Source of the DNA: Pseudochrobactrum sp. sp1633
GTDB lineage: Bacteria > Pseudomonadota > Alphaproteobacteria > Rhizobiales > Rhizobiaceae
Assembly: GCF_030376605.1 (NCBI RefSeq)
Contig: NZ_JARRAE010000001.1
Span: forward strand, 186,001 to 250,000
DNA: 64,000 nt
Direction of reading: 5' to 3'
Shown here: piece after piece, positions 1 through 64,000 of the stretch
Position numbering within the stretch: position 1 is the stretch's first letter
Layout: every line of letters begins with the position of its first letter
Made by a program: the position numbers and the translations under genes
The notes under the pieces: generated by a model
Told to the model about the DNA's origin: nothing
What the model saw: the letters and a program-made list of their open reading frames with translations, nothing else
The model's database searches: none

Positions 1-597
1 ACGGTTAAAGCGGCAGGCAAGCCGGTGATTGTGCGTATTCCTGTCGGCCGGTTTGATACGGCCAGCCGTGCGCTCGATTTTGGTGCCAATGCGGTGATTG
101 CGCCGATGATCAATTCAGCGGAGGAAGCCAGAGCTTTTGCCGCTTCAATGAAATACCCGCCAGTCGGAGAGCGCTCATGGGGACCGCTGCGTAGTGAAAT
201 CAGCTATGGCCAACCCGGTTCCAATGATTATTTACTGGCTGCCAATCAGGAGACTTTGAGCTTCGCTATGATTGAGACCCGTGCGGCATTTGAGGCGCTG
301 GATGCTATTCTGGCTGTGCGCGGTATTGATGGTGTATTCGTTGGGCCTGCGGATTTTTCCATCGCATGGAGCAATGGCCGCGAAGCCAATCCGTTTTCTG
401 AGGCCATTGTTGAGCCGCTGACGCAAATTGCCAAGAAGGCCGCAGCAAGTAACAAACTTGCCGGAATTTATGCGCCGAATTCAGCCTTTGCCAAGCGTTA
501 TCAGGCTTTGGGGTTCAGTTTTGTAACGCTGGCTTCAGATAGGGGATATCTGGCTGCCGGTGCCTCTGCCATGCTGAACGCGTGGGACGAGGTGTGA
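1..597 (+). CDS. HpcH/HpaI-family aldolase (5' truncated by window edge)
   Basis: The reading frame is open from base 1, so the start lies before the window; about 198 residues are visible. The family is the class II pyruvate aldolases (4-hydroxy-2-oxo-heptane-1,7-dioate aldolase and relatives), TIM-barrel enzymes that split 2-keto-4-hydroxy acids into pyruvate and an aldehyde. Visible family marks are GERSWGPLRS with the substrate-binding Arg, the metal-ligand Glu in AMIETR, and the metal-ligand Asp in FVGPADFS, all in the expected order. The true substrate cannot be told from sequence. The gene ends 13 bases before a strong terminator shared with the convergent hydrolase gene. Confidence 0.85.
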   Translation, partial: TVKAAGKPVIVRIPVGRFDTASRALDFGANAVIAPMINSAEEARAFAASMKYPPVGERSWGPLRSEISYGQPGSNDYLLAANQETLSFAMIETRAAFEALDAILAVRGIDGVFVGPADFSIAWSNGREANPFSEAIVEPLTQIAKKAAASNKLAGIYAPNSAFAKRYQALGFSFVTLASDRGYLAAGASAMLNAWDEV

Positions 598-608
598 CAC
601 GAAAATGA

Positions 609-637
609 AAAGCCGCCGGAATTTCCGGCGGCTTTTT
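609..637. terminator. Bidirectional rho-independent terminator
   Basis: Stem AAGCCGCCGGAA pairs with TTCCGGCGGCTT, with T-rich sequence on the plus side and an A-rich stretch (T-rich on minus) on the other. It lies between two convergent genes and can serve both. Confidence 0.85.
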
Positions 638-642
638 TGTTC

Positions 643-1191
643 TCAGAGTTTTGACAAGAACTGAGTGAATACCATTGTACCTTCAGGCCAAGGGCCGTGA
701 CCGGATTCCGTGTTGATATGACCGGCTTCACCGGCATCAATCAGCAGTGAACCCCAGGCGCCTGCAATATCTTCCGCAGCTTCAAATTTTGAAAACGGGT
801 CATTGCGGCTGGCAATGGTAATCGCCGGAAACGGCAGGCGTTCACGCGGGTAAGGGCCGAAGGTCATCAGATGTTTCGGGCGGATGGTTTCATCCAGTAC
901 ATCTGGCGGCGCAACAAAGAAAGCACCTGCCACCTTGTCCTTAATCTGCGGAATAGCATGAACAGCAGTGGGCACACCCAATGAATGGGCAACGAGGACA
1001 ACCGGCTTGGTCGCTTCATCCACATGCCTGATAAGCGAGGCTACCCAGTCTTCACGGACAGGTTTTGACCACTCAGCCTGCTGAACGCGGCGTGCGGTGG
1101 AGAGCTTGTTCTCCCAGCGTGTCTGCCAGTGATCAGGCCCCGAATTGGTGTAGCCGGGGATGATGAGAATATCTGCGTCTTTAACTTTCAT
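643..1191 (-). CDS. RBBP9/YdeN-family serine hydrolase
   Basis: A 182-residue alpha/beta hydrolase. The catalytic triad of the RBBP9/YdeN family is visible: nucleophile Ser70 in AHSLG, Asp131 in RNDPF and His158 in GHIN. The N-terminal IIPGYTNSGPDHWQ segment is typical of this family. No signal peptide, so cytoplasmic. The family's physiological substrate in bacteria is unsettled (an esterase or similar hydrolase). The gene stands alone, convergent with the aldolase gene and separated by a shared terminator. Confidence 0.85.
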   Translation of the reverse strand: MKVKDADILIIPGYTNSGPDHWQTRWENKLSTARRVQQAEWSKPVREDWVASLIRHVDEATKPVVLVAHSLGVPTAVHAIPQIKDKVAGAFFVAPPDVLDETIRPKHLMTFGPYPRERLPFPAITIASRNDPFSKFEAAEDIAGAWGSLLIDAGEAGHINTESGHGPWPEGTMVFTQFLSKL

Positions 1192-1444
1192 TTTCAGCTA
1201 TTAATTTCATTCTGTTTGCTACGTCACTTCCCGCACTTGGTTTTATGGTGCAGGTAAAGTTTGTTCGCAGCTTGTTTCGCTAGATGTCTTTGTTGGCTTT
1301 TCTTGTATCGTGTTCAGTCATCTCTGTCGATGTCCGCTCGTATATTACGGCAAGTTCATGCGTTGTCGCCATGTTCCCGCTTTACAGGTTGCGCGTGTTC
1401 CTGAGGGGGCTGGCCTTGCAATGAAATATAGCTTTTGGTCATTT

Positions 1445-1475
1445 AAAAGGCAGCTCAAAGGCTGCCTTTTTGTTT
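1445..1475. terminator. Rho-independent terminator
   Basis: Stem AAAGGCAGC / GCTGCCTTT with a six-base loop, followed by TTTGTTTTG on the plus strand and TTTT on the minus strand. It sits about 15 bases past the stop of the minus-strand membrane protein gene at 1490-1837, which it probably ends. Confidence 0.7.
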
Positions 1476-1489
1476 TGTTTAGATTGCTA

Positions 1490-1837
1490 TCAAGCATTCG
1501 ATTTTGTCTGATACCAGATATATCCGATACCAATTATGGCTACGAATGGTGCAAAGCCCCATAGCAGCGCATTGATGAAGACTTTCAGGAGCATCAGGAT
1601 CAGTGCATTCATAAAGAATATATTTTGACCCATGATGAGGTTTTTCAGCTCATCCCAGACGAGTTTTGAGAAGGGGAACATGATCGTGCAGACTGCAAAA
1701 TATAGAAGCGGGGCGAACTGAGCACCATTTTTAGCCTGAAGTGCTACCGTTACCATCAGAGCAAAAAAGCAAGCACCAATTAACCAGGCACGGATCAGAT
1801 ATTTACGCTCAACACCATTTAGAATACGCCCTAACAT
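1490..1837 (-). CDS. Small hypothetical membrane protein
   Basis: A 115-residue protein I do not recognise. It has a short charged N-terminus (MLGRILNGVERKYLIR) followed by three or four hydrophobic segments at roughly residues 15-33, 41-57 and 74-108, so it is an inner-membrane protein. A clear Shine-Dalgarno sequence (GAGGT) lies five bases before the ATG, and a terminator follows the stop. The layout with a long hydrophobic body and alternating short polar turns recalls the many small rod-shape or phage-holin-like membrane proteins, but no family mark is convincing. Confidence 0.65.
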   Translation of the reverse strand: MLGRILNGVERKYLIRAWLIGACFFALMVTVALQAKNGAQFAPLLYFAVCTIMFPFSKLVWDELKNLIMGQNIFFMNALILMLLKVFINALLWGFAPFVAIIGIGYIWYQTKSNA

Positions 1838-2049
1838 TTTACCTCAATCATATTTTGTTTATCTTGATACGGTGGGGCGTATAACCTTCAGGTATCAAAA
1901 GTGTAAACAAATGAGATAATCAGATATCTTTAAAACTTAACAAAAGTGCTGATTTAAGTGCAAGGCATGACCTCAGCAGAATGTGTTCAGGCTCAGTACA
2001 TTTTTGGATGTTATAATAACGGACTATAATTGATCACAGGAAGTCAGGT

Positions 2050-2373
2050 ATGAATTCAAAATCCATCATGATTGCTTTGGCTCTCATTACGTTTCCGATT
2101 TCGGCGCAGGCAACAACAGGCCCAGGATGTCTTCGTGTTGTGAATGTTGCAGCCGGTGATGCGTTGAATGTGCGTGCGAAACCATCCGCACAGAGCAGAA
2201 TAGTCATTTCAATTCCTGCAAACAATTATGGTGTACTGGCTCTTAAAGGCGAGTGTGGTCCGAAAACAATTCCTTGGGGACAGCGCTGGTGCCCGATCAG
2301 CTATTCTTATGAAGATGGTATATTGCATGGTTTTGTAAAAGCTCGCTTTGTACGGGATCAGGAATGCCCTTAA
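2050..2373 (+). CDS. Small secreted SH3b-like protein
   Basis: A 107-residue exported protein. Residues 1-21 are a Sec signal peptide with an AQA cleavage site. The mature part carries the bacterial SH3 signature LNVRAKPSAQSRIVISIP (about residues 39-56), as in periplasmic SH3b domains that bind peptidoglycan or other ligands. Four cysteines (27, 69, 81, 106) could form two disulfides. The start is set by AGGAAG seven bases upstream. The gene stands alone with a terminator about 120 bases downstream. Function beyond the fold is unknown. Confidence 0.75.
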   Translation: MNSKSIMIALALITFPISAQATTGPGCLRVVNVAAGDALNVRAKPSAQSRIVISIPANNYGVLALKGECGPKTIPWGQRWCPISYSYEDGILHGFVKARFVRDQECP

Positions 2374-2789
2374 TAATAGGGGGATTTTGGTCAGTCAGAG
2401 CAGATTTCGCACAAATTTAAGGTCGCTTTGATGCTTGTCTTCTTCGCTTCTCAAGACGCAATCCCTTGACCGCTCACTCATAATTTTTCAGTGCCCCGCC
2501 AAGAGCGGGGCTTTTTATTGGCTGAAAATAGAGAGAGTGAAGATACTTGAGTTCGGGTATACTCTGATTGCTTGTGCGGGTTTTTCAGGGTGTTGAACTG
2601 TCTCCTCAATGTGGACAATTAAGGCGATAATCAAACTATTGTGCTTCAAAATGTGAACAGCGTGTTTGCTCGCCTGAGCATTGCAACTTATCAGAGATAG
2701 AGCGATGTATAGGTTATCTGAGAGTAACCGCTACGCCTGTTTTAAATGTCAGCAGACTATTTCGCGGTACATGAACGGGGATGAATTTG
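2374..2789. other. Gene-less stretch
   Basis: About 415 bases with the terminator at 2493-2516 and otherwise no gene, RNA motif or repeat that I can support. The last part must hold the promoter of the VOC gene. Confidence 0.5.
2493..2516 (+). terminator. Rho-independent terminator
   Basis: GCCCCGC / GCGGGGC stem with a five-base loop, followed by TTTTTA. It lies about 120 bases after the SH3-like gene, the only plus-strand gene before it. Confidence 0.8.
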
Positions 2790-3596
2790 ATGAGTAAATT
2801 ACCATTTGCAGTTACACGTCCGGCTTATGTTGAACGCGTTGGTTTGAAATCACGCGATGCTGAAACGCTGGCGCAATATTATGAAAACATTGTCGGTCTG
2901 CGCGAAATGGCACGTCGCGACTCTTCGATTATTCTTGGCGCCGGCGGGCGGGAATTGCTGGAAATTGAGCAATCTTCAGCGCTGAAGCCTGAAGATCCGC
3001 GCAGTGCCGGTTTGTTTCATACAGCTTTTTTGCTGCCTGAACGTGCTGATCTGGCGCGCTGGATCAGACGTGCGATCGACAAACAGTTACCGGTTGCCGG
3101 TGCCTCTGACCATGCGGTGAGTGAAGCGGTTTATCTGACTGATCCTGATGGTAATGGTATTGAGATTTATACCGACCGTGCGCCGGATACCTGGAAATGG
3201 AACGGCGATCAGGTGCATATGGTGACTGATGCTATGGATGTGAATGGCCTTTTGCAGGAGCTGAAGAGTGATCCGGCAGAATGGACAAAAGCACCGGAAG
3301 GGACGGTTGTCGGCCATGTGCATTTGCGTGTCGGCCAGATACAGCCTGCGGATGACTGGTGGCATGAGCAGCTGGATTTCGACACTGTTGCCAAATACGG
3401 ATCAAAGGCGGTGTTTCTGTCTTCCGGCGGTTATCACCACCACATTGCCAATAATATCTGGCAGAGCGCTGGTGCCGGTAAACGTGACCTTGACCGCAGT
3501 GGCCTGTCTTTCGTGCAGATCAGTGATACGCGTGATGTGATGACCCGCGTGATTGAAGACCCGTGGGGGAATGAAATCCGCGTCAATAAAATCTGA
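2790..3596 (+). CDS. VOC (glyoxalase/extradiol dioxygenase) family protein
   Basis: A 268-residue protein with two VOC modules (about 10-125 and 165-268), the architecture of CatE-like catechol 2,3-dioxygenase homologues. The second module keeps a full set of possible metal ligands: His in GHVHLRV, His in YHHHIANN and Glu in GNEIRV. The first module lacks the first-strand His (YVERVGLKS) and is probably structural. An ATG at 2781 is also in frame, but the GGGG at 2777-2780 is nine bases from the ATG at 2790, which I prefer. The substrate is unknown; nothing nearby suggests aromatic breakdown. Confidence 0.85.
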   Translation: MSKLPFAVTRPAYVERVGLKSRDAETLAQYYENIVGLREMARRDSSIILGAGGRELLEIEQSSALKPEDPRSAGLFHTAFLLPERADLARWIRRAIDKQLPVAGASDHAVSEAVYLTDPDGNGIEIYTDRAPDTWKWNGDQVHMVTDAMDVNGLLQELKSDPAEWTKAPEGTVVGHVHLRVGQIQPADDWWHEQLDFDTVAKYGSKAVFLSSGGYHHHIANNIWQSAGAGKRDLDRSGLSFVQISDTRDVMTRVIEDPWGNEIRVNKI

Positions 3597-3623
3597 GTAT
3601 CTGATCTAAAAGTCGCCCGACTT

Positions 3624-3707
3624 GGCTGCAAATGGCAATTTTCTGTGCTTCGGTACTCACGTACGATCAGTACGCTCCGTTCCGATGCTCGCAAATTACA
3701 ATTTTCG
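3624..3707. repeat. Imperfect palindromic intergenic repeat, copy A
   Basis: An 84-base element that can fold on itself around GTACGATCAGTAC. It shares its whole layout with copy B at 16343-16428: GCAAAT near the left end, CTTCGGTACTCACGTAC, then AGTACGCT and ACAATTTTCG at the right end. Both copies lie directly 3' of a plus-strand gene that converges on a minus-strand gene. Confidence 0.65.
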
Positions 3708-3753
3708 CTGGTGTCTGCCGCTTTTTTATTCAGATACTAACGCTTCGAAATGT

Positions 3754-3790
3754 AAAAAGCCCCGCCTGAAATTTCAGACGGGGCTTTTAT
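3754..3790. terminator. Rho-independent terminator of purB
   Basis: Stem AAAAGCCCCG / CGGGGCTTTT continued inward by CTGAAATTTCAG. T-tracts occur on both sides, and it lies 20 bases past the purB stop. Confidence 0.9.
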
Positions 3791-3809
3791 TGCTTGAGTA
3801 TAAGCTCGA

Positions 3810-5111
3810 TTATTTGAATACGCGGTTGAAAATCGTATCAATGTGCTTGGTGTGGTAAGCGAGGTCAAATTTCTCGCGGATCTGCTCTTCAGTGAGTGCT
3901 GCGCGCACTTCTGCATCAGCCAGCAGTTCTTCGAGGAAGTCTTTGCCCTGTTCCCAGACTTTCATCGCATTACGCTGAACGAGACGGTAAGAATCTTCAC
4001 GGGATACGCCAGCCTGCGTCAAAGCCAGCAGCACGCGCTGCGAATGCACGAGACCACGGAACTTGTTCAGGTTGTTCATCATGTTTTCAGGATAAACAAG
4101 CAGCTTCTCAATCACGCCGGTCAGACGGGCGAGGGCGAAGTCGAGTGTGATCGTGGCATCAGGGCCGATCATGCGCTCAACGGAAGAGTGCGAAATATCG
4201 CGCTCATGCCACAAAGCCACATTTTCCATAGCAGGCAGCGCCATAGAGCGAACCATACGGGCAAGACCGGTCAGGTTTTCTGTCAGCACAGGATTGCGCT
4301 TATGCGGCATTGCCGATGAGCCCTTCTGGCCCGGTGAGAAATATTCTTCCGCTTCCAGCACTTCAGTACGCTGCAAATGACGGATTTCAACCGACAGGCG
4401 CTCAACGGAAGATGCAATAACTGCCAGAACTGAGAAATACATCGCATGACGGTCGCGCGGGATAACCTGCGTGGAAACCGGCTCGGCTTTCATGCCCAGC
4501 GACTTGGCAACATGCTCTTCAACGCGCGGATCAATATTGGCGAATGTGCCAACCGCACCGGAGATGGCGCAGGTTGCGATTTCTTCACGTGCAGCAACCA
4601 GACGGGCGCGGCAGCGTTCAAATTCAGCATAGGCCAGCGCCATTTTAACGCCGAAAGTGATCGGTTCCGCGTGAATGCCGTGGCTGCGGCCGATGGTGAT
4701 GGTGTCTTTGTGCTCAAAGGCACGGGTTTTCAGCGCTGCCAGCAGCTTGTCGAGATCGGCGAGCAGCAGGTCGCTGGCACGCATCAGCTGTACGTTGAAG
4801 CAGGTGTCGAGAACGTCCGAAGAGGTCATGCCCTGATGGATGAAACGGCTATCAGGACCGACAAATTCAGCCAGATGGGTGAGGAATGCGATCACGTCAT
4901 GTTTGGTGACAGCTTCGATCTCATCAATACGGGCAACGTCAAATTTAGCCGCGCCGCCTTTTTCCCAGATGGTTTTGGCGGATTCTTTCGGGATAACGCC
5001 GATTTCAGCCAGCGCATCGCAGGCGTGAGCTTCAATCTCGAACCAGATGCGGAATTTAGTTTCCGGCGACCAGATGGCAACCATTTCGGGGCGGGAATAG
5101 CGCGGGATCAT
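3810..5111 (-). CDS. purB: Adenylosuccinate lyase
   Basis: A 433-residue enzyme of the fumarase/aspartase superfamily. It splits adenylosuccinate to AMP and SAICAR to AICAR, both with release of fumarate, so it acts twice in purine synthesis. The superfamily signature GSSAMPHKRNP, holding the flexible catalytic-Ser loop, is intact, as are the His in SHGIHAEP and the TSSDVLDT segment. Full length begins MIPRYSRPEM, as usual in alphaproteobacteria, with AGGAAA seven bases before the ATG. It follows rpe on the same strand with a hairpin in the 95-base gap, and ends at a strong terminator. Confidence 0.97.
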   Translation of the reverse strand: MIPRYSRPEMVAIWSPETKFRIWFEIEAHACDALAEIGVIPKESAKTIWEKGGAAKFDVARIDEIEAVTKHDVIAFLTHLAEFVGPDSRFIHQGMTSSDVLDTCFNVQLMRASDLLLADLDKLLAALKTRAFEHKDTITIGRSHGIHAEPITFGVKMALAYAEFERCRARLVAAREEIATCAISGAVGTFANIDPRVEEHVAKSLGMKAEPVSTQVIPRDRHAMYFSVLAVIASSVERLSVEIRHLQRTEVLEAEEYFSPGQKGSSAMPHKRNPVLTENLTGLARMVRSMALPAMENVALWHERDISHSSVERMIGPDATITLDFALARLTGVIEKLLVYPENMMNNLNKFRGLVHSQRVLLALTQAGVSREDSYRLVQRNAMKVWEQGKDFLEELLADAEVRAALTEEQIREKFDLAYHTKHIDTIFNRVFK

Positions 5112-5171
5112 GTGCGTTTCCTAAAAGTGTAGTAGACGGGAGAGCCGGTAAACCGGCAGTGTAAATGCAAT

Positions 5172-5195
5172 CAGGCGGATATTGCTATCCGCCTG
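5172..5195 (-). terminator. Hairpin between rpe and purB
   Basis: A perfect ten-base stem CAGGCGGATA / TATCCGCCTG with a TTGC loop, 12 bases past the rpe stop. On the minus strand it is followed by ATTGCATTT, a weak T-tract, so it may be a leaky terminator or 3'-end stabiliser. Confidence 0.5.
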
Positions 5196-5206
5196 TCAAA
5201 ACTCAA

Positions 5207-5884
5207 TTAAGCGCGGCCTTGTTCCGCAGCCTTGCGGATCGCCTCGACATTGGCGCGGTAACCTTCAAGATTACCGGCTTTATAAATGGAGGAACCGGCT
5301 ACCAGTGAATTCGCACCGGCTTTGGCTGCAGCACCGGCATTCTCTGCCGTGACACCGCCGTCAATTTGCAAATCAATCGGACGGTTGCCGATCAGTGCAT
5401 TGAGTTGTTCAATCTTCGGCAGCATGGAGGTGATGAATTTCTGACCACCAAAACCCGGATTAACTGTCATCGCCAGAATGAGATCAACATCATCAATCAC
5501 ATTTTCCAGCACCGAGGCAGGGGTACCCGGATTGATTGCAATACCGGCTTTTTTGCCCAAAGCACGGATTGCCTGCAGCGAGCGGTGCAGGTGAGGGCCA
5601 GCCTCTGCATGAATGGTGATGATATCAGAACCGGCTTTGGCAAATGCTTCCAGATAAGGATCACAAGGTGCAATCATCAGATGGGTGTCAAACACAGCGT
5701 CTGTATGCGGGCGGATTGCCTTCACCACATCCGGACCAAAAGTGATATTCGGTACGAAATGCCCGTCCATCACATCGATATGAATCCAGTCTGCACCGGC
5801 AGTCACAACATCTTTGATTTCCTGACCAAGTTTGGAAAAGTCAGATGCGAGAATAGAAGGTGCAATGATAATCGGGCGGGACAT
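5207..5884 (-). CDS. rpe: Ribulose-phosphate 3-epimerase
   Basis: A 225-residue TIM barrel that interconverts ribulose 5-phosphate and xylulose 5-phosphate in the pentose phosphate pathway. The family marks are complete: HIDVMDGHFVPN (metal His and catalytic Asp), FDTHLMI, the phosphate loop NPGFGGQKF and QIDGGV with the second catalytic Asp. Length is normal. AAGGA lies shortly before the ATG. It sits just upstream of purB on the same strand. Confidence 0.97.
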   Translation of the reverse strand: MSRPIIIAPSILASDFSKLGQEIKDVVTAGADWIHIDVMDGHFVPNITFGPDVVKAIRPHTDAVFDTHLMIAPCDPYLEAFAKAGSDIITIHAEAGPHLHRSLQAIRALGKKAGIAINPGTPASVLENVIDDVDLILAMTVNPGFGGQKFITSMLPKIEQLNALIGNRPIDLQIDGGVTAENAGAAAKAGANSLVAGSSIYKAGNLEGYRANVEAIRKAAEQGRA

Positions 5885-6000
5885 GAGGAGATCCTTGTTT
5901 CTAAGCCTTGAGCGAGGCTCTGTTCCGTTTGCAGGCGGTTAGCATGTCCGGCGTCCGCACACAAGTTTACGTGAAGCCGCGCTTGTTAAAACAACACGGA

Positions 6001-6927
6001 TTAACCCCAGCGTTTGTGAAACCACATCCATTGTCCCGGATATTCCCGCACCCAGCCTTCAACCGTATCGTTGAGCAATTGGGCGGTGGCGGCAATATCC
6101 ACCTGACCGGTTTCATCACGCGGCAGTTCCATTGCTTCCGACAATTCCAGCCTGTAGCGGCCACCGGGCAGGCGGATGCAGCGTGCCGGATAAACATCGC
6201 AATCATATTGACGCGCGAGTTTGGCCAGCAGCGGGTTGGTTTTAACCGGCAGATTGAAGAATGTGCTTGGCACGCCACGGGCAAATTTCTGGTCAACCAG
6301 CATGCCCACATTGTCATCCTGTCCCAGCACAGCTGCCAGCGACCATGCGGCGCCGGCCTTGGATGGCACAAGATGTCCCATATTGGTGCGGCGGGCTTTC
6401 AGCACTTTGCGTGCGATAAACGGATTGTTCGGCGGGCGGAAAAGGGCGGTAACATTAAGGCCGAATGTTGCCGCACAAATCGGCAAAAGCTCAAAATTAC
6501 CCGTATGCGCGGTGAAGAAAATATGTGGCTTTTTCTCGTCGAGCAGACGACGGAAAATCTCTTCACCCTGTACTTCAACCAGACCCGGCTCTTTGGCGTC
6601 AGGGTCAAAATCGAAGATCGCATCGAGAAACACATATTCAGCCAGCAAACGCGCCATGCTGTCCCACATTTCCAGCGCAATTTCCTCAATCTCTGCCGGA
6701 GATTTCTCTGGATAGGCATTGGTGAGATTGCGTGTCGCCACTTTATGACGCGAGGTCAGCGGCCCGATCTTGCGGGCAGTCCATGCGGAAAACCGGATGG
6801 CGGCTTTGGCCGGTAGTAAGCGAAGCAGGGCAAGCAAAATGAAGACTGCCTGCGCCCATAGCCAGTAATTGGCAACTTTCAGCTTCTGCCAATATTTGAA
6901 CGCAAGAAGTTTCAGTTTGAACATCAA
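6001..6927 (-). CDS. lpxXL: Lipid A very-long-chain acyltransferase (LpxL/HtrB family)
   Basis: A 308-residue inner-membrane acyltransferase of the HtrB/MsbB superfamily. A hydrophobic anchor lies at about residues 22-42, and the catalytic HX4E motif is His141 to Glu146 (HTGNFE). In Rhizobium and Brucella the homologue next to acpXL moves the 27-hydroxy-octacosanoic (C28) chain from AcpXL to lipid A; the same neighbours here (adh2XL, two fabF genes, acpXL) support that role over a general LpxL. Transcribed with the rest of the cluster, after an 84-base gap with a strong hairpin. Confidence 0.9.
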   Translation of the reverse strand: MMFKLKLLAFKYWQKLKVANYWLWAQAVFILLALLRLLPAKAAIRFSAWTARKIGPLTSRHKVATRNLTNAYPEKSPAEIEEIALEMWDSMARLLAEYVFLDAIFDFDPDAKEPGLVEVQGEEIFRRLLDEKKPHIFFTAHTGNFELLPICAATFGLNVTALFRPPNNPFIARKVLKARRTNMGHLVPSKAGAAWSLAAVLGQDDNVGMLVDQKFARGVPSTFFNLPVKTNPLLAKLARQYDCDVYPARCIRLPGGRYRLELSEAMELPRDETGQVDIAATAQLLNDTVEGWVREYPGQWMWFHKRWG

Positions 6928-6951
6928 GAGAGCTTTCGCTTTAAAAAGTTA

Positions 6952-6983
6952 CAGCGTCCTGTGCATCAAATCACAGGGCGCTG
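6952..6983 (-). terminator. Hairpin between adh2XL and lpxXL
   Basis: Twelve-base stem CAGCGTCCTGTG / CACAGGGCGCTG with one G-T pair and an eight-base loop, 28 bases past the adh2XL stop. On the minus strand AACTTTTTAAA follows, so it resembles a leaky terminator inside the operon that would lower lpxXL expression. Confidence 0.5.
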
Positions 6984-7011
6984 CAATGATATAGAGATTG
7001 AAATGGCGTTA

Positions 7012-8040
7012 TCAGTCAATTTTCAGAATGATTTTGCCGAAGACGTCACGGGTTTCCATGCGCTTCAGGGCTGTGTCGATATCTTCAAAGCCGACCACAG
7101 TATCAATCACCGGAGAGACGATACCCTGAGCCATTTTCTGCATGGCATCGGCCATGTTTTCCATGCGGCAACCGAAAGAGCCGAGCAGTTTGAGCTGCTG
7201 CTGGAACAACATCATCAGGTTCATGCTTGTGGAAACGCCGGAGGTGGAGCCGCAGGTTACCAGACGGCCGCCGCGCTTCAGCGACAGCATGGAGCCAGCC
7301 CATGTATCTGCCCCAACATGCTCGAATACCACGTCGACGCCTTTTTTCTTGGTGAGCTTGCGCATAACACCTTCAAAACGGTCTTCACGGTAGTTGATAA
7401 CGTGATCAGCACCAAGCGCCTTGGCTTTTTCGATTTTATCGTTCGAACCAACTGTGGTGTAGACAGTGCAACCCATTTTCTTGGCAAGCTGAATAGCAGC
7501 GGTACCAATACCGGAGCCACCGGCCTGAATGAGGATGCTTTCACCCGGCTGCAATTTCGCATTGTCGAACAGCATATGTTCAACGGTACCGAAAGTAACA
7601 GGGGCAACAGCCGCGCCGATTGCATCAACGCCCGGAGGTGCAGGGATCAGCAAACGTGCAGGCAGATTGACCGCTTCACAGGCAAAACCATCAAGGTGGA
7701 AGCCATGAACGCCGGAGACGTGTTCGCAAAGATTGTCTCGGCCTTCGCGGCAGGCTTTACACAGACCACAGGTGCGCGCGCCATAGATGGAAACCAGCTG
7801 ACCTGGCAGCACATTGGATACGCCTTCACCGATCGCGGTGACAACGCCTGAAGCTTCCGCGCCGATGACCAGCGGCATTTTACGTTTGGCAAAAGCCATA
7901 CCGCGCCAGCCCCATACGTCGATATGGTTGAGGGCAACCGCTTTAATATTGACGGTGACTTCACCAAAGCCCGGCTTTTCAGGAGCAGGGATATCGGTGA
8001 TTTCCAAGCGGCGGTCATCGAGAAGCTGTAATGCGCGCAT
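7012..8040 (-). CDS. adh2XL: Zinc-binding alcohol dehydrogenase of the lipid A VLCFA cluster
   Basis: A 342-residue medium-chain dehydrogenase/reductase. The GroES-like N-terminal half carries the four structural-zinc cysteines (Cys91, 94, 97, 105 in CGLCKACREGRDNLC), and the Rossmann half starts at AGGSGIGTAA (about 173-182). In the Rhizobium leguminosarum cluster the homologue lies between fabF1XL and lpxXL, and a role in making or reducing the very long acyl chain is assumed rather than proven. The 54-base gap to the upstream fabF gene suggests one operon. Confidence 0.88.
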   Translation of the reverse strand: MRALQLLDDRRLEITDIPAPEKPGFGEVTVNIKAVALNHIDVWGWRGMAFAKRKMPLVIGAEASGVVTAIGEGVSNVLPGQLVSIYGARTCGLCKACREGRDNLCEHVSGVHGFHLDGFACEAVNLPARLLIPAPPGVDAIGAAVAPVTFGTVEHMLFDNAKLQPGESILIQAGGSGIGTAAIQLAKKMGCTVYTTVGSNDKIEKAKALGADHVINYREDRFEGVMRKLTKKKGVDVVFEHVGADTWAGSMLSLKRGGRLVTCGSTSGVSTSMNLMMLFQQQLKLLGSFGCRMENMADAMQKMAQGIVSPVIDTVVGFEDIDTALKRMETRDVFGKIILKID

Positions 8041-8094
8041 GTTGTAATTTTATCCTTATTATTTTGAGTGCCTGATCGGGGAGCGCAAAGCCGC

Positions 8095-9369
8095 TTAAAG
8101 CGGCGCTGCAACCACGAGGCTGGCATTCTGACCGCCAAAGCCGAAAGAGTTCGACAGAATGGCGGTAACATTGGCATCCCGTTTTACATTCGGCACCACG
8201 TCAAGCGGAATAGCCGGATCAGGATTGTCGTAATTGATAGTCGGCGGCAGTGTGCCGGTCTGAATGGTCAGCAGCGAGAACACGGCTTCAATCGCACCGG
8301 CAGCAGTCAGCGTATGGCCGATCATCGACTTGTTGGATGAGACCGGGATAGAGCTGATGCGTTCACCGAAGACGGAGGACAGAGTATGATACTCCATCTT
8401 GTCATTTTCCGGTGTCGAGGTGCCGTGGGCGTTAACATAGCTGATATCGTCAATCGTCAGGCCTGCATCGTCGAGTGCTGCGCGGACTGTGGCAATTGCC
8501 GGTGAGGCATCAGGGCTGGAGCGGGTGCGGTGGAAATCATCCGCTTTTTCACCGCAGCCTTTGAGAATGCCAAGAACTTTTGCACCACGGGCGATAGCGC
8601 TTTCCAGCGATTCCATAACCAGAGCGCCGGAGCCTTCAGCCATAGCAAAACCGTCACGGTCTTTGCTGAACGGCTTGGAAGCCTTGTGCGCCGGATCATT
8701 CTGGGTGGACAGAGCTGACAGCAGCGAGAAGCGGATCAGTGCTTCAGCGGAAACAGAACCGTCAGTACCAATGGCCAGAACACGATCGCTCTCGCCACGA
8801 CGGATGGCTTCCACGCCAGACTGAATAGCAGTAGCACCCGATGCACAAGCGGTGGACATCGTCACCGGCAGGCCGCGTGTGCCGAAAATATCCGCCAGAC
8901 GCTCGGCGATGTATCCGAACTGCGTGGTGTTGAATTCATTCATGCGCGGATTGGCGCGGCAGGCTTCCAGCAGCAGCTGATAGCTTGGCTCACCCTGATT
9001 TTTCACCAGTGCATCCAGTGCAAAACGGCTTTTCCAGTCGAGTTCAACCGGAGGTGCGGCCAGAAACAGCGCGCCGCCAAAATCTGAGACAGACAGGCCG
9101 GACTGGGCAATGGCTTCTTCACCGGCGAGACGTGCCAGTTTTTCAGACAGAGCAGATGCGCCAACAGTGCTTTCCGGCAGAAAGTCCACAGTACCGGCAA
9201 TGCGGGTTTTGAGATTGTCGGTCGGGAAGCGGTTGATTTCATGAATGCCGGACTGACCGCTGGTCAGCGCATTCCAGTTATCTTCCTTGCCGGTTCCCAA
9301 CGGGGAAACAACACCGGCACCGGTGATAGCGACTAAAGGACGGCCGAGATGATCGGTAAATTTTGACAT
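8095..9369 (-). CDS. fabF1XL: Beta-ketoacyl-ACP synthase, active (FabF type)
   Basis: A 424-residue condensing enzyme with the complete Cys-His-His triad: Cys175 in STACASG, His315 in NAHGTSTPEND and His352 in KSMIGHTLTAAG. Also present is GFGGQNAS near the C-terminus. In this cluster it should extend the AcpXL-bound chain towards C26-C28. The partner gene just upstream codes for a FabF homologue without the catalytic Cys, so this one probably carries the condensing activity of the pair. The 12-base gap to that gene points to coupled translation. Confidence 0.93.
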   Translation of the reverse strand: MSKFTDHLGRPLVAITGAGVVSPLGTGKEDNWNALTSGQSGIHEINRFPTDNLKTRIAGTVDFLPESTVGASALSEKLARLAGEEAIAQSGLSVSDFGGALFLAAPPVELDWKSRFALDALVKNQGEPSYQLLLEACRANPRMNEFNTTQFGYIAERLADIFGTRGLPVTMSTACASGATAIQSGVEAIRRGESDRVLAIGTDGSVSAEALIRFSLLSALSTQNDPAHKASKPFSKDRDGFAMAEGSGALVMESLESAIARGAKVLGILKGCGEKADDFHRTRSSPDASPAIATVRAALDDAGLTIDDISYVNAHGTSTPENDKMEYHTLSSVFGERISSIPVSSNKSMIGHTLTAAGAIEAVFSLLTIQTGTLPPTINYDNPDPAIPLDVVPNVKRDANVTAILSNSFGFGGQNASLVVAAPL

Positions 9370-9381
9370 GGTGACCTCCGA

Positions 9382-10545
9382 TCAAGCTTTAACAATAATA
9401 GCTGCACCTTCGGAGCGGGTAGCTCCGACGGTCAGTGCTGTGGCGCGGTCAATTGCACCGCTATGTGCTGCTTCATCATGGCTAAGCGGAGCAAAGGCTT
9501 CACCCTTCCAGACGCTGAGGGCAGCCAGCGCGAGAGCCAGAGGGAACTGTGCTTCACGCATATGGCCGAACAAGCCGGATACGCCACGATAATTTGCTTT
9601 TTTAGCGTTCAAGGCTGCTTTTTCTGCGGCTGTCGGCTGATGCGCGCCGGAAGCGCCGGAGACAACAAAGCCGTTATCTTCAATCAGAGCGGAAACAGCT
9701 GCGGTAAGATCTTCCTTAGCGCGGCGGATCTGGCCGCTGGAAATGGAAGCGATTTCACCATAGGCGCGTGCACCACGGGCTTTAGCGTGTTCTGCTTCTT
9801 CGAGCACGAGGAAGATACCGCCGGAACCGGTGATCATGCCGCCGCCTGCCGAGCCTTCACGCGACCAGACCGGAGCCCAGCCGTCGGACTTCAGGAAGCC
9901 GCCGAGTTCATGGCCGAGCAGCATGTCGAAATGTTCCGCATTGTAAGAACCGCCAACGAGCGCATGCGTGCTCTGGCCGGTACGAATGCGGGCTGCTGCG
10001 GTTTCTACTGCGGAAATGCCGGAACCCTCTTCGCCCATGAATGTGCGCGAAGAGCCGGTAACTTTATGAACAATCGAAATATTACCGGCGAGCAGGTTGG
10101 AAAGCTGCGCCAGAAACAGCGTCGGGCGCAATTCTGTCGAGAGCTTTTCATTGAGCATAATACCCGGTTGATTATTACCGCGACCTGCGTCGAGAATTTG
10201 TGTGTCCACGCTGATATCGCGTTCACCACCACCGGCGCTCACGATCATATCCATTGTGGAGCAAAGCGCTTCGTTCTCTTTGATACCGGCATCCTGCAAA
10301 GCAAGACCTGCCGCATAAGTGCCAAGGCGCTGCCATGTTTCCATCTGGCGCTGGTCGGAGCGTTTTGGAATTTGTTGTGACCAGTCAACTTCGCTTAAGG
10401 GGTGAACCGTATAAGGAGCGAAATTCTCTGTATCGAGCTTTGGCTGCGTCTGCGCGCCGTTAAGGGCTGACCAATGGGCTTCCACACCTTCACCCAGAGA
10501 GGTGATGAGGCCGATGCCGGTGATGAGAACTTTTTTGCTGTGCAT
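9382..10545 (-). CDS. fabF2XL: Degenerate FabF-type synthase, likely chain-length-factor-like partner
   Basis: A 387-residue thiolase-fold protein homologous to FabF. The usual nucleophile region is VTGSSRTFMGEEGSG, with no Cys; the first active His motif NAHGTSTP is replaced by SGASGAHQPT, and only a GH remains near the second (GLFGHMREAQ). It therefore should not condense alone. By analogy with the KS/CLF heterodimers of type II polyketide synthases it may pair with the active synthase encoded 12 bases downstream and set chain length; that is inference. It occupies the fabF2XL place of the Rhizobium cluster. Confidence 0.85.
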   Translation of the reverse strand: MHSKKVLITGIGLITSLGEGVEAHWSALNGAQTQPKLDTENFAPYTVHPLSEVDWSQQIPKRSDQRQMETWQRLGTYAAGLALQDAGIKENEALCSTMDMIVSAGGGERDISVDTQILDAGRGNNQPGIMLNEKLSTELRPTLFLAQLSNLLAGNISIVHKVTGSSRTFMGEEGSGISAVETAAARIRTGQSTHALVGGSYNAEHFDMLLGHELGGFLKSDGWAPVWSREGSAGGGMITGSGGIFLVLEEAEHAKARGARAYGEIASISSGQIRRAKEDLTAAVSALIEDNGFVVSGASGAHQPTAAEKAALNAKKANYRGVSGLFGHMREAQFPLALALAALSVWKGEAFAPLSHDEAAHSGAIDRATALTVGATRSEGAAIIVKA

Positions 10546-10699
10546 GAACTGCTCGCTTGATTTCCGGTCGTAATTTACCCGAAGGCAGAATTTTACAGTG
10601 GTATAATTAGGTCAGAGACAGATTTATCCCTGAAACATACTTATCAATGACAAAAGCCGCATCAAGCGGCGATCAATGTTTTGTGATCAATATCACATT

Positions 10700-10767
10700 T
10701 ATAAAGCACTGCGTATTTAAGAAAATACGCGGTTATAAAGCACTGCGTGTTTAAGAAAACACGCGGT
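10700..10767. repeat. Tandem 34-base hairpin repeat with compensatory change
   Basis: Two adjacent 34-base units (10700-10733 and 10734-10767) that differ at only two positions. Each forms an eleven-base stem, ACTGCGTATTT / AAATACGCGGT in the first and ACTGCGTGTTT / AAACACGCGGT in the second, with an AAGA loop. The two differences (10715/10726 against 10749/10760) are the two partners of a single base pair: A-T has become G-C. It lies between acpXL and fabF2XL. Confidence 0.85.
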
Positions 10768-10783
10768 TATATGCCTCTGCCTG

Positions 10784-10825
10784 TAAAAAGACGCGCGGCA
10801 TGGTTTGTTTTCCACACTGCGCGTC
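10784..10825 (-). terminator. Terminator or attenuator after acpXL
   Basis: Stem GACGCGC / GCGCGTC (10790-10796 and 10819-10825) with inner TGG/CCA pairing; on the minus strand the stem is followed by TTTTTAC. It lies 14 bases past the acpXL stop. Partial termination here would give more acyl carrier than synthase, as is common for ACP genes. Confidence 0.65.
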
Positions 10826-10838
10826 AATTTAACTTAAA

Positions 10839-11120
10839 TTATGCCTGCTTGGCAGCGACGAGTTCGTCGATTTTGGCGCAGAGATTCTTCAGAACGAAGT
10901 AAGCTTCAGTATCGGCTTTGCCTTCGTTTACTTCCTGAGTCCACTGTTCCAGAGGAATCTTGATGCCGAAAGCTTTATCAATCGCGAAAACGATATCGAG
11001 GAAATCGAGGCTATCGATGCCCAGATCGTCGATTGTGTGGCTTTCAGGGGTAATGGAAGCGCGGTCAATTTCGCTGGTTTCAGCAATAATATCAGCTACT
11101 TTGTCAAATGTTGAGGACAA
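10839..11120 (-). CDS. acpXL: Acyl carrier protein for very-long-chain fatty acids
   Basis: A 93-residue acyl carrier protein, longer than housekeeping AcpP (about 78). Ser37 in GIDSLDFLD is the 4'-phosphopantetheine site. The sequence start [14 protein letters not shown] and the [12 protein letters not shown] insert are typical of rhizobial AcpXL, which carries the C28 chain that lpxXL hands to lipid A. First gene of the minus-strand cluster; a terminator-like hairpin and a repeat separate it from the synthase genes. Confidence 0.95.
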
Positions 11121-11492
11121 TTTGAAAATCCTTGTATCAGGCCCGAACCAGCAGGCAACGTTGTTTAATCAGGGCGTGTCTAGCGTTTTTCGCTCAAAAG
11201 GGAAAGATATATTCCCCTTCAGAGTAAGACCCTGAGAATATGAAGATCATCCGCTTATACCATTTTGCAACAGCAAGGCATAAAAACGGTGATCAATTTG
11301 AATATAGACATATTCTGAAACCCCTTACGCAGTTTTCAGAATATGCTCTGACTGATCTTTCATATTGCGCATCTTTATGAAGAAATCAGCAAGAGTTTGG
11401 CGATTTACAATAAATTTGTAAATCTGCGCAGGAATCACGAATGCTTTTGAAGCATCATTTCTTCGCGGCATTACAGATAAGTATGGTGAAAT
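11121..11492. other. Intergenic stretch between acpXL and the AEC transporter
   Basis: About 370 bases between divergent genes; it must hold both promoters, which I cannot place. The only structure is a hairpin at 11309-11345, stem CATATTCTGAAA / TTTCAGAATATG with a 13-base loop. Confidence 0.5.
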
Positions 11493-12449
11493 ATGGGTCT
11501 CGCGGCCACGATTACAATTATCTTCAGCATCATTATGCTTGGCTACATATTTGCAAGGCTGAAGATATTAAGCGATGTGACCGGTGACGGCCTTGCTGAT
11601 TTTGTTTTTGTGGTGTCTACGCCGCTGCTGCTTTTCCGCACCATGATCACAGCCGATTTTCAGTCGAGCAATCCGTGGGAACTGTGGCTGGTCTATTTTA
11701 CCGGCGTGATTGTTGCATGGACTGCTGCGCATTGCGGCATCCGCTTTATGTTCGGCCGCGACCGGCGGGCAGGCGTGGTGGCCGGTGTCACCGGTGCTTT
11801 CTCCAATCTGGTCTTTCTCGGCATGCCGCTGATGCTCGGTGTTTACGGGCAGGCGGGGCTGGTGATTATCTCGCTGATTATCAGCATTCACATGCCTCTG
11901 ATGATGGCCGCATCGCTGATGCTGAACGAATGGGCATTGCGCAAAGACGGCATCATCAGCGGTGAAACCAGCCGTTATGATACAGTGGTTAAATTTATCA
12001 CATCTCTACTGCGTAATCCGCTGGTCATCGGCATTCTTGCGGGCTGGCTGGTACGTCTTTCAGGTTTTTCCATTCCGCAATTGCCGATGCAGCTGATTTC
12101 GATGCTGGCAGATGTCTCAGGGCCTTTGGCGCTGTTTGCAATGGGTATGGGTCTGAAGAAATTTGGCATTTCCGGCAATGTTATTGCCGCCGGTGTGAAT
12201 GCGTCTTTTAAGCTGATGCTGATGCCTGCTGTGGTTTTCGCTATGGCATGGCTGGTTGGGCTGCCGCCTTTAACGGCCAAGGTTGCGATTACCGCTGCGG
12301 CACTGCCGTCGGGTGTTAATTCTTATCTGATTGCCACGCGATTCGGTGTGGGACAGGGACTGTCATCAACCTCGATGGTGCTGGCTACGGCCGCTTCTGC
12401 TCTGACGCTGGCAATGTGGATCGCTCTGGCACAGGCAGTTTGGGGCTGA
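11493..12449 (+). CDS. AEC-family (auxin efflux carrier-like) permease
   Basis: A 318-residue integral membrane protein with about ten hydrophobic segments in two five-helix halves, the layout of the AEC transporters (malonate, malate or amino-acid-type carriers). Hydrophobic segments appear from residue 3 to the C-terminus, with the repeat junction near residues 145-165. The opening MGLAATITIIFSIIMLGYIFARL and the late TAAALPSGVNSYLIA segment fit the family. The substrate is unknown. It lies upstream of gabD on the same strand with a gap of 115 bases and may or may not share its transcript. Confidence 0.85.
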   Translation: MGLAATITIIFSIIMLGYIFARLKILSDVTGDGLADFVFVVSTPLLLFRTMITADFQSSNPWELWLVYFTGVIVAWTAAHCGIRFMFGRDRRAGVVAGVTGAFSNLVFLGMPLMLGVYGQAGLVIISLIISIHMPLMMAASLMLNEWALRKDGIISGETSRYDTVVKFITSLLRNPLVIGILAGWLVRLSGFSIPQLPMQLISMLADVSGPLALFAMGMGLKKFGISGNVIAAGVNASFKLMLMPAVVFAMAWLVGLPPLTAKVAITAAALPSGVNSYLIATRFGVGQGLSSTSMVLATAASALTLAMWIALAQAVWG

Positions 12450-12564
12450 GGCGCTTTTTCGCGCTGATCTCTTGACATTGCCCGTGCCAAAGCTCTTGAT
12501 CTGACAGGGAAACAAGCATGCAGTTATGAGGAAAATTGCATGTATTGTCGTGAGGAGAGAAGTT

Positions 12565-14022
12565 ATGAATGCGAATACCAGCCGGTTTATCAAACAGGCT
12601 AATCTGATTAATGGTCAGTGGGTTGCTGCGGATAGCAAGGCGACTATCGATGTGATTAATCCGGCGACAAATAAAATTATCGGCACAATACCAAAATCCG
12701 GCAAGGCAGAGACTGCGCGCGCGATTGAAGCCGCTGCACAAGCCTTTAAAACGTGGCGCAAGACCACGGCCAATGAGCGCTCGCAAAAAATGCGCAAATT
12801 GCATGATCTGATACTGGCTAATCAGGATGCACTGGCTGAAGTGCTGACACTGGAGCAGGGCAAATCCCTGACGGAAGCCAAAGGCGAAGTGGCAAGCTCT
12901 GCGGCCTATATTCTGTGGTATGCGGAAGAGGCACGACGCATGTATGGCGATGTGGTGCCGTCTCCTTGGGCAGACCGTCGCATTATGGTGACCAAAGAGC
13001 CGGTGGGTGTTGTAGCGGCGATCACGCCGTGGAACTTCCCGTCTTCCATGCTGGCACGCAAAATCGGTCCTGCACTGGCAACCGGCTGCACCGTGGTGGT
13101 GAAACCGGCAACGCAGACACCATATTCCGGTCTGGCATGGGGTGTGCTGTGTGAAGAAGCCGGTATTCCGGCAGGTGTGGTCAATATTCTCACCGGTTCT
13201 GCCAGTGAAATCGGTGGCGAACTGACCCGCAATCCGCAGATTGCCAAGCTGACCTTCACCGGATCGACGGAAATCGGCAAGCTCCTGATGAAGCAGACTG
13301 CCGGTACAGTCAAAAAAGTGTCGATGGAACTTGGCGGTAATGCGCCGTTTATCGTCTTTGATGATGCTGATCTGGATCGTGCGGTTGCGGGTGCGATTGC
13401 CGCCAAATTCCGTAATTCCGGCCAAACTTGCGTCTGCACCAACCGGTTTTTCGTGCAGTCCAAAATCTATAACCGCTTTGTTGAGAAATTCACGGAAGCT
13501 GTGGAGCAACTTAAAGTCGGTAACGGGTTGGATGCCGGTACCCAGCAGGGCCCGCTGATTGATATGAATGCGGTAGAGAAAGTTGAAGAATTTATCGCCG
13601 ATGCTGAGAAAAAAGGCGGACGGATTGTCACCGGTGGTAAGCGACATGCACTGGGTGGTTCTTATTTCGAGCCGACCGTGATTGCCGATGCCAAGCCGCG
13701 TATGCGTTTCACCAAGGAAGAAATTTTCGGCCCCGTTGCACCGGTTTATAAATTCAAGACCGAAGAAGAAGTGATCGAGCAGGCCAACAATACCGAATAT
13801 GGCCTCGCTTGTTATTTCTACACGCAGGATCTTGGCCGCGCCTTCCGCGTGATGGAAGGCCTGAAATATGGTCTGGTTGGCGTGAATGAAGGTCTGATTT
13901 CTACCGTTGAGGCTCCGTTCGGAGGCTTAAAGGAATCAGGACTTGGCAAAGAGGGCGGGCATCAGGGCATTGAGGATTATCTCGACACCAAATATGTCTG
14001 TATCGGCGGTTTAGGCCTGTAA
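12565..14022 (+). CDS. gabD: NAD(P)-dependent succinate-semialdehyde dehydrogenase
   Basis: A 485-residue aldehyde dehydrogenase. The cofactor segment TPWNFPSSMLARK, the general base Glu in VSMELGGNAP and the catalytic Cys in NSGQTCVCTNR are present; the double-Cys (TCVC) loop and PFGGLKESGLGKEGG near the end are typical of GabD. It oxidises succinate semialdehyde to succinate, the last step of GABA breakdown. The frame is open from 12526, but AGGAGAGA lies six bases before the ATG at 12565, and the protein then begins as its relatives do. No gabT is nearby. A close relative such as a glutarate-semialdehyde enzyme is possible. Confidence 0.9.
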   Translation: MNANTSRFIKQANLINGQWVAADSKATIDVINPATNKIIGTIPKSGKAETARAIEAAAQAFKTWRKTTANERSQKMRKLHDLILANQDALAEVLTLEQGKSLTEAKGEVASSAAYILWYAEEARRMYGDVVPSPWADRRIMVTKEPVGVVAAITPWNFPSSMLARKIGPALATGCTVVVKPATQTPYSGLAWGVLCEEAGIPAGVVNILTGSASEIGGELTRNPQIAKLTFTGSTEIGKLLMKQTAGTVKKVSMELGGNAPFIVFDDADLDRAVAGAIAAKFRNSGQTCVCTNRFFVQSKIYNRFVEKFTEAVEQLKVGNGLDAGTQQGPLIDMNAVEKVEEFIADAEKKGGRIVTGGKRHALGGSYFEPTVIADAKPRMRFTKEEIFGPVAPVYKFKTEEEVIEQANNTEYGLACYFYTQDLGRAFRVMEGLKYGLVGVNEGLISTVEAPFGGLKESGLGKEGGHQGIEDYLDTKYVCIGGLGL

Positions 14023-14371
14023 GCCTGACAGCTTTTTGCATTATACGGATGGCATCTATGATTGTTGCCATCCGGTTTTCGCCTGAAATCTTTAGCAGCT
14101 ATGGAACTTCTTATTCTCCGTCCTATCTTATGATTGCTGTCCGGCGATTTTATAAAAACACTTATTTAGCGTAGTTTTTTAAAGTGCTTTATAAAGATGC
14201 TGCCGGTGTTTTTTAATGCTTTTGGAATGCTCAGGCGGTTTTTTCAGAGAATTGTCATAATAGATGCGGAGTGTGGGGTTATAGAGCCCGCATCAACAGG
14301 CATCTTATGGTAAAGCTTGCTTTGACGCTGTCAGACATGCCGGTTCGTAAACCTGTGAAAAAGGGACTTTT
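14023..14371. other. Intergenic stretch upstream of the phosphonate-type pair
   Basis: About 350 bases with the gabD terminator at 14046-14079. I looked for a Pho box before the DUF1045 gene and found none that is convincing. Confidence 0.5.
14046..14079 (+). terminator. Terminator of gabD
   Basis: Stem CGGATGGCA / TGCCATCCG with an eleven-base loop and GTTTTC after it, 24 bases past the gabD stop. Confidence 0.7.
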
Positions 14372-15142
14372 ATGCGATACGGAATTTATTTCACACCATC
14401 TGCTCATGATCCGCTGCTGCGGGTGGCTGCAAACTGGCTTGGTCGTAATGCCTTTAATGGTATGGTTGTGCGCACGCCGGTGATTGGTTCCGTTAGTCCT
14501 GAAGAGGTCAGTGTACTGACCGAAGAGCCGCGGCGCTATGGTTTCCACGCGACACTAAAAGCGCCGTTCCGTCTGCATGAAGATTACGAGGAGCATCATC
14601 TGCTCTCCTGCATGATGCATTTCGCCTCCGGCTATCAGGCTGTGGAGCTGCCGCCGCTTAAAGTGGCGCAGATCGGACCTTTCTTTGCGCTGGTGCCGTC
14701 AGAGCCTTGCGCGGAGCTTCAGCAACTCGCCAATGATGTGGTGGTACATTTCGAGCGTTTCCGCGCGCCTCTTAACGCGCAGGAACTGGCTAAACGTAAG
14801 CCGGAAAAGATGGATGCTATCCACCGTGCCAATCTCGACCAGTGGGGCTATCCTTATGTGTTCGGGCAGTTTCGCTTTCATATGACGCTGACCGGCGCGG
14901 TACCTGAGGAGAAGCAGGCGCATGTTCGCAATGTGCTGGAAGAGTTTTTCGCGCCGGTGCTGAACGAGCCTGTCAAAATTAACAATCTGGCTCTGTTTAC
15001 TGAAGCCGAAGCGGGTGCAGCTTTTGAGGTGCACTCATTGCACCCCTTTACAGGCAAGCCGGTTCCGGCAAAGAATGTGGCTTCAGAATTAGATGAACCA
15101 GAGAGCAAATCAGAAAAGCAACTGACGTCTGTCGGCGGTTGA
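14372..15142 (+). CDS. DUF1045 protein, 2H-phosphoesterase-like, phosphonate-associated
   Basis: A 256-residue protein of the DUF1045 family, which elsewhere sits in C-P lyase operons. Two HxT motifs, His59-x-Thr61 (FHAT) and His170-x-Thr172 (FHMT), are the catalytic signature of the 2H phosphoesterase fold, so it probably opens or closes a cyclic phosphate or acts on a related ester. AGGGA precedes the ATG. It is ten bases upstream of phnM, and the two surely share a transcript. The C-terminal 20 residues are polar and poorly conserved in appearance. Confidence 0.88.
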   Translation: MRYGIYFTPSAHDPLLRVAANWLGRNAFNGMVVRTPVIGSVSPEEVSVLTEEPRRYGFHATLKAPFRLHEDYEEHHLLSCMMHFASGYQAVELPPLKVAQIGPFFALVPSEPCAELQQLANDVVVHFERFRAPLNAQELAKRKPEKMDAIHRANLDQWGYPYVFGQFRFHMTLTGAVPEEKQAHVRNVLEEFFAPVLNEPVKINNLALFTEAEAGAAFEVHSLHPFTGKPVPAKNVASELDEPESKSEKQLTSVGG

Positions 15143-15152
15143 ATAGGATTTC

Positions 15153-16328
15153 ATGTTAAAAGATACGATGTCTGTTCCCGATAAAGCCATGCTGACTGAA
15201 ACAATCCTGACCAATGCGCGAATTGTGCTTCCTGATGAAATCATCAATGGCACTGTTGTGATGCGCGGCGGAAAGATTACTGCGATTGATTCCGGAAAAT
15301 CGGCAGTTGGTAAGGATATGGAAGGGGATTATCTGATCCCCGGTCTGGTGGAGCTGCATACGGATCATCTGGAAGGCCATTATGCGCCGCGCCCGAAAGT
15401 ACGCTGGAACCCGCTGGCGGCAATTCAGGCGCATGATGCACAGATCGCCGCTTCAGGGATTACCACGGTTTTTGATGCGTTGCGCGTTGGTCATGACGGT
15501 GAATGTGAAGTTGTGATTGATGACATGCTATTGCTGGCCGATGCCTTACAGGCAGCGCAAACCAGTGGCCGCTTACGGGCAGAGCATTATCTGCATCTGC
15601 GTTGCGAAGTTTCTTCCAATGATTGTATGAGTGCGTTTGAGCAGTTGCGCGGCGCATCAGGTGTGCGTCTTGCATCCCTGATGGACCATGCACCGGGGCA
15701 GCGCCAGTTTCCGGATATGGAATCCTACCGCATCTATTTTATGCGTAAGAACAAAGTCAGTGAGGACGATTATCAGGCCTATTGTGATCGTCGTGTTGGT
15801 GAATCGCAGCGCAATTCTGCGAAGAACCGTGCACTGATTGCTGATTATTGCCATGCAAACGGCATTATGCTGGCCAGCCATGATGATGCGACGGAAGCGC
15901 ATGTGGATGAATCTGTAGCGCATGGTGTTTCAGTTGCGGAGTTTCCGACAACGGTCGCAGCTGCGGCGGCGTCTCATGCCAATGGTATCGGTGTGATGAT
16001 GGGCGGGCCGAATGTGGTGCGCGGCGGCTCTCACTCCGGCAACGTCTCTGCATTGGAGCTGGCCGAAAAAGGCTATCTGGATATTATCTCTTCGGATTAT
16101 ATCCCTTTCAGCATGCTGCAGGGCGCTTTCAATCTTGCACATGTGGTGGAACATATTGATCTGCCGCAGGCTATCCGCATGGTCAGCACCAATCCGGCAA
16201 AAGCTGTCGGTATGACAGATCGCGGCTCAATCGCAGAAGGTCTGCGTGCTGATCTCGTGCGCGTTCATGCCATTGACGATGTGCCGGTGGTACGTTCAGT
16301 CTGGCGATCCGGCACCAGAGTCAGCTAA
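15153..16328 (+). CDS. phnM: Ribose 1-methylphosphonate 5-triphosphate diphosphohydrolase
   Basis: A 391-residue amidohydrolase-superfamily enzyme. In the C-P lyase pathway PhnM removes pyrophosphate from alpha-D-ribose 1-methylphosphonate 5-triphosphate before the PhnJ radical step. Family marks: the metal-binding LHTDHLEGH, MDHAPGQRQF, LASHDDAT, the glycine-rich GGPNVVRGGSHSGN and SSDYIP. AGGATT precedes the ATG. None of the other C-P lyase genes (phnG to phnL, phnN) is in the window, so this enzyme and its DUF1045 partner are split from the core complex, or the rest lies elsewhere. Confidence 0.92.
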   Translation: MLKDTMSVPDKAMLTETILTNARIVLPDEIINGTVVMRGGKITAIDSGKSAVGKDMEGDYLIPGLVELHTDHLEGHYAPRPKVRWNPLAAIQAHDAQIAASGITTVFDALRVGHDGECEVVIDDMLLLADALQAAQTSGRLRAEHYLHLRCEVSSNDCMSAFEQLRGASGVRLASLMDHAPGQRQFPDMESYRIYFMRKNKVSEDDYQAYCDRRVGESQRNSAKNRALIADYCHANGIMLASHDDATEAHVDESVAHGVSVAEFPTTVAAAAASHANGIGVMMGGPNVVRGGSHSGNVSALELAEKGYLDIISSDYIPFSMLQGAFNLAHVVEHIDLPQAIRMVSTNPAKAVGMTDRGSIAEGLRADLVRVHAIDDVPVVRSVWRSGTRVS

Positions 16329-16342
16329 ATCTGCCCTCTGGT

Positions 16343-16428
16343 GGCCTGCAAATTGCACCTTTTTGCACTTCCGGTGCTCACGTACTATAAGTACGCTGCG
16401 CTCCGGTTGTCAAAAGGCACAATTTTCG
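16343..16428. repeat. Imperfect palindromic intergenic repeat, copy B
   Basis: An 86-base relative of the element at 3624-3707, with the same order of blocks: GCAAAT at the left, CTTCCGGTGCTCACGTAC, AAGTACGCT, and ACAATTTTCG at the right. It lies between the convergent phnM and dusA genes and could end transcription from both sides. Confidence 0.65.
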
Positions 16429-16482
16429 ACTCACCATAAGCCAGATTAGGTCTGCGCTTTATATTTGCAGAATAGTTGAAAA

Positions 16483-17523
16483 CTATTCCGCCGCCTGTTC
16501 CGCACGGGCGGCGTTGTTTTCTTCCACCTCGGCAGCGGTTTCGCACATTATCTGATAGGCTTTGCGGATTGTCTTGCTGTCCGCATCATTGCGCGTAGCA
16601 TCCGTCGAGAGAATTTGCCGCCAGCGGCGTGAGCCGGCCTGACCTTGAAACAGACCTACCATATGGCGCGAAACATGGGTGAGGCGGTCGCCATCGGCAA
16701 TATGCCGGTCTGAATAATCACACATGATATCCAGCACGTCTTCCATTGAAAGAGGCGCGGTTGCATCGCCATAGACGAGGCGATCCACGTCACGTAGCAC
16801 CATTGGTGTGTGATAAGCTGTTCTGCCCATCATCACGCCGTCTGTGTGTTGCAGATGGGTAGCTGTTTCTTCCATACTGGTAATACCGCCGTTTATGCCG
16901 ACAAAATACTGCGGATAATCCTGTTTCAACCGATAAACGCGATCATAATCCAGTGGCGGGATATCACGGTTCTCTTTCGGCGATAGGCCCTGCAACCACG
17001 CTTTGCGGGCGTGTACCCAGAGTGCATCTGCACCTTCAGCAATCACCATGCGGCTGAGATCTGACAGAGCCACTTCCTGATCCTGATCGTCCACACCGAT
17101 ACGGCATTTCACCGTTACAGGAATTTTTACAGCCTGTTTCATCGCCGCAACGCAGTCAGCCACTAATTGGGGTGTCAGCATCAGACAGGCGCCAAAAGCA
17201 CCAGACTGCACACGGTCTGACGGGCAGCCGACATTGAGATTGATCTCGTCATAACCGAAGGATTCGCCGATTTTAGCGGCTTCAGCGAGCTTCACCGGAT
17301 CAGAACCGCCAAGCTGCAAGGCTACCGGATGTTCTTGTTCAGAGAAGCCGAGCAGACGATCGCGTTTACCGTGGATGGCAGCATCAGCAACTACCATTTC
17401 CGTGTAGAGCAAAGTGTGCCGCGTGAGCAGTCGATGCAGAAAACGGCAATGCCTGTCCGTCCAGTCGAGCATTGGCGCGATGGAGAATGTTTTAGCGGCA
17501 TAGAGTTTTTCTGGTCTGGTCAC
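16483..17523 (-). CDS. dusA: tRNA-dihydrouridine(20/20a) synthase
   Basis: A 346-residue FMN-dependent TIM-barrel enzyme that reduces uridine 20/20a in the tRNA D-loop. The signature LNVGCPSDRVQSGAFGACLM with catalytic Cys100 marks DusA rather than DusB or DusC. The opening SIAPMLDWTDRHCRF and the GVDDQD loop also fit. Length is normal for the subfamily, with a short Ala/Glu-rich tail. It stands alone, downstream of the protease gene on the same strand. Confidence 0.95.
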   Translation of the reverse strand: MTRPEKLYAAKTFSIAPMLDWTDRHCRFLHRLLTRHTLLYTEMVVADAAIHGKRDRLLGFSEQEHPVALQLGGSDPVKLAEAAKIGESFGYDEINLNVGCPSDRVQSGAFGACLMLTPQLVADCVAAMKQAVKIPVTVKCRIGVDDQDQEVALSDLSRMVIAEGADALWVHARKAWLQGLSPKENRDIPPLDYDRVYRLKQDYPQYFVGINGGITSMEETATHLQHTDGVMMGRTAYHTPMVLRDVDRLVYGDATAPLSMEDVLDIMCDYSDRHIADGDRLTHVSRHMVGLFQGQAGSRRWRQILSTDATRNDADSKTIRKAYQIMCETAAEVEENNAARAEQAAE

Positions 17524-17611
17524 AATGATCTTCTTTACGGCGACTTCTTAGCGGATAGTTTCAGGCGGACATAATGCTTAAAGGCTGAACTGTCCAGTTT
17601 TGGAGCAAATT

Positions 17612-18316
17612 TCAGTCGGTCAGGATCAGCTGATCACGCTGCACAGTATAGGCGCTCAGGCTGTTCATAAAATTCATGCCTAACAGGCTGCCGCTGAGCT
17701 GGCCTTCCTGTGAGACCAGTGCGCGTATGTTCTGGCGGGTGATATTGCCGATTTTAACCTCCTGCAAGCGTACTGATGCCGCCATCGTGCGGCCATTGGC
17801 TGTGCTGACAGGATTGGTATAGCTGAGGCTGCTGATATCAATGCCGACTTTTTCCGCATCGGCCTGTGTCAGCACGATTGTGGAGGCGCCGGTATCCACC
17901 ATGAAATTCACGCGCTGGTCGTTCACCAGTGCATTCACCTCGAAATGTCCGTTGGCAGACTGACCTATGCTGACTGTTTCCGTACCATCGGCATTATTCC
18001 CGCTGATGGCATTACCCGGTATTAGCCCCGCGGTGACACGATTGGCGATATTGGTCAGCTCATACTGGTATTGATAGACGGTGACGAGGCCGAGAATAAT
18101 CACTGCCCAGATCGCAATATTGCGCATCATATGATTGAGCGGAATACCGGAGCCAAGCAGGCCAGCCGCAACAACAACGCCGAAAATGCTCATATAGGCG
18201 GCATCGGCAAAATCATCATTGGCAAGGCCGAGCGTGGTGCCGCTCTGATCATTGACGATCAGCACGAGCAGAAGAATGGCAATCGCTGCGATAATCAGCC
18301 AGAATAAACGGTTCAT
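17612..18316 (-). CDS. Membrane-anchored retropepsin-like aspartic protease
   Basis: A 234-residue protein of the clan AA family seen in many alphaproteobacteria (TIGR02281 type). Two or three hydrophobic segments (about 4-22, 40-55, 66-82) anchor it, and the C-terminal domain (about 112-234) is retropepsin-like, with the single catalytic motif FMVDTGAS at Asp141 and the hydrophobic SLLGMNFM loop near the end; like retropepsins it would act as a dimer, outside the cytoplasmic membrane. The frame is open further upstream, but AGGAAC lies before the ATG at 18316 and the protein then begins with its anchor. The substrate is unknown. Confidence 0.85.
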   Translation of the reverse strand: MNRLFWLIIAAIAILLLVLIVNDQSGTTLGLANDDFADAAYMSIFGVVVAAGLLGSGIPLNHMMRNIAIWAVIILGLVTVYQYQYELTNIANRVTAGLIPGNAISGNNADGTETVSIGQSANGHFEVNALVNDQRVNFMVDTGASTIVLTQADAEKVGIDISSLSYTNPVSTANGRTMAASVRLQEVKIGNITRQNIRALVSQEGQLSGSLLGMNFMNSLSAYTVQRDQLILTD

Positions 18317-18498
18317 GAAGTTATTGTTCCTGAAACTGTCGGACAACGTGCCCAAGCGGGCTTTATTGCTTCTTATATGGAGGCTTTGGCTTGCGGGCAC
18401 AATAATTTCATTTTTCAGCACTTTGAAAAACTGTGAGCAGGGCGTATAGCAGGCGCAGATGAGTTTCCCCCGATACGACTAAAAGACGGATTGATAAA

Positions 18499-19524
18499 TT
18501 GAGTACCAGCGGACTGCCATTTGATGATTTTCGTGAACTGATCAGCCAGCTTCCGTCGCTAAGCGAGTTTGCAAGTGAAGCAGTTCGTGACCGTGAAGCC
18601 CGTCTGAGCAAGCCGCTCGGCTCTCTGGGAAAGCTTGAGGATATTGCCGAATGGCTGGCCGCATGGAGCGGTAAGGCCAAGCCGCAGATCATGCGTCCGC
18701 TGGTGGCAATTTTTGCAGGTAATCACGGTGTTCTGGCGCAGGGTGTGAGTTCTCAGCCGCAATCTTTGACTCTGGATATGGTCAATAATTTTGCTGCCGG
18801 TGGCGCGCCTATTAATCAGATCTGCATTGCCAATGATCTGGGACTCAAGGTTTTTGATCTGGCGCTGGAACATCCGACAGAAGATATCACCGTGAGCGCC
18901 GCTATGGATGAACGCAGTTGCGCTGCCACGATGGCTTTCGGCATGGAAGCAATTGCAGGCGGTACAGATCTGCTGTGCATTGGCGAAATGGGCGTTGGCA
19001 ATACAACGATTGCTGCTGCAATTTGCCTTGCTCTCTTCGGAGGTCAGGCTGAGGACTGGGTAAGCCTTGGTGCCGGTGAAGATGAAGGTATTCTGGCTGC
19101 AAAAATCACAGCAGTGAAAAAGGCGGTTGCTCTCAATGACGGCCAGCTGCGTGATCCGCTGGAAGTTCTTCGTCGTCTTGGTGGTCGTGAGCTGGCGGCT
19201 ATCACCGGTGCACTTCTGGCTGCACGCGCAGAGAAAATTCCAGTGCTGATCGACGGTTATGTTGCCAGTGCTGCTGCCGCAATTCTGCTGGCAATGAACG
19301 GCGAGGCGCTTGATCACTGCCTGTTCTCTCATGTTTCGTCAGAAAAAGGCCATCGCCTGCTGTTGGAAAAAATGGACAAGCAGCCATTGCTCAATCTGAA
19401 TATCAGCCTTGGTTCCGGTGTTGGTGCCGCACTGGCTGCCGGAATTGTGAAAACCGCAGCACAATGCCACACAGGCACAGCGACTGCCGAAGATGCTGGC
19501 ATGAACGGGCGCACAGTTTCCTGA
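18499..19524 (+). CDS. cobT: Nicotinate-nucleotide:dimethylbenzimidazole phosphoribosyltransferase
   Basis: A 341-residue enzyme of cobalamin synthesis: it moves ribose phosphate from nicotinate mononucleotide to 5,6-dimethylbenzimidazole, making alpha-ribazole phosphate for the lower ligand. Family marks: RLSKPLGSLGKLEDIAEWLA, FAGNHGVLAQGVSSQPQ, the glycine-rich GEMGVGNTT and the C-terminal TGTATAEDAG with the likely catalytic Glu. The start is TTG. It diverges from the protease gene. No cobalamin riboswitch is visible upstream and no cobS or cobU follows. A strong terminator ends it. Confidence 0.95.
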   Translation: MSTSGLPFDDFRELISQLPSLSEFASEAVRDREARLSKPLGSLGKLEDIAEWLAAWSGKAKPQIMRPLVAIFAGNHGVLAQGVSSQPQSLTLDMVNNFAAGGAPINQICIANDLGLKVFDLALEHPTEDITVSAAMDERSCAATMAFGMEAIAGGTDLLCIGEMGVGNTTIAAAICLALFGGQAEDWVSLGAGEDEGILAAKITAVKKAVALNDGQLRDPLEVLRRLGGRELAAITGALLAARAEKIPVLIDGYVASAAAAILLAMNGEALDHCLFSHVSSEKGHRLLLEKMDKQPLLNLNISLGSGVGAALAAGIVKTAAQCHTGTATAEDAGMNGRTVS

Positions 19525-19895
19525 ACCTGCAAATAATTGCTGATAATAAAAAATCCGGCTGCGCAAGCAGACCGGATTTTTTGCATCCATTTTCAGAGAA
19601 ACTTCGTAATCAGGGTATTTTATTTGCAAATACTGCAAGAAATTGCGGTTGTGCATTATCAGTTGTTTTTTATGATGCTGACATTGCTGAGGTGCAGACA
19701 ATTTTAAAAGACTGGTGACTGTTGTATCGAAAATAATATTCACTGAGTAATCAGTCGGGGGATGTATGTTATGCTGGTATGTCCGTTGTCTTTTTTATAA
19801 ATTATATTTTGTTGTATTTTATGTCGCCGGTATTGTGAGCGGCACTGTCTTTCAAAAGAGATGGTGCCGCTTATTATATTGCCGTTGGCTTTGAA
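19525..19895. other. Intergenic stretch between cobT and the Lrp gene
   Basis: About 370 AT-rich bases. It holds the cobT terminator and a second hairpin at 19839-19871 (AGCGGCAC / GTGCCGCT, 17-base loop) 25 bases past the Lrp stop. Nothing else is recognised. Confidence 0.5.
19548..19583 (+). terminator. Terminator of cobT
   Basis: Stem AAATCCGG / CCGGATTT with a loop of GC-rich sequence and a TTTTTT tract, about 25 bases past the stop. Confidence 0.85.
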
Positions 19896-20375
19896 TTAAT
19901 TGCCGTCCTTATCAAGGATCATGTAATCCAGCGGCAATTCTGTCGTGTATTTGATTTGCTCCATAGCAAATGATGACGACACGTTGCGGATTTCAATCTT
20001 GCTGATCAGTCGTTTGTAAAATGCGTCATAGGCCGCAATGTCGGGTACAACAACGCGCAGCAGATAATCCACATCACCGCTCATGCGGTAAAATTCCACG
20101 ACTTCCGGAAATTCCTGCACAACCTCGGCAAAGCGCTTCAGCCATTCATGGCTGTGTGAACTGGTGCGCACGGATACAAAAACAGTGACCCGCGCATTAA
20201 TTCTGACCGGATCGAGCACGGCCACACGGCGCTTAATGATGCCGTCTTCTTCCAGTTTCTGAATCCGGCGCCAGCATGGAGTGGTTGAGAGGCCAACTTT
20301 TTTGGCAATATCTGCGACTGCCAGCGTTGCATCTTCCTGCAGCAGACGGAGAATTTTTCTGTCAAGTCTGTCCAT
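19896..20375 (-). CDS. Lrp/AsnC-family transcriptional regulator
   Basis: A 159-residue regulator. The N-terminal helix-turn-helix (about 4-60; LDRKILRLLQEDATLAVADIAKKVGLSTTP, split here by description only) is followed by the RAM ligand-binding and oligomerising domain (about 66-150) with MSGDVDYLLRVVV. Such proteins sense amino acids and act locally or globally. The short N-terminus and the PCWRRIQKLEE recognition helix are typical. No obvious target gene is divergent from it, so the regulon cannot be guessed from place. Confidence 0.92.
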   Translation of the reverse strand: MDRLDRKILRLLQEDATLAVADIAKKVGLSTTPCWRRIQKLEEDGIIKRRVAVLDPVRINARVTVFVSVRTSSHSHEWLKRFAEVVQEFPEVVEFYRMSGDVDYLLRVVVPDIAAYDAFYKRLISKIEIRNVSSSFAMEQIKYTTELPLDYMILDKDGN

Positions 20376-20493
20376 TTTGCCTCACATTAAGCGCCAAATA
20401 ACATAATTTTGAAACTGTATACCTTATGGATGAGCTGGGGAATAAACGCGAAGAATAAAATACTACGAATTTTATTTTTATTGGAAATTATTT

Positions 20494-21156
20494 TTATCTC
20501 GATAGTAAGGGGCGAATTTTTTGACGAAGTGCAGGCAAAAGTTCGTTTTCAAACCACGGGTTACGGTTGAGCCAGCCGCTGTTTCGCCATGACGGATGGG
20601 GGAGTGGCAGAACGGCAGGGCCGTCATTCTGGTTGCTCTCAATATAACGTCGCCAGTTCATCACTGTCTCGGTCATGTTGAGCGGTTTTTGCTGAGCCTG
20701 CAAATAATCACGATAAGTCGGGTTGCGCCTTAAATGGTAATTCTGGGCATAGCTGCCAATAGCAATAATCAGTTTAAGCTGAGGCATCAGCTTAAAAAGC
20801 TGGTCATGCCATGTCAGTTTGCACTCGCGACGCGGTGGCAGATCACCGCCGTGTTTGTCATAACCGGGAAAGCAAAACCCCATAGGAATAATCGCGAAGC
20901 GCTCAGCATCGTAAAACTCCTCCGGTGTCACATCCAGCCATTGGCGCAGGCGTATGCCTGAAGGATCGTTAAACGGAATGCCTGTGTTGTGTACGCGAAT
21001 ACCCGGTGCCTGACCGCATATGGCAATTTTGGCTGTGGCTGATGATATGCAGACCGGATTGGGCTCATGTTCAAGCGGCTTGCCGTTGAGTGGATGATCG
21101 CGGCAGATCGTGCATTGGTCTATTTGCTGTTGAAGTTCGCGCAAGGCGGATGCCAT
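20494..21156 (-). CDS. Uracil-DNA glycosylase-family protein
   Basis: A 220-residue member of the UDG superfamily. Motif 1 is CGQAPGIRVHNTGIPFND (about 47-64) and motif 3 is LPLPHPSWRN near residue 187. Only a CxxC pair (Cys15, Cys18) recalls the iron-sulfur ligands of family 4/5 enzymes; Cys95 and Cys112 could complete a set but the spacing is not conclusive. It may repair deaminated bases or be a divergent paralogue with another task. Its start lies three bases after the stop of the SNase-like gene, so the two are co-transcribed. Confidence 0.8.
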   Translation of the reverse strand: MASALRELQQQIDQCTICRDHPLNGKPLEHEPNPVCISSATAKIAICGQAPGIRVHNTGIPFNDPSGIRLRQWLDVTPEEFYDAERFAIIPMGFCFPGYDKHGGDLPPRRECKLTWHDQLFKLMPQLKLIIAIGSYAQNYHLRRNPTYRDYLQAQQKPLNMTETVMNWRRYIESNQNDGPAVLPLPHPSWRNSGWLNRNPWFENELLPALRQKIRPLLSR

Positions 21157-21159
21157 ATT

Positions 21160-21825
21160 TTAATTGCTCCGGTTGCGGTCATTGGTGCGTGACTGATTAA
21201 TCTGCCGCCATTTCCCAGGCTTTTCAAAGTCTCCCGCCCACAGGCCGCGCTTGTTCTTGCGGGCATCCGCTTCTTCGCGTTGGTAGAGCCCGTAAGACAC
21301 AGCCCACCCTTGTTCAACCAGAGTGCGGTTCAGATCGGTTTCTCCTGCTTTGCAAAAAGCCAGAATGCGGTCGTAGCGATCGCGGCCGTCTGCTGTGCAG
21401 GTAACCGTCTGATTGCCAATCAATTTACGCAGCTCGTTCGTCGCTGCGCGTCCGCAGGCATAATCTTTACCGCCCAGTTGGCAAATTTGCTGCGTCTCAG
21501 GAGTATCCATCCCCTTCAGGCGAATGCGCTGTCCCTGTATGGCAATTGTATCGCCGTCATAGATATACAGGCTGCTGCCGCGCCCGCTCAATTGTGTGGG
21601 TGTGGCTCCGTTGCTTTGACGCGGGGGCGTATTGCTGAGAGCTGCTTCCATACGTTGCGGCATAAAATATTGCATAGCCGCATAGATACCAAAGAGCAGT
21701 AATGCGGCGGCAATGCCTGACCGGCGCAAAAAGGAATAAGGCGCACGATGGCGCCTGCGATTTCTGCGGCGCTGCGGCTGTTGTCTGTAAGAGTGAGGTC
21801 TGCGCCCCGAAGCAGGTGGTTTCAT
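21160..21825 (-). CDS. Membrane-anchored thermonuclease-like (SNase) protein
   Basis: A 221-residue protein: a very basic, Arg/Gln-rich N-terminus, one hydrophobic anchor (about 34-54, RRSGIAAALLLFGIYAA), a linker, and an SNase fold (about 84-200). The nuclease residues YDGDTI, the Arg in RLKGMDTPE and the Arg in DRYDRILAFC match staphylococcal nuclease. The N-in topology would place the nuclease domain in the periplasm. An in-frame ATG at 21852 has no ribosome site; I chose 21825. It is coupled to the UDG-like gene downstream. Confidence 0.8.
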   Translation of the reverse strand: MKPPASGRRPHSYRQQPQRRRNRRRHRAPYSFLRRSGIAAALLLFGIYAAMQYFMPQRMEAALSNTPPRQSNGATPTQLSGRGSSLYIYDGDTIAIQGQRIRLKGMDTPETQQICQLGGKDYACGRAATNELRKLIGNQTVTCTADGRDRYDRILAFCKAGETDLNRTLVEQGWAVSYGLYQREEADARKNKRGLWAGDFEKPGKWRQINQSRTNDRNRSN

Positions 21826-22254
21826 GATCCGGACTATAAAGAGCACGGTCATGAAGAAAAGGGGTATTCAGCGCGGCATTAAAAATGCGGAGGAAATGCA
21901 GGCCTAAATCAAAGACCGGATTGCAGAGAATCGATTCTGCTTCTACCGGCTTGTCTGAAATGCGCTTGCTTGGAATGGCTGCTTTATAATCACTTGCTTA
22001 ACTATATTTGGCAACGCGCTGACAACTATGGTGCGCTGAATCCAGTGTTTCCTATGCTTTCGGGCGGGAAAGTTTATATATCAGCGTAAATTTGTGTTGT
22101 TTAGGTAACAGTATTTAGCTTTCAGGCAGGCTAAGGTTCAAGCAGACGAGCTTGGCCTATTTCCCGCCATAAATGCGGAGCACCGATAGTAAACAGGCAA
22201 AGTTCAGTCTTGAAAAAACACGGTACAATCTTTGCCCCTTATTGAGGTCAGTCA
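21826..22254. other. Gene-less stretch between the SNase-like gene and exoR leader
   Basis: About 430 bases between divergent genes. It should hold both promoters. I see no gene, terminator or repeat in it. Confidence 0.45.
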
Positions 22255-22470
22255 TTGCAGAATTATAGTTTTTCTCAAAAAATTCCAGCGGTTAGCGCAA
22301 GTTTCTGCGCTCTGACTGCAGCTATGGAATATTGTGAAGACTATCTGCCGGATCTGCCTTTACCACGGGTCGTAATCTTGCCTGAAAAAATGGCTAGTTT
22401 TTCTCATCCTGTTAACTTGTCCTTTACCAAACTTGTTTTGGCAAACGATAATGAAAGAATGCTGTCGTGA
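22255..22470 (+). CDS. Possible small leader protein overlapping exoR
   Basis: A 71-residue frame starting TTG with GAGGT eight bases upstream. Its TGA overlaps the GTG of exoR as GTGA, the usual form of translational coupling. I do not recognise the protein: it opens with a mildly hydrophobic segment (residues 8-24), then a proline-rich stretch LPDLPLPRVVILPE. No signal peptide is clear. The overlap is the main argument that it is translated; it may be just a leader that sets exoR expression, or chance. Confidence 0.4.
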   Translation: MQNYSFSQKIPAVSASFCALTAAMEYCEDYLPDLPLPRVVILPEKMASFSHPVNLSFTKLVLANDNERMLS

Positions 22471-23246
22471 TCGGGTCGTTTAAGAAAATCGCTTATTCAG
22501 TCTGTGGTGTTGGTGTTGCGCTGTATGTTGTTTGCAGCAGCGCCTTTGCATTCGATATTCAGGAATCTGCTGACAAGAAGAGCAATCCGTTTGAGGTTTT
22601 CAAATTCGGGCTGTCTGCTTTTAAAAGCGGCCATAAAGATGAAGCGCTGAAAGCGCTGCGTTATGCGGCAGATCAAGGTCACACAGGTGCGAACTGGAAA
22701 CTGGCCAGCATGTATGCTCAGGGCGACGGGGTTCCGGAAAACGACTACGAAGCGTACAAAATTTTTGAGAAAATCGTTCATGAAGGCGCTGAGCCGGGTT
22801 CGCAAAATGAATCCTATGTTGCTGGTGCACTGGTGCAGCTGGCACGCTACATGAAACGCGGCATTCCTGGCACGCCTGTCTCTTCCAATCCGGATATGGC
22901 GCGTGATCTTTATGTGCAGGCGGCCTCCAATTTCGGCGATCCTACCGCGCAATATGAGCTGGGTGCTATGCTGCTCAAGGGCGACGGGGTAGAGAAGAAT
23001 AAAACGCAGGCTGCGCGCTGGTTTCAGCTGTCAGCCAAAAAAGGCAATGCAAACGCACAGGCCATGCTTGGCAATATGCTGTTTCAGGCCGGTAAGACTG
23101 TTCGCGGACTTGCAATGCTGACAGCAGCCTTTGAACGCTGCACAGATCAGGATTGCGAATGGATCCGGAGCATGCAGGAGCAGGCGTTTTCAGTTGCCGG
23201 TGAGGCCGATCGCCGTAATGCTATTGCACTTATGGGACAGCATTAA
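22467..23246 (+). CDS. exoR: Exopolysaccharide regulator ExoR (Sel1-repeat, periplasmic)
   Basis: A 259-residue exported protein. A signal peptide with the SAFA cleavage site ends near residue 28, and Sel1-type tetratricopeptide repeats fill the rest (for example GHTGANWKLASMYAQGDGVPENDYEAYKIF and DPTAQYELGAMLLKGDGVEKNKTQAARWF, named here by their ends). In Sinorhizobium and Agrobacterium ExoR binds the sensor ExoS/ChvG in the periplasm and holds the ExoS/ChvI system off until acid or other signals degrade it; Brucella BvrS/BvrR is the matching pair. The start is GTG, overlapping the stop of the small upstream frame. No polysaccharide genes are nearby. Confidence 0.92.
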   Translation: MIGSFKKIAYSVCGVGVALYVVCSSAFAFDIQESADKKSNPFEVFKFGLSAFKSGHKDEALKALRYAADQGHTGANWKLASMYAQGDGVPENDYEAYKIFEKIVHEGAEPGSQNESYVAGALVQLARYMKRGIPGTPVSSNPDMARDLYVQAASNFGDPTAQYELGAMLLKGDGVEKNKTQAARWFQLSAKKGNANAQAMLGNMLFQAGKTVRGLAMLTAAFERCTDQDCEWIRSMQEQAFSVAGEADRRNAIALMGQH

Positions 23247-23381
23247 TAACGTAAGTCTGTCCGTGACTGATTGCCTGACAATCAGTCCTTCATACGCCGA
23301 AGCCTCATGAAATGATTCAGCCATCGGCGTTAAGTGTTTAAAATATCAAGTTTTTAAGGCTGTTGTGACCGTATTTTATCG

Positions 23382-24161
23382 TCAGCAGGCGAGCTGAATA
23401 ACAACCGGCACATGGTCTGATGGTTTATCCCATGCGCGTGTGTGTTTTTCAATTTCGGCACCTTCAAGCATATTGGCCGCTTCCGGCGAAAGCATCAGAT
23501 GGTCGATGCGTATGCCGTTATTCTTCTGCCATGCACCTGCCTGATAATCCCAGAATGTAAACATCTGCTCATCGCTGACATTGCGGATAGCATCATAAAA
23601 GCCGAGATTTTCAAGGCGGCGGAAAGCCTGCCTGCTTTGTGGCAGAAATAACGCGTCATTCACCCAGTTTTCAGGATGTTTTGCATCAATCGGTTGTTGA
23701 ATAATATTATAGTCGCCAGCCAGCACCAGTGGTTCTTCCAGTTCCAGACGATCCTTCGCCCAGTCTTCAAGACGCTGCATCCAGCCAAGCTTATACGGGT
23801 ATTTTTCCGTATCGACCGGATTGCCGTTCGGCAGATAGAGCGAAACTACACGCACCACGCCTTTATCAGTCGTGTAAACGGCTTCAATGAAACGAGCCTG
23901 TTCATCACTGTCATCGCCGGGCAATCCGCGATTGACCTCAACCGGTGAGACCTTGGAGAGAATGGCAACGCCGTTGAAGCCTTTCTGGCCGTGGGTTTCA
24001 ACGTGATATCCCAGTGCTTCGATCTCTAAACGGGGAAACAGGTCATCAACGGACTTGATTTCCTGAAGGCAAGCCACGTCAGGCTGGCATTCCTGCAACC
24101 AATGCAGCAGATTTTCGATACGCGCTTTGACGCCGTTGATATTCCATGTGGCAATTTTCAA
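23382..24161 (-). CDS. xthA: Exodeoxyribonuclease III
   Basis: A 259-residue enzyme of the exonuclease III / AP endonuclease family; it cuts at abasic sites and trims 3' ends in base excision repair. Motifs are complete: MKIATWNINGVKAR (metal-binding Asn), CLQEIKS (catalytic Glu), GDYNI (catalytic Asp and Asn) and SDHVPV (catalytic His). Length is normal. It is 80 bases downstream of erpA on the same strand, with a hairpin between. Confidence 0.96.
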   Translation of the reverse strand: MKIATWNINGVKARIENLLHWLQECQPDVACLQEIKSVDDLFPRLEIEALGYHVETHGQKGFNGVAILSKVSPVEVNRGLPGDDSDEQARFIEAVYTTDKGVVRVVSLYLPNGNPVDTEKYPYKLGWMQRLEDWAKDRLELEEPLVLAGDYNIIQQPIDAKHPENWVNDALFLPQSRQAFRRLENLGFYDAIRNVSDEQMFTFWDYQAGAWQKNNGIRIDHLMLSPEAANMLEGAEIEKHTRAWDKPSDHVPVVIQLAC

Positions 24162-24193
24162 AGACGTATCCCCGTATGTAATTTAAATAAATT

Positions 24194-24219
24194 CTGCCGC
24201 AGATCAATCTGTGCGGCAG
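24194..24219 (-). terminator. Weak terminator after erpA
   Basis: Stem CTGCCGCA / TGCGGCAG with a ten-base loop; on the minus strand it is followed by AATTTATTT. It lies 23 bases past the erpA stop. Confidence 0.5.
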
Positions 24220-24241
24220 TTATAAGATGAGCAGAAACTGA

Positions 24242-24568
24242 TCAGATTGCGAAGCTGACACCGCAGCCACAGGAAGATGTGACATTTGGATTGTTGATCT
24301 GGAAGGACTGCCCCATCAGGTCGTCGATGAAATCAATAACCGAGCCGTCAATATAAGGCACGGAAATGCTGTCGATCAGCACTTTGGCGCCGTCTTTTTC
24401 AATGACCATATCATCGTCATTGCTGTCGCTGACGAGATCGAACTTATAGGAAAAACCCGAGCAGCCGCCGCCTTCAACCGAAATACGTAAGGCTGATTTG
24501 TCGGTTTGTTTCTGTAAAATTTTTACAATCCGCTTTGCTGCGGAGTCCGATACGGAAATGTCCGTCAT
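24242..24568 (-). CDS. erpA: Iron-sulfur cluster insertion protein (A-type carrier)
   Basis: A 108-residue HesB/IscA/ErpA-family carrier that hands Fe-S clusters to target enzymes. The three conserved cysteines are Cys36 (GGGCSGF), Cys100 and Cys102 (SSCGCG). A GTG nine bases upstream is in frame, but AGGGTGAAG fits the ATG at 24568. No isc or suf genes are nearby, which favours the ErpA type; the symbol is by family resemblance and the exact subgroup is less sure. Confidence 0.88.
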   Translation of the reverse strand: MTDISVSDSAAKRIVKILQKQTDKSALRISVEGGGCSGFSYKFDLVSDSNDDDMVIEKDGAKVLIDSISVPYIDGSVIDFIDDLMGQSFQINNPNVTSSCGCGVSFAI

Positions 24569-24827
24569 ATTCTTCACCCTAAAATCTTGAGCGGTTCAAA
24601 TTCCGCACAGGATACTGTTGATAGGATTATAATATAGGTCAGCAGGGCAGAGGGCGCAATCACTGCTGCAAACACAATTGCCTATAAAGTTTTATAATGC
24701 ATCGTGTATCAAACCTGTTATTTTGCGCCGTTATTGTGGTATTGCAGCATGATGTAGTCGTTTCAGCGGTGTGAACTGTTGCAGATGATTTCGCATTTTT
24801 AGAATAAATTCAGCCATAACAGGAAAA

Positions 24828-26027
24828 ATGATGGACAGTATTGGTTTCGGTTATCGTGAACGTGCTCCTTATGCCTGCGATCCGGCGCAAACGCGCGGAC
24901 GCCTGGTGCATGAGACCGAGAGCCGAACACGCACGCCTTATCAGCGTGACCGTGACCGCATTATCCATTCTACCGCTTTCCGACGATTAAAGCACAAAAC
25001 ACAAGTGTTTATCGCGCATGAAGGCGATCATTACCGCACAAGGCTGACCCATACGATTGAGGTGGCGCAGATTGCCCGTGCTTTAGCGCGCGCGCTGCGG
25101 CTGGATGAAGATCTGGCGGAAGCCGTGGCGCTGGTGCATGATTTCGGCCATACGCCGTTCGGTCATACGGGCGAAGATGCGCTGAATGAGAAAATGGCGG
25201 ACTATGGCGGATTTGATCATAATGCGCAGTCCTTGCGTATCGTGACGCTGCTTGAAAAACGCTATGCGGAATTCGACGGCCTCAATCTGTCATGGGAAAC
25301 GCTGGAGGGGCTGGTCAAACATAACGGCCCGCTGTCAGGCCCTTATTCAGACGGTGAACCGGTGCCGGGTTCCATCCTCAAATATAATGAGCGTTTTGAT
25401 CTGGAGCTGTCAGGCTTTGCGAGTCTTGAGGCGCAATGCGCGGCTATTGCCGATGATATTGCCTATAATGCCCATGATATTGATGATGGTCTGCGTTCGG
25501 GTCTGCTTACCCTTGAGCAACTGGAAGAAGTGCCGTTGACACGCGATATTCTGCAGGAAGTGCAGCGCCTTTATCCGAAGCTTGATCCGGTGCGCCGCGG
25601 CCATGAGCTGATGCGCAGACAGATCACGCGTATGGTGGAAGATGTGATTTCCCATGCACAGGAGCAGATCAAAAAGTTTGATCCACAAACTGTGAATGAT
25701 GTGCGTGCGGCCAGTGAGATGATGGTCGGATTCTCGCCGGAAATGGCTGTTGCCGAGAAAACCCTCAAGAAGTTTCTCTACCAAAATCTCTATTTCAATG
25801 CGCAGGTCGTGCCGATCCGCAAAAATGCGGAGCAGGTCGTGAAAGACCTGTTTGATGCCTATATGCGGGCGCCGGATGCCATGCCTGCCGACTGGCGGGC
25901 AGGGATTGCCGGTAACGAAACTTCGGCCTTTGCGCGTCAGATTGCGGATTTTCTAGCGGGCATGACGGATAATTATGCCGTGCGTGAACACCGACGATTG
26001 TTTGACCATACGCCCGACTTGGCTTAA
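24828..26027 (+). CDS. dgt: dGTP triphosphohydrolase-like protein (HD domain)
   Basis: A 399-residue HD-domain dNTP triphosphohydrolase of the short (type 2) group. Metal ligands: His75 in [10 protein letters not shown], His104-Asp105 in [13 protein letters not shown], and a later Asp in [13 protein letters not shown]. It removes triphosphate from dGTP and other dNTPs. Two ATGs are adjacent; ACAGGAAAA favours the first. It heads the run dgt-argS-SPOR-nagZ-scpAB that is kept across Hyphomicrobiales. Confidence 0.93.
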
Positions 26028-26157
26028 ACGGGCTGCAAAACTGCCATTAATGACTGTGCGATTTGCGAAGTGAAATGCTTCAGAATTGTACGACGTTCAA
26101 TTGATTGAATGTGAATTGCGGCTGGTTTCCGCTTTTTATGTTCCGACAGGACAGATT

Positions 26158-27915
26158 ATGAATATCTTTGCTGATTTCGATGTTAAAATTAAAAAGACAC
26201 TGCAAGATCTTGGTTTAAAAGACAAAGACGGTGGCGAGCTGGATGTGTCCCGTGTTGGTGTTGAGCCGCCGCGCGATGCAACGCATGGTGATATTTCCAC
26301 CAATGCGGCTATGGTGCTCTCTAAGGCAGTTGGCGCTAATCCGCGTGAACTGGCGGCAAAAATTGCCGAAGCGCTGAAGGGCGATGCTGATGTCGCCTCT
26401 GTTGATGTGGCAGGCCCGGGCTTTATCAATCTGCGTCTGAATGATGATTACTGGCAGCGTCAGCTTGGCGTGATGCTGGCAACAGGCACCGATTACGGTC
26501 GTTCAAAAATGGGCGGTGAGCGTAAGGTCAATGTGGAATATGTTTCCGCAAACCCGACCGGCCCGATGCATGTCGGCCATTGCCGTGGCGCGGTTGTCGG
26601 CGATGTGCTGGCGAACCTGCTCAAATTTGCCGGTTATGATGTGACCAAAGAATATTACATCAATGATGCCGGTGCGCAGATTGATGTTGTGGCCAAATCC
26701 GTGATGCTGCGCTACCGCGAAGCATTGGGTGAAGATATTGGTGAAATTCCGGCCGGTCTGTATCCGGGCGATTATTTGGTTCCGCTTGGTCAGGCTCTGG
26801 CCAAGGAATTCGGCAATGCACTTCTGGAAAAGCCGGAAGACGAAGTGCAGCCACTGGTAAAAGACCGCGCGATCGATGCGATGATGGCGCTGATCCGTGA
26901 TGATTTGGCCTCGCTCAACGTGCATCATGATCTGTTTTTCTCAGAGCGCAGCCTGCATGCTGACCATGCGAAGCTGATCCGCACCGCGATCAACGATCTG
27001 ACGCTGAAAGGCCATGTCTATAAAGGCAAACTGCCGCCGCCAAAAGGCCAGCTGCCGGACGATTGGGAAGACCGTGAGCAGACATTGCTGCGCTCGACCG
27101 AAGTCGGCGATGACATGGATCGCGCGCTGGTGAAATCCGACGGTAGCTTTACATATTTTGCCGCTGACGTGGCTTACTTCAAAAACAAGTTTGACCGTGG
27201 CTTTGAGGAAATGATCTATGTCCTCGGCGCGGATCATGGCGGCTATATCAAGCGTTTGGAAGCGGTGGCTAAGGCTGTTGCTGAGGGCAAGGCCGAGCTG
27301 ACAGTGCTGATCTGCCAGATGGTCAAACTGTTCCGTGATGGCGAGCCGGTACGTATGTCCAAGCGTTCAGGCCAGTTCATTACGCTGCGTGACGTGGTGG
27401 ATGAAGTTGGTTCCGATGCTGTGCGCTTCATGATGCTTTACCGCAAGAATGATGCGTCGCTGGATTTCGACTTTGCCAAGGTCACTGAGCAGTCCAAGGA
27501 TAATCCGGTATTCTACGTGCAATATGCATCCGCACGTACGAATTCTGTTTTCCGTCAGGCGAGAGAACAGCTTGGTCTGGAAAAGTTTGAGCGTGAAGAA
27601 CTGGCGAAGCATCTGGCACTGCTCACCGATGAGAGTGAAGTGGCGCTGGTACGTAAGCTTGCTGAATATCCGCGTCTGATTGAGACTGCGGCCATTCATC
27701 AGGAGCCGCACAGGCTCGCATTTTACCTCTATGACCTCGCCAGCGCGTTCCATTCGCAGTGGAATCGTGGCTCAGAGAACCCGGACTTACGTTTTATTAA
27801 GGTTAACGATACAAACTTGTCACTTGCCAGGTTAGGGCTGGTGCAGGTTGTTTCTGATGTCTTGGTGTCCGGATTGTCGATTATCGGCGCGGATGCTCCG
27901 ACAGAAATGCGCTGA
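26158..27915 (+). CDS. argS: Arginyl-tRNA synthetase
   Basis: A 585-residue class I aminoacyl-tRNA synthetase. The ArgRS N-terminal domain (about 1-100) precedes the HIGH-type motif [14 protein letters not shown], and the KMSKS position reads [10 protein letters not shown]. The DALR anticodon domain fills the C-terminus. The frame opens at 26086, but [13 protein letters not shown] is the usual beginning, so I chose the ATG at 26158. It lies between dgt and the SPOR gene and ends at its own terminator. Confidence 0.97.
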
Positions 27916-27965
27916 ATAAGGTGAGGGCGGTTTAAGATATCCGCCCCGACCTTTCAGGGAAAGAC

Positions 27966-28006
27966 CGGCACGAAAGGCGCATTTGCTGCGTTTTCGTGCC
28001 GTTTTT
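27966..28006 (+). terminator. Terminator of argS
   Basis: Stem CGGCACGAAA / TTTCGTGCCG with further inner pairing and a TTTTT tract, 50 bases past the argS stop. Confidence 0.85.
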
Positions 28007-28105
28007 GCAGGAAACTACTGTCAAGTTTTGCCCACATTGCCTTGCTATATTAGCAATGATCAGGGAGACGTCGGCGGGCGCTCCAGTTGAAATTAGGAAA
28101 ACGCC

Positions 28106-31100
28106 ATGACTGACAGTAGCGTGACGAGCCGCAATCAGAATCACAGTGATATTCGCGACGAATCGGCGCGGGATAATGATCCGCTGTTTGAATTGTCGCG
28201 CATTTTTGGCTTTGACGAACGTGCAGACCAAAATAATTTACAAGAACCGCAGGCTGAACCGGATTTATCTTCTGAGATCAGTCTTGAGCGGGAATTGATG
28301 GCAGATTTTGACGCTGAGTTCGCGGCGGAATTTTCTGTTGAGCCGGAACATAGTGACGATGCTTATCAGGCTTTGCAGGATGAGGTTCAGAGCCCTGTTC
28401 GTCAGGCTGCTAACGAGAGCCGCTATTCACAGCAACCTGTTGAGCCGCGCTTCACAGGCTATGCGCCGTTGCAGCGTGCCTATGCTGAGCCTGAATCTCC
28501 GGCAGAGCAGGTGGCAGAGCCGCAGGCAGCGTTCGCGCAGGAAATGCCGCAATATTATGCGGAAGCTCCAGACTACACCGTAGCACCGGAAGCGGCAGAG
28601 CAAACTCACGACGCTTATTATGCAGCTTATTCAGACTTGCCGCAGGACGCTGCATTTTCTGAACCGCTGCAGGCTGCAAATGAGGATTATTTCTCTTCGC
28701 TGGAAAGTGAACTGAACCAGAATTTTGCGGCAGATCCTGCTCCGCAGGAGCCTGCTGTTGTTTATCACAATGCAGCGGATAGCGAATATGATCTGTCCCG
28801 TCAGAGCAATGATGCTTACGCTGAGCCTGCCGGATTGAATACGGATGATTTTGATTTCTCCGATATTGGCCGTGAGCCGAATCAGGAATTTGTTGCGCAG
28901 ACCTATGATAATGTGTTTGCCGAAAGCGAAAAATACAGCCCTGTAAGTCATGTTCAGCCACAGGCGGATATCAGCCTTGAAGACGAATTGGCTTTCCTGC
29001 TGCATGATGAAGCGCCTGTTGAGGCACCAGTTCAGCCATCAGCCTATTCCTATGAAGAGCCTGCATATACTGCTGCGCCTGCGGTTTATGATGAACCCGC
29101 AGTTTCGCAAACAGATTTTGCACCATTGTTTGATGCTCCGGCATCAGAAATAGCGCCAGCTGTTGCCGATTTTGACGGGCAGGAGCAGGTGTCGCACGAT
29201 GTTTATGCAGCAGCAGATCAGGCTCATGATTATTCACAGGCCGCGCCTGTAGCTGATTATGACCAGATTGATGATGAGTTTTTTGCCGCGCCTGATCTGA
29301 CCCATTTGCCGAACCGCACTGCTGTGGCGCATTCAAACTGGGAAGAAGACAATACGGATAATGCGGATGATGCAGCTTCCGGAAATTCATTTGCAGATTT
29401 GTTCGGCGCTAAATCACAGCCTGATTTCACAAATGAAACAGAGGCAGCATCAGACTATCAGCCGGAGGTCGCCGCTTCCTATGAAGATGAACTGCAGACT
29501 GAAAGCTTCGGTTTCGGTGATGATTTTTATAAGGCTGAGGAAAGCTATGTTGCAGAAGAGCAGGTTTTAACTCCTGAGCCTGCCGCTCCTTTGGCACATA
29601 ATGCTGTGCGTGGTTATTCATCTTATACTTTTGGTGCAGCCACACCGGCCGCTGCGTCTGCTGACCATGTGGTGAGCAGTTATGCAGATGTTGTGACAGA
29701 TGCCGTAACTCCGGCAAGCTACAATGTTGCGCCTGTAAATGAAGCTGAATCTACTGCTGTTTCAGATAATTTCTTCAGTAATGATGACTTTGATTTCTCC
29801 TTTGATGAAGATGTGCAGCCATCAGATGATTTTGCTGCGGTTGAAGAAGAACTGTCGTTTGAACTGCCTGAAGAGCCGGAACTACCAGAGCTGCCAGCTT
29901 ATGAGCCTGTTCAGAGTTTTGCTCCGAAATCCTTCGTGCCGGCTCCGGAAATTGAATCCGTCACCGTTTCAGAAAACAAGGTTGAGCAGACACAGGCGCT
30001 TGATTTGCCTGATGTCAGCTATGGTGATGACGTTAAAGCAACGGGGCTGAACAGTCTTGAATCAGAATTTGCTGAAATTTTCAGCACGATCAGCGTGAGT
30101 GAAGCTGCACCGGATTCAACCAGTGAAGCTGACAAGGCGTTTGAAAATATTCTGCAGGACAATTTTGCCGATTATCACGCTCCGTCCAAAGCAGAGCCTG
30201 AAGCTGCTTATACCGGATTTGGTATGGCAGCAGGCGCTGCTGCCGGTCTTGCTGCAGCTGCTGTCGCAGGAGCCGCAACGCGCAGTTCTGCAACGCAAAC
30301 CCGCACAGATGCGGCAGGCAATGCCAGTCAGGATGATTATTACAATCATTGGGCTGCGCAAGGTGCGCAGACGAATGATTTTGACACCTATAATCTGTCC
30401 GACAATTTTGCCCGTGATGAAGCAGAGTTCGAAAATACCCGCCCGCGTGAAGAAAACCCGCTGCGCAAGCCTGCGCTTTGGGCATCGGTTGCAGTTGCTG
30501 CTCTGATTGTTCTGGGTGGTGGTTATTACCTGCTGAAATCCGGCGGTGTTGTTGGTGGTGAGCCTGCAATCTTACGCGCAGACAGCCAGCCGGTTAAAAT
30601 GCAGCCGGAAAATCCGGGTGGCGCCGTTGTGCCTAATCAGGACAAGGCTGTCTATGATCAGGTTTCCGGTACCAAGCCTGCCAGCCCTGAGCAGAAGACA
30701 CTGATCAACACGGGAGAAGAGCCGGTTGATGTTGGTCTTTTGGCCGGACAGGATGCCGAAGAAGACCGTTTGTTGTCTGAAGAGCAAAATGTAACAGCCA
30801 CGCCGCCTGCTGCGGTCAATAATGCAGCTCAGAGCGGTGAACGTGAACTGGTAACGCCGCGCACTGTGCGGACAATGGTCGTGCGGGCTGATGGTACAAT
30901 CGTACCGGGTGAAGCTCCGGCTGCCACTACGCCTGCAAATAATAACGCAGCAGTAACTGATACCGGGCTCGATGAGGCTTCCCGCTTGATCAGCCAGAGT
31001 GCGGTTCCTGAGCGTTTGGGCGCTGATGCACCGGCACCTTCTGCGCAAAGTGCAGCAGCACCGCGTGTGGTGCAGACACAGAGCTTTACCGCATCCGGTG

Positions 31101-31525
31101 AGCAGGTGAAGCCGCGTGAAGTTACAGCGGCACCTGTGGTTCCGTCACGTCCTGCGGAACAGCCGGTTAATGTTGTCGGTAATGTGGAACGTCCGGCTCA
31201 GAATCAGGCCCAGAATCAGGCACAGCAACAGGTTGCCAGTGCGGTTGCGCCTGCAGCCAATGTTTCGGCCAATGTTCCGGCAGGTACGTGGTTTATTCAG
31301 GTTGCCTCCCAGCCGAGTGCAGAACTGGCACAAAAGAACTATGCCAATCTGAGTTCGCGCTACGGCAATATTATCGGTGGTCGTGGTGTTGATATCAAAA
31401 AGGCAGATATTGCGGGTAAGGGAACCTATTACCGTGTTCGTATTCCGGGCGGCACCAAGGCTGAAGCTGCAGCGCTCTGCGAGCGTCTGAAATCAGCCGG
31501 TGGCAGCTGCTTCCCGACACTCTGA
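28106..31525 (+). CDS. Giant SPOR-domain membrane protein
   Basis: A 1139-residue protein. Residues 1 to about 785 are low-complexity, acidic and rich in Ala, Glu, Pro, Asp and Tyr, so probably disordered. A Gly/Ala-rich hydrophobic stretch lies at about 704-728 (GMAAGAAAGLAAAAVAGAA), and a clear transmembrane helix at about 790-811 (ALWASVAVAALIVLGGGYYL). After a Pro/Gln-rich periplasmic linker comes a SPOR domain (about 1060-1139) of the kind that binds denuded glycan strands at division sites. N-in topology puts the huge acidic part in the cytoplasm. A SPOR gene at this place next to argS and nagZ is usual in relatives. AGGAAAACGCC precedes the ATG. Confidence 0.88.
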   Translation: MTDSSVTSRNQNHSDIRDESARDNDPLFELSRIFGFDERADQNNLQEPQAEPDLSSEISLERELMADFDAEFAAEFSVEPEHSDDAYQALQDEVQSPVRQAANESRYSQQPVEPRFTGYAPLQRAYAEPESPAEQVAEPQAAFAQEMPQYYAEAPDYTVAPEAAEQTHDAYYAAYSDLPQDAAFSEPLQAANEDYFSSLESELNQNFAADPAPQEPAVVYHNAADSEYDLSRQSNDAYAEPAGLNTDDFDFSDIGREPNQEFVAQTYDNVFAESEKYSPVSHVQPQADISLEDELAFLLHDEAPVEAPVQPSAYSYEEPAYTAAPAVYDEPAVSQTDFAPLFDAPASEIAPAVADFDGQEQVSHDVYAAADQAHDYSQAAPVADYDQIDDEFFAAPDLTHLPNRTAVAHSNWEEDNTDNADDAASGNSFADLFGAKSQPDFTNETEAASDYQPEVAASYEDELQTESFGFGDDFYKAEESYVAEEQVLTPEPAAPLAHNAVRGYSSYTFGAATPAAASADHVVSSYADVVTDAVTPASYNVAPVNEAESTAVSDNFFSNDDFDFSFDEDVQPSDDFAAVEEELSFELPEEPELPELPAYEPVQSFAPKSFVPAPEIESVTVSENKVEQTQALDLPDVSYGDDVKATGLNSLESEFAEIFSTISVSEAAPDSTSEADKAFENILQDNFADYHAPSKAEPEAAYTGFGMAAGAAAGLAAAAVAGAATRSSATQTRTDAAGNASQDDYYNHWAAQGAQTNDFDTYNLSDNFARDEAEFENTRPREENPLRKPALWASVAVAALIVLGGGYYLLKSGGVVGGEPAILRADSQPVKMQPENPGGAVVPNQDKAVYDQVSGTKPASPEQKTLINTGEEPVDVGLLAGQDAEEDRLLSEEQNVTATPPAAVNNAAQSGERELVTPRTVRTMVVRADGTIVPGEAPAATTPANNNAAVTDTGLDEASRLISQSAVPERLGADAPAPSAQSAAAPRVVQTQSFTASGEQVKPREVTAAPVVPSRPAEQPVNVVGNVERPAQNQAQNQAQQQVASAVAPAANVSANVPAGTWFIQVASQPSAELAQKNYANLSSRYGNIIGGRGVDIKKADIAGKGTYYRVRIPGGTKAEAAALCERLKSAGGSCFPTL

Positions 31526-31549
31526 TCTGATAAAATGTGAGTAATGATG

Positions 31550-31589
31550 AAATGCGCTGTGTATGTTCAAAATACGCAGCGCATTTTCT
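31550..31589 (+). terminator. Terminator after the SPOR gene
   Basis: Stem AAATGCGCTG / CAGCGCATTT with inner GTA/TAC pairing and TCTCTTT after it, 25 bases past the stop. Confidence 0.75.
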
Positions 31590-31697
31590 CTTTATGGGTT
31601 ATGCAGATAGCAGTATTTGATTTGTCACATTATCGCAGATGTTGAATGAAGCCATTGACCTGCGAAATGCCTTAGGAAGGCGAGGAGCATTGCCGCA

Positions 31698-32723
31698 ATG
31701 ACATTTAAAGCCATGATTACAGGTTTTGCCGGAACCATGCTGACCGAAGCGGAACAGGAATTGTTCCGTCGTGTTCGCCCGTGGGGCTTTATCCTGTTTG
31801 CGCGCAATGTTGAAAGTGTGGAACAGCTGCGGGCGCTGACAAAGCAGATACGCGAAGTGACCGGCCGTGATGAAACACTGATCTTCATTGATCAGGAGGG
31901 CGGCCGTGTTCAGCGTCTGCGCCCGCCATTGGTGCCAAATTATCCGTCTGCCTCACAGATTGGCGCGCTCTATAATCAGGATGAAGATAAAGGTACACGC
32001 GCCGCATGGCTGCTTGGCCGCCTTCATGCTTTTGACCTGATGAGCGTAGGTATTAATGCCAACTGTCTGCCGGTGCTGGATGTGCCTGTTGAAGGTGCGC
32101 ATGATGTTATCGGCTCCAGAGCCTATTCCAGTGATCCAGAAATTGTTGCCGTGCTTGGCAATGCTGTGGCTGAAGGGCTGATGGCAGGCGGTGTATTGCC
32201 GGTGATGAAGCATATGCCGGGGCATGGCCGCGCTTTTGCCGACAGCCATAAAGAGCTGCCGAGCGTTGATGCACCGTTGAGTGAACTATGCGCCCGTGAT
32301 TTTGTACCGTTCTGCCAGATGGATGATCTGCCGGCCGCAATGACTGCGCATATTGTTTATAAGGCGCTTGATCCGGAGCGTCCTGCAACTCTGTCGCCGG
32401 TGGTTATCAATTGTGTCATCCGTGATATGCTTGATTATGACGGCTTACTGATGAGCGATGATATTTCCATGAAGGCTCTGTCCGGCAATCTGGATGACAT
32501 TGCCCGTGATATTATTGAGGCCGGTTGTGATGTTGTGTTGCATTGCAGCGGTGTACTTGAAGAAACCATTGCGGTTGCCGCAGCTATTCCTGATCTGAAA
32601 GATGAAAGCCTGCGCCGGGCGGAACTGGCAGAAGTCTATGCAGGAGAAGCTGATTTGAGCCATGAATCAGCAATCCGTGCGGAGTTTGAGGTGCTGTTTC
32701 CTTCGGAAAGCGCGATTGCCTAA
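31698..32723 (+). CDS. nagZ: Beta-N-acetylhexosaminidase (peptidoglycan recycling)
   Basis: A 341-residue glycoside hydrolase family 3 enzyme that removes N-acetylglucosamine from muropeptide breakdown products in the cytoplasm. The family loop KHMPGHGRAFADSHKELP carries the catalytic His-Asp pair, and DDISMKAL holds the nucleophile Asp. IDQEGGRVQRLRPP is the substrate Arg segment. Length is normal. It lies between the SPOR gene and scpA, 32 bases before the latter. Confidence 0.95.
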   Translation: MTFKAMITGFAGTMLTEAEQELFRRVRPWGFILFARNVESVEQLRALTKQIREVTGRDETLIFIDQEGGRVQRLRPPLVPNYPSASQIGALYNQDEDKGTRAAWLLGRLHAFDLMSVGINANCLPVLDVPVEGAHDVIGSRAYSSDPEIVAVLGNAVAEGLMAGGVLPVMKHMPGHGRAFADSHKELPSVDAPLSELCARDFVPFCQMDDLPAAMTAHIVYKALDPERPATLSPVVINCVIRDMLDYDGLLMSDDISMKALSGNLDDIARDIIEAGCDVVLHCSGVLEETIAVAAAIPDLKDESLRRAELAEVYAGEADLSHESAIRAEFEVLFPSESAIA

Positions 32724-32755
32724 AACTTTAATCAAACGACTGGCAGGCGTAATTG

Positions 32756-33658
32756 ATGGCTAAGGATGCTGATAAGGCTGACAATACACAGACACCAAAG
32801 GCCGATGTGCCGATGGATGATCTGTGGCAGTCTGAAACGGCGCTGATCATCCCGCCGGAGAGTGCTGAAGATCTGACCCTGCATGTGGATGTGCAGGGTT
32901 TTGAAGGGCCGATGGATTTGCTGCTGCATCTGGCACGCAATCAGAAGGTTGATCTGACGCAGATTTCCGTGCTGGCGCTTGCCGAGCAATATTTGAAATT
33001 CATTGAGCTGGCGCGTGACCGCAAACTGGAACTGGCAGCTGACTATCTGGTGATGGCGGCATGGCTGGCCTATCTCAAATCCCGCCTGCTGATCCCCAAG
33101 GTCAAAGATGAGGATGGCGAAACCGGTGAACAGCTGGCTTCCGTTTTACAATTCCGGCTCAAACGGCTTGAGGCTATGCGCGATGCGGCAGGCAAGCTGG
33201 TCAATCGTGACCGGTTGGGGCGCGATGTGTTTGCGCGGGGGATGCCGGAAACTGTGCTGGTGGAAAAGACCAGTCTTTATAGCGCATCGCTTTACGATCT
33301 TCTCAATGCTTACGCCTCGCAACGCCAGAGACAGGCGATATCTCATGTGCAGATTGCCAAGCGCACAGTCTGGTCGCTAAAAGAGGCGCGGGTACTTCTC
33401 GTGCGCATGGTCGGAGACTTGCAGGACTGGATGGCGCTCGACGCATTTTTGCTGGATTATATTGCGCGGCCGGAAGATCGTGCCAGTGCAATCGCCAGTT
33501 CTTTTGCCGCCAGTCTGGAGCTGGTGCGTGAAGGGCGGATGGAGCTGCGCCAGAATGAAGCCTTCGCGCCACTCTTTATGCGTGCCGCCGAGCGTAAGCC
33601 GCTGAGCAGTGTATCAGGTGATCTGAGCGCAGATCATGAAAACAAGGATGAAGCGTGA
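32756..33658 (+). CDS. scpA: Segregation and condensation protein A
   Basis: A 300-residue kleisin subunit of the Smc-ScpAB condensin, which compacts and separates chromosomes. The Smc-binding N-terminal part is FEGPMDLLLHLARNQKVDLTQI and the YLVMAAWLAYLKSRLLIP helix follows; both descriptions name segment ends of the conserved region at about residues 40-110. A TTG at 32753 is in frame, but the ATG at 32756 fits better with AGGCG. It overlaps scpB by four bases (GTGA). Confidence 0.94.
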   Translation: MAKDADKADNTQTPKADVPMDDLWQSETALIIPPESAEDLTLHVDVQGFEGPMDLLLHLARNQKVDLTQISVLALAEQYLKFIELARDRKLELAADYLVMAAWLAYLKSRLLIPKVKDEDGETGEQLASVLQFRLKRLEAMRDAAGKLVNRDRLGRDVFARGMPETVLVEKTSLYSASLYDLLNAYASQRQRQAISHVQIAKRTVWSLKEARVLLVRMVGDLQDWMALDAFLLDYIARPEDRASAIASSFAASLELVREGRMELRQNEAFAPLFMRAAERKPLSSVSGDLSADHENKDEA

Positions 33659-34404
33659 GCGAGACTGAGATTATAACCGCTTCTGAAACTGAAGCGCTGG
33701 CTGTAACGTCTGATAATGCAAATGTGTCCGCGCTGAGCCGCGAGGCGTTGGGTGATGTCGTGCGCATGGTGGAGGCGATTATTTTTGCTTCTTCTGAACC
33801 GGTGACGGAGAAAATGCTGCTGGAGCGTTTGCCGCTGGATGTTGATCTGCTGCCGGTGCTGAAAGTGTTGCAGGGCGAATATCGTCTGCGCGGTGTTAAT
33901 CTGATTAAAGCCGGCGACGGCTGGGCTTTCCGCACGGCTTCGGATTTAAGCTTTCTGATGAGCCGTGATCAAGTCAAACAGAAAAAGCTTTCCCGTGCTG
34001 CGCTCGAAGTTCTGGCGATTGTTGCCTATCATCAGCCGGTAACGCGTGCTGAGATGGAAGATATTCGCGGTGTGGAAACGTCGAAAGGCACATTGGATGT
34101 GCTGATGGAAACCGGCTGGGTGAAGTTGCGCGGCCGCAGACGTACACCGGGTCGTCCGGTGACCTATGGTACGACAGACAGTTTTCTGGACCATTTCGGA
34201 CTGCCGGAGATTCGCGACTTGCCGGGAATGGATGAGTTACGCGGGGCAGGGCTGCTATCTGCCCGTCTGCCGTCAAATTTCTCCGTGCCTGTGCCGAGTG
34301 TGCGGCCGGATGAGCTGCTGGCGGATGAAGACCCGCTGACGGCCGGTGATATCGAGGAACTTGGCTTGTTTATGCCGAAAGTGGAAAATGACGAAGACAG
34401 ATAA
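33655..34404 (+). CDS. scpB: Segregation and condensation protein B
   Basis: A 249-residue winged-helix partner of ScpA in the condensin complex. Conserved parts are the VRMVEAIIFASSEPVTEK opening helix, SRAALEVLAIVAYHQPVTRAEME and GRPVTYGTTDSFLDHFGL. The start is GTG within the scpA stop, so translation is coupled. The acidic C-terminal tail (about 215-249) is variable. tatA follows after about 280 bases. Confidence 0.94.
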   Translation: MSETEIITASETEALAVTSDNANVSALSREALGDVVRMVEAIIFASSEPVTEKMLLERLPLDVDLLPVLKVLQGEYRLRGVNLIKAGDGWAFRTASDLSFLMSRDQVKQKKLSRAALEVLAIVAYHQPVTRAEMEDIRGVETSKGTLDVLMETGWVKLRGRRRTPGRPVTYGTTDSFLDHFGLPEIRDLPGMDELRGAGLLSARLPSNFSVPVPSVRPDELLADEDPLTAGDIEELGLFMPKVENDEDR

Positions 34405-34687
34405 ACCGCTTTGATATGTGATGACCGGTTTTCCCGTAAAATGTCATAATTCTGTGGTTGTAAATCTTTAAGCAGCGGCGGTGTTGCGGCAGGCAGATGT
34501 GCCGGATCGGTGTCAGATAAATGTTTCATCGGATAATTGTTTTTTATTTTTGAAACTATGCTGTAGAACAAAGAGAAATTTCACCGGTTGTGTTTGAACA
34601 ATGCTGTGATTGCGCTTAAATAGAGACTGAATTTGGATAATCCTGCTCCGGTATTCATAATCCGAGAGAGCATTTAGGGGATATAAG

Positions 34688-34912
34688 ATGGGTAGTTTTT
34701 CGATCTGGCACTGGCTTATCGTACTCGCGGTTGTGCTGCTGCTGTTTGGTCGCGGTAAGATTCCGGAACTGATGGGCGATGTGGCCAAGGGCATCAAGAA
34801 TTTCAAGCAGGGCATGAATGAACCTGAAGAAACAGATGTTGCCTCTTCCAAGACCATTGATAATGAGACCGGCGAACAGGTCAAACCGACTAAAAAAACG
34901 ACAAAACTATAA
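34688..34912 (+). CDS. tatA: Twin-arginine translocase subunit TatA
   Basis: A 74-residue protein that forms the Tat pore. One N-terminal transmembrane helix (about 4-20, [18 protein letters not shown]), the hinge Phe-Gly, and an amphipathic helix ([20 protein letters not shown]) are followed by a polar tail. AGGGGATATAAG precedes the ATG. tatB begins 100 bases downstream and tatC overlaps tatB, so this is a standard tatABC operon. Confidence 0.96.
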
Positions 34913-35012
34913 TCACGGGTAATCCTGCCGACCTGTGCCGCAGTTGTGCGGCACAAAGAGGCTCCTGCTGATTGGCAGGAGCAGGGCGGATATGTGGTGA
35001 AATGGAACGCCG

Positions 35013-35663
35013 ATGTTAGATATAGGCTGGTCGGAACTTCTGGTCATTGCGGTTGTTATGATCGTGGTTGTCGGCCCGAAGGATCTTCCGAAAATGTTGC
35101 GTGCTTTTGGCAAGGCAACCGGAAAGCTGCGTGCGACTGCGAGCGAGTTTCGCACGCATTTTGACGAAGCAATGCGTGAAGCAGAGCTGGACGAGGTCAA
35201 AAAGACAATTGACGGCGTAAAGCAATATGATCCGCGCAAGACTGTAACCGACATTTTTGAACCGGTGCGTAGTGCCGGTGATGATTTGCGTGCCAGCCTG
35301 AATAATTCATCTCCGAAACCGGAAGAAACGCCTGCCGTTCCTATGGATAGCCCCCTTGATCTTTCGGAAATGAAAGATGAAGAGGCAAAAGCTGCAGCTC
35401 CGGTTTCGCAACCTGCTGCAACGAAGCCTGCAGCTGCTGTTGCCGAACCCGTCACCGCAGAACCGGTGAAAAAAGCGGCGAAGCCAAGAGTGTCAAAATC
35501 TGTGGCTGATACCGCGGAAAAACCTGCTGTAAAGAAAACAACCGCGAAAAGCGATTCTGCGGTGAAATCTGCACCGGCAAAACCAACCGCAGCGAAAAAA
35601 GCTGCCGCGCCTCGTGCAAAAGCCGCAGCAAAAACGATAAAAAAGACAGGAACTGACCAGTGA
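35013..35663 (+). CDS. tatB: Twin-arginine translocase subunit TatB
   Basis: A 216-residue TatB with the N-terminal helix ending in VVVGPKDLP, the Gly-Pro hinge and Glu8 typical of TatB, then a long amphipathic helix. With TatC it binds twin-arginine signals. The C-terminal half (about 105-216) is a long Ala/Lys/Pro-rich low-complexity tail, common in Hyphomicrobiales. It overlaps tatC by four bases (GTGA). Confidence 0.95.
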   Translation: MLDIGWSELLVIAVVMIVVVGPKDLPKMLRAFGKATGKLRATASEFRTHFDEAMREAELDEVKKTIDGVKQYDPRKTVTDIFEPVRSAGDDLRASLNNSSPKPEETPAVPMDSPLDLSEMKDEEAKAAAPVSQPAATKPAAAVAEPVTAEPVKKAAKPRVSKSVADTAEKPAVKKTTAKSDSAVKSAPAKPTAAKKAAAPRAKAAAKTIKKTGTDQ

Positions 35664-36496
35664 GCAGTGATCAGGATGAAATAGACCAGAGCGCTGCGCC
35701 ATTGCTTGAGCATCTCATCGAGCTGCGCCGTCGTCTGATCTGGTCGATTGTGGCCTTTTTCCTTGCCTTTGTGCTGTGTTTTGCTTTTGCCAAGCATCTC
35801 TTCAACCTGCTGGTGCTGCCGTATCAATGGGCGCTTGACTGGGCGGGGATGGATCGCAGCAAAGCCGCATTGATCTATACAGCGCCGCAGGAGTTCTTTT
35901 TCACGCAGGTAAAAGTGGCAATGTTCGGTGGTCTGGTTCTGGCCTTTCCTATGATCGCTGCGCAGCTTTACAAGTTCGTGGCGCCGGGCCTTTATAAGCA
36001 CGAGCGTATGGCATTTTTGCCTTTCCTGATTGCTTCACCTTTGCTATTCTTGCTGGGCGGCGCGCTGGTTTATTTCTTCTTCACGCCGATGGTGATGTGG
36101 TTCTTCCTTGCCATGCAGCAATCTGGCATGGATGGCGAAGTGCAAATTTCGCTGCTGCCGAAAGTGTCGGAATATCTCAGCCTGATTATGACGCTGATTT
36201 TTGCTTTTGGTCTGGTGTTTCAGCTGCCGGTTGTGACATCGTTGATGGCCAAAGTCGGACTGGTGACGGCGCAGGGTCTGCGCGACAAACGCAAATATGC
36301 GATTGTTATTGCCTTTGTGGTGGCAGCAGTGCTGACACCGCCGGATCCGGCAAGCCAGATCGGCCTTGCTATACCGGCAATCCTGCTCTACGAAATTTCG
36401 ATCTGGCTGGCACAAATGATTGAGAAGAAACGCGCTCAGGCCGAAATTCTCAATAGTCTGACACCACAAGATGACAATGAGCAAAAATCGTCCTGA
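35660..36496 (+). CDS. tatC: Twin-arginine translocase subunit TatC
   Basis: A 278-residue, six-helix membrane protein that recognises Tat signal peptides. Conserved parts: HLIELRRRLIWS at the cytoplasmic N-terminus, the periplasmic PQEFFFTQVKVAMFGG with the functional Phe and Glu region, and FGLVFQLPVV. GTG start overlapping tatB. A terminator follows. One probable client, a twin-arginine amidohydrolase, is coded at 52248-53714. Confidence 0.96.
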   Translation: MSSDQDEIDQSAAPLLEHLIELRRRLIWSIVAFFLAFVLCFAFAKHLFNLLVLPYQWALDWAGMDRSKAALIYTAPQEFFFTQVKVAMFGGLVLAFPMIAAQLYKFVAPGLYKHERMAFLPFLIASPLLFLLGGALVYFFFTPMVMWFFLAMQQSGMDGEVQISLLPKVSEYLSLIMTLIFAFGLVFQLPVVTSLMAKVGLVTAQGLRDKRKYAIVIAFVVAAVLTPPDPASQIGLAIPAILLYEISIWLAQMIEKKRAQAEILNSLTPQDDNEQKSS

Positions 36497-36521
36497 TTTT
36501 CGTATCATGTGATAAAAATTG

Positions 36522-36546
36522 AAGGCAGCATTTATGCTGCCTTTTC
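36522..36546 (+). terminator. Terminator of tatABC
   Basis: Stem AAGGCAGCA / TGCTGCCTT with a TTTA loop and a short T-tract, about 25 bases past the tatC stop. Confidence 0.8.
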
Positions 36547-36651
36547 ATGCATTGCAGCGGATCAGTTGTGATCGTGTTGCGATATAAGAGCCTGCCGTAA
36601 CTGCTTGTATGATTACGGTGAACCTGAACCTAAAAAATAACGGTACTTCCA

Positions 36652-37932
36652 ATGCTGGACATTAAATGGATACGCGAAAACCCTGAAGCTCTTGATGCTG
36701 CTCTGCAGAAGCGCGGAGCCTCTGCCGTATCCTCCGATGTGTTGGCGCTGGATGAAGCCCGCCGTCAGCATATTGCCAAGGTACAAGTCGCGCAGGAGCG
36801 CCGCAACGCCGCCTCGAAAGAGATCGGCAAAGCGATGGCTGAAAAAGATATGGCGACTGCTGAGCGCATTAAAGCAGAAGTTGCCGAACTGAAAACCTTC
36901 CTCACTGAAGCGGAAGAAGAAGAACGTCGCCTCGATAAAGAGCTGAATGATGTTCTCTCGAGCCTGCCGAATGTGCCTTATGACAGCGTGCCTGTCGGTA
37001 AGGACGAGAATGATAATGTCGAGACACGCCGTGTCGGCAATATCCGCAATTATGGCTTTGCGCCTAAAGAACATTTTGAACTGGGCGAAGCGCTCGGTCT
37101 GATGGATTTTGAGCGCGCAACACGCATGTCCGGTTCGCGCTTTACCGTGCTGAAAGGTGCGCTTGCCCGTCTGGAACGTGCGCTCGGCCAGTTTATGCTC
37201 GACCTGCACACCACAGAGCATGGTTATTCGGAAACGATGGTGCCGCTGATGGTGCGTGATGAAGCAGCTTATGGCACAGGCCAGCTGCCGAAATTCTCGG
37301 AAGATCTGTTCCGCACGACCGATGGCCGCTGGCTGATCCCGACTGCGGAAGTGCCGCTAACCAATCTGGTCAATGGCGAGATTGTTGATACGGCTGAACT
37401 GCCAATGCGTGTGACTGCGCTAACACCTTGTTTCCGCTCGGAGGCTGGTTCTGCCGGTCGCGATACACGCGGTATGCTGCGTCAGCACCAATTCTGGAAA
37501 GTGGAAATGGTATCGGTAACTGATGCGGAAAGCTCGGAAGCTGAGCTGGAACGCATGACCGGTTGTGCTGAAGAAGTGCTGAAGCGCCTTGGTCTGCCAT
37601 TCCGCACCGTAACACTCTGCACCGGCGATATGGGCTTTGGTGCGCAGAAAACTTACGATATCGAAGTATGGTTGCCGGGTCAGGATACGTTCCGCGAAAT
37701 CTCCAGCTGCTCGGTCTGCGGTGATTTTCAGGGGCGCCGCATGAATGCGCGTTACCGTCCTGCCGGTGAAAAGGCGACACGTTTCGTGCATACGCTGAAC
37801 GGTTCCGGTGTTGCTGTTGGCCGTGCGCTGATTGCAGTGATGGAAAATTATCAGGAAGAAGATGGCAGCATCACTATTCCTGAGGTTCTGGTGCCTTATA
37901 TGGGCGGTATGACCCGCATCGAAAAAGCCTGA
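36652..37932 (+). CDS. serS: Seryl-tRNA synthetase
   Basis: A 426-residue class II synthetase. The N-terminal coiled-coil arm that grips the tRNA-Ser long variable arm spans about 28-105. Motif 2 reads [22 protein letters not shown] and motif 3 [18 protein letters not shown], described here in parts of the active site. Length and ends are normal. In Brucella and relatives surE and pcm follow; here pcm follows after a terminator and surE is absent. Confidence 0.97.
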
Positions 37933-37955
37933 TTGTAACGGGCTGTAAGCTTATT

Positions 37956-37987
37956 ATGCCGGAGGCTGAAAACGCTTCCGGCATTTT
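37956..37987 (+). terminator. Terminator of serS
   Basis: Stem ATGCCGGA / TTCCGGCAT with a TTTTTAT tract, 24 bases past the serS stop. It separates serS from pcm. Confidence 0.8.
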
Positions 37988-38082
37988 TATTTGCCAAGAT
38001 TACACCAGCATTATCCCCGCATTTACAATTTTCGACGATGATGCTGCCTGATAATATATAAATCTGACTTTGAGCAGGGTTC

Positions 38083-38760
38083 ATGAATATTCATATGCAG
38101 GCGAGTACGGGGAAATACCGCATGAGCGGTAAAGAGGGTTTTGCTTCTTTTGTGTTGCGCATGCGCAGCCGTGGTTTGCATGATCAGCGCCTGTTTGCGG
38201 CAATTGAAGCCACGCCGCGCCAGCATTTTATCAATTCTGCCTATCAGGATTTTGCGTACACCAATCGTGTGCTGCCGCTGCCTTGCGGCGAATCAATCGA
38301 AGGGCTTGACGATCAGGCGCGTTTTCTTGCGGCTTTATCGCTGGAGCCCGGACATCGTGTTCTGGAAATCGGCTCAGGCTCAGGCTTCACCGCTGCCGTA
38401 ATGGCACGGCTTGCGGCACGGGTGACGACGATCGAGCGCTACAAGACATTGGCAGAGGCCGCCCGCAACCAGTTTCAGGCACATAAAATTGAAAATGTCG
38501 TTTGTAAACATGCAGATGGACGGCATGGTGTTGCCGGTGGTCCTTATGACCGCATAATAGTTTGGCTGGCTTCTGACGCGATGCCGCGCCAATATCTTGA
38601 TCTGCTGGCAACGCACGGGGTGCTGATTGCGCCAGTCGGGCAGGCGGATGGTCAACAGGTTATGTGCCGGATGGCCAAGGTTGGCAGCCGCTTCGAGCGG
38701 GAAGATCTGCTGGCCGTGCGCTATCAGCCATTTATTGAAGGTTCGGCTGCTTTTCTTTGA
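38083..38760 (+). CDS. pcm: Protein-L-isoaspartate O-methyltransferase
   Basis: A 225-residue SAM-dependent methyltransferase that starts repair of isoaspartyl residues in aged proteins. Motif I is LEIGSGSGFTAAVMA and the preceding LPLPCGESIEGLDDQARFLAAL is the PCMT substrate segment, though the usual QTISQP reads ESIEGLD, a clear departure. The first ATG at 38083 gives a short extra N-terminus; the ATG at 38122 (MSGKEGFA) is an alternative. Its usual neighbour surE is missing. Confidence 0.88.
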   Translation: MNIHMQASTGKYRMSGKEGFASFVLRMRSRGLHDQRLFAAIEATPRQHFINSAYQDFAYTNRVLPLPCGESIEGLDDQARFLAALSLEPGHRVLEIGSGSGFTAAVMARLAARVTTIERYKTLAEAARNQFQAHKIENVVCKHADGRHGVAGGPYDRIIVWLASDAMPRQYLDLLATHGVLIAPVGQADGQQVMCRMAKVGSRFEREDLLAVRYQPFIEGSAAFL

Positions 38761-38968
38761 GAAGCAGTCCTTCTTTTCGCCCTCAGGGCTTCAGTAGGCA
38801 TATTTTTAAGCCGAATTTTGCGTTGCCATCCATCAAATATGGCTGATTTATTGAATATGGTATCCGTTTGATGAATCTTTTAATTTTTTTACAGCAATTT
38901 TAACCAGCAGGTAACATTAACGCGCTTTAATAAGTCTACTTAGAGTTTCGGGTATGGACGGGTTGAAT

Positions 38969-40417
38969 ATGCGTAAAACTGTTTTGCATCATACGTCCGA
39001 GCGTCTTCTGCGCCATAGCGCGGTCATTCTGCTTGCAGGACTGGTCGCGGGCTGTAGCGGAGATATGACACGCTTTACGGATGGCCTTACGACTGGATCG
39101 ACGAATAATCAGCGCTCGATTATGCAGTCACAGAATCAGTCTTCACAGCAGAATAGCAGCGCGGATAATTATCCGGTCATGCCTGCGACGCAGCGTGTTG
39201 CTTCGGGTAATGTACAGCGTAATGAATTGCCGCCGGTGGGCACTGCCGCGCCGATGGGTGCTGCACAGGTTGTGCAGAATAATGTTCAGAACTCTGTTCA
39301 GTCGGTTCGCGATCAGGCGTCACAGCAGGTTGCAATGGCTGGCGGCACGATGACCAATGCAGCCACTGCTTCGGTTAACAATGCGATGGTGCAGCCGGGT
39401 GAAACACTTTACGGCGTTGCGCGCCGGTTTAATGTGTCGCCGAATGATCTGATGGCTGCCAATAATATTACTGACCCGAACATGCTGCGGGCAGGGCAGA
39501 CGCTGACAATTCCGGGTGTGAAAGCTGCCGCAGGCGGTGCACTGGTTGCTGCTGCCACCAATGGTGGTACGCAGACCCTCGGTCAGCTGAAGTCAAACGG
39601 CACACAGGCTGTTGCCAATGCTCAACAGGCTGCAACGAGTAAAGTGAATAATGCTGTTGCCGGTGCAGGGGCAAAAGTTGCTGCCGCAACCGGTGGCTAC
39701 ACTGTGCAGAGCGGTGATACGCTGCATGCGATTGCCCAGCGCAATGGTGTAACGGCTGCTGCGCTCAAGCAGGCAAACGGTATGGCTGACGGTACAATCC
39801 GTGTTGGTCAGTCTCTGGTAATTCCGGTGACTGCTGCGGCTGCTGCAACGCAGGTTGCTGCTGTTGCCAAGCCTGTTCCGGCTGCGGTTGATACGACAGT
39901 TAAAACAGCTTCCACCCCGCCTGCTGCTGCAAAGCAGGTGCCGGATGGCAGTGTGAAGCCATATACTCCGCCGCAGGCGAGCAATAAGGTGATTGAAGAC
40001 GCCGAGCAGGATGTGGCTATGGCGCCTTCTGCAACCGGTATTTCGCAGATGCGCTGGCCGGTTCGCGGTAAGGTTCTGACCAGCTTTGGTCAGCGTGACG
40101 GCGGAACCGTCAATGACGGTATCGACATTATGGTGCCGGAAGGTACGCCGGTTAAGGCCGCCGAAAATGGTGTGGTTATCTATGCCGGTGATGGTCTGAA
40201 GGAATTTGGCCAGACGGTTCTGGTGCGCCATGAAAACGGTCTTGTGACTGTCTATGGTCACAACAGCAAGATTAATGTGCAGCGCGGGCAGAAAGTACGC
40301 CGCGGCGAAGAGATTGCCCGCTCCGGTATGAGTGGTAATGCCAAAGCACCGAAGCTGCATTTTGAGGTTCGTAAAAATTCAACGCCGGTTAATCCGTCGA
40401 AATATCTCGAAACCTGA
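38969..40417 (+). CDS. NlpD/LppB-like lipoprotein with LysM and M23 domains
   Basis: About 482 residues. A lipoprotein signal with lipobox LVAGC places the mature N-terminus in the outer membrane. Two LysM modules (about 140-183 and 244-287) bind peptidoglycan, and a C-terminal LytM/M23 domain spans about 360-475. The first zinc-ligand His of active M23 enzymes is replaced by Asn (NDGIDI), while YGHNS and LHFEV keep later His residues, so it is likely an amidase activator like NlpD, not a peptidase. An ATG at 38954 is also possible. A near-CtrA-type TTAA pair (38917-38930) lies just upstream. Confidence 0.88.
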   Translation: MRKTVLHHTSERLLRHSAVILLAGLVAGCSGDMTRFTDGLTTGSTNNQRSIMQSQNQSSQQNSSADNYPVMPATQRVASGNVQRNELPPVGTAAPMGAAQVVQNNVQNSVQSVRDQASQQVAMAGGTMTNAATASVNNAMVQPGETLYGVARRFNVSPNDLMAANNITDPNMLRAGQTLTIPGVKAAAGGALVAAATNGGTQTLGQLKSNGTQAVANAQQAATSKVNNAVAGAGAKVAAATGGYTVQSGDTLHAIAQRNGVTAAALKQANGMADGTIRVGQSLVIPVTAAAAATQVAAVAKPVPAAVDTTVKTASTPPAAAKQVPDGSVKPYTPPQASNKVIEDAEQDVAMAPSATGISQMRWPVRGKVLTSFGQRDGGTVNDGIDIMVPEGTPVKAAENGVVIYAGDGLKEFGQTVLVRHENGLVTVYGHNSKINVQRGQKVRRGEEIARSGMSGNAKAPKLHFEVRKNSTPVNPSKYLET

Positions 40418-40436
40418 TTGCGAAGATAAGAATTTG

Positions 40437-40475
40437 AAAAAGCCCGCTGTTTTGATGAAACAGCGGGCTTTTTTA
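40437..40475. terminator. Bidirectional terminator
   Basis: Stem AAAAAGCCCGCTGTTT / AAACAGCGGGCTTTTT with a TGATG loop, T-tracts on both strands, between convergent genes. Confidence 0.92.
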
Positions 40476-40476
40476 T

Positions 40477-41349
40477 TTATGTATTGAGAGAAATGCCAAG
40501 CCTTCCGGCCAGATCCTGCACATATTGCCATGCAACACGGCCCGAGCGGTTGCCGCGGGTCGTTGACCATTCCAGTGCTTCTGCATGAAGTTTTTCAACA
40601 GGATAGCTGAAGCCGAAATGGGCAGCATAGCCGTCAACCATCGCCAGATAGTCATCCTGATTGCATTTATGAAAGCCGAGCCAGAGGCCGAAGCGGTCGG
40701 AGAGTGAGACTTTCTCCTCGATGGCTTCCGACGGGTTAATGGCGCTTGAGCGCTCATTGTCAATCATTTCACGCGGCATCAGATGGCGGCGGTTGGATGT
40801 GGCGTAGAAAATCACATTATCCGGACGACCTTCTACGCCGCCTTCAAGCGCTGCCTTGAGAGACTTGTAAGACGTGTCATCATGATCAAAGGACAGATCG
40901 TCACAAAACAGGATGAAGCGGTAGTCGCTGTCTTTAATGAGGCTCATCAGAACCGGCAGACTGTTGATATCTTCGCGATGAATTTCAACCAGTTTCAATG
41001 GCTTCTGCTGAGTATTTGTCTGATTAACGGTTGCCTGAGCGGCTTTGACCAGAGAGGATTTGCCCATGCCGCGTGCACCCCAGAGCAGCACATTATTGGC
41101 GGGGAGTCCGCGCGCAAAACGCTCTGTGTTGCTGACCAGCTGATCGCGCACCAGATCGACACCGCGAATAAGCCCGAGATCAATACGATTGACCTTTTTA
41201 ACAGGTGTCAGCTCAAGGCGGGAAGGCTCCCAGACAAAAGTGTCGGCATGTTCTGCCTGTAAAGGCTTGGGTGCAGGTGGTGCCATGCGCTCCAGAACTG
41301 CCAGAAGCTGATCCAGTTTAGCGCTCAGAATTTGTTCAGTCGTGCTCAT
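40477..41349 (-). CDS. DUF815-family AAA ATPase
   Basis: A 290-residue P-loop ATPase of the DUF815 family. Walker A is WGARGMGKSSLV and Walker B is FILFCDDLSFD; a VIFYATSNRRHLMPRE sensor-1 stretch follows. The family is widespread in proteobacteria without an agreed function. An upstream ATG at 41355 is in frame, but AGGC fits the ATG at 41349 better. It diverges from yajC and converges on the NlpD-like gene, the usual position in Brucella-like genomes. Confidence 0.88.
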   Translation of the reverse strand: MSTTEQILSAKLDQLLAVLERMAPPAPKPLQAEHADTFVWEPSRLELTPVKKVNRIDLGLIRGVDLVRDQLVSNTERFARGLPANNVLLWGARGMGKSSLVKAAQATVNQTNTQQKPLKLVEIHREDINSLPVLMSLIKDSDYRFILFCDDLSFDHDDTSYKSLKAALEGGVEGRPDNVIFYATSNRRHLMPREMIDNERSSAINPSEAIEEKVSLSDRFGLWLGFHKCNQDDYLAMVDGYAAHFGFSYPVEKLHAEALEWSTTRGNRSGRVAWQYVQDLAGRLGISLNT

Positions 41350-41683
41350 ATTCATGCCTGTTTGATTTCTTTTCAGCAGAGCCTGACTTTAACAAGATTA
41401 TTTGGTTTGAACAGTACCCACGGGTACGGTTTAAAAATAAATTTAAATTCCCGTAAGGATTAGTGAAAAATCTATTGGCGACACTGGTAAAGTGAAGCAA
41501 GAATTTGCATCTATGGTTGCATAACAGCGTATAACCGTTGTAATGCGCAGTGAATGAATTTGGTGCTCTGCCTGTGAAATATGGCAGGGGGCGGCTACAT
41601 AATTCCCTGGATCTTCTATAATTTAAGGAATTATGCAGCTAACCGGCATCTGACAGTTACCAGTTTGACGAGGAGTCACTTTT
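41350..41683. other. Intergenic stretch between the DUF815 gene and yajC
   Basis: About 330 AT-rich bases between divergent genes, holding both promoters. The only structure I note is a small palindrome GTACCC-AC-GGGTAC at 41414-41427. Confidence 0.45.
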
Positions 41684-42028
41684 ATGTTCGTAACCCCTGC
41701 TTATGCTCAGGCCGCCGGTGGCGGTGCTTTCGGTCCGGATATGCTGATGAGCATTCTGCCGTTTATTCTGATTTTCGTGGTTATGTATTTCCTGATTATC
41801 CGCCCGCAGCGTACTCAGATGAAAAAACGTGCAGAAATGCTGAGTAATGTTCGTCGCAATGACACGATCGTTACCGGTGGCGGCATTCTCGCTAAAGTAA
41901 CCAAAGTGATTGATGATAACGAACTGGAAGCAGAAATTGCCGACGGCGTTAAAATCCGCGTTCTGCGTTCTTCCATCGGTGATGTACGTACCCGTGGCGA
42001 ACCGGTTGCTGATAACAAAAACAAGTAA
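41684..42028 (+). CDS. yajC: Sec translocase accessory subunit YajC
   Basis: A 114-residue membrane protein that joins SecDF in the Sec holocomplex. One transmembrane helix at about 20-40 (LPFILIFVVMYFLIIRPQ) ends in the family's RPQRTQMKKR, followed by a small beta-rich domain (NDTIVTGGGILAKV). GAGGAGT precedes the ATG. The gene lies 300 bases before secDF with a terminator between. Confidence 0.95.
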   Translation: MFVTPAYAQAAGGGAFGPDMLMSILPFILIFVVMYFLIIRPQRTQMKKRAEMLSNVRRNDTIVTGGGILAKVTKVIDDNELEAEIADGVKIRVLRSSIGDVRTRGEPVADNKNK

Positions 42029-42332
42029 GCATTATTGCTTGTGACTTATAAAAGCCCCGCAATGCGGGGCTTTTTTATTGCCGTTTATTTTTTGAAAACA
42101 CGAATGTCATGTGCTGCAATACAGCATCATATTTTGAAAATCTGAATCTGTTCAGCGCAGCCATGCTGAGATTTGTACGAATCACGTATAAGATCAGAAA
42201 ATGAGGCGGTGTATGCAGATTTCCCTGTGTTTTATTCAGCGATTATTCTCATAACATTGCCGGAAAGTTCGATTCTGTCTGTTTTGCACCTGCGTTGCGA
42301 AACAACACTAATAACTTACGGATGGATTGCCG
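42029..42332. other. Intergenic stretch between yajC and secDF
   Basis: About 300 bases. Apart from the yajC terminator I see no structure; the promoter of secDF should be here. Confidence 0.45.
42049..42079 (+). terminator. Terminator of yajC
   Basis: Stem AAAGCCCCGC / GCGGGGCTTT with a tiny loop and a TTTTTTA tract. Confidence 0.92.
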
Positions 42333-44582
42333 ATGCTCTATTTCCCGCGCTGGAAATCGGTACTGATCTGGCTGGTTGTGCTGGCCGGTTTTATCTTTGC
42401 TTTGCCTAATTTCTTTTCTGCACAGCAATTGTCCGGTTTGCCAACCGGCTTTCCGAAAGGTCAGATCATTACCGGTCTTGATCTGACGGGCGGTACGCGC
42501 GTTGTGCTGTCATCGCCGAAGGTGACTTCGGCAGATCTGGATAAAACGGCAGCAGTTATGGCGGATCGCCTGACTGAGCTTGGCTATGATAATGCCCGCA
42601 TGAATGTGCAGAACAAAAATCAGGTGCGCGCTGAAGTGCCTGATGTTTATGATGCGCAGCTGATTAAAGACCTTCTGAGCCTGAAAGGGGATATCAATTT
42701 CCGGCAGGCGAAAGAAGTGACAACGCCTGATCCGCTGGCGGAGGGGCTTGTTCCGCAGGATTCCGAAGTCATTTATTCCTTCGATGATCCGCCGGTCGGT
42801 TATATCGTTAAAAAAGCACCGGTTCTGAGCGGTCTGGATATCGCCGATGCGGAAGTCGGGGTGAATACCAATCAGGATTCAGTAATTACAATTTCTCTGA
42901 CCGAGGATGGTAAGAAACAACTCGCTGATTTTACCACGAAAAATATCGGTTCGGTTCTGGCTGTTGTCATTGATAATCAGATTGTTTCTGCACCGCGTAT
43001 TCGTGAATCCATTGCTACCGGTAATTTGCAGATCACCGGCGATTTTGATCTGGAAACCCTGAGCAATCTCAGCGTTGTGTTGCGTTCCGGTCCGTTGCCT
43101 GTTTCCGTTCAGGTGATTGAAGAACGTACAATCGCATCTGCTCTTGGGCAGAACTATACCAGTTACGGCCTGATCACTGCTTTAAGCGCGCTTGTTGTTG
43201 TGGCGCTGTTCATGGTGCTGTCTTACGGTCTGCTTGGCCTGATCGCGGTGATTGCACTTGGCGTCAATGTTATGCTGGTGATTGCGGTGGTGTCTTTCTT
43301 CGGCATTGCAGTGGGGCTTGCAACCATTGCCGGTCTGGTTTTGACGATTGGTATGGCCGTTGACAGTAATATCCTGCTGTTTGAGAAAATCCGTGAGGAC
43401 CGCCGCAACGGTTATTCCGTCGTACAGGCGATTGAATCCGGTTTTTCCCGTGCCAAAGGCTGTGTGATTGATGCCAATCTGACCACGCTGATTGCCGCGC
43501 TGGCACTGCTGATGTTCGGCAGCGGACCGCTCTATGAATTTGCAATCATTGTAACGATCGGTGTTGTGACCTCACTGTTCACAACATACACATTCTCACG
43601 CCTTCTGATTTCGCTTTGGGTGCGCCAGTCGAAACCGACAACAATTCCGGCGCGTCTGCTCAAGCTTGTGCCGACCAATACCAAAATCAGTTTTATGAAA
43701 CTGAGCGGAATTACAGCAACGATTTCCGTTGCGGCCTGTGTCGCTGCACTCGTGCTCTATTTCACGATGGGGCTGAACTACGGTATCGACTTTGATGGCG
43801 GTTCTTCCGTGGAGCTGCAATCGCGTGAAGGGCCTGCTGATCTCAATGATATTCGCCTGCGCCTGACAGAGCTGAATATTGACGGTGCGCGGGTGGTGCA
43901 GGGTAAAAATGAAAACCTTGCAGAATTGCTGATCGGCTCGCAGGATGCCGGAGATGACGCCGAGCAGACTGTTGTTGTAAAACTGCGTGATGAGTTCGAG
44001 CAGGATTATGATTTTCAACGTGTCGAGGTCGTCGGGCCTACTGTTTCAGATCATCTGTCCCGCATCGGCAATGCTGCACTCGGGCTGGCTCTGATCGGCG
44101 TATTTGCTTATCTGTGGCTGCGGTTCCGCTGGCAGTTCGCTGTTGGTGCCGTGCTGGCGACGACCCATGATATTGTCATCATGATCGGCGTTTTTGCCCT
44201 GTTCCGCTTCGAGTATAATCTGTGGAGCCTTGCGGCACTGCTCACAGTGATTGGCTATTCGCTCAATGATACTGTGGTCGTTTATGACCGTGTTCGTGAC
44301 AATCTGCGACGCTATCCGCAAACACGGGTCAGCCTGCTAATGGATGCGGCGATCAATCAGACCTTGTCCCGTACAATTCTGACATCACTGGTGACATTGC
44401 TCGCGCTGATCCCGCTTTATATTTTTGGCGGCGCGGATATCGGTTCTTTTGCGGTAATGATGGCGCTGGGAATTATTATCGCGACCTATTCGTCGATTTA
44501 TATTGCAGGGCCGTTGTTGTGGCTGCTTGGAATTAAACCGTCTGATGTGGAAGATACGGTGCAAACGCAGCCAGCGGGTTGA
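42333..44582 (+). CDS. secDF: Fused SecD-SecF protein export subunit
   Basis: A 749-residue single chain that joins SecD and SecF, the proton-driven RND-type helper of Sec export. The SecD half has an N-terminal helix, the GLDLTGGTRVVL segment, a large periplasmic part and five helices with GMAVDSNILLFEKIREDRR; the SecF half (from about 450) has its own first helix, LNYGIDFDGGSSVEL, and five helices with GYSLNDTVVVYDRVRDN. A TTG at 42327 is in frame, but I chose the ATG at 42333. The next two genes code for NDUFAF3- and NDUFAF6-type proteins. Confidence 0.95.
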   Translation: MLYFPRWKSVLIWLVVLAGFIFALPNFFSAQQLSGLPTGFPKGQIITGLDLTGGTRVVLSSPKVTSADLDKTAAVMADRLTELGYDNARMNVQNKNQVRAEVPDVYDAQLIKDLLSLKGDINFRQAKEVTTPDPLAEGLVPQDSEVIYSFDDPPVGYIVKKAPVLSGLDIADAEVGVNTNQDSVITISLTEDGKKQLADFTTKNIGSVLAVVIDNQIVSAPRIRESIATGNLQITGDFDLETLSNLSVVLRSGPLPVSVQVIEERTIASALGQNYTSYGLITALSALVVVALFMVLSYGLLGLIAVIALGVNVMLVIAVVSFFGIAVGLATIAGLVLTIGMAVDSNILLFEKIREDRRNGYSVVQAIESGFSRAKGCVIDANLTTLIAALALLMFGSGPLYEFAIIVTIGVVTSLFTTYTFSRLLISLWVRQSKPTTIPARLLKLVPTNTKISFMKLSGITATISVAACVAALVLYFTMGLNYGIDFDGGSSVELQSREGPADLNDIRLRLTELNIDGARVVQGKNENLAELLIGSQDAGDDAEQTVVVKLRDEFEQDYDFQRVEVVGPTVSDHLSRIGNAALGLALIGVFAYLWLRFRWQFAVGAVLATTHDIVIMIGVFALFRFEYNLWSLAALLTVIGYSLNDTVVVYDRVRDNLRRYPQTRVSLLMDAAINQTLSRTILTSLVTLLALIPLYIFGGADIGSFAVMMALGIIIATYSSIYIAGPLLWLLGIKPSDVEDTVQTQPAG

Positions 44583-44607
44583 TTGTTGTTCATCCTGTTA
44601 AATCATA

Positions 44608-44637
44608 TTTTGCCCGCGGCTTATCCTGCGGGCAAAA
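44608..44637 (+). terminator. Hairpin after secDF
   Basis: Perfect ten-base stem TTTTGCCCGC / GCGGGCAAAA with a ten-base loop, 26 bases past the secDF stop, followed by TGCTTTA. The T-tract is poor, so it may be leaky. Confidence 0.5.
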
Positions 44638-44778
44638 TGCTTTAGCGGACTGGAAAAACTTAGCGATTGCTGTAGAAGAAGCGCATATCAGCACTTATCT
44701 GTAAGATCTGGTCTGTTTAAGATTTGGCTGAATACGCCACGTAATGTGGTTGTGCAGGTTAAGCAAAAGAGAGATGGC

Positions 44779-45168
44779 ATGAATACTGGTCTTGAAATCC
44801 GCGAGGCGCATTTTCCGGGGCGCGCTCCGATTGACGCTTATGGAAATGGCGGATTTCGTTTTGCAGATATGTCACATCGCGGCTCACTGTTTTGTTTGCC
44901 TTCAGGCATTCATAGCTGGGAACCGAAACAGCCGCCTCTTTTAACACTGGGTGATCTGGAAATAATTCTGGAGCAGGCGAGCGATATTGAGATATTGCTG
45001 GTTGGCACCGGTATGGATCTGCGACGTATACCGGAAGATGTTAAAGCACTCTTGCGTGAGCACCGGATCTCCTCAGACCCGATGAGTACCGGTGCTGCTG
45101 TGCGCACCTATAATGTGCTGCTTGCCGAAGACCGCGCTGTTGCCGCTGCTCTGATTGCAGTGGAGTAA
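44779..45168 (+). CDS. Mth938-domain protein (NDUFAF3 family)
   Basis: A 129-residue protein of the Mth938/DUF498 fold, the family of the human complex I assembly factor NDUFAF3. The segments IDAYGNGGFRF, ILLVGTGMDLRRIPEDV and STGAAVRTYNVLLAEDR are typical. The frame opens at 44746, but AGAGATGGC precedes the ATG at 44779. It lies four bases before the NDUFAF6-type gene and downstream of secDF; in alphaproteobacteria this neighbourhood was used to link the family to the inner membrane. Confidence 0.9.
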   Translation: MNTGLEIREAHFPGRAPIDAYGNGGFRFADMSHRGSLFCLPSGIHSWEPKQPPLLTLGDLEIILEQASDIEILLVGTGMDLRRIPEDVKALLREHRISSDPMSTGAAVRTYNVLLAEDRAVAAALIAVE

Positions 45169-45172
45169 AGGC

Positions 45173-46042
45173 GTGAGTGCTCCTGATAATAATGCCGCAG
45201 TCCATGTATCAGCTGACACTGAAAATTTTCAGCATTGTATGCAGCTTTTACGCCAGACGGATTTTGACCGTTATCTGGCCGTACTTTATGCGCCGGAAGC
45301 TAAAAGATCAGCGCTTGCAGGGCTTTACGCCTTCAATGCCGAGATCGCCCGTATCCGTGATGTGGTGCATGATGCCTTGCCGGGTGAAGTGCGGCTGCAA
45401 TGGTGGCGCGACCTGATCAACGGCACAGAGCACGGTGTGGTGACGGGTAACCCTGTTGCTGCTTTGCTGCTCAAAGCGATTAGCGATTATAATCTGCCAC
45501 GTGCTGTTTTTGATGCTTATTGTGAAGCGCGGATATTCGATCTTTACAATGATGCAATGCCGAGCCGCAATGATCTGGAAGGTTATTGCGGGGAAACGGC
45601 TTGCGCAATTTTACAGATGGCAGTGATGATACTGGATAGTGAGGCCGCAAAATCCTCAGCTGAACTCTCCGGCCATGCGGGGGTTGCGCAGGCTGTGAGC
45701 GGATTGTTGCGGCTGATGCCGCTGCATCGCCGTCGCGGGCAGGTCTATGTGCCTGCAGATATTTTACAGGCTGTGGGTGTGACTGCCGAACAGCTTATCA
45801 AAGGTGATGATAAACAGGCCATGCAGCGCGTGGTTGCGGCGCTGAGCGCATTGGCGCGTGAGCATTATAGTGCTTTTGAAAAGCAAAGCATGCCTGCAAG
45901 TCTCAAGCCGGCATTTCTGCCTGTGCGTCTTGTACCGCTGATTTTGAAGCGCGCAGGACGTAAAGCTGATCTGGTTGCAGATCAGGGCATTGAGCTGTCG
46001 CAGCTGCGTCGTCAGTGGATTTACCTGAAATCCTCATTCTGA
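45173..46042 (+). CDS. Squalene/phytoene-synthase-like protein (NDUFAF6 type)
   Basis: A 289-residue protein with the all-helical squalene/phytoene synthase fold. The first aspartate motif is kept only in part (ARIRDVVHD), and the place of the second DxxxD reads RLMPLHRRRGQVYVP, with no acidic pair, so prenyl condensation is unlikely. This is the state of NDUFAF6, a complex I assembly factor. The GTG start has GGAG eight bases upstream and lies four bases after the NDUFAF3-type gene, which supports the pairing. The alternative is a diverged terpenoid enzyme, which I think less likely. Confidence 0.82.
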   Translation: MSAPDNNAAVHVSADTENFQHCMQLLRQTDFDRYLAVLYAPEAKRSALAGLYAFNAEIARIRDVVHDALPGEVRLQWWRDLINGTEHGVVTGNPVAALLLKAISDYNLPRAVFDAYCEARIFDLYNDAMPSRNDLEGYCGETACAILQMAVMILDSEAAKSSAELSGHAGVAQAVSGLLRLMPLHRRRGQVYVPADILQAVGVTAEQLIKGDDKQAMQRVVAALSALAREHYSAFEKQSMPASLKPAFLPVRLVPLILKRAGRKADLVADQGIELSQLRRQWIYLKSSF

Positions 46043-46055
46043 GCTTACAAGATAC

Positions 46056-46091
46056 AAAAAAGCCGGAGATTTTAATCTCCGGCTTTTTTGT
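46056..46091. terminator. Bidirectional terminator
   Basis: Stem AAAAAAGCCGGAGATT / AATCTCCGGCTTTTTT with a TTT-rich turn, between the convergent NDUFAF6-type gene and trmFO. Confidence 0.92.
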
Positions 46092-46092
46092 T

Positions 46093-47493
46093 TTAGTTCT
46101 GCTCTTGCAGCCAGATTTTGAAGTCGCTCAGAGCGCGTGCGCTGAGGGCACGTTTTTTGGCCTGTGTCTTTTCTTTGCCGCGCAGACGCACACCTTCCTG
46201 TTTCGGAACTGTGACTTCAGGGAAAAGCCCGAAATTCACATTCATCGGCTGGAAAGAGCGTTTGCCCGGTTCATCATCGCTGACGAGGTGACCGCCGGTA
46301 ATGTGATTGAGCAGTGCGCCGAAAGCCGAAGTGACCGGCGGTGGCGGCAAAGTCCCACCACGCTGCTCCGCTGCCGCAAAGCGACCGGCAAGCAAGCCCA
46401 TTGCTGACGATTCCACATAGCCTTCACAGCCGGTGATCTGGCCTGCAAAACGGATTTGCGGGCGTGACTTCAGGCGCAGGCTTGTGTCCAGCAGGATTGG
46501 CGAGTTGAGATAAGTATTGCGATGCAAGCCGCCGAGACGGGCAAATTCCGCATTTTCAAGGCCGGGGATCATACGCAAAATCTGCGTCTGTTCGCCATAT
46601 TTCAGCTTGGTCTGGAAACCGACCATATTATAGAGCGTACCGAGCGCATTATCCTGCCGCAGCTGCACAACGGCATAGGCTTTAACATCAGGATTATGAG
46701 CATTGGTCAGCCCCATCGGCTTCATCGGGCCGTGGCGCAAGGTTTCAGGGCCGCGCTCTGCCATCACTTCAATCGGCAGACAACCGTCGAAATAAGGTGT
46801 GCCTTCCCATTCCTTGAATTCGGTTTTTTCACCGTCAATCAAAGCCTGAATAAAGGCCTGATATTGCTCTTTATCCATCGGGCAGTTGATATAATCTTTG
46901 CCGGTGCCGCCCGGGCCAACCTTGTCATAGCGCGACTGGAACCAGCAGACATCCATATTGATGCTGTCGAAATGGATGATAGGCGCAATGGCGTCGAAGA
47001 AGGCGAGGGAATCAGCTTCAGTTTCCTGTGCGATTGCCTCTGCTAGTTCTGCGGCAGTCAGAGGGCCGGTAGCAATAATTGTATTGCCCCAGTCTTCCGG
47101 CGGCAGACCTGCAACCACTTCACGTTTGATGGTGATGAGCGGATGCGCTTCAAGCTTCGCGGTAACAGCATCGGAAAAGCCGTCGCGGTCAACAGCAAGC
47201 GCACCACCGGCCGGAACCTGATTGGCATCGGCGCAAGCCATGATCAGCGAATTGGCAAGACGCATTTCCGCATGCAACACGCCAACGGCATTGGTTTCAG
47301 CATCATCAGAGCGGAAGGAGTTGGAGCAGACAAGCTCAGCCAGACCTTGCGTTTTATGCGCATCAGTGCCGCGAACGGGGCGCATCTCATGCATGATGAC
47401 GGGAATACCGGCCTCAGCAATTTGCCAGGCTGCTTCGCTGCCGGCAAGGCCGCCGCCGATGATATGAATTGGGGATAATGATGAACTGGACAT
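46093..47493 (-). CDS. trmFO: Folate-dependent tRNA (uracil-54) methyltransferase
   Basis: A 466-residue FAD protein that makes ribothymidine-54 in tRNA with methylenetetrahydrofolate as carbon donor. The FAD motif [21 protein letters not shown] opens the protein; CSNSFRSDD and the [23 protein letters not shown] region, with a conserved catalytic Cys, are typical of TrmFO (not the longer MnmG). The frame opens at 47529, but GGA before the ATG at 47493 and the family's start position favour the shorter form. It lies downstream of the DUF1127/small-RNA segment on the same strand, past its terminator. Confidence 0.94.
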
Positions 47494-47572
47494 GCTTTGT
47501 CCAATACCGCTTTTAAGGCGCAGCATCAATTGCCTGAATGTTTGATCACAGGCTTTTGCATGATTGTGAGAA

Positions 47573-47619
47573 TAAAAAAACAGCTCCGACGCAGGAGGGA
47601 GGGCGACGGAGCTGTTTTT
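47573..47619 (-). terminator. Terminator of the DUF1127/small-RNA unit
   Basis: Stem ACAGCTCCG / CGGAGCTGT with a T-tract of seven on the minus strand. The loop itself carries CCCTCCCTCCT, so the terminator is also a possible anti-Shine-Dalgarno hairpin. Confidence 0.9.
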
Positions 47620-47890
47620 AGGGATGGACTGATACGGGGGATATCAGTCAGCGCAGAATTGAGGATTTAAAGACGGGCTTTAAATCCGGCAGCGCTATGC
47701 CTGCTAAAAAACGGGAGGAGGAATAGCAGGCAATAGAACATGGCCGGTACGGGAGGAGGAATACCGGTCATGAAAGGGAGGATGTTTATTCCGTCTGCGC
47801 CAATTGTTCGTAAGAACCTGAACCGGCGCAGTTACCACTTGTTATCTGAGCTATCGCTGCCGGAAAATTCCGCAGCAGATAGTTTCAGAT
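47573..47890 (-). ncRNA. Hairpin array with CCUCCUCCC loops (CcsR/alpha-r14-like small RNA)
   Basis: On the minus strand, directly past the DUF1127 stop, a chain of hairpins follows: 47851-47882; 47796-47830; an open CCTCCC at 47776-47781; 47742-47769 with loop TTCCTCCTCCCG; 47698-47732 (nine-base stem TGCCTGCTA / TAGCAGGCA) with TTCCTCCTCCCG in its loop; 47663-47687 (stem GGATTTAAAG / CTTTAAATCC); 47627-47649 with loop TCCCCCG; and the terminator at 47576-47617 with loop CCCTCCCTCCT. CCUCCUCCC in loops is the hallmark of the CcsR RNAs of Rhodobacter and the alpha-r14 RNAs of Hyphomicrobiales, which in the former are cut from the 3' part of a DUF1127 mRNA. Number and ends of mature RNAs are unknown. 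Confidence 0.75.
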
Positions 47891-47892
47891 GA

Positions 47893-48045
47893 TTACATGC
47901 CGGCTGTGTTTGACTTGCGGGCGATGTAAGGAATGTCGGAGCGGGAGATACCGAGATCACCGAGTTCACGGTTGGACAAACGGTTCAGTTCGGAAACTGT
48001 GTCACGGTAACGGCGCCAGTTGTTGAAAGAGCGAATGATGTTCAT
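47893..48045 (-). CDS. DUF1127 small basic protein
   Basis: A 50-residue protein with the DUF1127 layout: NNWRRYRDTVSELNRLSNRELGDLGISRSDI in the middle, with the Arg-rich helix and the conserved ELGDLGI/SRSDI core (residues 27-39). GAGGG lies nine bases before the ATG. Small DUF1127 proteins in alphaproteobacteria bind RNA or affect phosphate and carbon traits, and in Rhodobacter such a gene (RSP_6037) heads the CcsR RNA transcript. The same order is seen here with the hairpin array 3' of the stop. The frame is too short for usual gene finders. Confidence 0.92.
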   Translation of the reverse strand: MNIIRSFNNWRRYRDTVSELNRLSNRELGDLGISRSDIPYIARKSNTAGM

Positions 48046-48510
48046 TTTTAAAACCCTCGATTGTGTTTAGTTGTGTTGTGTAATCTGTTGTCCTGTATAT
48101 AGCCCGTGCCTTTGGAAATGAGGAGAGACAAGATTGCATAGCTCCTCTGCGAGCCTTGCAGACCTCATTTAAACGATTTAAATCGCAGTTTAGCCGTATT
48201 TCGGGCAAAATTGACCTGATGCGTAATTTTTGTTCGCTAAAGAGCGACGGCGTGAAATTTTTGTACGGTTTGCGGGAGTTGTTGTCATGAAAATATCACG
48301 TATTGGTTGTGTGTGTTTCCCATGATTTCAAGAGCTATGCGCATAGGGTTAAGGCTATGGTTACTGTTTTATTAGACGGGATGCAGACAACAGGCATAAC
48401 GGCTATTGCATCCCAATTATTGAGTGCTTGAACCGGCCGGATTTTCGTGTGACCTTGCTCAATACACGTCCGGACATATCCGGCTTGTTTGCGGGGGGAG
48501 GTCAAGTCGC
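48046..48510. other. Gene-less stretch upstream of the DUF1127 gene
   Basis: About 465 bases between divergent genes. It should hold the promoter of the DUF1127/small-RNA unit; CTTGTC and TATATA elements exist on the minus strand near 48125 and 48096, but their spacing fits no sigma factor I can name. No gene is supported. Confidence 0.45.
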
Positions 48511-48933
48511 TTGCTGAGTCTGCCTGTTCTGATTGGCATGATTGTTGCCGCTATTATCACCGGAGTGCTGGCCGTTCATTTTTTAGGCGGCGGCAGGCAG
48601 GCGGTTTTAAATAATAATACAGATGTGCTTACCCGCTTTCATCAGGATTATCCTGAAAGCCGGATTAATGAGATTTGCTATACGCAGGATCGGCGCACGG
48701 CTTTTTTTGCTCTGCCAGAGCAGGGAACCGGCATTGTTCATGCGGTGGGCGCGAAATTCCTGACCCGTATATTGAAGCCGCAAGATATTCTGGACATACG
48801 AAAGCAGGATGAAGCGGGGCTATTTGTGCGCATGGACGATTTTACATGGCCTGCGGCATCTTTCACATTCGGCGATCAGGCCAGCCGCAATCAGGTTTAT
48901 AGCTGGCTGGAAGGCACTATAAAGGGGGAGTAG
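48511..48933 (+). CDS. Hypothetical single-pass membrane protein
   Basis: A 140-residue protein if read from the TTG at 48511, which has GGGAGG nine bases upstream; the frame is open from 48424 with a weaker start. One hydrophobic helix (about residues 3-24, LPVLIGMIVAAIITGVLAVHFLG) is followed by a soluble domain of about 110 residues with no motif I recognise. Its TAG overlaps the GTG of an alternative start of the next gene, so the two genes are co-transcribed with the sterol-desaturase-type gene. Confidence 0.7.
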   Translation: MLSLPVLIGMIVAAIITGVLAVHFLGGGRQAVLNNNTDVLTRFHQDYPESRINEICYTQDRRTAFFALPEQGTGIVHAVGAKFLTRILKPQDILDIRKQDEAGLFVRMDDFTWPAASFTFGDQASRNQVYSWLEGTIKGE

Positions 48934-48938
48934 TGGAC

Positions 48939-49877
48939 ATGAATGAACCGGCATTCTTCGATGTTACGCTGATTGCGGTGCCGTTATATCTCCTTGCTAT
49001 ATTAATAGAGCTGTTAGCGGTGCGTTACTGGCATCGCAAAGGCGAGTTTGAAACCCGCGATGCGCTGACCAGCTTGTTAATGGGCACCGGCAATGTTGTG
49101 GCAGGTTTACTGCTCGGCTTTGTCTCAGTAACAGCATTGCTTTGGGTCTGGCAGTTTCGTTTCTTTGATCTTGGCCTGCATTGGTGGGTCTTCGTCGCGG
49201 CCTTTATTTTCGATGATCTGCGCTATTACTGGTATCACCGTATTGCTCATCGTGTGCGCTGGGTCTGGGCGGAGCATGTTAATCATCATTCCAGCCAGCA
49301 CTATAATCTCACCACAGCACTGCGTCAGTCATGGACAGGGCAGATCACCGGCATGTTTATCCTGCAGGTGCCGCTGGTTCTGCTGGGGTTTCATCCGGCG
49401 GTTATTGCCTTTGTCTATGGCTTTAACCTGATTTATCAGTTCTGGATTCACACCGAGGCAATCGGCAAAATGTGGAAGCCGGTTGAGTTGATCTTCAACA
49501 CGCCGTCGCATCACCGTGTGCATCACGCGACCAATCCGCGTTATCTGGATGCAAATTTTGCCGGAACGCTGATTATCTGGGACAGGCTATTTGGCACATT
49601 TGTTGAAGAGCTGCCGGAGGATATGCCGCGTTACGGGATTGTGCGCAATATCGGTACTTTCAATCCGGTGCGGGTGGCTTTTCATGAATGGGCAGGGATG
49701 TTGCGTGATGTGTTCGCGCCGGGGCTGAGTTTACGCCAAAGGCTGATGTATATGGCGGCGCCTCCCGGCTGGAGCCATGACGGTAGCCGCAAAACCTCGG
49801 AAGATCTGAAGGCCGATTATGTGCGCCTGAACCCTGATGAAGCCGGTAAGCCGGGATTGCCTGAGCGTTCGTCTTAA
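48939..49877 (+). CDS. Sterol desaturase/fatty acid hydroxylase-family protein
   Basis: A 312-residue integral membrane di-iron protein. Four or five hydrophobic segments carry the His clusters of the family: HRIAHRVRWVWAEHVNHHSSQHYN in the middle and HRVHHATN further on. Members hydroxylate or desaturate lipids; the substrate here is unknown. GGGGGAG lies eight bases before the ATG at 48939, better placed than the GTG at 48933 that overlaps the previous stop. It shares a transcript with the small membrane protein upstream. Confidence 0.88.
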   Translation: MNEPAFFDVTLIAVPLYLLAILIELLAVRYWHRKGEFETRDALTSLLMGTGNVVAGLLLGFVSVTALLWVWQFRFFDLGLHWWVFVAAFIFDDLRYYWYHRIAHRVRWVWAEHVNHHSSQHYNLTTALRQSWTGQITGMFILQVPLVLLGFHPAVIAFVYGFNLIYQFWIHTEAIGKMWKPVELIFNTPSHHRVHHATNPRYLDANFAGTLIIWDRLFGTFVEELPEDMPRYGIVRNIGTFNPVRVAFHEWAGMLRDVFAPGLSLRQRLMYMAAPPGWSHDGSRKTSEDLKADYVRLNPDEAGKPGLPERSS

Positions 49878-49969
49878 TTTAACACGATAATAAAGCTATG
49901 CGCTCGTTTATTGCATCGGGCAGGCTTGTTCTCATGCAAGCCGAGCAACCATTATAACAGGATCACCAT

Positions 49970-51157
49970 TTGTCCCTTTTTGTTTCCCTCGCACGTCAGA
50001 TAGACCAGTGGCAGTCGCAAGGATTGCTCGATCAGGAAACCGCAGACAGGCTGCGCCTTGATGCTAAAAGCCGTCATAATGGTTTTGGCATTGGTGGTGT
50101 GCTTGCCGTGCTTGGTGCATTGCTGCTCGGTGCGGCACTGATCCTGTTTATTGCAGCCAACTGGGAGGTCATTCCCCGTATCGGGCGTGTGGCTCTGATC
50201 CTGACAATATTGTGGGGTGGTTATCTCGGCGGAGCATGGTTGCAACAACGGGGCGCAAGCGGGCATGAAAACAAGCTGGCAGCGATATTTGCGCCGGCGC
50301 TCTATCTGCTTTCAGCAATAACCTATGGTGCCGGTATCGCGCTGGTCGGGCAGATGTATCATATGTCCGGTGATATGACGACCGCGGCGCTGGCATGGGG
50401 CGTTGGTGTTCTGATTGCTGCAATATTATTGCGTGCGCCGATTCTGACAACCGCAGCGTTGGGTATCGGTGGTTTCTACCTTGCTACTGTGCTGCAAGAG
50501 ATGGGCGGACAGGTTAATCTGGTTGCATCCTACCGCTGGGTTCTGCCGCTTTATCTCGCGGCCTGTGTCGGCACGATTATTTACACCAAAGCTGATAAAG
50601 CCATGCATCTGCTGTCGATGCTGACGCTGGGCTATTTTCTGGTGATGTATTTCGATCTTGAAAATCCGGCGATACTGATACTGATGATAGCCTTAGGTGC
50701 CGTTTTGATAGTCTGTCAGGGGCGCTGGCCGGATTTTGAGCGTTTGAGCTACGGGTTTGGTTCGCAGCTGGCCGGTTATGGTCTGGCTTCGCTGCTGATT
50801 GCTCTGTTTATCTTTCAGGTTGAGCATAAAGACCTGTTCAACAGTTATGAGGTCGGTGCCGATGCGCTCTATTCGCTGGCAGCAATTGCGATTTGTGTTT
50901 TCGCGCTGATTATTGCCGGAGAGAAAAGCGGTCAGCTGCGCTGGTTCGCCTATGCGGGGTTCTCTCTGCATGTGCTTTATCTGGCCACTGTCACCGTTGG
51001 AACGATGATTGGCACATCCGGCGTGTTTCTGATCGGTGGTTTGCTGGTGATGGGGCTGGCTTATCTGGTGACCCGTATGGAAAAATATCTGCATGGCGCG
51101 CCGGTCAAAGCGGTGTCAGATAATGGCGTTGATAGCAGCAAGGGGCAGCAGTCATGA
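49970..51157 (+). CDS. DUF2157 multi-span membrane protein
   Basis: A 395-residue protein with a short soluble N-terminus (QIDQWQSQGLLDQETADRLRL, typical of DUF2157) and about ten to twelve hydrophobic segments filling residues 35-375. The start is TTG, with AGGATC upstream. It overlaps the GDYXXLXY gene by four bases (ATGA), the usual partner of this family. The function of the pair is not known. Confidence 0.85.
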   Translation: MSLFVSLARQIDQWQSQGLLDQETADRLRLDAKSRHNGFGIGGVLAVLGALLLGAALILFIAANWEVIPRIGRVALILTILWGGYLGGAWLQQRGASGHENKLAAIFAPALYLLSAITYGAGIALVGQMYHMSGDMTTAALAWGVGVLIAAILLRAPILTTAALGIGGFYLATVLQEMGGQVNLVASYRWVLPLYLAACVGTIIYTKADKAMHLLSMLTLGYFLVMYFDLENPAILILMIALGAVLIVCQGRWPDFERLSYGFGSQLAGYGLASLLIALFIFQVEHKDLFNSYEVGADALYSLAAIAICVFALIIAGEKSGQLRWFAYAGFSLHVLYLATVTVGTMIGTSGVFLIGGLLVMGLAYLVTRMEKYLHGAPVKAVSDNGVDSSKGQQS

Positions 51158-51735
51158 GTTTTCTTAAAAAACGCTGGCTTTATGTTGCTGCTATTATTGC
51201 AGCTCTGTTGCAATCGGGCGTTATGCTGGCTGGTGTGCAGCAGCGCATCAGCATTTTGCGCAATGGTTCTGAAGTTGTGCTGCGGACACTGCCTGTTGAT
51301 CCGCGCGATCTGATGCGCGGGGACTATGTTATTCTCGGCTATGAGATTTCCCGTTTGCCTGCGCGCCTGATCAGCGGTGAGCCGCCACGTAAAAGCGGCC
51401 TGAACTATATTTATGTTGTGCTGGCGAAACAGGCTGATGGTCTGTGGACGGCTGAACGCGCGCAATATGTCAGGCCGGATGCGCTGAAGGAGAATGAAAT
51501 TTTCCTGCGCGGGGAAGTTGAAGCACCAATCCAGATTTATGATGAGAGTTCAACTGTTCCGGTCGTTTATGGCATAGAACGCTATTATGTGCCTGAAGGT
51601 GAGGGGCTTGCTGTAGAAAACGCCCAGCGCGACAGTAGCGTTGATATCGTCTTATCTGTGAATGAAAAAGGTGTGGCGGCTATCCGCGCGCTTAGAATTG
51701 ACGGAAAGCTGATCTTTGACGAGCCGCTGTTCTGA
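51154..51735 (+). CDS. GDYXXLXY-domain membrane-anchored protein
   Basis: A 193-residue protein with one N-terminal helix (about 8-27) and an extracytoplasmic domain that carries the name-giving GDYVILGY at about residues 56-63. The ATGA overlap with the DUF2157 gene means coupled translation and probably a common complex. No biochemical role is established for the family. It is followed by a long nested hairpin. Confidence 0.85.
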   Translation: MSFLKKRWLYVAAIIAALLQSGVMLAGVQQRISILRNGSEVVLRTLPVDPRDLMRGDYVILGYEISRLPARLISGEPPRKSGLNYIYVVLAKQADGLWTAERAQYVRPDALKENEIFLRGEVEAPIQIYDESSTVPVVYGIERYYVPEGEGLAVENAQRDSSVDIVLSVNEKGVAAIRALRIDGKLIFDEPLF

Positions 51736-51744
51736 GGAAAATTA

Positions 51745-51811
51745 AAAGGGGAAAATGATAAGATCTGTGTATGACAGTCTCTTATCAAAAATAATCTGTT
51801 TTTCCCCTTTG
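51745..51811 (+). terminator. Nested hairpin after the GDYXXLXY gene
   Basis: Inner stem TGATAAGA / TCTTATCA (51756-51763 with 51780-51787) and outer arms AAAGGGGAAAA / TTTTCCCCTTT. No clean T-tract follows, so it may be a terminator or a 3'-end barrier. Confidence 0.4.
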
Positions 51812-51836
51812 CCCCCTGAAAATTGAATGCTATAGA
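51809..51836 (+). promoter_or_regulatory. Possible promoter of tRNA-Leu
   Basis: TTGCCC at 51809-51814 and TATAGA at 51831-51836, 16 bases apart, ending 32 bases before the tRNA. The -35 element is poor. Confidence 0.35.
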
Positions 51837-51868
51837 GCGCGCACATCAGAAGCACGCTTGCTTCAGTT

Positions 51869-51951
51869 GCGGATATGGCGAAATTGGTAGACGCACCAGA
51901 TTTAGGTTCTGGCGGGAGACCGTGGGGGTTCGAGTCCCTCTATCCGCACCA
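51869..51951 (+). tRNA. tRNA-Leu (UAG anticodon)
   Basis: An 83-base tRNA with the acceptor stem GCGGATA / TATCCGC, discriminator A and encoded CCA. The anticodon stem is CCAGA / TCTGG with loop TTTAGGT, giving UAG at 51903-51905, which reads CUN leucine codons. The T-arm GGGGGTTCGAGTCCCTC and a long variable arm (class II) fit tRNA-Leu. Confidence 0.97.
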
Positions 51952-52039
51952 CTTTTATTTCCTTTATTTTTTGTAAGCCTTTGTAGTTGCTGAGTGTTTG
52001 ACTCTGCGATTTTGGCGAAGGTGCGTTTTTAGTCAATTT

Positions 52040-52075
52040 TGTGATACAAACTGTGTTACAAATTGCGTTACAATG
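52040..52075. repeat. Three imperfect 12-base tandem units
   Basis: TGTGATACAAAC, TGTGTTACAAAT and TGCGTTACAATG follow one another 89 bases past the tRNA-Leu. No gene lies in this stretch. Confidence 0.6.
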
Positions 52076-52247
52076 CACTTTTAGCTGTCATCTTTTCTCA
52101 TTGCGCACTGTTTAAACTCTCCGTAGGAAATATATCCTGCCATAGGATGCCGGTTTTCATGAATTCTAAAACTTTATGGCCGAAGTTTCCGCATAATTAC
52201 AATTGCACGACGGCAGTCTTATCAAAGCTTTAGAAGGGTCTGAGAGT

Positions 52248-53714
52248 ATGGGTAACTATGGCGCGCGTTACGGGCAATATGCTCATGGATTTGGGTGTTT
52301 GTGCCATAGTTCTGAAATCACACAGCTGAATGAACGTATTGGTCGCGGGCTGAGCCGCCGTTCTGTGCTGAGTGGCCTTGCTGCTGTCATGGCTGGCGCT
52401 GTGGTAGCTGATCCTGTGTCAGCATTGGCGCAAACACCTGTCTCCGTTGCCGGTCAGCCTGTATTGCTGAAAAATCTGCGCATTTTCGATGGTAAGTCCT
52501 CAAACCTGATTGAGGGGCGTAATGTTCTGATCAGCGGTGGCAAAATTATGGATATTCTCAAGGCTTCAGAGAATGTTGCCGATGCGCAGGTGATTGATTG
52601 CGGCAAGCGCGTTCTGATGCCGGGTCTGATTGACGCCCATTGGCACAGTATTCTGGCTGCTATTCCGCAAATGGTCGCGATGACCTCTGATATTGCTTAT
52701 GTGCATCTTGTTGCCGCACAGGAAGCACAGCGCACCTTGATGCGTGGCTTTACGACTGTGCGTGATATGGGTGGACCTTCATTTGCGCTCAAGCGTGCGA
52801 TTGACGAAAAGCGTATTCCGGGGCCACGGATTTATCCGTCGGGTGCGATGGTATCTCAGACCTCCGGTCACGGCGATTTCCGCCAGCGCAGCGATATTCC
52901 GCGCCATAGTGCCAATGATCTCAGCATTGCAGAATCCGCCGGTATTGCGGCCATTGCTGACGGTGAGGCTGAAGTGCTGCGCCGCGTGCGTGAGCAGTTG
53001 ATGCTGGGTGCAAGCCAGATCAAGATCATGGTCGGCGGCGGTGTGGCTTCTTCCTTTGATCCGCTGGATTCTCTGCAATTTACTGAAACCGAAATCCGTG
53101 CGGCTGTGATGGCTGCTAAGGATTGGGGCACATATGTCTGTGCACATGTTTATACATCCGCAGGCATTCAGCGTGCGCTGGCTTGCGGCGTGCAGTCGAT
53201 TGAGCATGGCCAGCTGGCGGATGAGGAAACCGTCAAGCAAATGGCCGATGCCGGTGCATGGTGGAGCATTCAGCCGTTTCTGGCAGATGAAGATTCCAAT
53301 GTTTATGCCTCGCAGATACAGCGCGACCAGCAGAAAATGATTGCTGAAGGCACGATACGCGCTTTTGAACTGGGGCCGAAACATAATGTCAAAATGGCAT
53401 GGGGAACGGATATTCTGTTCAACCCTAAGGGAACGGCTTCACAGGGACGTCAGCTGGCGAAACTGGCGCGCTGGTTTGACAATGGTGATGTGCTGAAAAT
53501 GGCAACTGGCACCAATGCGGAATTGCTGGCACTGTCAGGGAACCGTAATCCTTACGGTGCAGCTGTCGGCGTGATTGAAAAAGGCGCAATGGCGGATGTG
53601 TTGCTGATTGACGGTAATCCGCTGGAAGATGTGTCGCTGATCAGCGATCCGGACAAGAATATGAATCTGATTATGAAAGATGGTGTTATTTACAAGAACA
53701 CGCTGGCTGCATAG
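52248..53714 (+). CDS. Tat-exported amidohydrolase (Xaa-Pro dipeptidase/imidazolonepropionase-like)
   Basis: A 488-residue metal-dependent hydrolase. Residues 25-60 hold a twin-arginine signal (SRRSVLSGLAAVMAGAVV ... ALAQ), preceded by an unusually long N-terminal stretch with GFGCLCHS. The barrel carries LIDAHWHS (metal HxH), IKIMVGGG (bridging Lys), CAHVYT, SIEHGQ and GTDILF (Asp), a full binuclear-type ligand set. Substrates in this family are peptides, lactones or cyclic imides, so I give no exact one. The frame opens at 52203; the ATG at 52248 (MGNYGARYGQ) looks like the family start. A strong terminator follows. Confidence 0.86.
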   Translation: MGNYGARYGQYAHGFGCLCHSSEITQLNERIGRGLSRRSVLSGLAAVMAGAVVADPVSALAQTPVSVAGQPVLLKNLRIFDGKSSNLIEGRNVLISGGKIMDILKASENVADAQVIDCGKRVLMPGLIDAHWHSILAAIPQMVAMTSDIAYVHLVAAQEAQRTLMRGFTTVRDMGGPSFALKRAIDEKRIPGPRIYPSGAMVSQTSGHGDFRQRSDIPRHSANDLSIAESAGIAAIADGEAEVLRRVREQLMLGASQIKIMVGGGVASSFDPLDSLQFTETEIRAAVMAAKDWGTYVCAHVYTSAGIQRALACGVQSIEHGQLADEETVKQMADAGAWWSIQPFLADEDSNVYASQIQRDQQKMIAEGTIRAFELGPKHNVKMAWGTDILFNPKGTASQGRQLAKLARWFDNGDVLKMATGTNAELLALSGNRNPYGAAVGVIEKGAMADVLLIDGNPLEDVSLISDPDKNMNLIMKDGVIYKNTLAA

Positions 53715-53750
53715 CCGCATCTGTAAGCTGCATGACAACGTAAAAACAAA

Positions 53751-53779
53751 AACCGCTCCGGTGACCGGAGCGTTTTTTT
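53751..53779 (+). terminator. Terminator of the amidohydrolase gene
   Basis: Stem CGCTCCGG / CCGGAGCG with a three-base loop and a T-tract of seven. It can also serve the convergent gene at 53807. Confidence 0.9.
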
Positions 53780-53806
53780 CTATTCAAAATATATTCGCTC
53801 GTAGTT

Positions 53807-54304
53807 TTAAAGCTTACTTTCCAGCAGGCTGGTCAGAGCTTTTGTGCGTGGTTCGATATCACCGGCATTGGAGAAAGGTTTCCAGTTGATTGTCAACTTG
53901 CTGCCTTCAAACGTCAGGCCGTCAGCATAGTTTGAAGCCGGAGCGGTTTTTTCATCATAGAGAATAACAACGGATTTCAGTTTTTCTTGCAGCGCTGTTT
54001 TACCCATATCATCCGCTGCAATCGCCTTGAATGAGCGGATAACCGGCTCAATCACCGTATTTTGCAGATAATCCGGAGCAGCGTAGGAATCCGCATAGCC
54101 TGCCAAGGCAAGGCTGTTGAGATTAAGCTCAATCACAACCGGAAAGCCTGCGGCGTCCTGAATGGATTTTTCATATTGCGGCCAGACATCTTTGGCATAG
54201 GCTGCAATGGCACGGCGTTCCGCAAGGCCGGCTTCCTGTGCATGGGTGGCAACAGGTGCAAGCGGCAAAAGCAGTGATAACAAAGCAATGAAACGAAATT
54301 TCAT
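53807..54304 (-). CDS. Hypothetical periplasmic protein
   Basis: A 165-residue secreted protein that I do not recognise. A Sec signal peptide (residues 1-22, ending THAQ) is followed by a soluble domain with a helical first half and DGLTFEGSKLTINWKPF near the end. The frame opens at 54328, but AAGGA lies eight bases before the ATG at 54304. It converges on the amidohydrolase gene and stands alone. Confidence 0.75.
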   Translation of the reverse strand: MKFRFIALLSLLLPLAPVATHAQEAGLAERRAIAAYAKDVWPQYEKSIQDAAGFPVVIELNLNSLALAGYADSYAAPDYLQNTVIEPVIRSFKAIAADDMGKTALQEKLKSVVILYDEKTAPASNYADGLTFEGSKLTINWKPFSNAGDIEPRTKALTSLLESKL

Positions 54305-54865
54305 TCTGTAATCCTTGAAACAGAGCATAAAGCAGGGCCTGTATCAAAAGTACTTTTATGATGAAAGGGCCGGATTTCAGCAGCCGGATCAGCTATTTCG
54401 TTATTGTTCAGCGGGGAATGGCCGCGGTGATGCGGTATTATTCCGAAATGGCAGCAATTCTGGAGATTTGGCCGATAAAATCCGATTGTTTGCAGGGCTA
54501 AAATTCAATCGCATCTTGTATTTTGCGGGCGCTGATTGTAATGGGTTTGCGATAAATGGGATTCTGGCGCAATGCTGTGGCACGGGCTCAGGCACAAAAT
54601 GTGACCGCCTGCTGTTGAAAAAGCAGATATTGTGCAGGAAAATCAATAGCAGAAGTCAGGTATGGCTGCTTAAATCCGTACCGTTTATATATAGAGTCGC
54701 GGCCGTTCATCGGCGGACTTTATATAAGTTCAGGGATGTTATATAGCCTTTGCGCATATCTGTGCGCGGTATGTGACAACAGAAAAACAAGAAGTTTTGC
54801 TAGCTACGGCGGCTGCGGTCATGCGGCCGGTCATGCGAAACGAAGACAAAAGTGAAGGTTTGGAC
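54305..54865. other. Gene-less stretch upstream of tig
   Basis: About 560 bases between divergent genes. An open frame at 54315-54746 has no ribosome site and a composition unlike its neighbours. Near 54687-54727 the sequence can fold around TTATATA/TATATAA, close to where the tig promoter should be. Nothing else is recognised. Confidence 0.45.
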
Positions 54866-56281
54866 ATGCAGGTTACCGAAACGCTCAATGAAGGGCTGAA
54901 GCGCGAGATCAAAGTCGTGGTTCCGGCACAGGATCTTGAAGCAAAGCTCGCTGAGCGCCTCGAAACCGCTCGCGGTCGCGCTAAAATCGACGGCTTCCGT
55001 CCTGGTAAAGTACCTTCAGCACATCTGCGCAAGATGTACGGCAAGTCTTTCATGGCTGAAATCGTTAATGAAATTCTCAACGATTCAACCCGTTCGATCC
55101 TCGTAGAACGCAACGAAAAAGCTGCAACCCAGCCAGAAGTTGTGATGAGCGAAGATGAAGCTGAAGCCGAACAGGTTCTGGCCGGTAAAGCTGATTTCGT
55201 ATTCTCGATGAACTACGAAGTTCTGCCAAAGATCGAAGTTAAAGATGTTTCCGGTCTTAAAGTGACCCGTGAAGTTGTTGATATCTCTGACGAAGAAGTC
55301 GAAGATCAGGTTAAGAAAATCGCATCTTCCGCACGCACTTTTGAAGCTAAAAAGGGCAAAGCTGAAGACGGCGACCGCGTAACTATGGATTACCTCGGCA
55401 AGCTGGGTGATGATCCGTTTGAAGGTGGCGCAGATCAGGATGCGCAGCTGGTTCTCGGTTCAGGCCAGTTCATTCCGGGCTTTGAAGATCAGCTGATCGG
55501 CGTAAAAGCCGGTGACGAAAAGCAGATCAAAGTGACTTTCCCAGAAAATTACGGCGCTGCTCATCTGGCCGGTAAAGAAGCAACCTTCGACATCACTGTG
55601 AAGGAAGTTGCTAAAGCTGCTGAGCTGGAACTGAATGATGATGTTGCTAAGAAGCTGGGCATTGAAAGCCTTGAGCGTCTGCGCACTGTTGTTCGTGAGC
55701 AGATCGAAAGCCAGTACGGCCAGATCACACGTCAGAAAGTTAAGCGTCAGATCCTCGACGGTCTGGATGCAGAATATCAGTTCGAAACACCAGAACGTCT
55801 GGTTAACGCTGAATTCAACAACATCTGGCAGCAGATCAATTTCGACCTGCAGCAGGCTGGCAAGACTTTTGAAGACGAAGAAACCACTGAAGAAGCTGCT
55901 CGCGAAGAATATCGCAAGCTGGCTGAACGCCGCGTACGTCTTGGTCTGGTTCTTTCCGAAATCGGCGACAAAGCCGGCGTGGAAGTAACCGAAGAAGAAC
56001 TGCAGCGTGCCGTTTACGATCAGGTTCGTCGTTATCCAGGTCAGGAACAGCAGGTTTATGAATTCCTGCGTAAGACTCCTGATGCAGTTGCTAACCTGCG
56101 CGCACCAATCTTTGAAGAAAAGGTTGTTGATCATCTGCTCGGCACAATCTCCGTTACTGATAAAAAAGTGACCAAAGAAGAGCTGACAGCTGATGAAGAA
56201 GGCGCAGAAGATGCAAAGCCTGCTAAAAAAGCTGCTCCAAAGAAAAAAGCAGCTAAAAAAGCTGACGATGCAGCTGAATAA
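54866..56281 (+). CDS. tig: Trigger factor
   Basis: A 471-residue ribosome-bound chaperone and prolyl isomerase. Domains: ribosome-binding N-terminus (1 to about 115, with [17 protein letters not shown]), FKBP-type isomerase (about 155-240, [12 protein letters not shown] to FPENYGA) and helical C-terminal arms, ending in a Lys/Ala-rich tail ([15 protein letters not shown]). The frame opens at 54773, but [14 protein letters not shown] is the family start. The gene has strongly biased codons (GAA, GCT, CGT) as expected for an abundant protein. Confidence 0.97.
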
Positions 56282-56301
56282 TCAGCCCGCATAGAATTAC
56301 G

Positions 56302-56334
56302 AGAAAGCCGCGCTTCATGCGCGGCTTTTTTTAT
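56302..56334 (+). terminator. Terminator of tig
   Basis: Stem AAAGCCGCGC / GCGCGGCTTT with a five-base loop and a long T-tract, 22 bases past the stop. Confidence 0.92.
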
Positions 56335-56386
56335 TTGCCGGTTACAGAATGATTGTTTGCCGCCCGCGTTGCGCTATTGTGACCGG

Positions 56387-56854
56387 ATGGCCATAAAACC
56401 CTATTATCATTTGTGCAAAAATCTGAACGGTGACATAGCGCGGCCAGTCTGGCCGCAAGCTGTGGCTCTGTCCGTGTTCAGGCCGGATATGATTGCTACG
56501 CTTCATGCTTTGCTCGTCGAGTCTTACGAGGCTGTTGGTAATACCGTGCCACCAAAGGATGTGTGGTGGCAGACCTTATCCGGAGATGAAGAATATGATG
56601 CCTCTCTGATTTTTCCGGTAACAGACAACCAAGGGCAGGTCATCGCTTTTGCACAATGCTGGAGCAGTGCTTTTATCAAAGATATTGTGGTGCATCCAGC
56701 ATGGCGCAAGCAGGGTATTGGCGAAGCTTTGCTGTTGCATTGCTTCCATATTTTTAAGACGTGCGGTGCGAAAAATATCGGTCTGAAAGTCGAGCAGAGC
56801 AATCCGTTTGGTGCAGAGAGACTTTACCGGCGTTTAGGAATGACGGAAGTCTGA
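56387..56854 (+). CDS. GNAT-family N-acetyltransferase
   Basis: A 155-residue acetyltransferase. The acetyl-CoA motif A reads VVHPAWRKQGIGEALL, with the following NPFGAERLYRRLGM as motif B. Substrate unknown. The frame is open from 56357; the ATG at 56387 is chosen as it lies clear of the tig terminator, but its ribosome site is weak. Confidence 0.8.
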   Translation: MAIKPYYHLCKNLNGDIARPVWPQAVALSVFRPDMIATLHALLVESYEAVGNTVPPKDVWWQTLSGDEEYDASLIFPVTDNQGQVIAFAQCWSSAFIKDIVVHPAWRKQGIGEALLLHCFHIFKTCGAKNIGLKVEQSNPFGAERLYRRLGMTEV

Positions 56855-57107
56855 AGGGGCAATGCAGTGAACGGGGACGGGCGTTTTCAAGCCTATGCTT
56901 TGTCAGAGAATTTTGCATATTTTGCTCCAACACAGGGTGCACTGTTGTGGCAGACTGTTTATAGTCCGCGCAATGTCAGTTCATCCGTGCTGAAACAATA
57001 CTGAAACCCCAGAGAACACTTGCCAGTCAGGCCGGTTTGTTTTAGCCAGAAGCATGAGAAAACGGCAGAGTGAACTTCGCGCCGCAAAAACAGAGATTTA
57101 AGAGCCC

Positions 57108-58607
57108 ATGTCCCTTATCGATACACGTACGCCAGACCCAAAACGCCTGATCTCCGGTGCCACCGGTGACTGGGAAATCGTGATCGGGATGGAAGTTCAT
57201 GCGCAAGTAACTTCCAATTCCAAATTGTTTTCCGGTGCTTCAACCGAATTTGGTGCGGAGCCAAACGCCAATGTATCGCTGGTGGATGCTGCGATGCCGG
57301 GCATGCTTCCGGTTATCAATGCGGAATGTGTGGCGCAGGCTATTCGTACCGGTCTCGGGCTGAAAGCGCAGATCAATCTGAAGTCGGTTTTCGACCGTAA
57401 GAACTATTTCTATCCGGATCTCCCGCAGGGCTATCAGATTTCTCAGTTCAAGCAGCCGATCGTTGGCGAAGGCACTGTTATCGTGTCTGTCGGCCCTGAT
57501 TCCAAAGGCCAGTTTGAAGATGTCGAAGTTGGTATCGAGCGTGTGCATCTGGAGCAGGATGCCGGTAAGTCGATCCATGATCAGCATCCGAGCGTGTCTT
57601 TTGTTGATCTGAACCGCTCCGGCGTAGCGCTGATGGAAATCGTATCCAAGCCGGATATGCGTTCATCGGATGAAGCCCGCGCATATATGACGAAACTGCG
57701 CAGCATTCTGCGTTATCTCGGCACCTGTGACGGTAATATGGATCAGGGCTCGATGCGCGCGGATGTGAACGTGTCTGTGCGCCGTCCTGGCGGTGAATTT
57801 GGCACGCGCTGCGAAATCAAGAACATGAACTCGATCCGCTTCATCGGTCAGGCGATTGAATATGAAGCCCGTCGCCAGATCGGTATTCTCGAAGATGGTG
57901 GCGCGATTGATCAGGAAACCCGCCTTTATGATCCGGTAAAGGGTGAAACCCGTTCCATGCGTTCGAAAGAAGAAGCGCATGATTACCGTTATTTCCCTGA
58001 TCCAGATCTGTTGCCGCTGGAGTTCACACAGGCCTATGTTGATGAACTGGCTTCAGGCCTGCCGGAACTGCCGGATGACAAGAAAAACCGTCTGGTTGAG
58101 ACCATGGGTCTGTCCGTTTATGACGCATCCATTCTGATTACTGAAAAAGCTATTGCTGACTATTTCGAATCGGTTGCAGAAGGCCGTGACGGTAAAGTTG
58201 CTGCAAACTGGGTCATCAATGATTTGCTCGGCGCTTTAAACAAAGCCGGTAAGGACATTGAAAATGCTCCGGTTTCCCCGCAGCAGCTCGGCGGTATTCT
58301 TGATCTGATCAAAGAAGGCACCATTTCCGGTAAGATCGCGAAAGACCTGTTTGAAATCGTCTGGAATGAGGGCGGTGATCCTCAGCAAATCGTTGAAGCC
58401 CGCGGTATGAAGCAGGTAACTGATACCGGCGCGATTGAAAAAGCCGTTGATGAAATCATTGCTGCGAACCCTGAAAAGGTGGCTCAGGCTCTGGAAAAGC
58501 CGACATTGGCTGGCTGGTTTGTTGGTCAGGTAATGAAGGCAACCGGCGGTAAAGCAAATCCGCAGGCTGTGAATGATTTGGTTAAAGCGAAACTGGGCAT
58601 CGAATAA
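57108..58607 (+). CDS. gatB: Asp/Glu-tRNA amidotransferase subunit B
   Basis: A 499-residue kinase subunit of GatCAB, which turns Glu-tRNA-Gln and Asp-tRNA-Asn into the amide forms. The opening [13 protein letters not shown] and [20 protein letters not shown] are hallmarks; the C-terminal YqeY-like tail domain (about 350-499) binds tRNA. Full length. gatA and gatC are not in the window. Its TAA overlaps the ATG of the GNAT gene by one base. Confidence 0.97.
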
Positions 58608-59110
58608 TGTGGCTGCGCTCTGCAAATAAGGATGATCTGAAGGCTGTGCATCAATTGCTGGTCAAGACATGGCACGCAACATTTGATGATGTGCTGGGTG
58701 TTGAGACTGTCAATAAAGTCACCGGCGAATATCATTCTGTAGCAGTGCTGACGCGCAATCTGGCTAAGCCATATTCCGAATTTGTTGTGGCTGATGACGG
58801 CGAGGGCAACCTCGTCGGCATGGCCTTTGCCAGCCAGAGCAAGGACGGTATTGCAGAGCTGCATCAGCTCTACGTCGATCCCGAGCATCATGTGCAGGGC
58901 ATCGGCACTATGTTGCTGGCCGAGATCGAGATGGCTTTTCCTGATGTGGAAAAGCTTGCTCTCGAAGTGATTGCGAAGAATCAGAAAGCTCTGGATTTTT
59001 ACGCCCGCAAAGGTTTTGAAAAGACCGGTGAGACGAATGACTGGGGCACGCTCAATCTGGATATTCCGGTTATCAAAATGGAAAAGTCTCTGACAGGCTG
59101 GTCTATGTGA
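58607..59110 (+). CDS. GNAT-family N-acetyltransferase linked to gatB
   Basis: A 167-residue acetyltransferase with motif A LYVDPEHHVQGIGTMLLAEIE and the following NQKALDFYARKGFEKTGE. Substrate unknown. The ATG lies inside the gatB stop (TAATG), so it is translated by re-initiation after gatB. The same pair is common in Brucella-type genomes, which argues for a lasting link, though the reason is not known. Confidence 0.87.
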   Translation: MWLRSANKDDLKAVHQLLVKTWHATFDDVLGVETVNKVTGEYHSVAVLTRNLAKPYSEFVVADDGEGNLVGMAFASQSKDGIAELHQLYVDPEHHVQGIGTMLLAEIEMAFPDVEKLALEVIAKNQKALDFYARKGFEKTGETNDWGTLNLDIPVIKMEKSLTGWSM

Positions 59111-59327
59111 TTTGAGCATTTGGCATTTAATTGTGCCTGTTACGTCCGTGCCAAATTTCTTGAGTGGTGGATGTTCTCTTATGTTCAATGAGATCACTTA
59201 ACTGAGAAATGCTGAAAACAGCGGCAACTTGACCCTTGCGAAGAGCCTCAGATAAGGTCATAAGCAGGGAATAATCTGCATGATCCTGCGCCTTTATGGT
59301 CAGGATAGTTCAGGATCTGGAAGTGCT

Positions 59328-59723
59328 ATGAAAAAATTTATTATTCAGGTTTTTACCTGGTGGAACAGCCAGACAATCGGCACCCGTCTGCACACATGGC
59401 GCAAAGGCAAGCGCGTCGGTGAAGACGAGTTTGGCAATGTCTATTATACCGGTGGTAAAGATTCTGAAGGTCGCACCCGCCGTTGGGTTATCTTCAACGG
59501 TTACAGCGAAGCCAGCGCTATTCCGGCAGGCTGGCACGGTTGGATGCATCACCGCACCGACACGCCGCCGACTGAAGAAAACTATCAGCCGCGTGAATGG
59601 CAGAAGCAACATCAGCAGAACCTGACAGGCACACCGCAGGCCTATCGTCCGCAGGGTGCAATTTCAGCTTCCGGCCAGCGTCCAAAGGTAACCGGCGACT
59701 ACGACGCCTGGACACCGAACTAA
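59328..59723 (+). CDS. Complex I accessory subunit NDUFA12 homologue
   Basis: A 131-residue protein of the NDUFA12 family (mitochondrial B17.2), an accessory subunit of NADH:ubiquinone oxidoreductase kept in alphaproteobacteria. Hallmarks: FGNVYYTGG, RRWVIFNGYSEASAIPAGWHGWMHH and TDTPPTEENY. GGAAG precedes the ATG at 59328; an earlier ATG at 59280 is unlikely. It lies next to the DUF2155 gene, as usual in the order, and far from the nuo operon, which is not in the window. Confidence 0.95.
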   Translation: MKKFIIQVFTWWNSQTIGTRLHTWRKGKRVGEDEFGNVYYTGGKDSEGRTRRWVIFNGYSEASAIPAGWHGWMHHRTDTPPTEENYQPREWQKQHQQNLTGTPQAYRPQGAISASGQRPKVTGDYDAWTPN

Positions 59724-59746
59724 GTTATATTCCTGAGGGGATAAAC

Positions 59747-59780
59747 AGGCGGCATAACTTTATCAGGTGTGCCGCCTTTG
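59747..59780 (+). terminator. Terminator after the NDUFA12 gene
   Basis: Stem AGGCGGCA / TGCCGCCT with a 15-base loop and a short T-tract, 24 bases past the stop. Confidence 0.65.
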
Positions 59781-59960
59781 CATTTCAGCGATTATGCTTT
59801 CCGGTTAATCAGTTCTGTTGTTCTGGCCTCCTGTTAGTTATGGGTTGGGGAAAACTGCACTGAGCAGTGTTTTTTCTCACAAATGCCGCAAAGAACAGGC
59901 TAATTTTCATTAAGGGTGGTCTGCAGGCCGCCTGATCTTGCAACCAACACCAAAGGCTTA

Positions 59961-60392
59961 ATGCGTATGAATGTTTCTTCCGGATGGCATTTTGGGGCAA
60001 CATTTCTGCTGGTTGCAGGTTTAACTGCTGCAAGTCTGACCGCTGTATCTGAGGCGAGGGCAGAACGGATTTCCAATAAAGTCGCTGAGTTTTCCGGTCT
60101 TGATAAAATCACCGGCCGTATCACGACTTTTGACGTTTATATCAATGAAACAGTGCAGTTTGGTGCGTTGCAGGTAACGCCTAAGGTTTGTTACAGCCGC
60201 TCTGAGAATGAAGCACCGCGCACCGATAGTTTCGTGCAGGTGGATGAGATCACCCTTGATCGTAAGATCCGACGCATTTTTTCTGGCTGGATGTTTGCTG
60301 ATAGTCCGGGTCTGAATGCCGTTGATCATCCGGTTTATGATATCTGGCTTAAAGACTGTAAGCAGACTTCTGATATTCCGGCGCCTAAATAA
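59961..60392 (+). CDS. DUF2155 secreted protein
   Basis: A 143-residue exported protein: a signal peptide (about 1-34, ending EARA) and a compact DUF2155 domain (KITGRITTFDVYINETVQFGALQVTPKVCYSR and FSGWMFADSPGLNAVDHPVYDIWLKDC mark its two halves). Two cysteines could form a disulfide. Function unknown; the family is restricted to alphaproteobacteria and sits beside NDUFA12 and aat. AAAGG precedes the ATG at 59961. It converges on aat with an 17-base gap. Confidence 0.88.
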   Translation: MRMNVSSGWHFGATFLLVAGLTAASLTAVSEARAERISNKVAEFSGLDKITGRITTFDVYINETVQFGALQVTPKVCYSRSENEAPRTDSFVQVDEITLDRKIRRIFSGWMFADSPGLNAVDHPVYDIWLKDCKQTSDIPAPK

Positions 60393-60409
60393 TCAAAAAT
60401 ACTGTGATT

Positions 60410-61024
60410 TCAAAACTGTGCGGGCGTTAATATCGCCGGTAGCAGCATGTCTTCATATTTGCTGGCGGGGATTTCAACCGCTCCGAAGCGCTGTAAATGC
60501 TCTGTGGTGAATTGCGTATCCAGAAGCTGAAACCCGTGGGCACGCAGCCGCTCGACCAGATGCACAAGGCAGACTTTGGATGCATCTGTCATATGGCTGA
60601 ACATGCTTTCGCCAAAGAACGCTCCGCCGAGCGATACACCGTATAGTCCCCCAACCAGACGCCCGTTTTGCCATGCTTCCACAGAATGGCAGTGGCCTGC
60701 ACGATGCAGCGCAATATAGCCCTCGCGAATGGTTTGGTTAATCCACGTTCCGGCATCAGGGTCTGTACGCATAGCGCACCTCTCCAGAACCTGCTCAAAG
60801 GCCGTATTGTAGCGAATCTCAAAGGGAGCGCGCTTCAGTGTCTTTTTCAGGCTGCGGGGAATGTGAAACTGGTCCAGCGGGATGATACCGCGCTTTTCAG
60901 GACGTACCCAGAATATTTCCGGATCATCAGCACTTTCTGACATAGGGAAAATGCCGGAGGCGTAAGCCCGGAGCAGAAGCTCCGGACTTAAATTTTGTGG
61001 TGGAGGGGATTTGCGTCCCGCCAC
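60410..61024 (-). CDS. aat: Leucyl/phenylalanyl-tRNA-protein transferase
   Basis: A 204-residue enzyme of the N-end rule that adds Leu or Phe to N-terminal Arg or Lys. Typical segments: [14 protein letters not shown] at the start, [47 protein letters not shown] and [16 protein letters not shown]. The start is GTG, five bases past the accC stop, so aat is the last gene of the aroQ-accB-accC-aat run. Confidence 0.95.
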
Positions 61025-61029
61025 CGGAG

Positions 61030-62385
61030 TTACTGACCCGATGCGTTTTTCTTTTCCAGATATTTTTCAAGCCAGTGGATATCATAATCGCCGTTGGCGA
61101 TATCCGGATTGGCAATCAAATCCTGAAAAAGCGGCAGCGTTGTATCAACGCCGTCAACAACAAACTCATCAAGCGCACGGCGCAGACGCATCAGACATTC
61201 CACGCGGTTACGGCCATGAACAATCAGTTTCCCAATCATGCTGTCGTAATATGGCGGGATTTTATAACCGCTATACACGCCGGAATCGACGCGAATACCA
61301 AGGCCGCCCGGTGTGTGATAGTGGTTGATTGTGCCCGGTGACGGTGTGAATGTGCGTGCGTTTTCCGCATTGATACGGCATTCAATCGCGTGACCGGAGA
61401 AGCGTACATCTTCCTGCTTGATCGACAGGCCGAGACCGGCAGCAATGCGGATCTGCTCATGAACCAGATCAATGCCGGTAATCGCTTCGGTAATCGTGTG
61501 CTCAACCTGAAGACGTGTGTTCATTTCAATGAAATAGAACTCACCGTTTTCATAGAGAAACTCGATGGTGCCGGCACCGCGATAGCCGAGCTCTGCAACC
61601 GCATTGGCACAGATCATGCCGATCTTGTCACGGGCTTCAGAGTTCAGAGCAGGGGAGTTTGCTTCTTCCCAAACCTTCTGGTGGCGACGCTGCAGCGAGC
61701 AGTCACGTTCGCCCAGATGCACGGCCTTGCCCGCACCATCACCAACGATTTGCACTTCAATATGGCGCGGCTTTTCGAGATATTTCTCGATATAGACAGC
61801 ATCATCGCCGAATGCAGCAGCAGCTTCTGAGCGTGCAGTATTGTAGGCAACGGAGATATCTTCTGCCGATTTGGCAACCTTCATCCCGCGACCACCGCCA
61901 CCGGAAGAAGCCTTAATGATAACCGGATAACCGATTTCTGCCGCAATGCGGACGGCGTCCTGTTCACTGTTTACACCGCCGTCAGAACCCGGAACAACCG
62001 GAATGCCTAAGCGCTTTGCAGTCTTCTTCGCTTCAATCTTATCGCCCATGATGCGGATATGCGCAGCGGTCGGGCCGATGAAGGTGATGTCGTGTGCTTC
62101 AAGAATTTCAGCGAATTTGGCATTCTCGGAGAGGAAGCCGTAACCCGGATGAATAGCATCGGCACCGGTAATTTCGCAGGCAGCAACGATCTGATGAATA
62201 TTCAGATAGCTGTCGCGCGATGGTGGTGGTCCGATACAAACGCTTTCATCTGCGAGGCGCACATGCATGGCATCGGCATCAGCAGTTGAGTGAACGGCAA
62301 CAGTCTTGATGCCAAGCTCCTTACAGGCGCGCAGCACCCGCAGGGCAATTTCGCCGCGATTGGCTATGAGGATTTTCTGAAACAT
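61030..62385 (-). CDS. accC: Biotin carboxylase subunit of acetyl-CoA carboxylase
   Basis: A 451-residue ATP-grasp enzyme that carboxylates biotin on AccB, the first step of fatty-acid synthesis. Marks: [28 protein letters not shown] (ATP loop), [13 protein letters not shown] and [15 protein letters not shown]. Length is normal. It follows accB after 103 bases that hold two perfect hairpins, and is coupled to aat. Confidence 0.97.
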
Positions 62386-62401
62386 CGGTGCTCCTGCCTC
62401 A

Positions 62402-62426
62402 GCATAGTTTGACGGGCAAACTATGC
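62402..62426. other. Intergenic hairpin 1 between accB and accC
   Basis: Perfect ten-base stem GCATAGTTTG / CAAACTATGC with loop ACGGG, 16 bases before the accC start. It could hide or stabilise the accC leader. Confidence 0.6.
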
Positions 62427-62449
62427 ATCAAATCAAATTGGTCAGCGAT

Positions 62450-62472
62450 GGCTGTATCCGCCGGATACAGCC
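62450..62472. other. Intergenic hairpin 2 between accB and accC
   Basis: Eleven-base palindrome arms GGCTGTATCCG / CGGATACAGCC around a single C, 16 bases past the accB stop. No T-tract follows on the minus strand. Confidence 0.6.
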
Positions 62473-62488
62473 GCGATCTGAGAAGATC

Positions 62489-62959
62489 TTATTCGATGAC
62501 GATAAGCGGTTCGCCGAATTCAACCGGCTGGCTGTCGCTCACGAGAATAGCAGTCACAGTACCTGCACGCGGAGCGGCAATCTGGTTCATGGTTTTCATC
62601 GCTTCGATGATCAGAACAGTCTGGCCTTCTTTAACATTCTGGCCGACTTCCACGAACTGCTTGGCACCTGGTGCAGGTGACAGATAGGCAGTACCAACCA
62701 TTGGTGAAGGCACTGCATTTTTGGATTTGTCAGCTGCTTTTGGTGCTTCTGCCGCAGGTGCTGCTGCTACCGGAGCTGCCGCTGCAACCGGTGCCGGTGC
62801 GAAATACTGCTGCGCTGCTGCCTGCACAGTGATGTTGCGCGAAACGCGAATGCGCAGATCATCCTGTTCAACTTCAATTTCTGTCAGATCGGTATCTTTG
62901 AGAATATTCGCGAGATCGCGAATGATCGCCTGATCGATACCGGAGCTTTTATTCGTCAT
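62489..62959 (-). CDS. accB: Biotin carboxyl carrier protein of acetyl-CoA carboxylase
   Basis: A 156-residue carrier. The biotinylated Lys is Lys122 in EAMKTMN. The N-terminal helix domain (1-45) is joined by an Ala/Pro-rich linker (about 55-80) to the biotinyl domain (about 82-156). It carries carboxybiotin between AccC and the transferase AccAD. It lies between aroQ and accC, the common order in proteobacteria. Confidence 0.97.
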
Positions 62960-62999
62960 GGGTCTGGCCCCTTTACCGCTGATATGGTGTTGTTTGTTT

Positions 63000-63044
63000 T
63001 AAAGCATATTCCGATCGGATAAAATCAGATCGGAATATGCTTTA
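63000..63044. other. Perfect 17-bp intergenic hairpin between aroQ and accB
   Basis: Arms TAAAGCATATTCCGATC and its exact complement with an 11-base loop GGATAAAATCA. T-rich sequence (TGTTTTTG) follows only on the plus strand, opposite to the genes. Same geometry as the hairpin at 63720-63764. Confidence 0.8.
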
Positions 63045-63180
63045 TGTTTTTGTCTTGGCGCAGTAACAGGCGAAAAACGGGTTTTCACTTTTGTTTTAAC
63101 TGCTCTGAAGCATATGCCTGACGATCAGGGCTTTATATGCTGGTTTATACTGAGTGGCATAATCCACTCTGAAAATCCGG

Positions 63181-63630
63181 TCAACTTTCGCTATTCTTAG
63201 GATAGCCGGCCAAAGCCCGCAGCCCCATCAAATAGCCGTCTGCACCGAAACCGCATAAGACAGCTTTGGCAACCGGCGAGACGAAAGATTTGTGACGAAA
63301 CTCTTCACGGGCATGAATATTGGAGAGGTGAACCTCAACAACAGTCACCTGCGCAGCACGAATGGCATCAAGCAGCGCAATGGATGTATGCGTATAGGCT
63401 GCCGGATTGATGAGAATATGTGCTCTTTTCTCACCGGCTTCCTGAATCCATGAAACAAGATCACCTTCATGATTGGACTGGCGAAAGTCGATTTCAACGC
63501 CGAGGCGTTCAGCTTCTTTCCGGCAATTTGCAGCAATGTCATCAAGCGTGACCGACCCGTAAATTGCCGGTTCTCTTTTACCGAGCATATTCAGGTTCGG
63601 GCCGTTCAGAATGAATATCATTTGTGCCAT
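63181..63630 (-). CDS. aroQ: Type II 3-dehydroquinate dehydratase
   Basis: A 149-residue flavodoxin-fold enzyme of the shikimate pathway (3-dehydroquinate to 3-dehydroshikimate). The [17 protein letters not shown] segment holds the catalytic Arg and Tyr, [10 protein letters not shown] the substrate loop, and [14 protein letters not shown] the catalytic His. The ATG at 63630 is used; a second at 63621 is possible. It heads the aroQ-accB-accC-aat run, with strong hairpins on both sides. Confidence 0.96.
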
Positions 63631-63719
63631 AGAGTGCGCTGTCGCTTTACAGTTCCGTTATATTCATGAATTCAGGTGATCTGAAGACTTTGTCTCTTCC
63701 CATATAATGGGGAATCCGT

Positions 63720-63764
63720 TGAGGTTAAAGCCTGTAAATCATATCCGTACAGGCTTTAACCTCA
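63720..63764. other. Perfect 17-bp intergenic hairpin between the DsbA-like gene and aroQ
   Basis: Arms TGAGGTTAAAGCCTGTA and its exact complement with an 11-base loop AATCATATCCG. TTTTTA follows on the plus strand only. It lies 46 bases past the stop of the DsbA-like gene. Confidence 0.8.
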
Positions 63765-63809
63765 TTTTTAGGCACTAAATTCAAATTTTATAGATAAAAT
63801 TATGGCGTT

Positions 63810-64000
63810 TTATTTTGTGGCCGCCTTTAACTCACGCTGTTCTGCGATTTTTGCACTCAGCGCATCAAGCCCGACAGCTCCCGGAACCAGCTCTTCGCCG
63901 ATAATGTAAGACGGTGTGCCGGAGATATTCAGCGCCTGTGCAATGTTATATGCGCTCTGGAAAGAGGTGACGACCTCTTTGCTTTTCATCAGCTCACGCA
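63810..64000 (-). CDS. DsbA-family thiol oxidoreductase (5' end outside window)
   Basis: The last 62 codons of a minus-strand gene that starts past base 64000. The segment NISGTPSYIIGEELVPGAVG is the cis-Pro loop region and C-terminal strand of DsbA-like disulfide oxidoreductases (FrnE/DsbG-like or Com1-like), which act in the periplasm. The CxxC site is not in the window. A DsbA-like gene upstream of aroQ is usual in Brucella relatives. Confidence 0.85.
   Translation of the reverse strand, partial: RELMKSKEVVTSFQSAYNIAQALNISGTPSYIIGEELVPGAVGLDALSAKIAEQRELKAATK

Follow-up and report, generated by a model that had tools for sequence, protein, structure and literature searches.

What is made from a chain of hairpins that follows a short DUF1127 gene in Pseudochrobactrum sp. 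sp1633, and does this chain belong with the small RNAs that have been described behind such genes in other bacteria? The locus lies in a stretch of 64,000 nucleotides of contig NZ_JARRAE010000001.1, hereafter the window, and was first noticed in a sequence-only reading, which linked it to the CcsR and ar14 RNAs and their anti-Shine-Dalgarno motif. In excerpts of the published accounts, RNase E and CcaF1 take part in releasing the CcsR RNAs from the 3' UTR of the DUF1127 gene ccaF1 (PMC10253847, PMC8625941), and the name CIN1 has been given to DUF1127 genes accompanied by CcsR-like sRNAs (PMC10253847). Likewise as excerpted, ar14 RNAs are described as three hairpins with CCUCCUCCC (PMC10746234), a family of hairpin modules with CCUCCUCCC loops was described in 2011 (PMC3927594), and the 'cuckoo' family comprises RNAs of 2-4 hairpins (PMC4504443). 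The array in the window is probably a diverged DUF1127/'cuckoo' (CcsR, ar14) operon; most of its signature loops are altered, the arrangement itself being already known. In the literature listings and excerpts available to us, no title names the worn seven-hairpin form, and we make no claim that it is unpublished.

The DUF1127 gene (47893-48045, minus strand) codes for a protein of 50 amino acids that matches PF06568 (E = 1.2e-16), has no match in NCBIfam and is identical in all seven genomes of the genus in which the locus was found (the window's genome and six congeners). The product is arginine-rich and most likely a small protein of the RNA-binding type; whether the partners of DUF1127 proteins are RNAs or proteins is disputed, according to an excerpt of PMC12501420. 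Upstream of the gene, and kept in the seven genomes, lie a Shine-Dalgarno-like site, GAGGG (48054-48058, minus strand), and a putative -10-like element, CTATAT (48097-48102, minus strand), without a clear -35; the same hexamer is also quoted for the ar14 RNA NfeR1 in the part of PMC10746234 that was available. No promoter of the DUF1127 gene was predicted in a sigma-70 scan, which did not report CTATAT either; near trmFO the scan gave one site, compared with a mean of 1.5 in shuffles. This downstream neighbour, trmFO (46093-47493, minus strand, the start codon being our choice), starts approximately 80 nt beyond the terminal T run of the array. Promoter block, DUF1127 gene and hairpins were all conserved in the alignments of the seven genomes. 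By eye, the DUF1127 promoter of another genome (G022, genus g17) is very similar to that of Brucella rhizosphaerae; since g17 is distinct from the window's genus (g1), the latter probably belongs to Brucellaceae but not to Brucella.

Seven hairpins (H1 to H7) were found 3' of the DUF1127 stop codon on the minus strand, the last one being the terminator with its T run, and the coordinates given earlier proved correct. On the basis of fold and alignment, H1 (47844-47890) has no C-rich loop and H2 (47795-47831) has a loop without the motif in the window, with CCTCC in four of the seven genomes; the loops of H1 and H5 are free of any motif. The linker between H2 and H3 contains CCTCCC in six of the seven genomes (47776-47781); this word, claimed to be unpaired, does lie in the linker (47781-47776), but the fold of the window's own sequence places it in a weak 3-bp hairpin. 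The loop of H3 (47739-47772), TCCTCCTCCC, is invariant in all seven genomes, while H4 (47698-47732) has CCTCCTCCC in the window only (1/7) and CCTCCC in every genome. Two identical loops had been reported, and TTCCTCCTCCCG is indeed present in 47769-47742 and 47732-47698, but the identity is confined to the window's genome (1/7). H5 (47650-47696) consists of an invariant outer stem, AGCGC/GCGCT, and a variable upper stem (47663-47687) that is AT-rich in the window; the AT-rich perfect stem at 47687-47663 had been taken for a hairpin of its own, but it is not the whole one, and the boundaries were set at 47696-47650 because it rests on the outer stem that is invariant in 7/7 genomes. H6 (47627-47649) has an invariant stem and, as had been seen (47649-47627), a C-rich loop, which contains CCTCC in three of the seven genomes and a C run in the others. 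The array ends with H7 (47574-47619), a Rho-independent-type terminator with the loop CCTCCCTCCT, in which CCTCC is found in seven and CCTCCC in six genomes; the earlier assignment of CCCTCCCTCCT to the loop of this terminator (47619-47574) was right. All seven hairpins are on the minus strand. The terminator rule of the sigma-70 scan found none at the array, because it allows loops of at most 8 and that of H7 measures 10.

The array region folds at -124.6 kcal/mol, compared with -73.75 +/- 4.3 kcal/mol for 100 shuffles (z = -11.8), and the seven hairpins folded one by one gave z values from -3.2 to -9.2. Counting both strands of the 64-kb window, CCTCCTCCC has two sites, both in stable hairpin loops of the array, and the control words CCCTCCTCC (reversed) and GGAGGAGGG (complemented) have none. 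The short word CCTCCC is less special than CCTCCTCCC: five of its eight sites in the window fall in hairpin loops, four of them in the array and one elsewhere (49761, plus strand), and the short controls CCCTCC and GGAGGG have three of six (two of those three inside the terminator of the array) and four of six sites, respectively, in loops of the same window. A chance cluster of hairpins is ruled out by the shuffled folds together with the word counts, and a protein-coding function of the array by the indels between the genomes, whose lengths, by eye, are not divisible by three.

A DNA search of 41 genomes revealed the whole stretch in the own genome and six congeners, whereas ten other genomes matched over the DUF1127 coding part; in all seven genomes of the genus the array is located before trmFO. 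Pair statistics were calculated on an RNAalifold consensus from which one long-range 3-bp helix was omitted. Among the 542 cells (78 pairs, seven genomes), 96.3% form standard pairs, compared with 30-41% when the 3' partners were slid by 1-3 columns, a control that leans towards structure because the structure was derived from the alignment itself. Nine of the 78 pairs changed on both sides (4.4 +/- 1.4 in shuffles), the covariation score was 0.136 (0.106 +/- 0.008 in shuffles), and the two-sided changes were distributed over four of the eight helices (H2, H4, the upper stem of H5, and H7). No pair of H1 or H3 changed on both sides among the seven genomes, and H6 and the outer stem of H5 are uninformative on covariation because they never vary; G004 and G006 have a different, shorter upper stem in H5. 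The sequence-only reading had proposed loop conservation and stem covariation in relatives as a check: the seven-hairpin fold and a C-rich core in the loops of H3, H4 and H7 are kept in all seven genomes of the genus, and covariation is supported by the two-sided changes but not by the further pair types, of which there were 22, no more than in shuffles (461 of 500 as high).

The degree to which the loops are kept differs from hairpin to hairpin. Stems show a pairwise identity of 0.88 and linkers of 0.62 among the seven genomes, and the loops range from 1.00 in H3 (10 columns, invariant in 7/7) through 0.97 in H7, 0.91 in H1, whose motif-free loop is thus also well kept, 0.89 in H4 and 0.71 in H6 to 0.43 in H2 and 0.39 in H5. 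Judged from the alignment, the kept feature is a C-rich core in H3, H4 and H7 and not the identity of two loops. The full motif is present throughout the genus in one loop of the seven, that of H3, which suggests that within one genus the signature motif may erode in most loops of an array and yet persist unchanged in one.

In the covariance-model search that had been proposed as a check, the array remained below the Rfam cut-offs. No match to ar14 (RF02344) reached the cut-off of 58.8 bits in the whole 64-kb window; the array scored 29.6 and 26.5 bits in a 1-kb scan (E-values of 0.002 and 0.0097, with 0.006 for an unrelated snoRNA family on the other strand in the same scan) and 30.9 and 26.5 bits in a whole-genome search, in which four loci elsewhere in the own genome, including that of AbcR, gave 24.5-27.3 bits to ar14. 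The score for CcsR1 (RF02791) was 15.7 bits, compared with a cut-off of 65.3. The array is below the ar14 cut-off in all seven genomes, with 30.5-42.0 bits in six and no match at E <= 0.001 in G005. Of the sub-cut-off matches, one spans H5-H7 and another the linker to H4, and in G002, G004 and G006 two of them adjoin at the array, pointing to a worn tandem pair of ar14 units. The link to CcsR and ar14 drawn earlier was right in kind, given the CIN1 loci and a second DUF1127 gene with an ar14 match (see below), but the array itself lies below both cut-offs; curated models miss such diverged copies at their cut-offs. As to family features, ar14 RNAs have three hairpins each with an unpaired CCUCCUCCC, and the array has seven hairpins with CCTCCTCCC in H3 and H4 only; the motif feature is not strict, since the two RNAs of the genome above the cut-off carry a shorter form of it in their terminator loops. 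Compared with the Cuckoo definition, the window has five C-rich loops or linkers and covarying stems, with seven hairpins and the full motif genus-wide once. The layout of a CIN1 locus, a short DUF1127 gene and then CcsR-like hairpins on the same strand, is present.

A PF06568 search of the window's genome gave two DUF1127 genes. The second one (G000:C4, L113) is located on another contig and codes for a protein 71% identical over 45 amino acids; it has a similar promoter block and is followed by three hairpins that match ar14 with 75.3 bits (cut-off 58.8), two of them containing CCTCCTCCC and the terminator CCTCCC. In addition, a solo three-hairpin RNA on C12 scored 76.9 bits. Outside the array, two ar14 matches exceed the cut-off in every one of the seven genomes, and their two scores hardly differ from genome to genome; for the six congeners we checked the match that adjoins the second DUF1127 gene, and the solo one was assigned by score alone. 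Rfam searches of loci covered 20 chosen of 119, plus another 13. A hairpin pattern search returned six matches, compared with four (uninspected) for the reversed control, and alone proves little. A worn array and two intact ar14 copies in the same genome amount to a natural test of which loops matter.

The presence of these intact copies bears on what the array may do. It could mainly serve as a folded 3' UTR that protects the DUF1127 mRNA from decay or keeps it apart from trmFO, its loops being inactive ar14 relics while the two intact copies do the work. In line with this, several loops have lost the motif within the genus while the stems were kept, and two above-cut-off ar14 matches are found elsewhere in each of the seven genomes; we nevertheless regard this reading as unlikely, since H3 is invariant, CCTCCC of H4 and CCTCC of H7 are present in 7/7 genomes although linkers are just 62% identical, and a plain stabiliser needs no loop sequence. 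It is also conceivable, if rather improbable, that the trmFO-linked array of this genus has become a separate regulator, with one full anti-Shine-Dalgarno loop, new short loops (CCCUCC, CCUCC, CCCCC) that would have other partners, and feedback on its own mRNA via the terminator loop, the ancestral job being left to the two intact ar14 RNAs.

Pairing of the C-rich loops in cis with GAGGG (48054-48058) of the DUF1127 gene, damping its translation, is quite improbable. Among six C-rich segments, the H7 loop (CCCTC, 47593-47603) paired best with this site (-10.7 kcal/mol), with the same energy as with a model Shine-Dalgarno sequence, and both GAGGG and the loop CCCTC are present in 7/7 genomes. 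However, the pairing comprises just 6 bp and its energy comes without a shuffled control, the start region of trmFO, which has no such site, gave equally low energies with H4 (-10.4 and -11.0 kcal/mol), and by eye the other array-linked DUF1127 genes (26 chosen loci) have no clearly complementary site.

To place the array in a wider context, 80 named trmFO loci, the best 80 of 591 found, were surveyed, hairpins being counted by one fold of up to 700 nt after each DUF1127 gene, ended at trmFO or at the next DUF1127 gene; the counts vary slightly with the stretch folded (three versus two in L038). In 69 of these best 80 loci a DUF1127 gene is located upstream of trmFO on the same strand, and in the other 11 there is none on that strand in the available flank (148 nt in L040). 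At least two hairpins with a CCTCC loop, ranging from 2 to 15, follow the DUF1127 gene in 28 of the best 80 loci, including Brucella rhizosphaerae (4), B. endophytica (3), Phyllobacterium (2-3), Mesorhizobium (6-9), Aminobacter (6), Pseudaminobacter (9), Aurantimonas (11 and 15) and Pleomorphomonas (9), whereas the Rhizobium, Agrobacterium, Sinorhizobium and Ensifer loci with DUF1127 have none or one. These data suggest that the order of DUF1127 gene, cuckoo-type hairpins and trmFO is of old standing in Hyphomicrobiales. They also rule out that long arrays are peculiar to the window's genome, and they qualify the earlier claim that the extra hairpins fall outside the textbook layout: arrays of 2-15 hairpins occur in 28 of the best 80 loci, but the loss of the full motif from most loops is unusual. 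Among the 27 array loci outside the window's genus within these best 80, 119 of 142 CCTCC loops have the full motif. All 15 CCTCC loops of the nearest relatives, Brucella and Phyllobacterium, are full, so wear in the window's genus is probably derived. Worn loops are also found in L037, L052, L066, L083 and L096, and the proportions of full motifs in L096 (0/3), L066 (6/15) and L083 (7/11) rule out that they are peculiar to the window's genome.

The longest DUF1127-linked arrays, with 9-15 CCTCC-loop hairpins, are those of Aurantimonas (L083, 1924-2480; L066, 1559-2258), Pleomorphomonas (L111, 2016-2480) and Pseudaminobacter (L044, 1287-1730), and they exceed the usual 2-4 hairpins; in L044 and L083 the three-hairpin ar14 unit is repeated, giving three and four adjacent Rfam matches, respectively. 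That the array is a sponge for a regulator, as proposed earlier, either a protein or a GGAGG-bearing RNA, rather than a repressor of mRNAs is very improbable and draws no support from the present results. Several loops share a short motif on one RNA and relatives have arrays of nine or more loops, but NfeR1, an ar14 RNA, uses the motif to silence mRNAs, as stated in an excerpt of PMC7143759.

A candidate for the control of the operon was found upstream of the gene. Excerpts of the literature give CAATGCAGCCATGCA (PMC12595884) and GCAT-N3-TG-N3-T (PMC7486931) as LsrB/VtlR boxes and report that LsrB activates the ar14 RNA NfeR1 (PMC10746234). The sequence CAGAGGAGCTATGCA (48135-48149, minus strand) is a candidate VtlR/LsrB-like box with 11 of 15 matches to the Brucella motif and the same letters in 7/7 genomes, and the degenerate box is present in the window's genus with one mismatch as GCATAGCTCCTCT (7/7 genomes). 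The match to the long motif is weak alone, the window having 38 sites with 11 matches and three with 12 (41 with at least 11), and it is not significant alone, as 7 of 200 shuffles were as good. On the question of whether the box goes with arrays, the 15-base motif gave, at the gene level, p = 0.055 for at least 12 matches and p = 0.00014 for at least 13. Among the best 80 loci, 23 of 28 array operons have the exact degenerate box 85-132 nt upstream of the start codon, and it is found within 200 nt in 33 of 63 arrayless DUF1127 genes (20 of 22 where the arrayless gene is the first of two), compared with 105 of 2800 control stretches. The 33 arrayless genes rule out that the box marks array operons only, and from its distribution LysR-type control looks like an old property of such DUF1127 genes and not of the arrays. 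An 8-bp inverted repeat, AAATGAGG...CCTCATTT, encloses the VtlR-like box (48116-48170, minus strand; by eye in 7/7 genomes) and may be part of the regulator site. Elsewhere in the own genome (L132), an AbcR/ar15-type RNA (1501-1612, 58.1 bits) adjoins a LysR-type gene (1780-2685, minus strand; PF00126, PF03466); in Agrobacterium, vtlR adjoins an AbcR/ar15 RNA, according to an excerpt of PMC7486931.

From the observed gene, hairpins, conservation and genome context we infer transcription, processing and targets as follows. The locus is probably a CIN1-type DUF1127/cuckoo-RNA operon, in which one transcript is processed to small RNAs that act on Shine-Dalgarno sites. A single transcript would start approximately 45 nt upstream of the DUF1127 gene, as judged from the -10-like element, and end at H7, perhaps activated by the LysR regulator LsrB/VtlR. 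Its 3' part may once have been two tandem three-hairpin ar14 units (H2-H4 and H5-H7), most loops of which would have shrunk in this genus from CCUCCUCCC to CCUCC(C) or less, H3 alone remaining full in 7/7 genomes. By analogy with CcsR1-4, the chain would be cut, probably by RNase E helped by the DUF1127 protein, and the resulting small RNAs would pair through their C-rich loops with Shine-Dalgarno sites of target mRNAs; masking of ribosome sites by such loops, as had been proposed earlier, is plausible on the same grounds.

As far as the excerpted accounts go, one of the closest known systems is the ccaF1-CcsR1-4 locus of Rhodobacter sphaeroides, which likewise consists of a DUF1127 gene followed by a same-strand chain of RNAs with C-rich loops and one terminator. 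Unlike CcsR1-4, the array of the window has seven hairpins with mostly shortened motifs, and its gene is preceded by a candidate LysR-type box (with one mismatch), in contrast to the RpoHI/RpoHII promoter described for R. sphaeroides. With ar14 RNAs such as NfeR1, as portrayed in the available excerpts, it shares C-rich loops in stable hairpins, a terminator in last position and the -10 hexamer CTATAT; ar14 RNAs carry the motif in each of three hairpins, whereas the array keeps it in one loop of seven across the genus and reaches about half the cut-off score. The Cuckoo RNAs and SmelA075 and SmelA099, in the excerpts of PMC3927594 and PMC4504443, share with the array a variable number of hairpins, stems that are free in sequence and C-rich anti-Shine-Dalgarno loops; Cuckoo RNAs have 2-4 motif-bearing hairpins, whereas the window has seven, most of them with a shorter motif or none.
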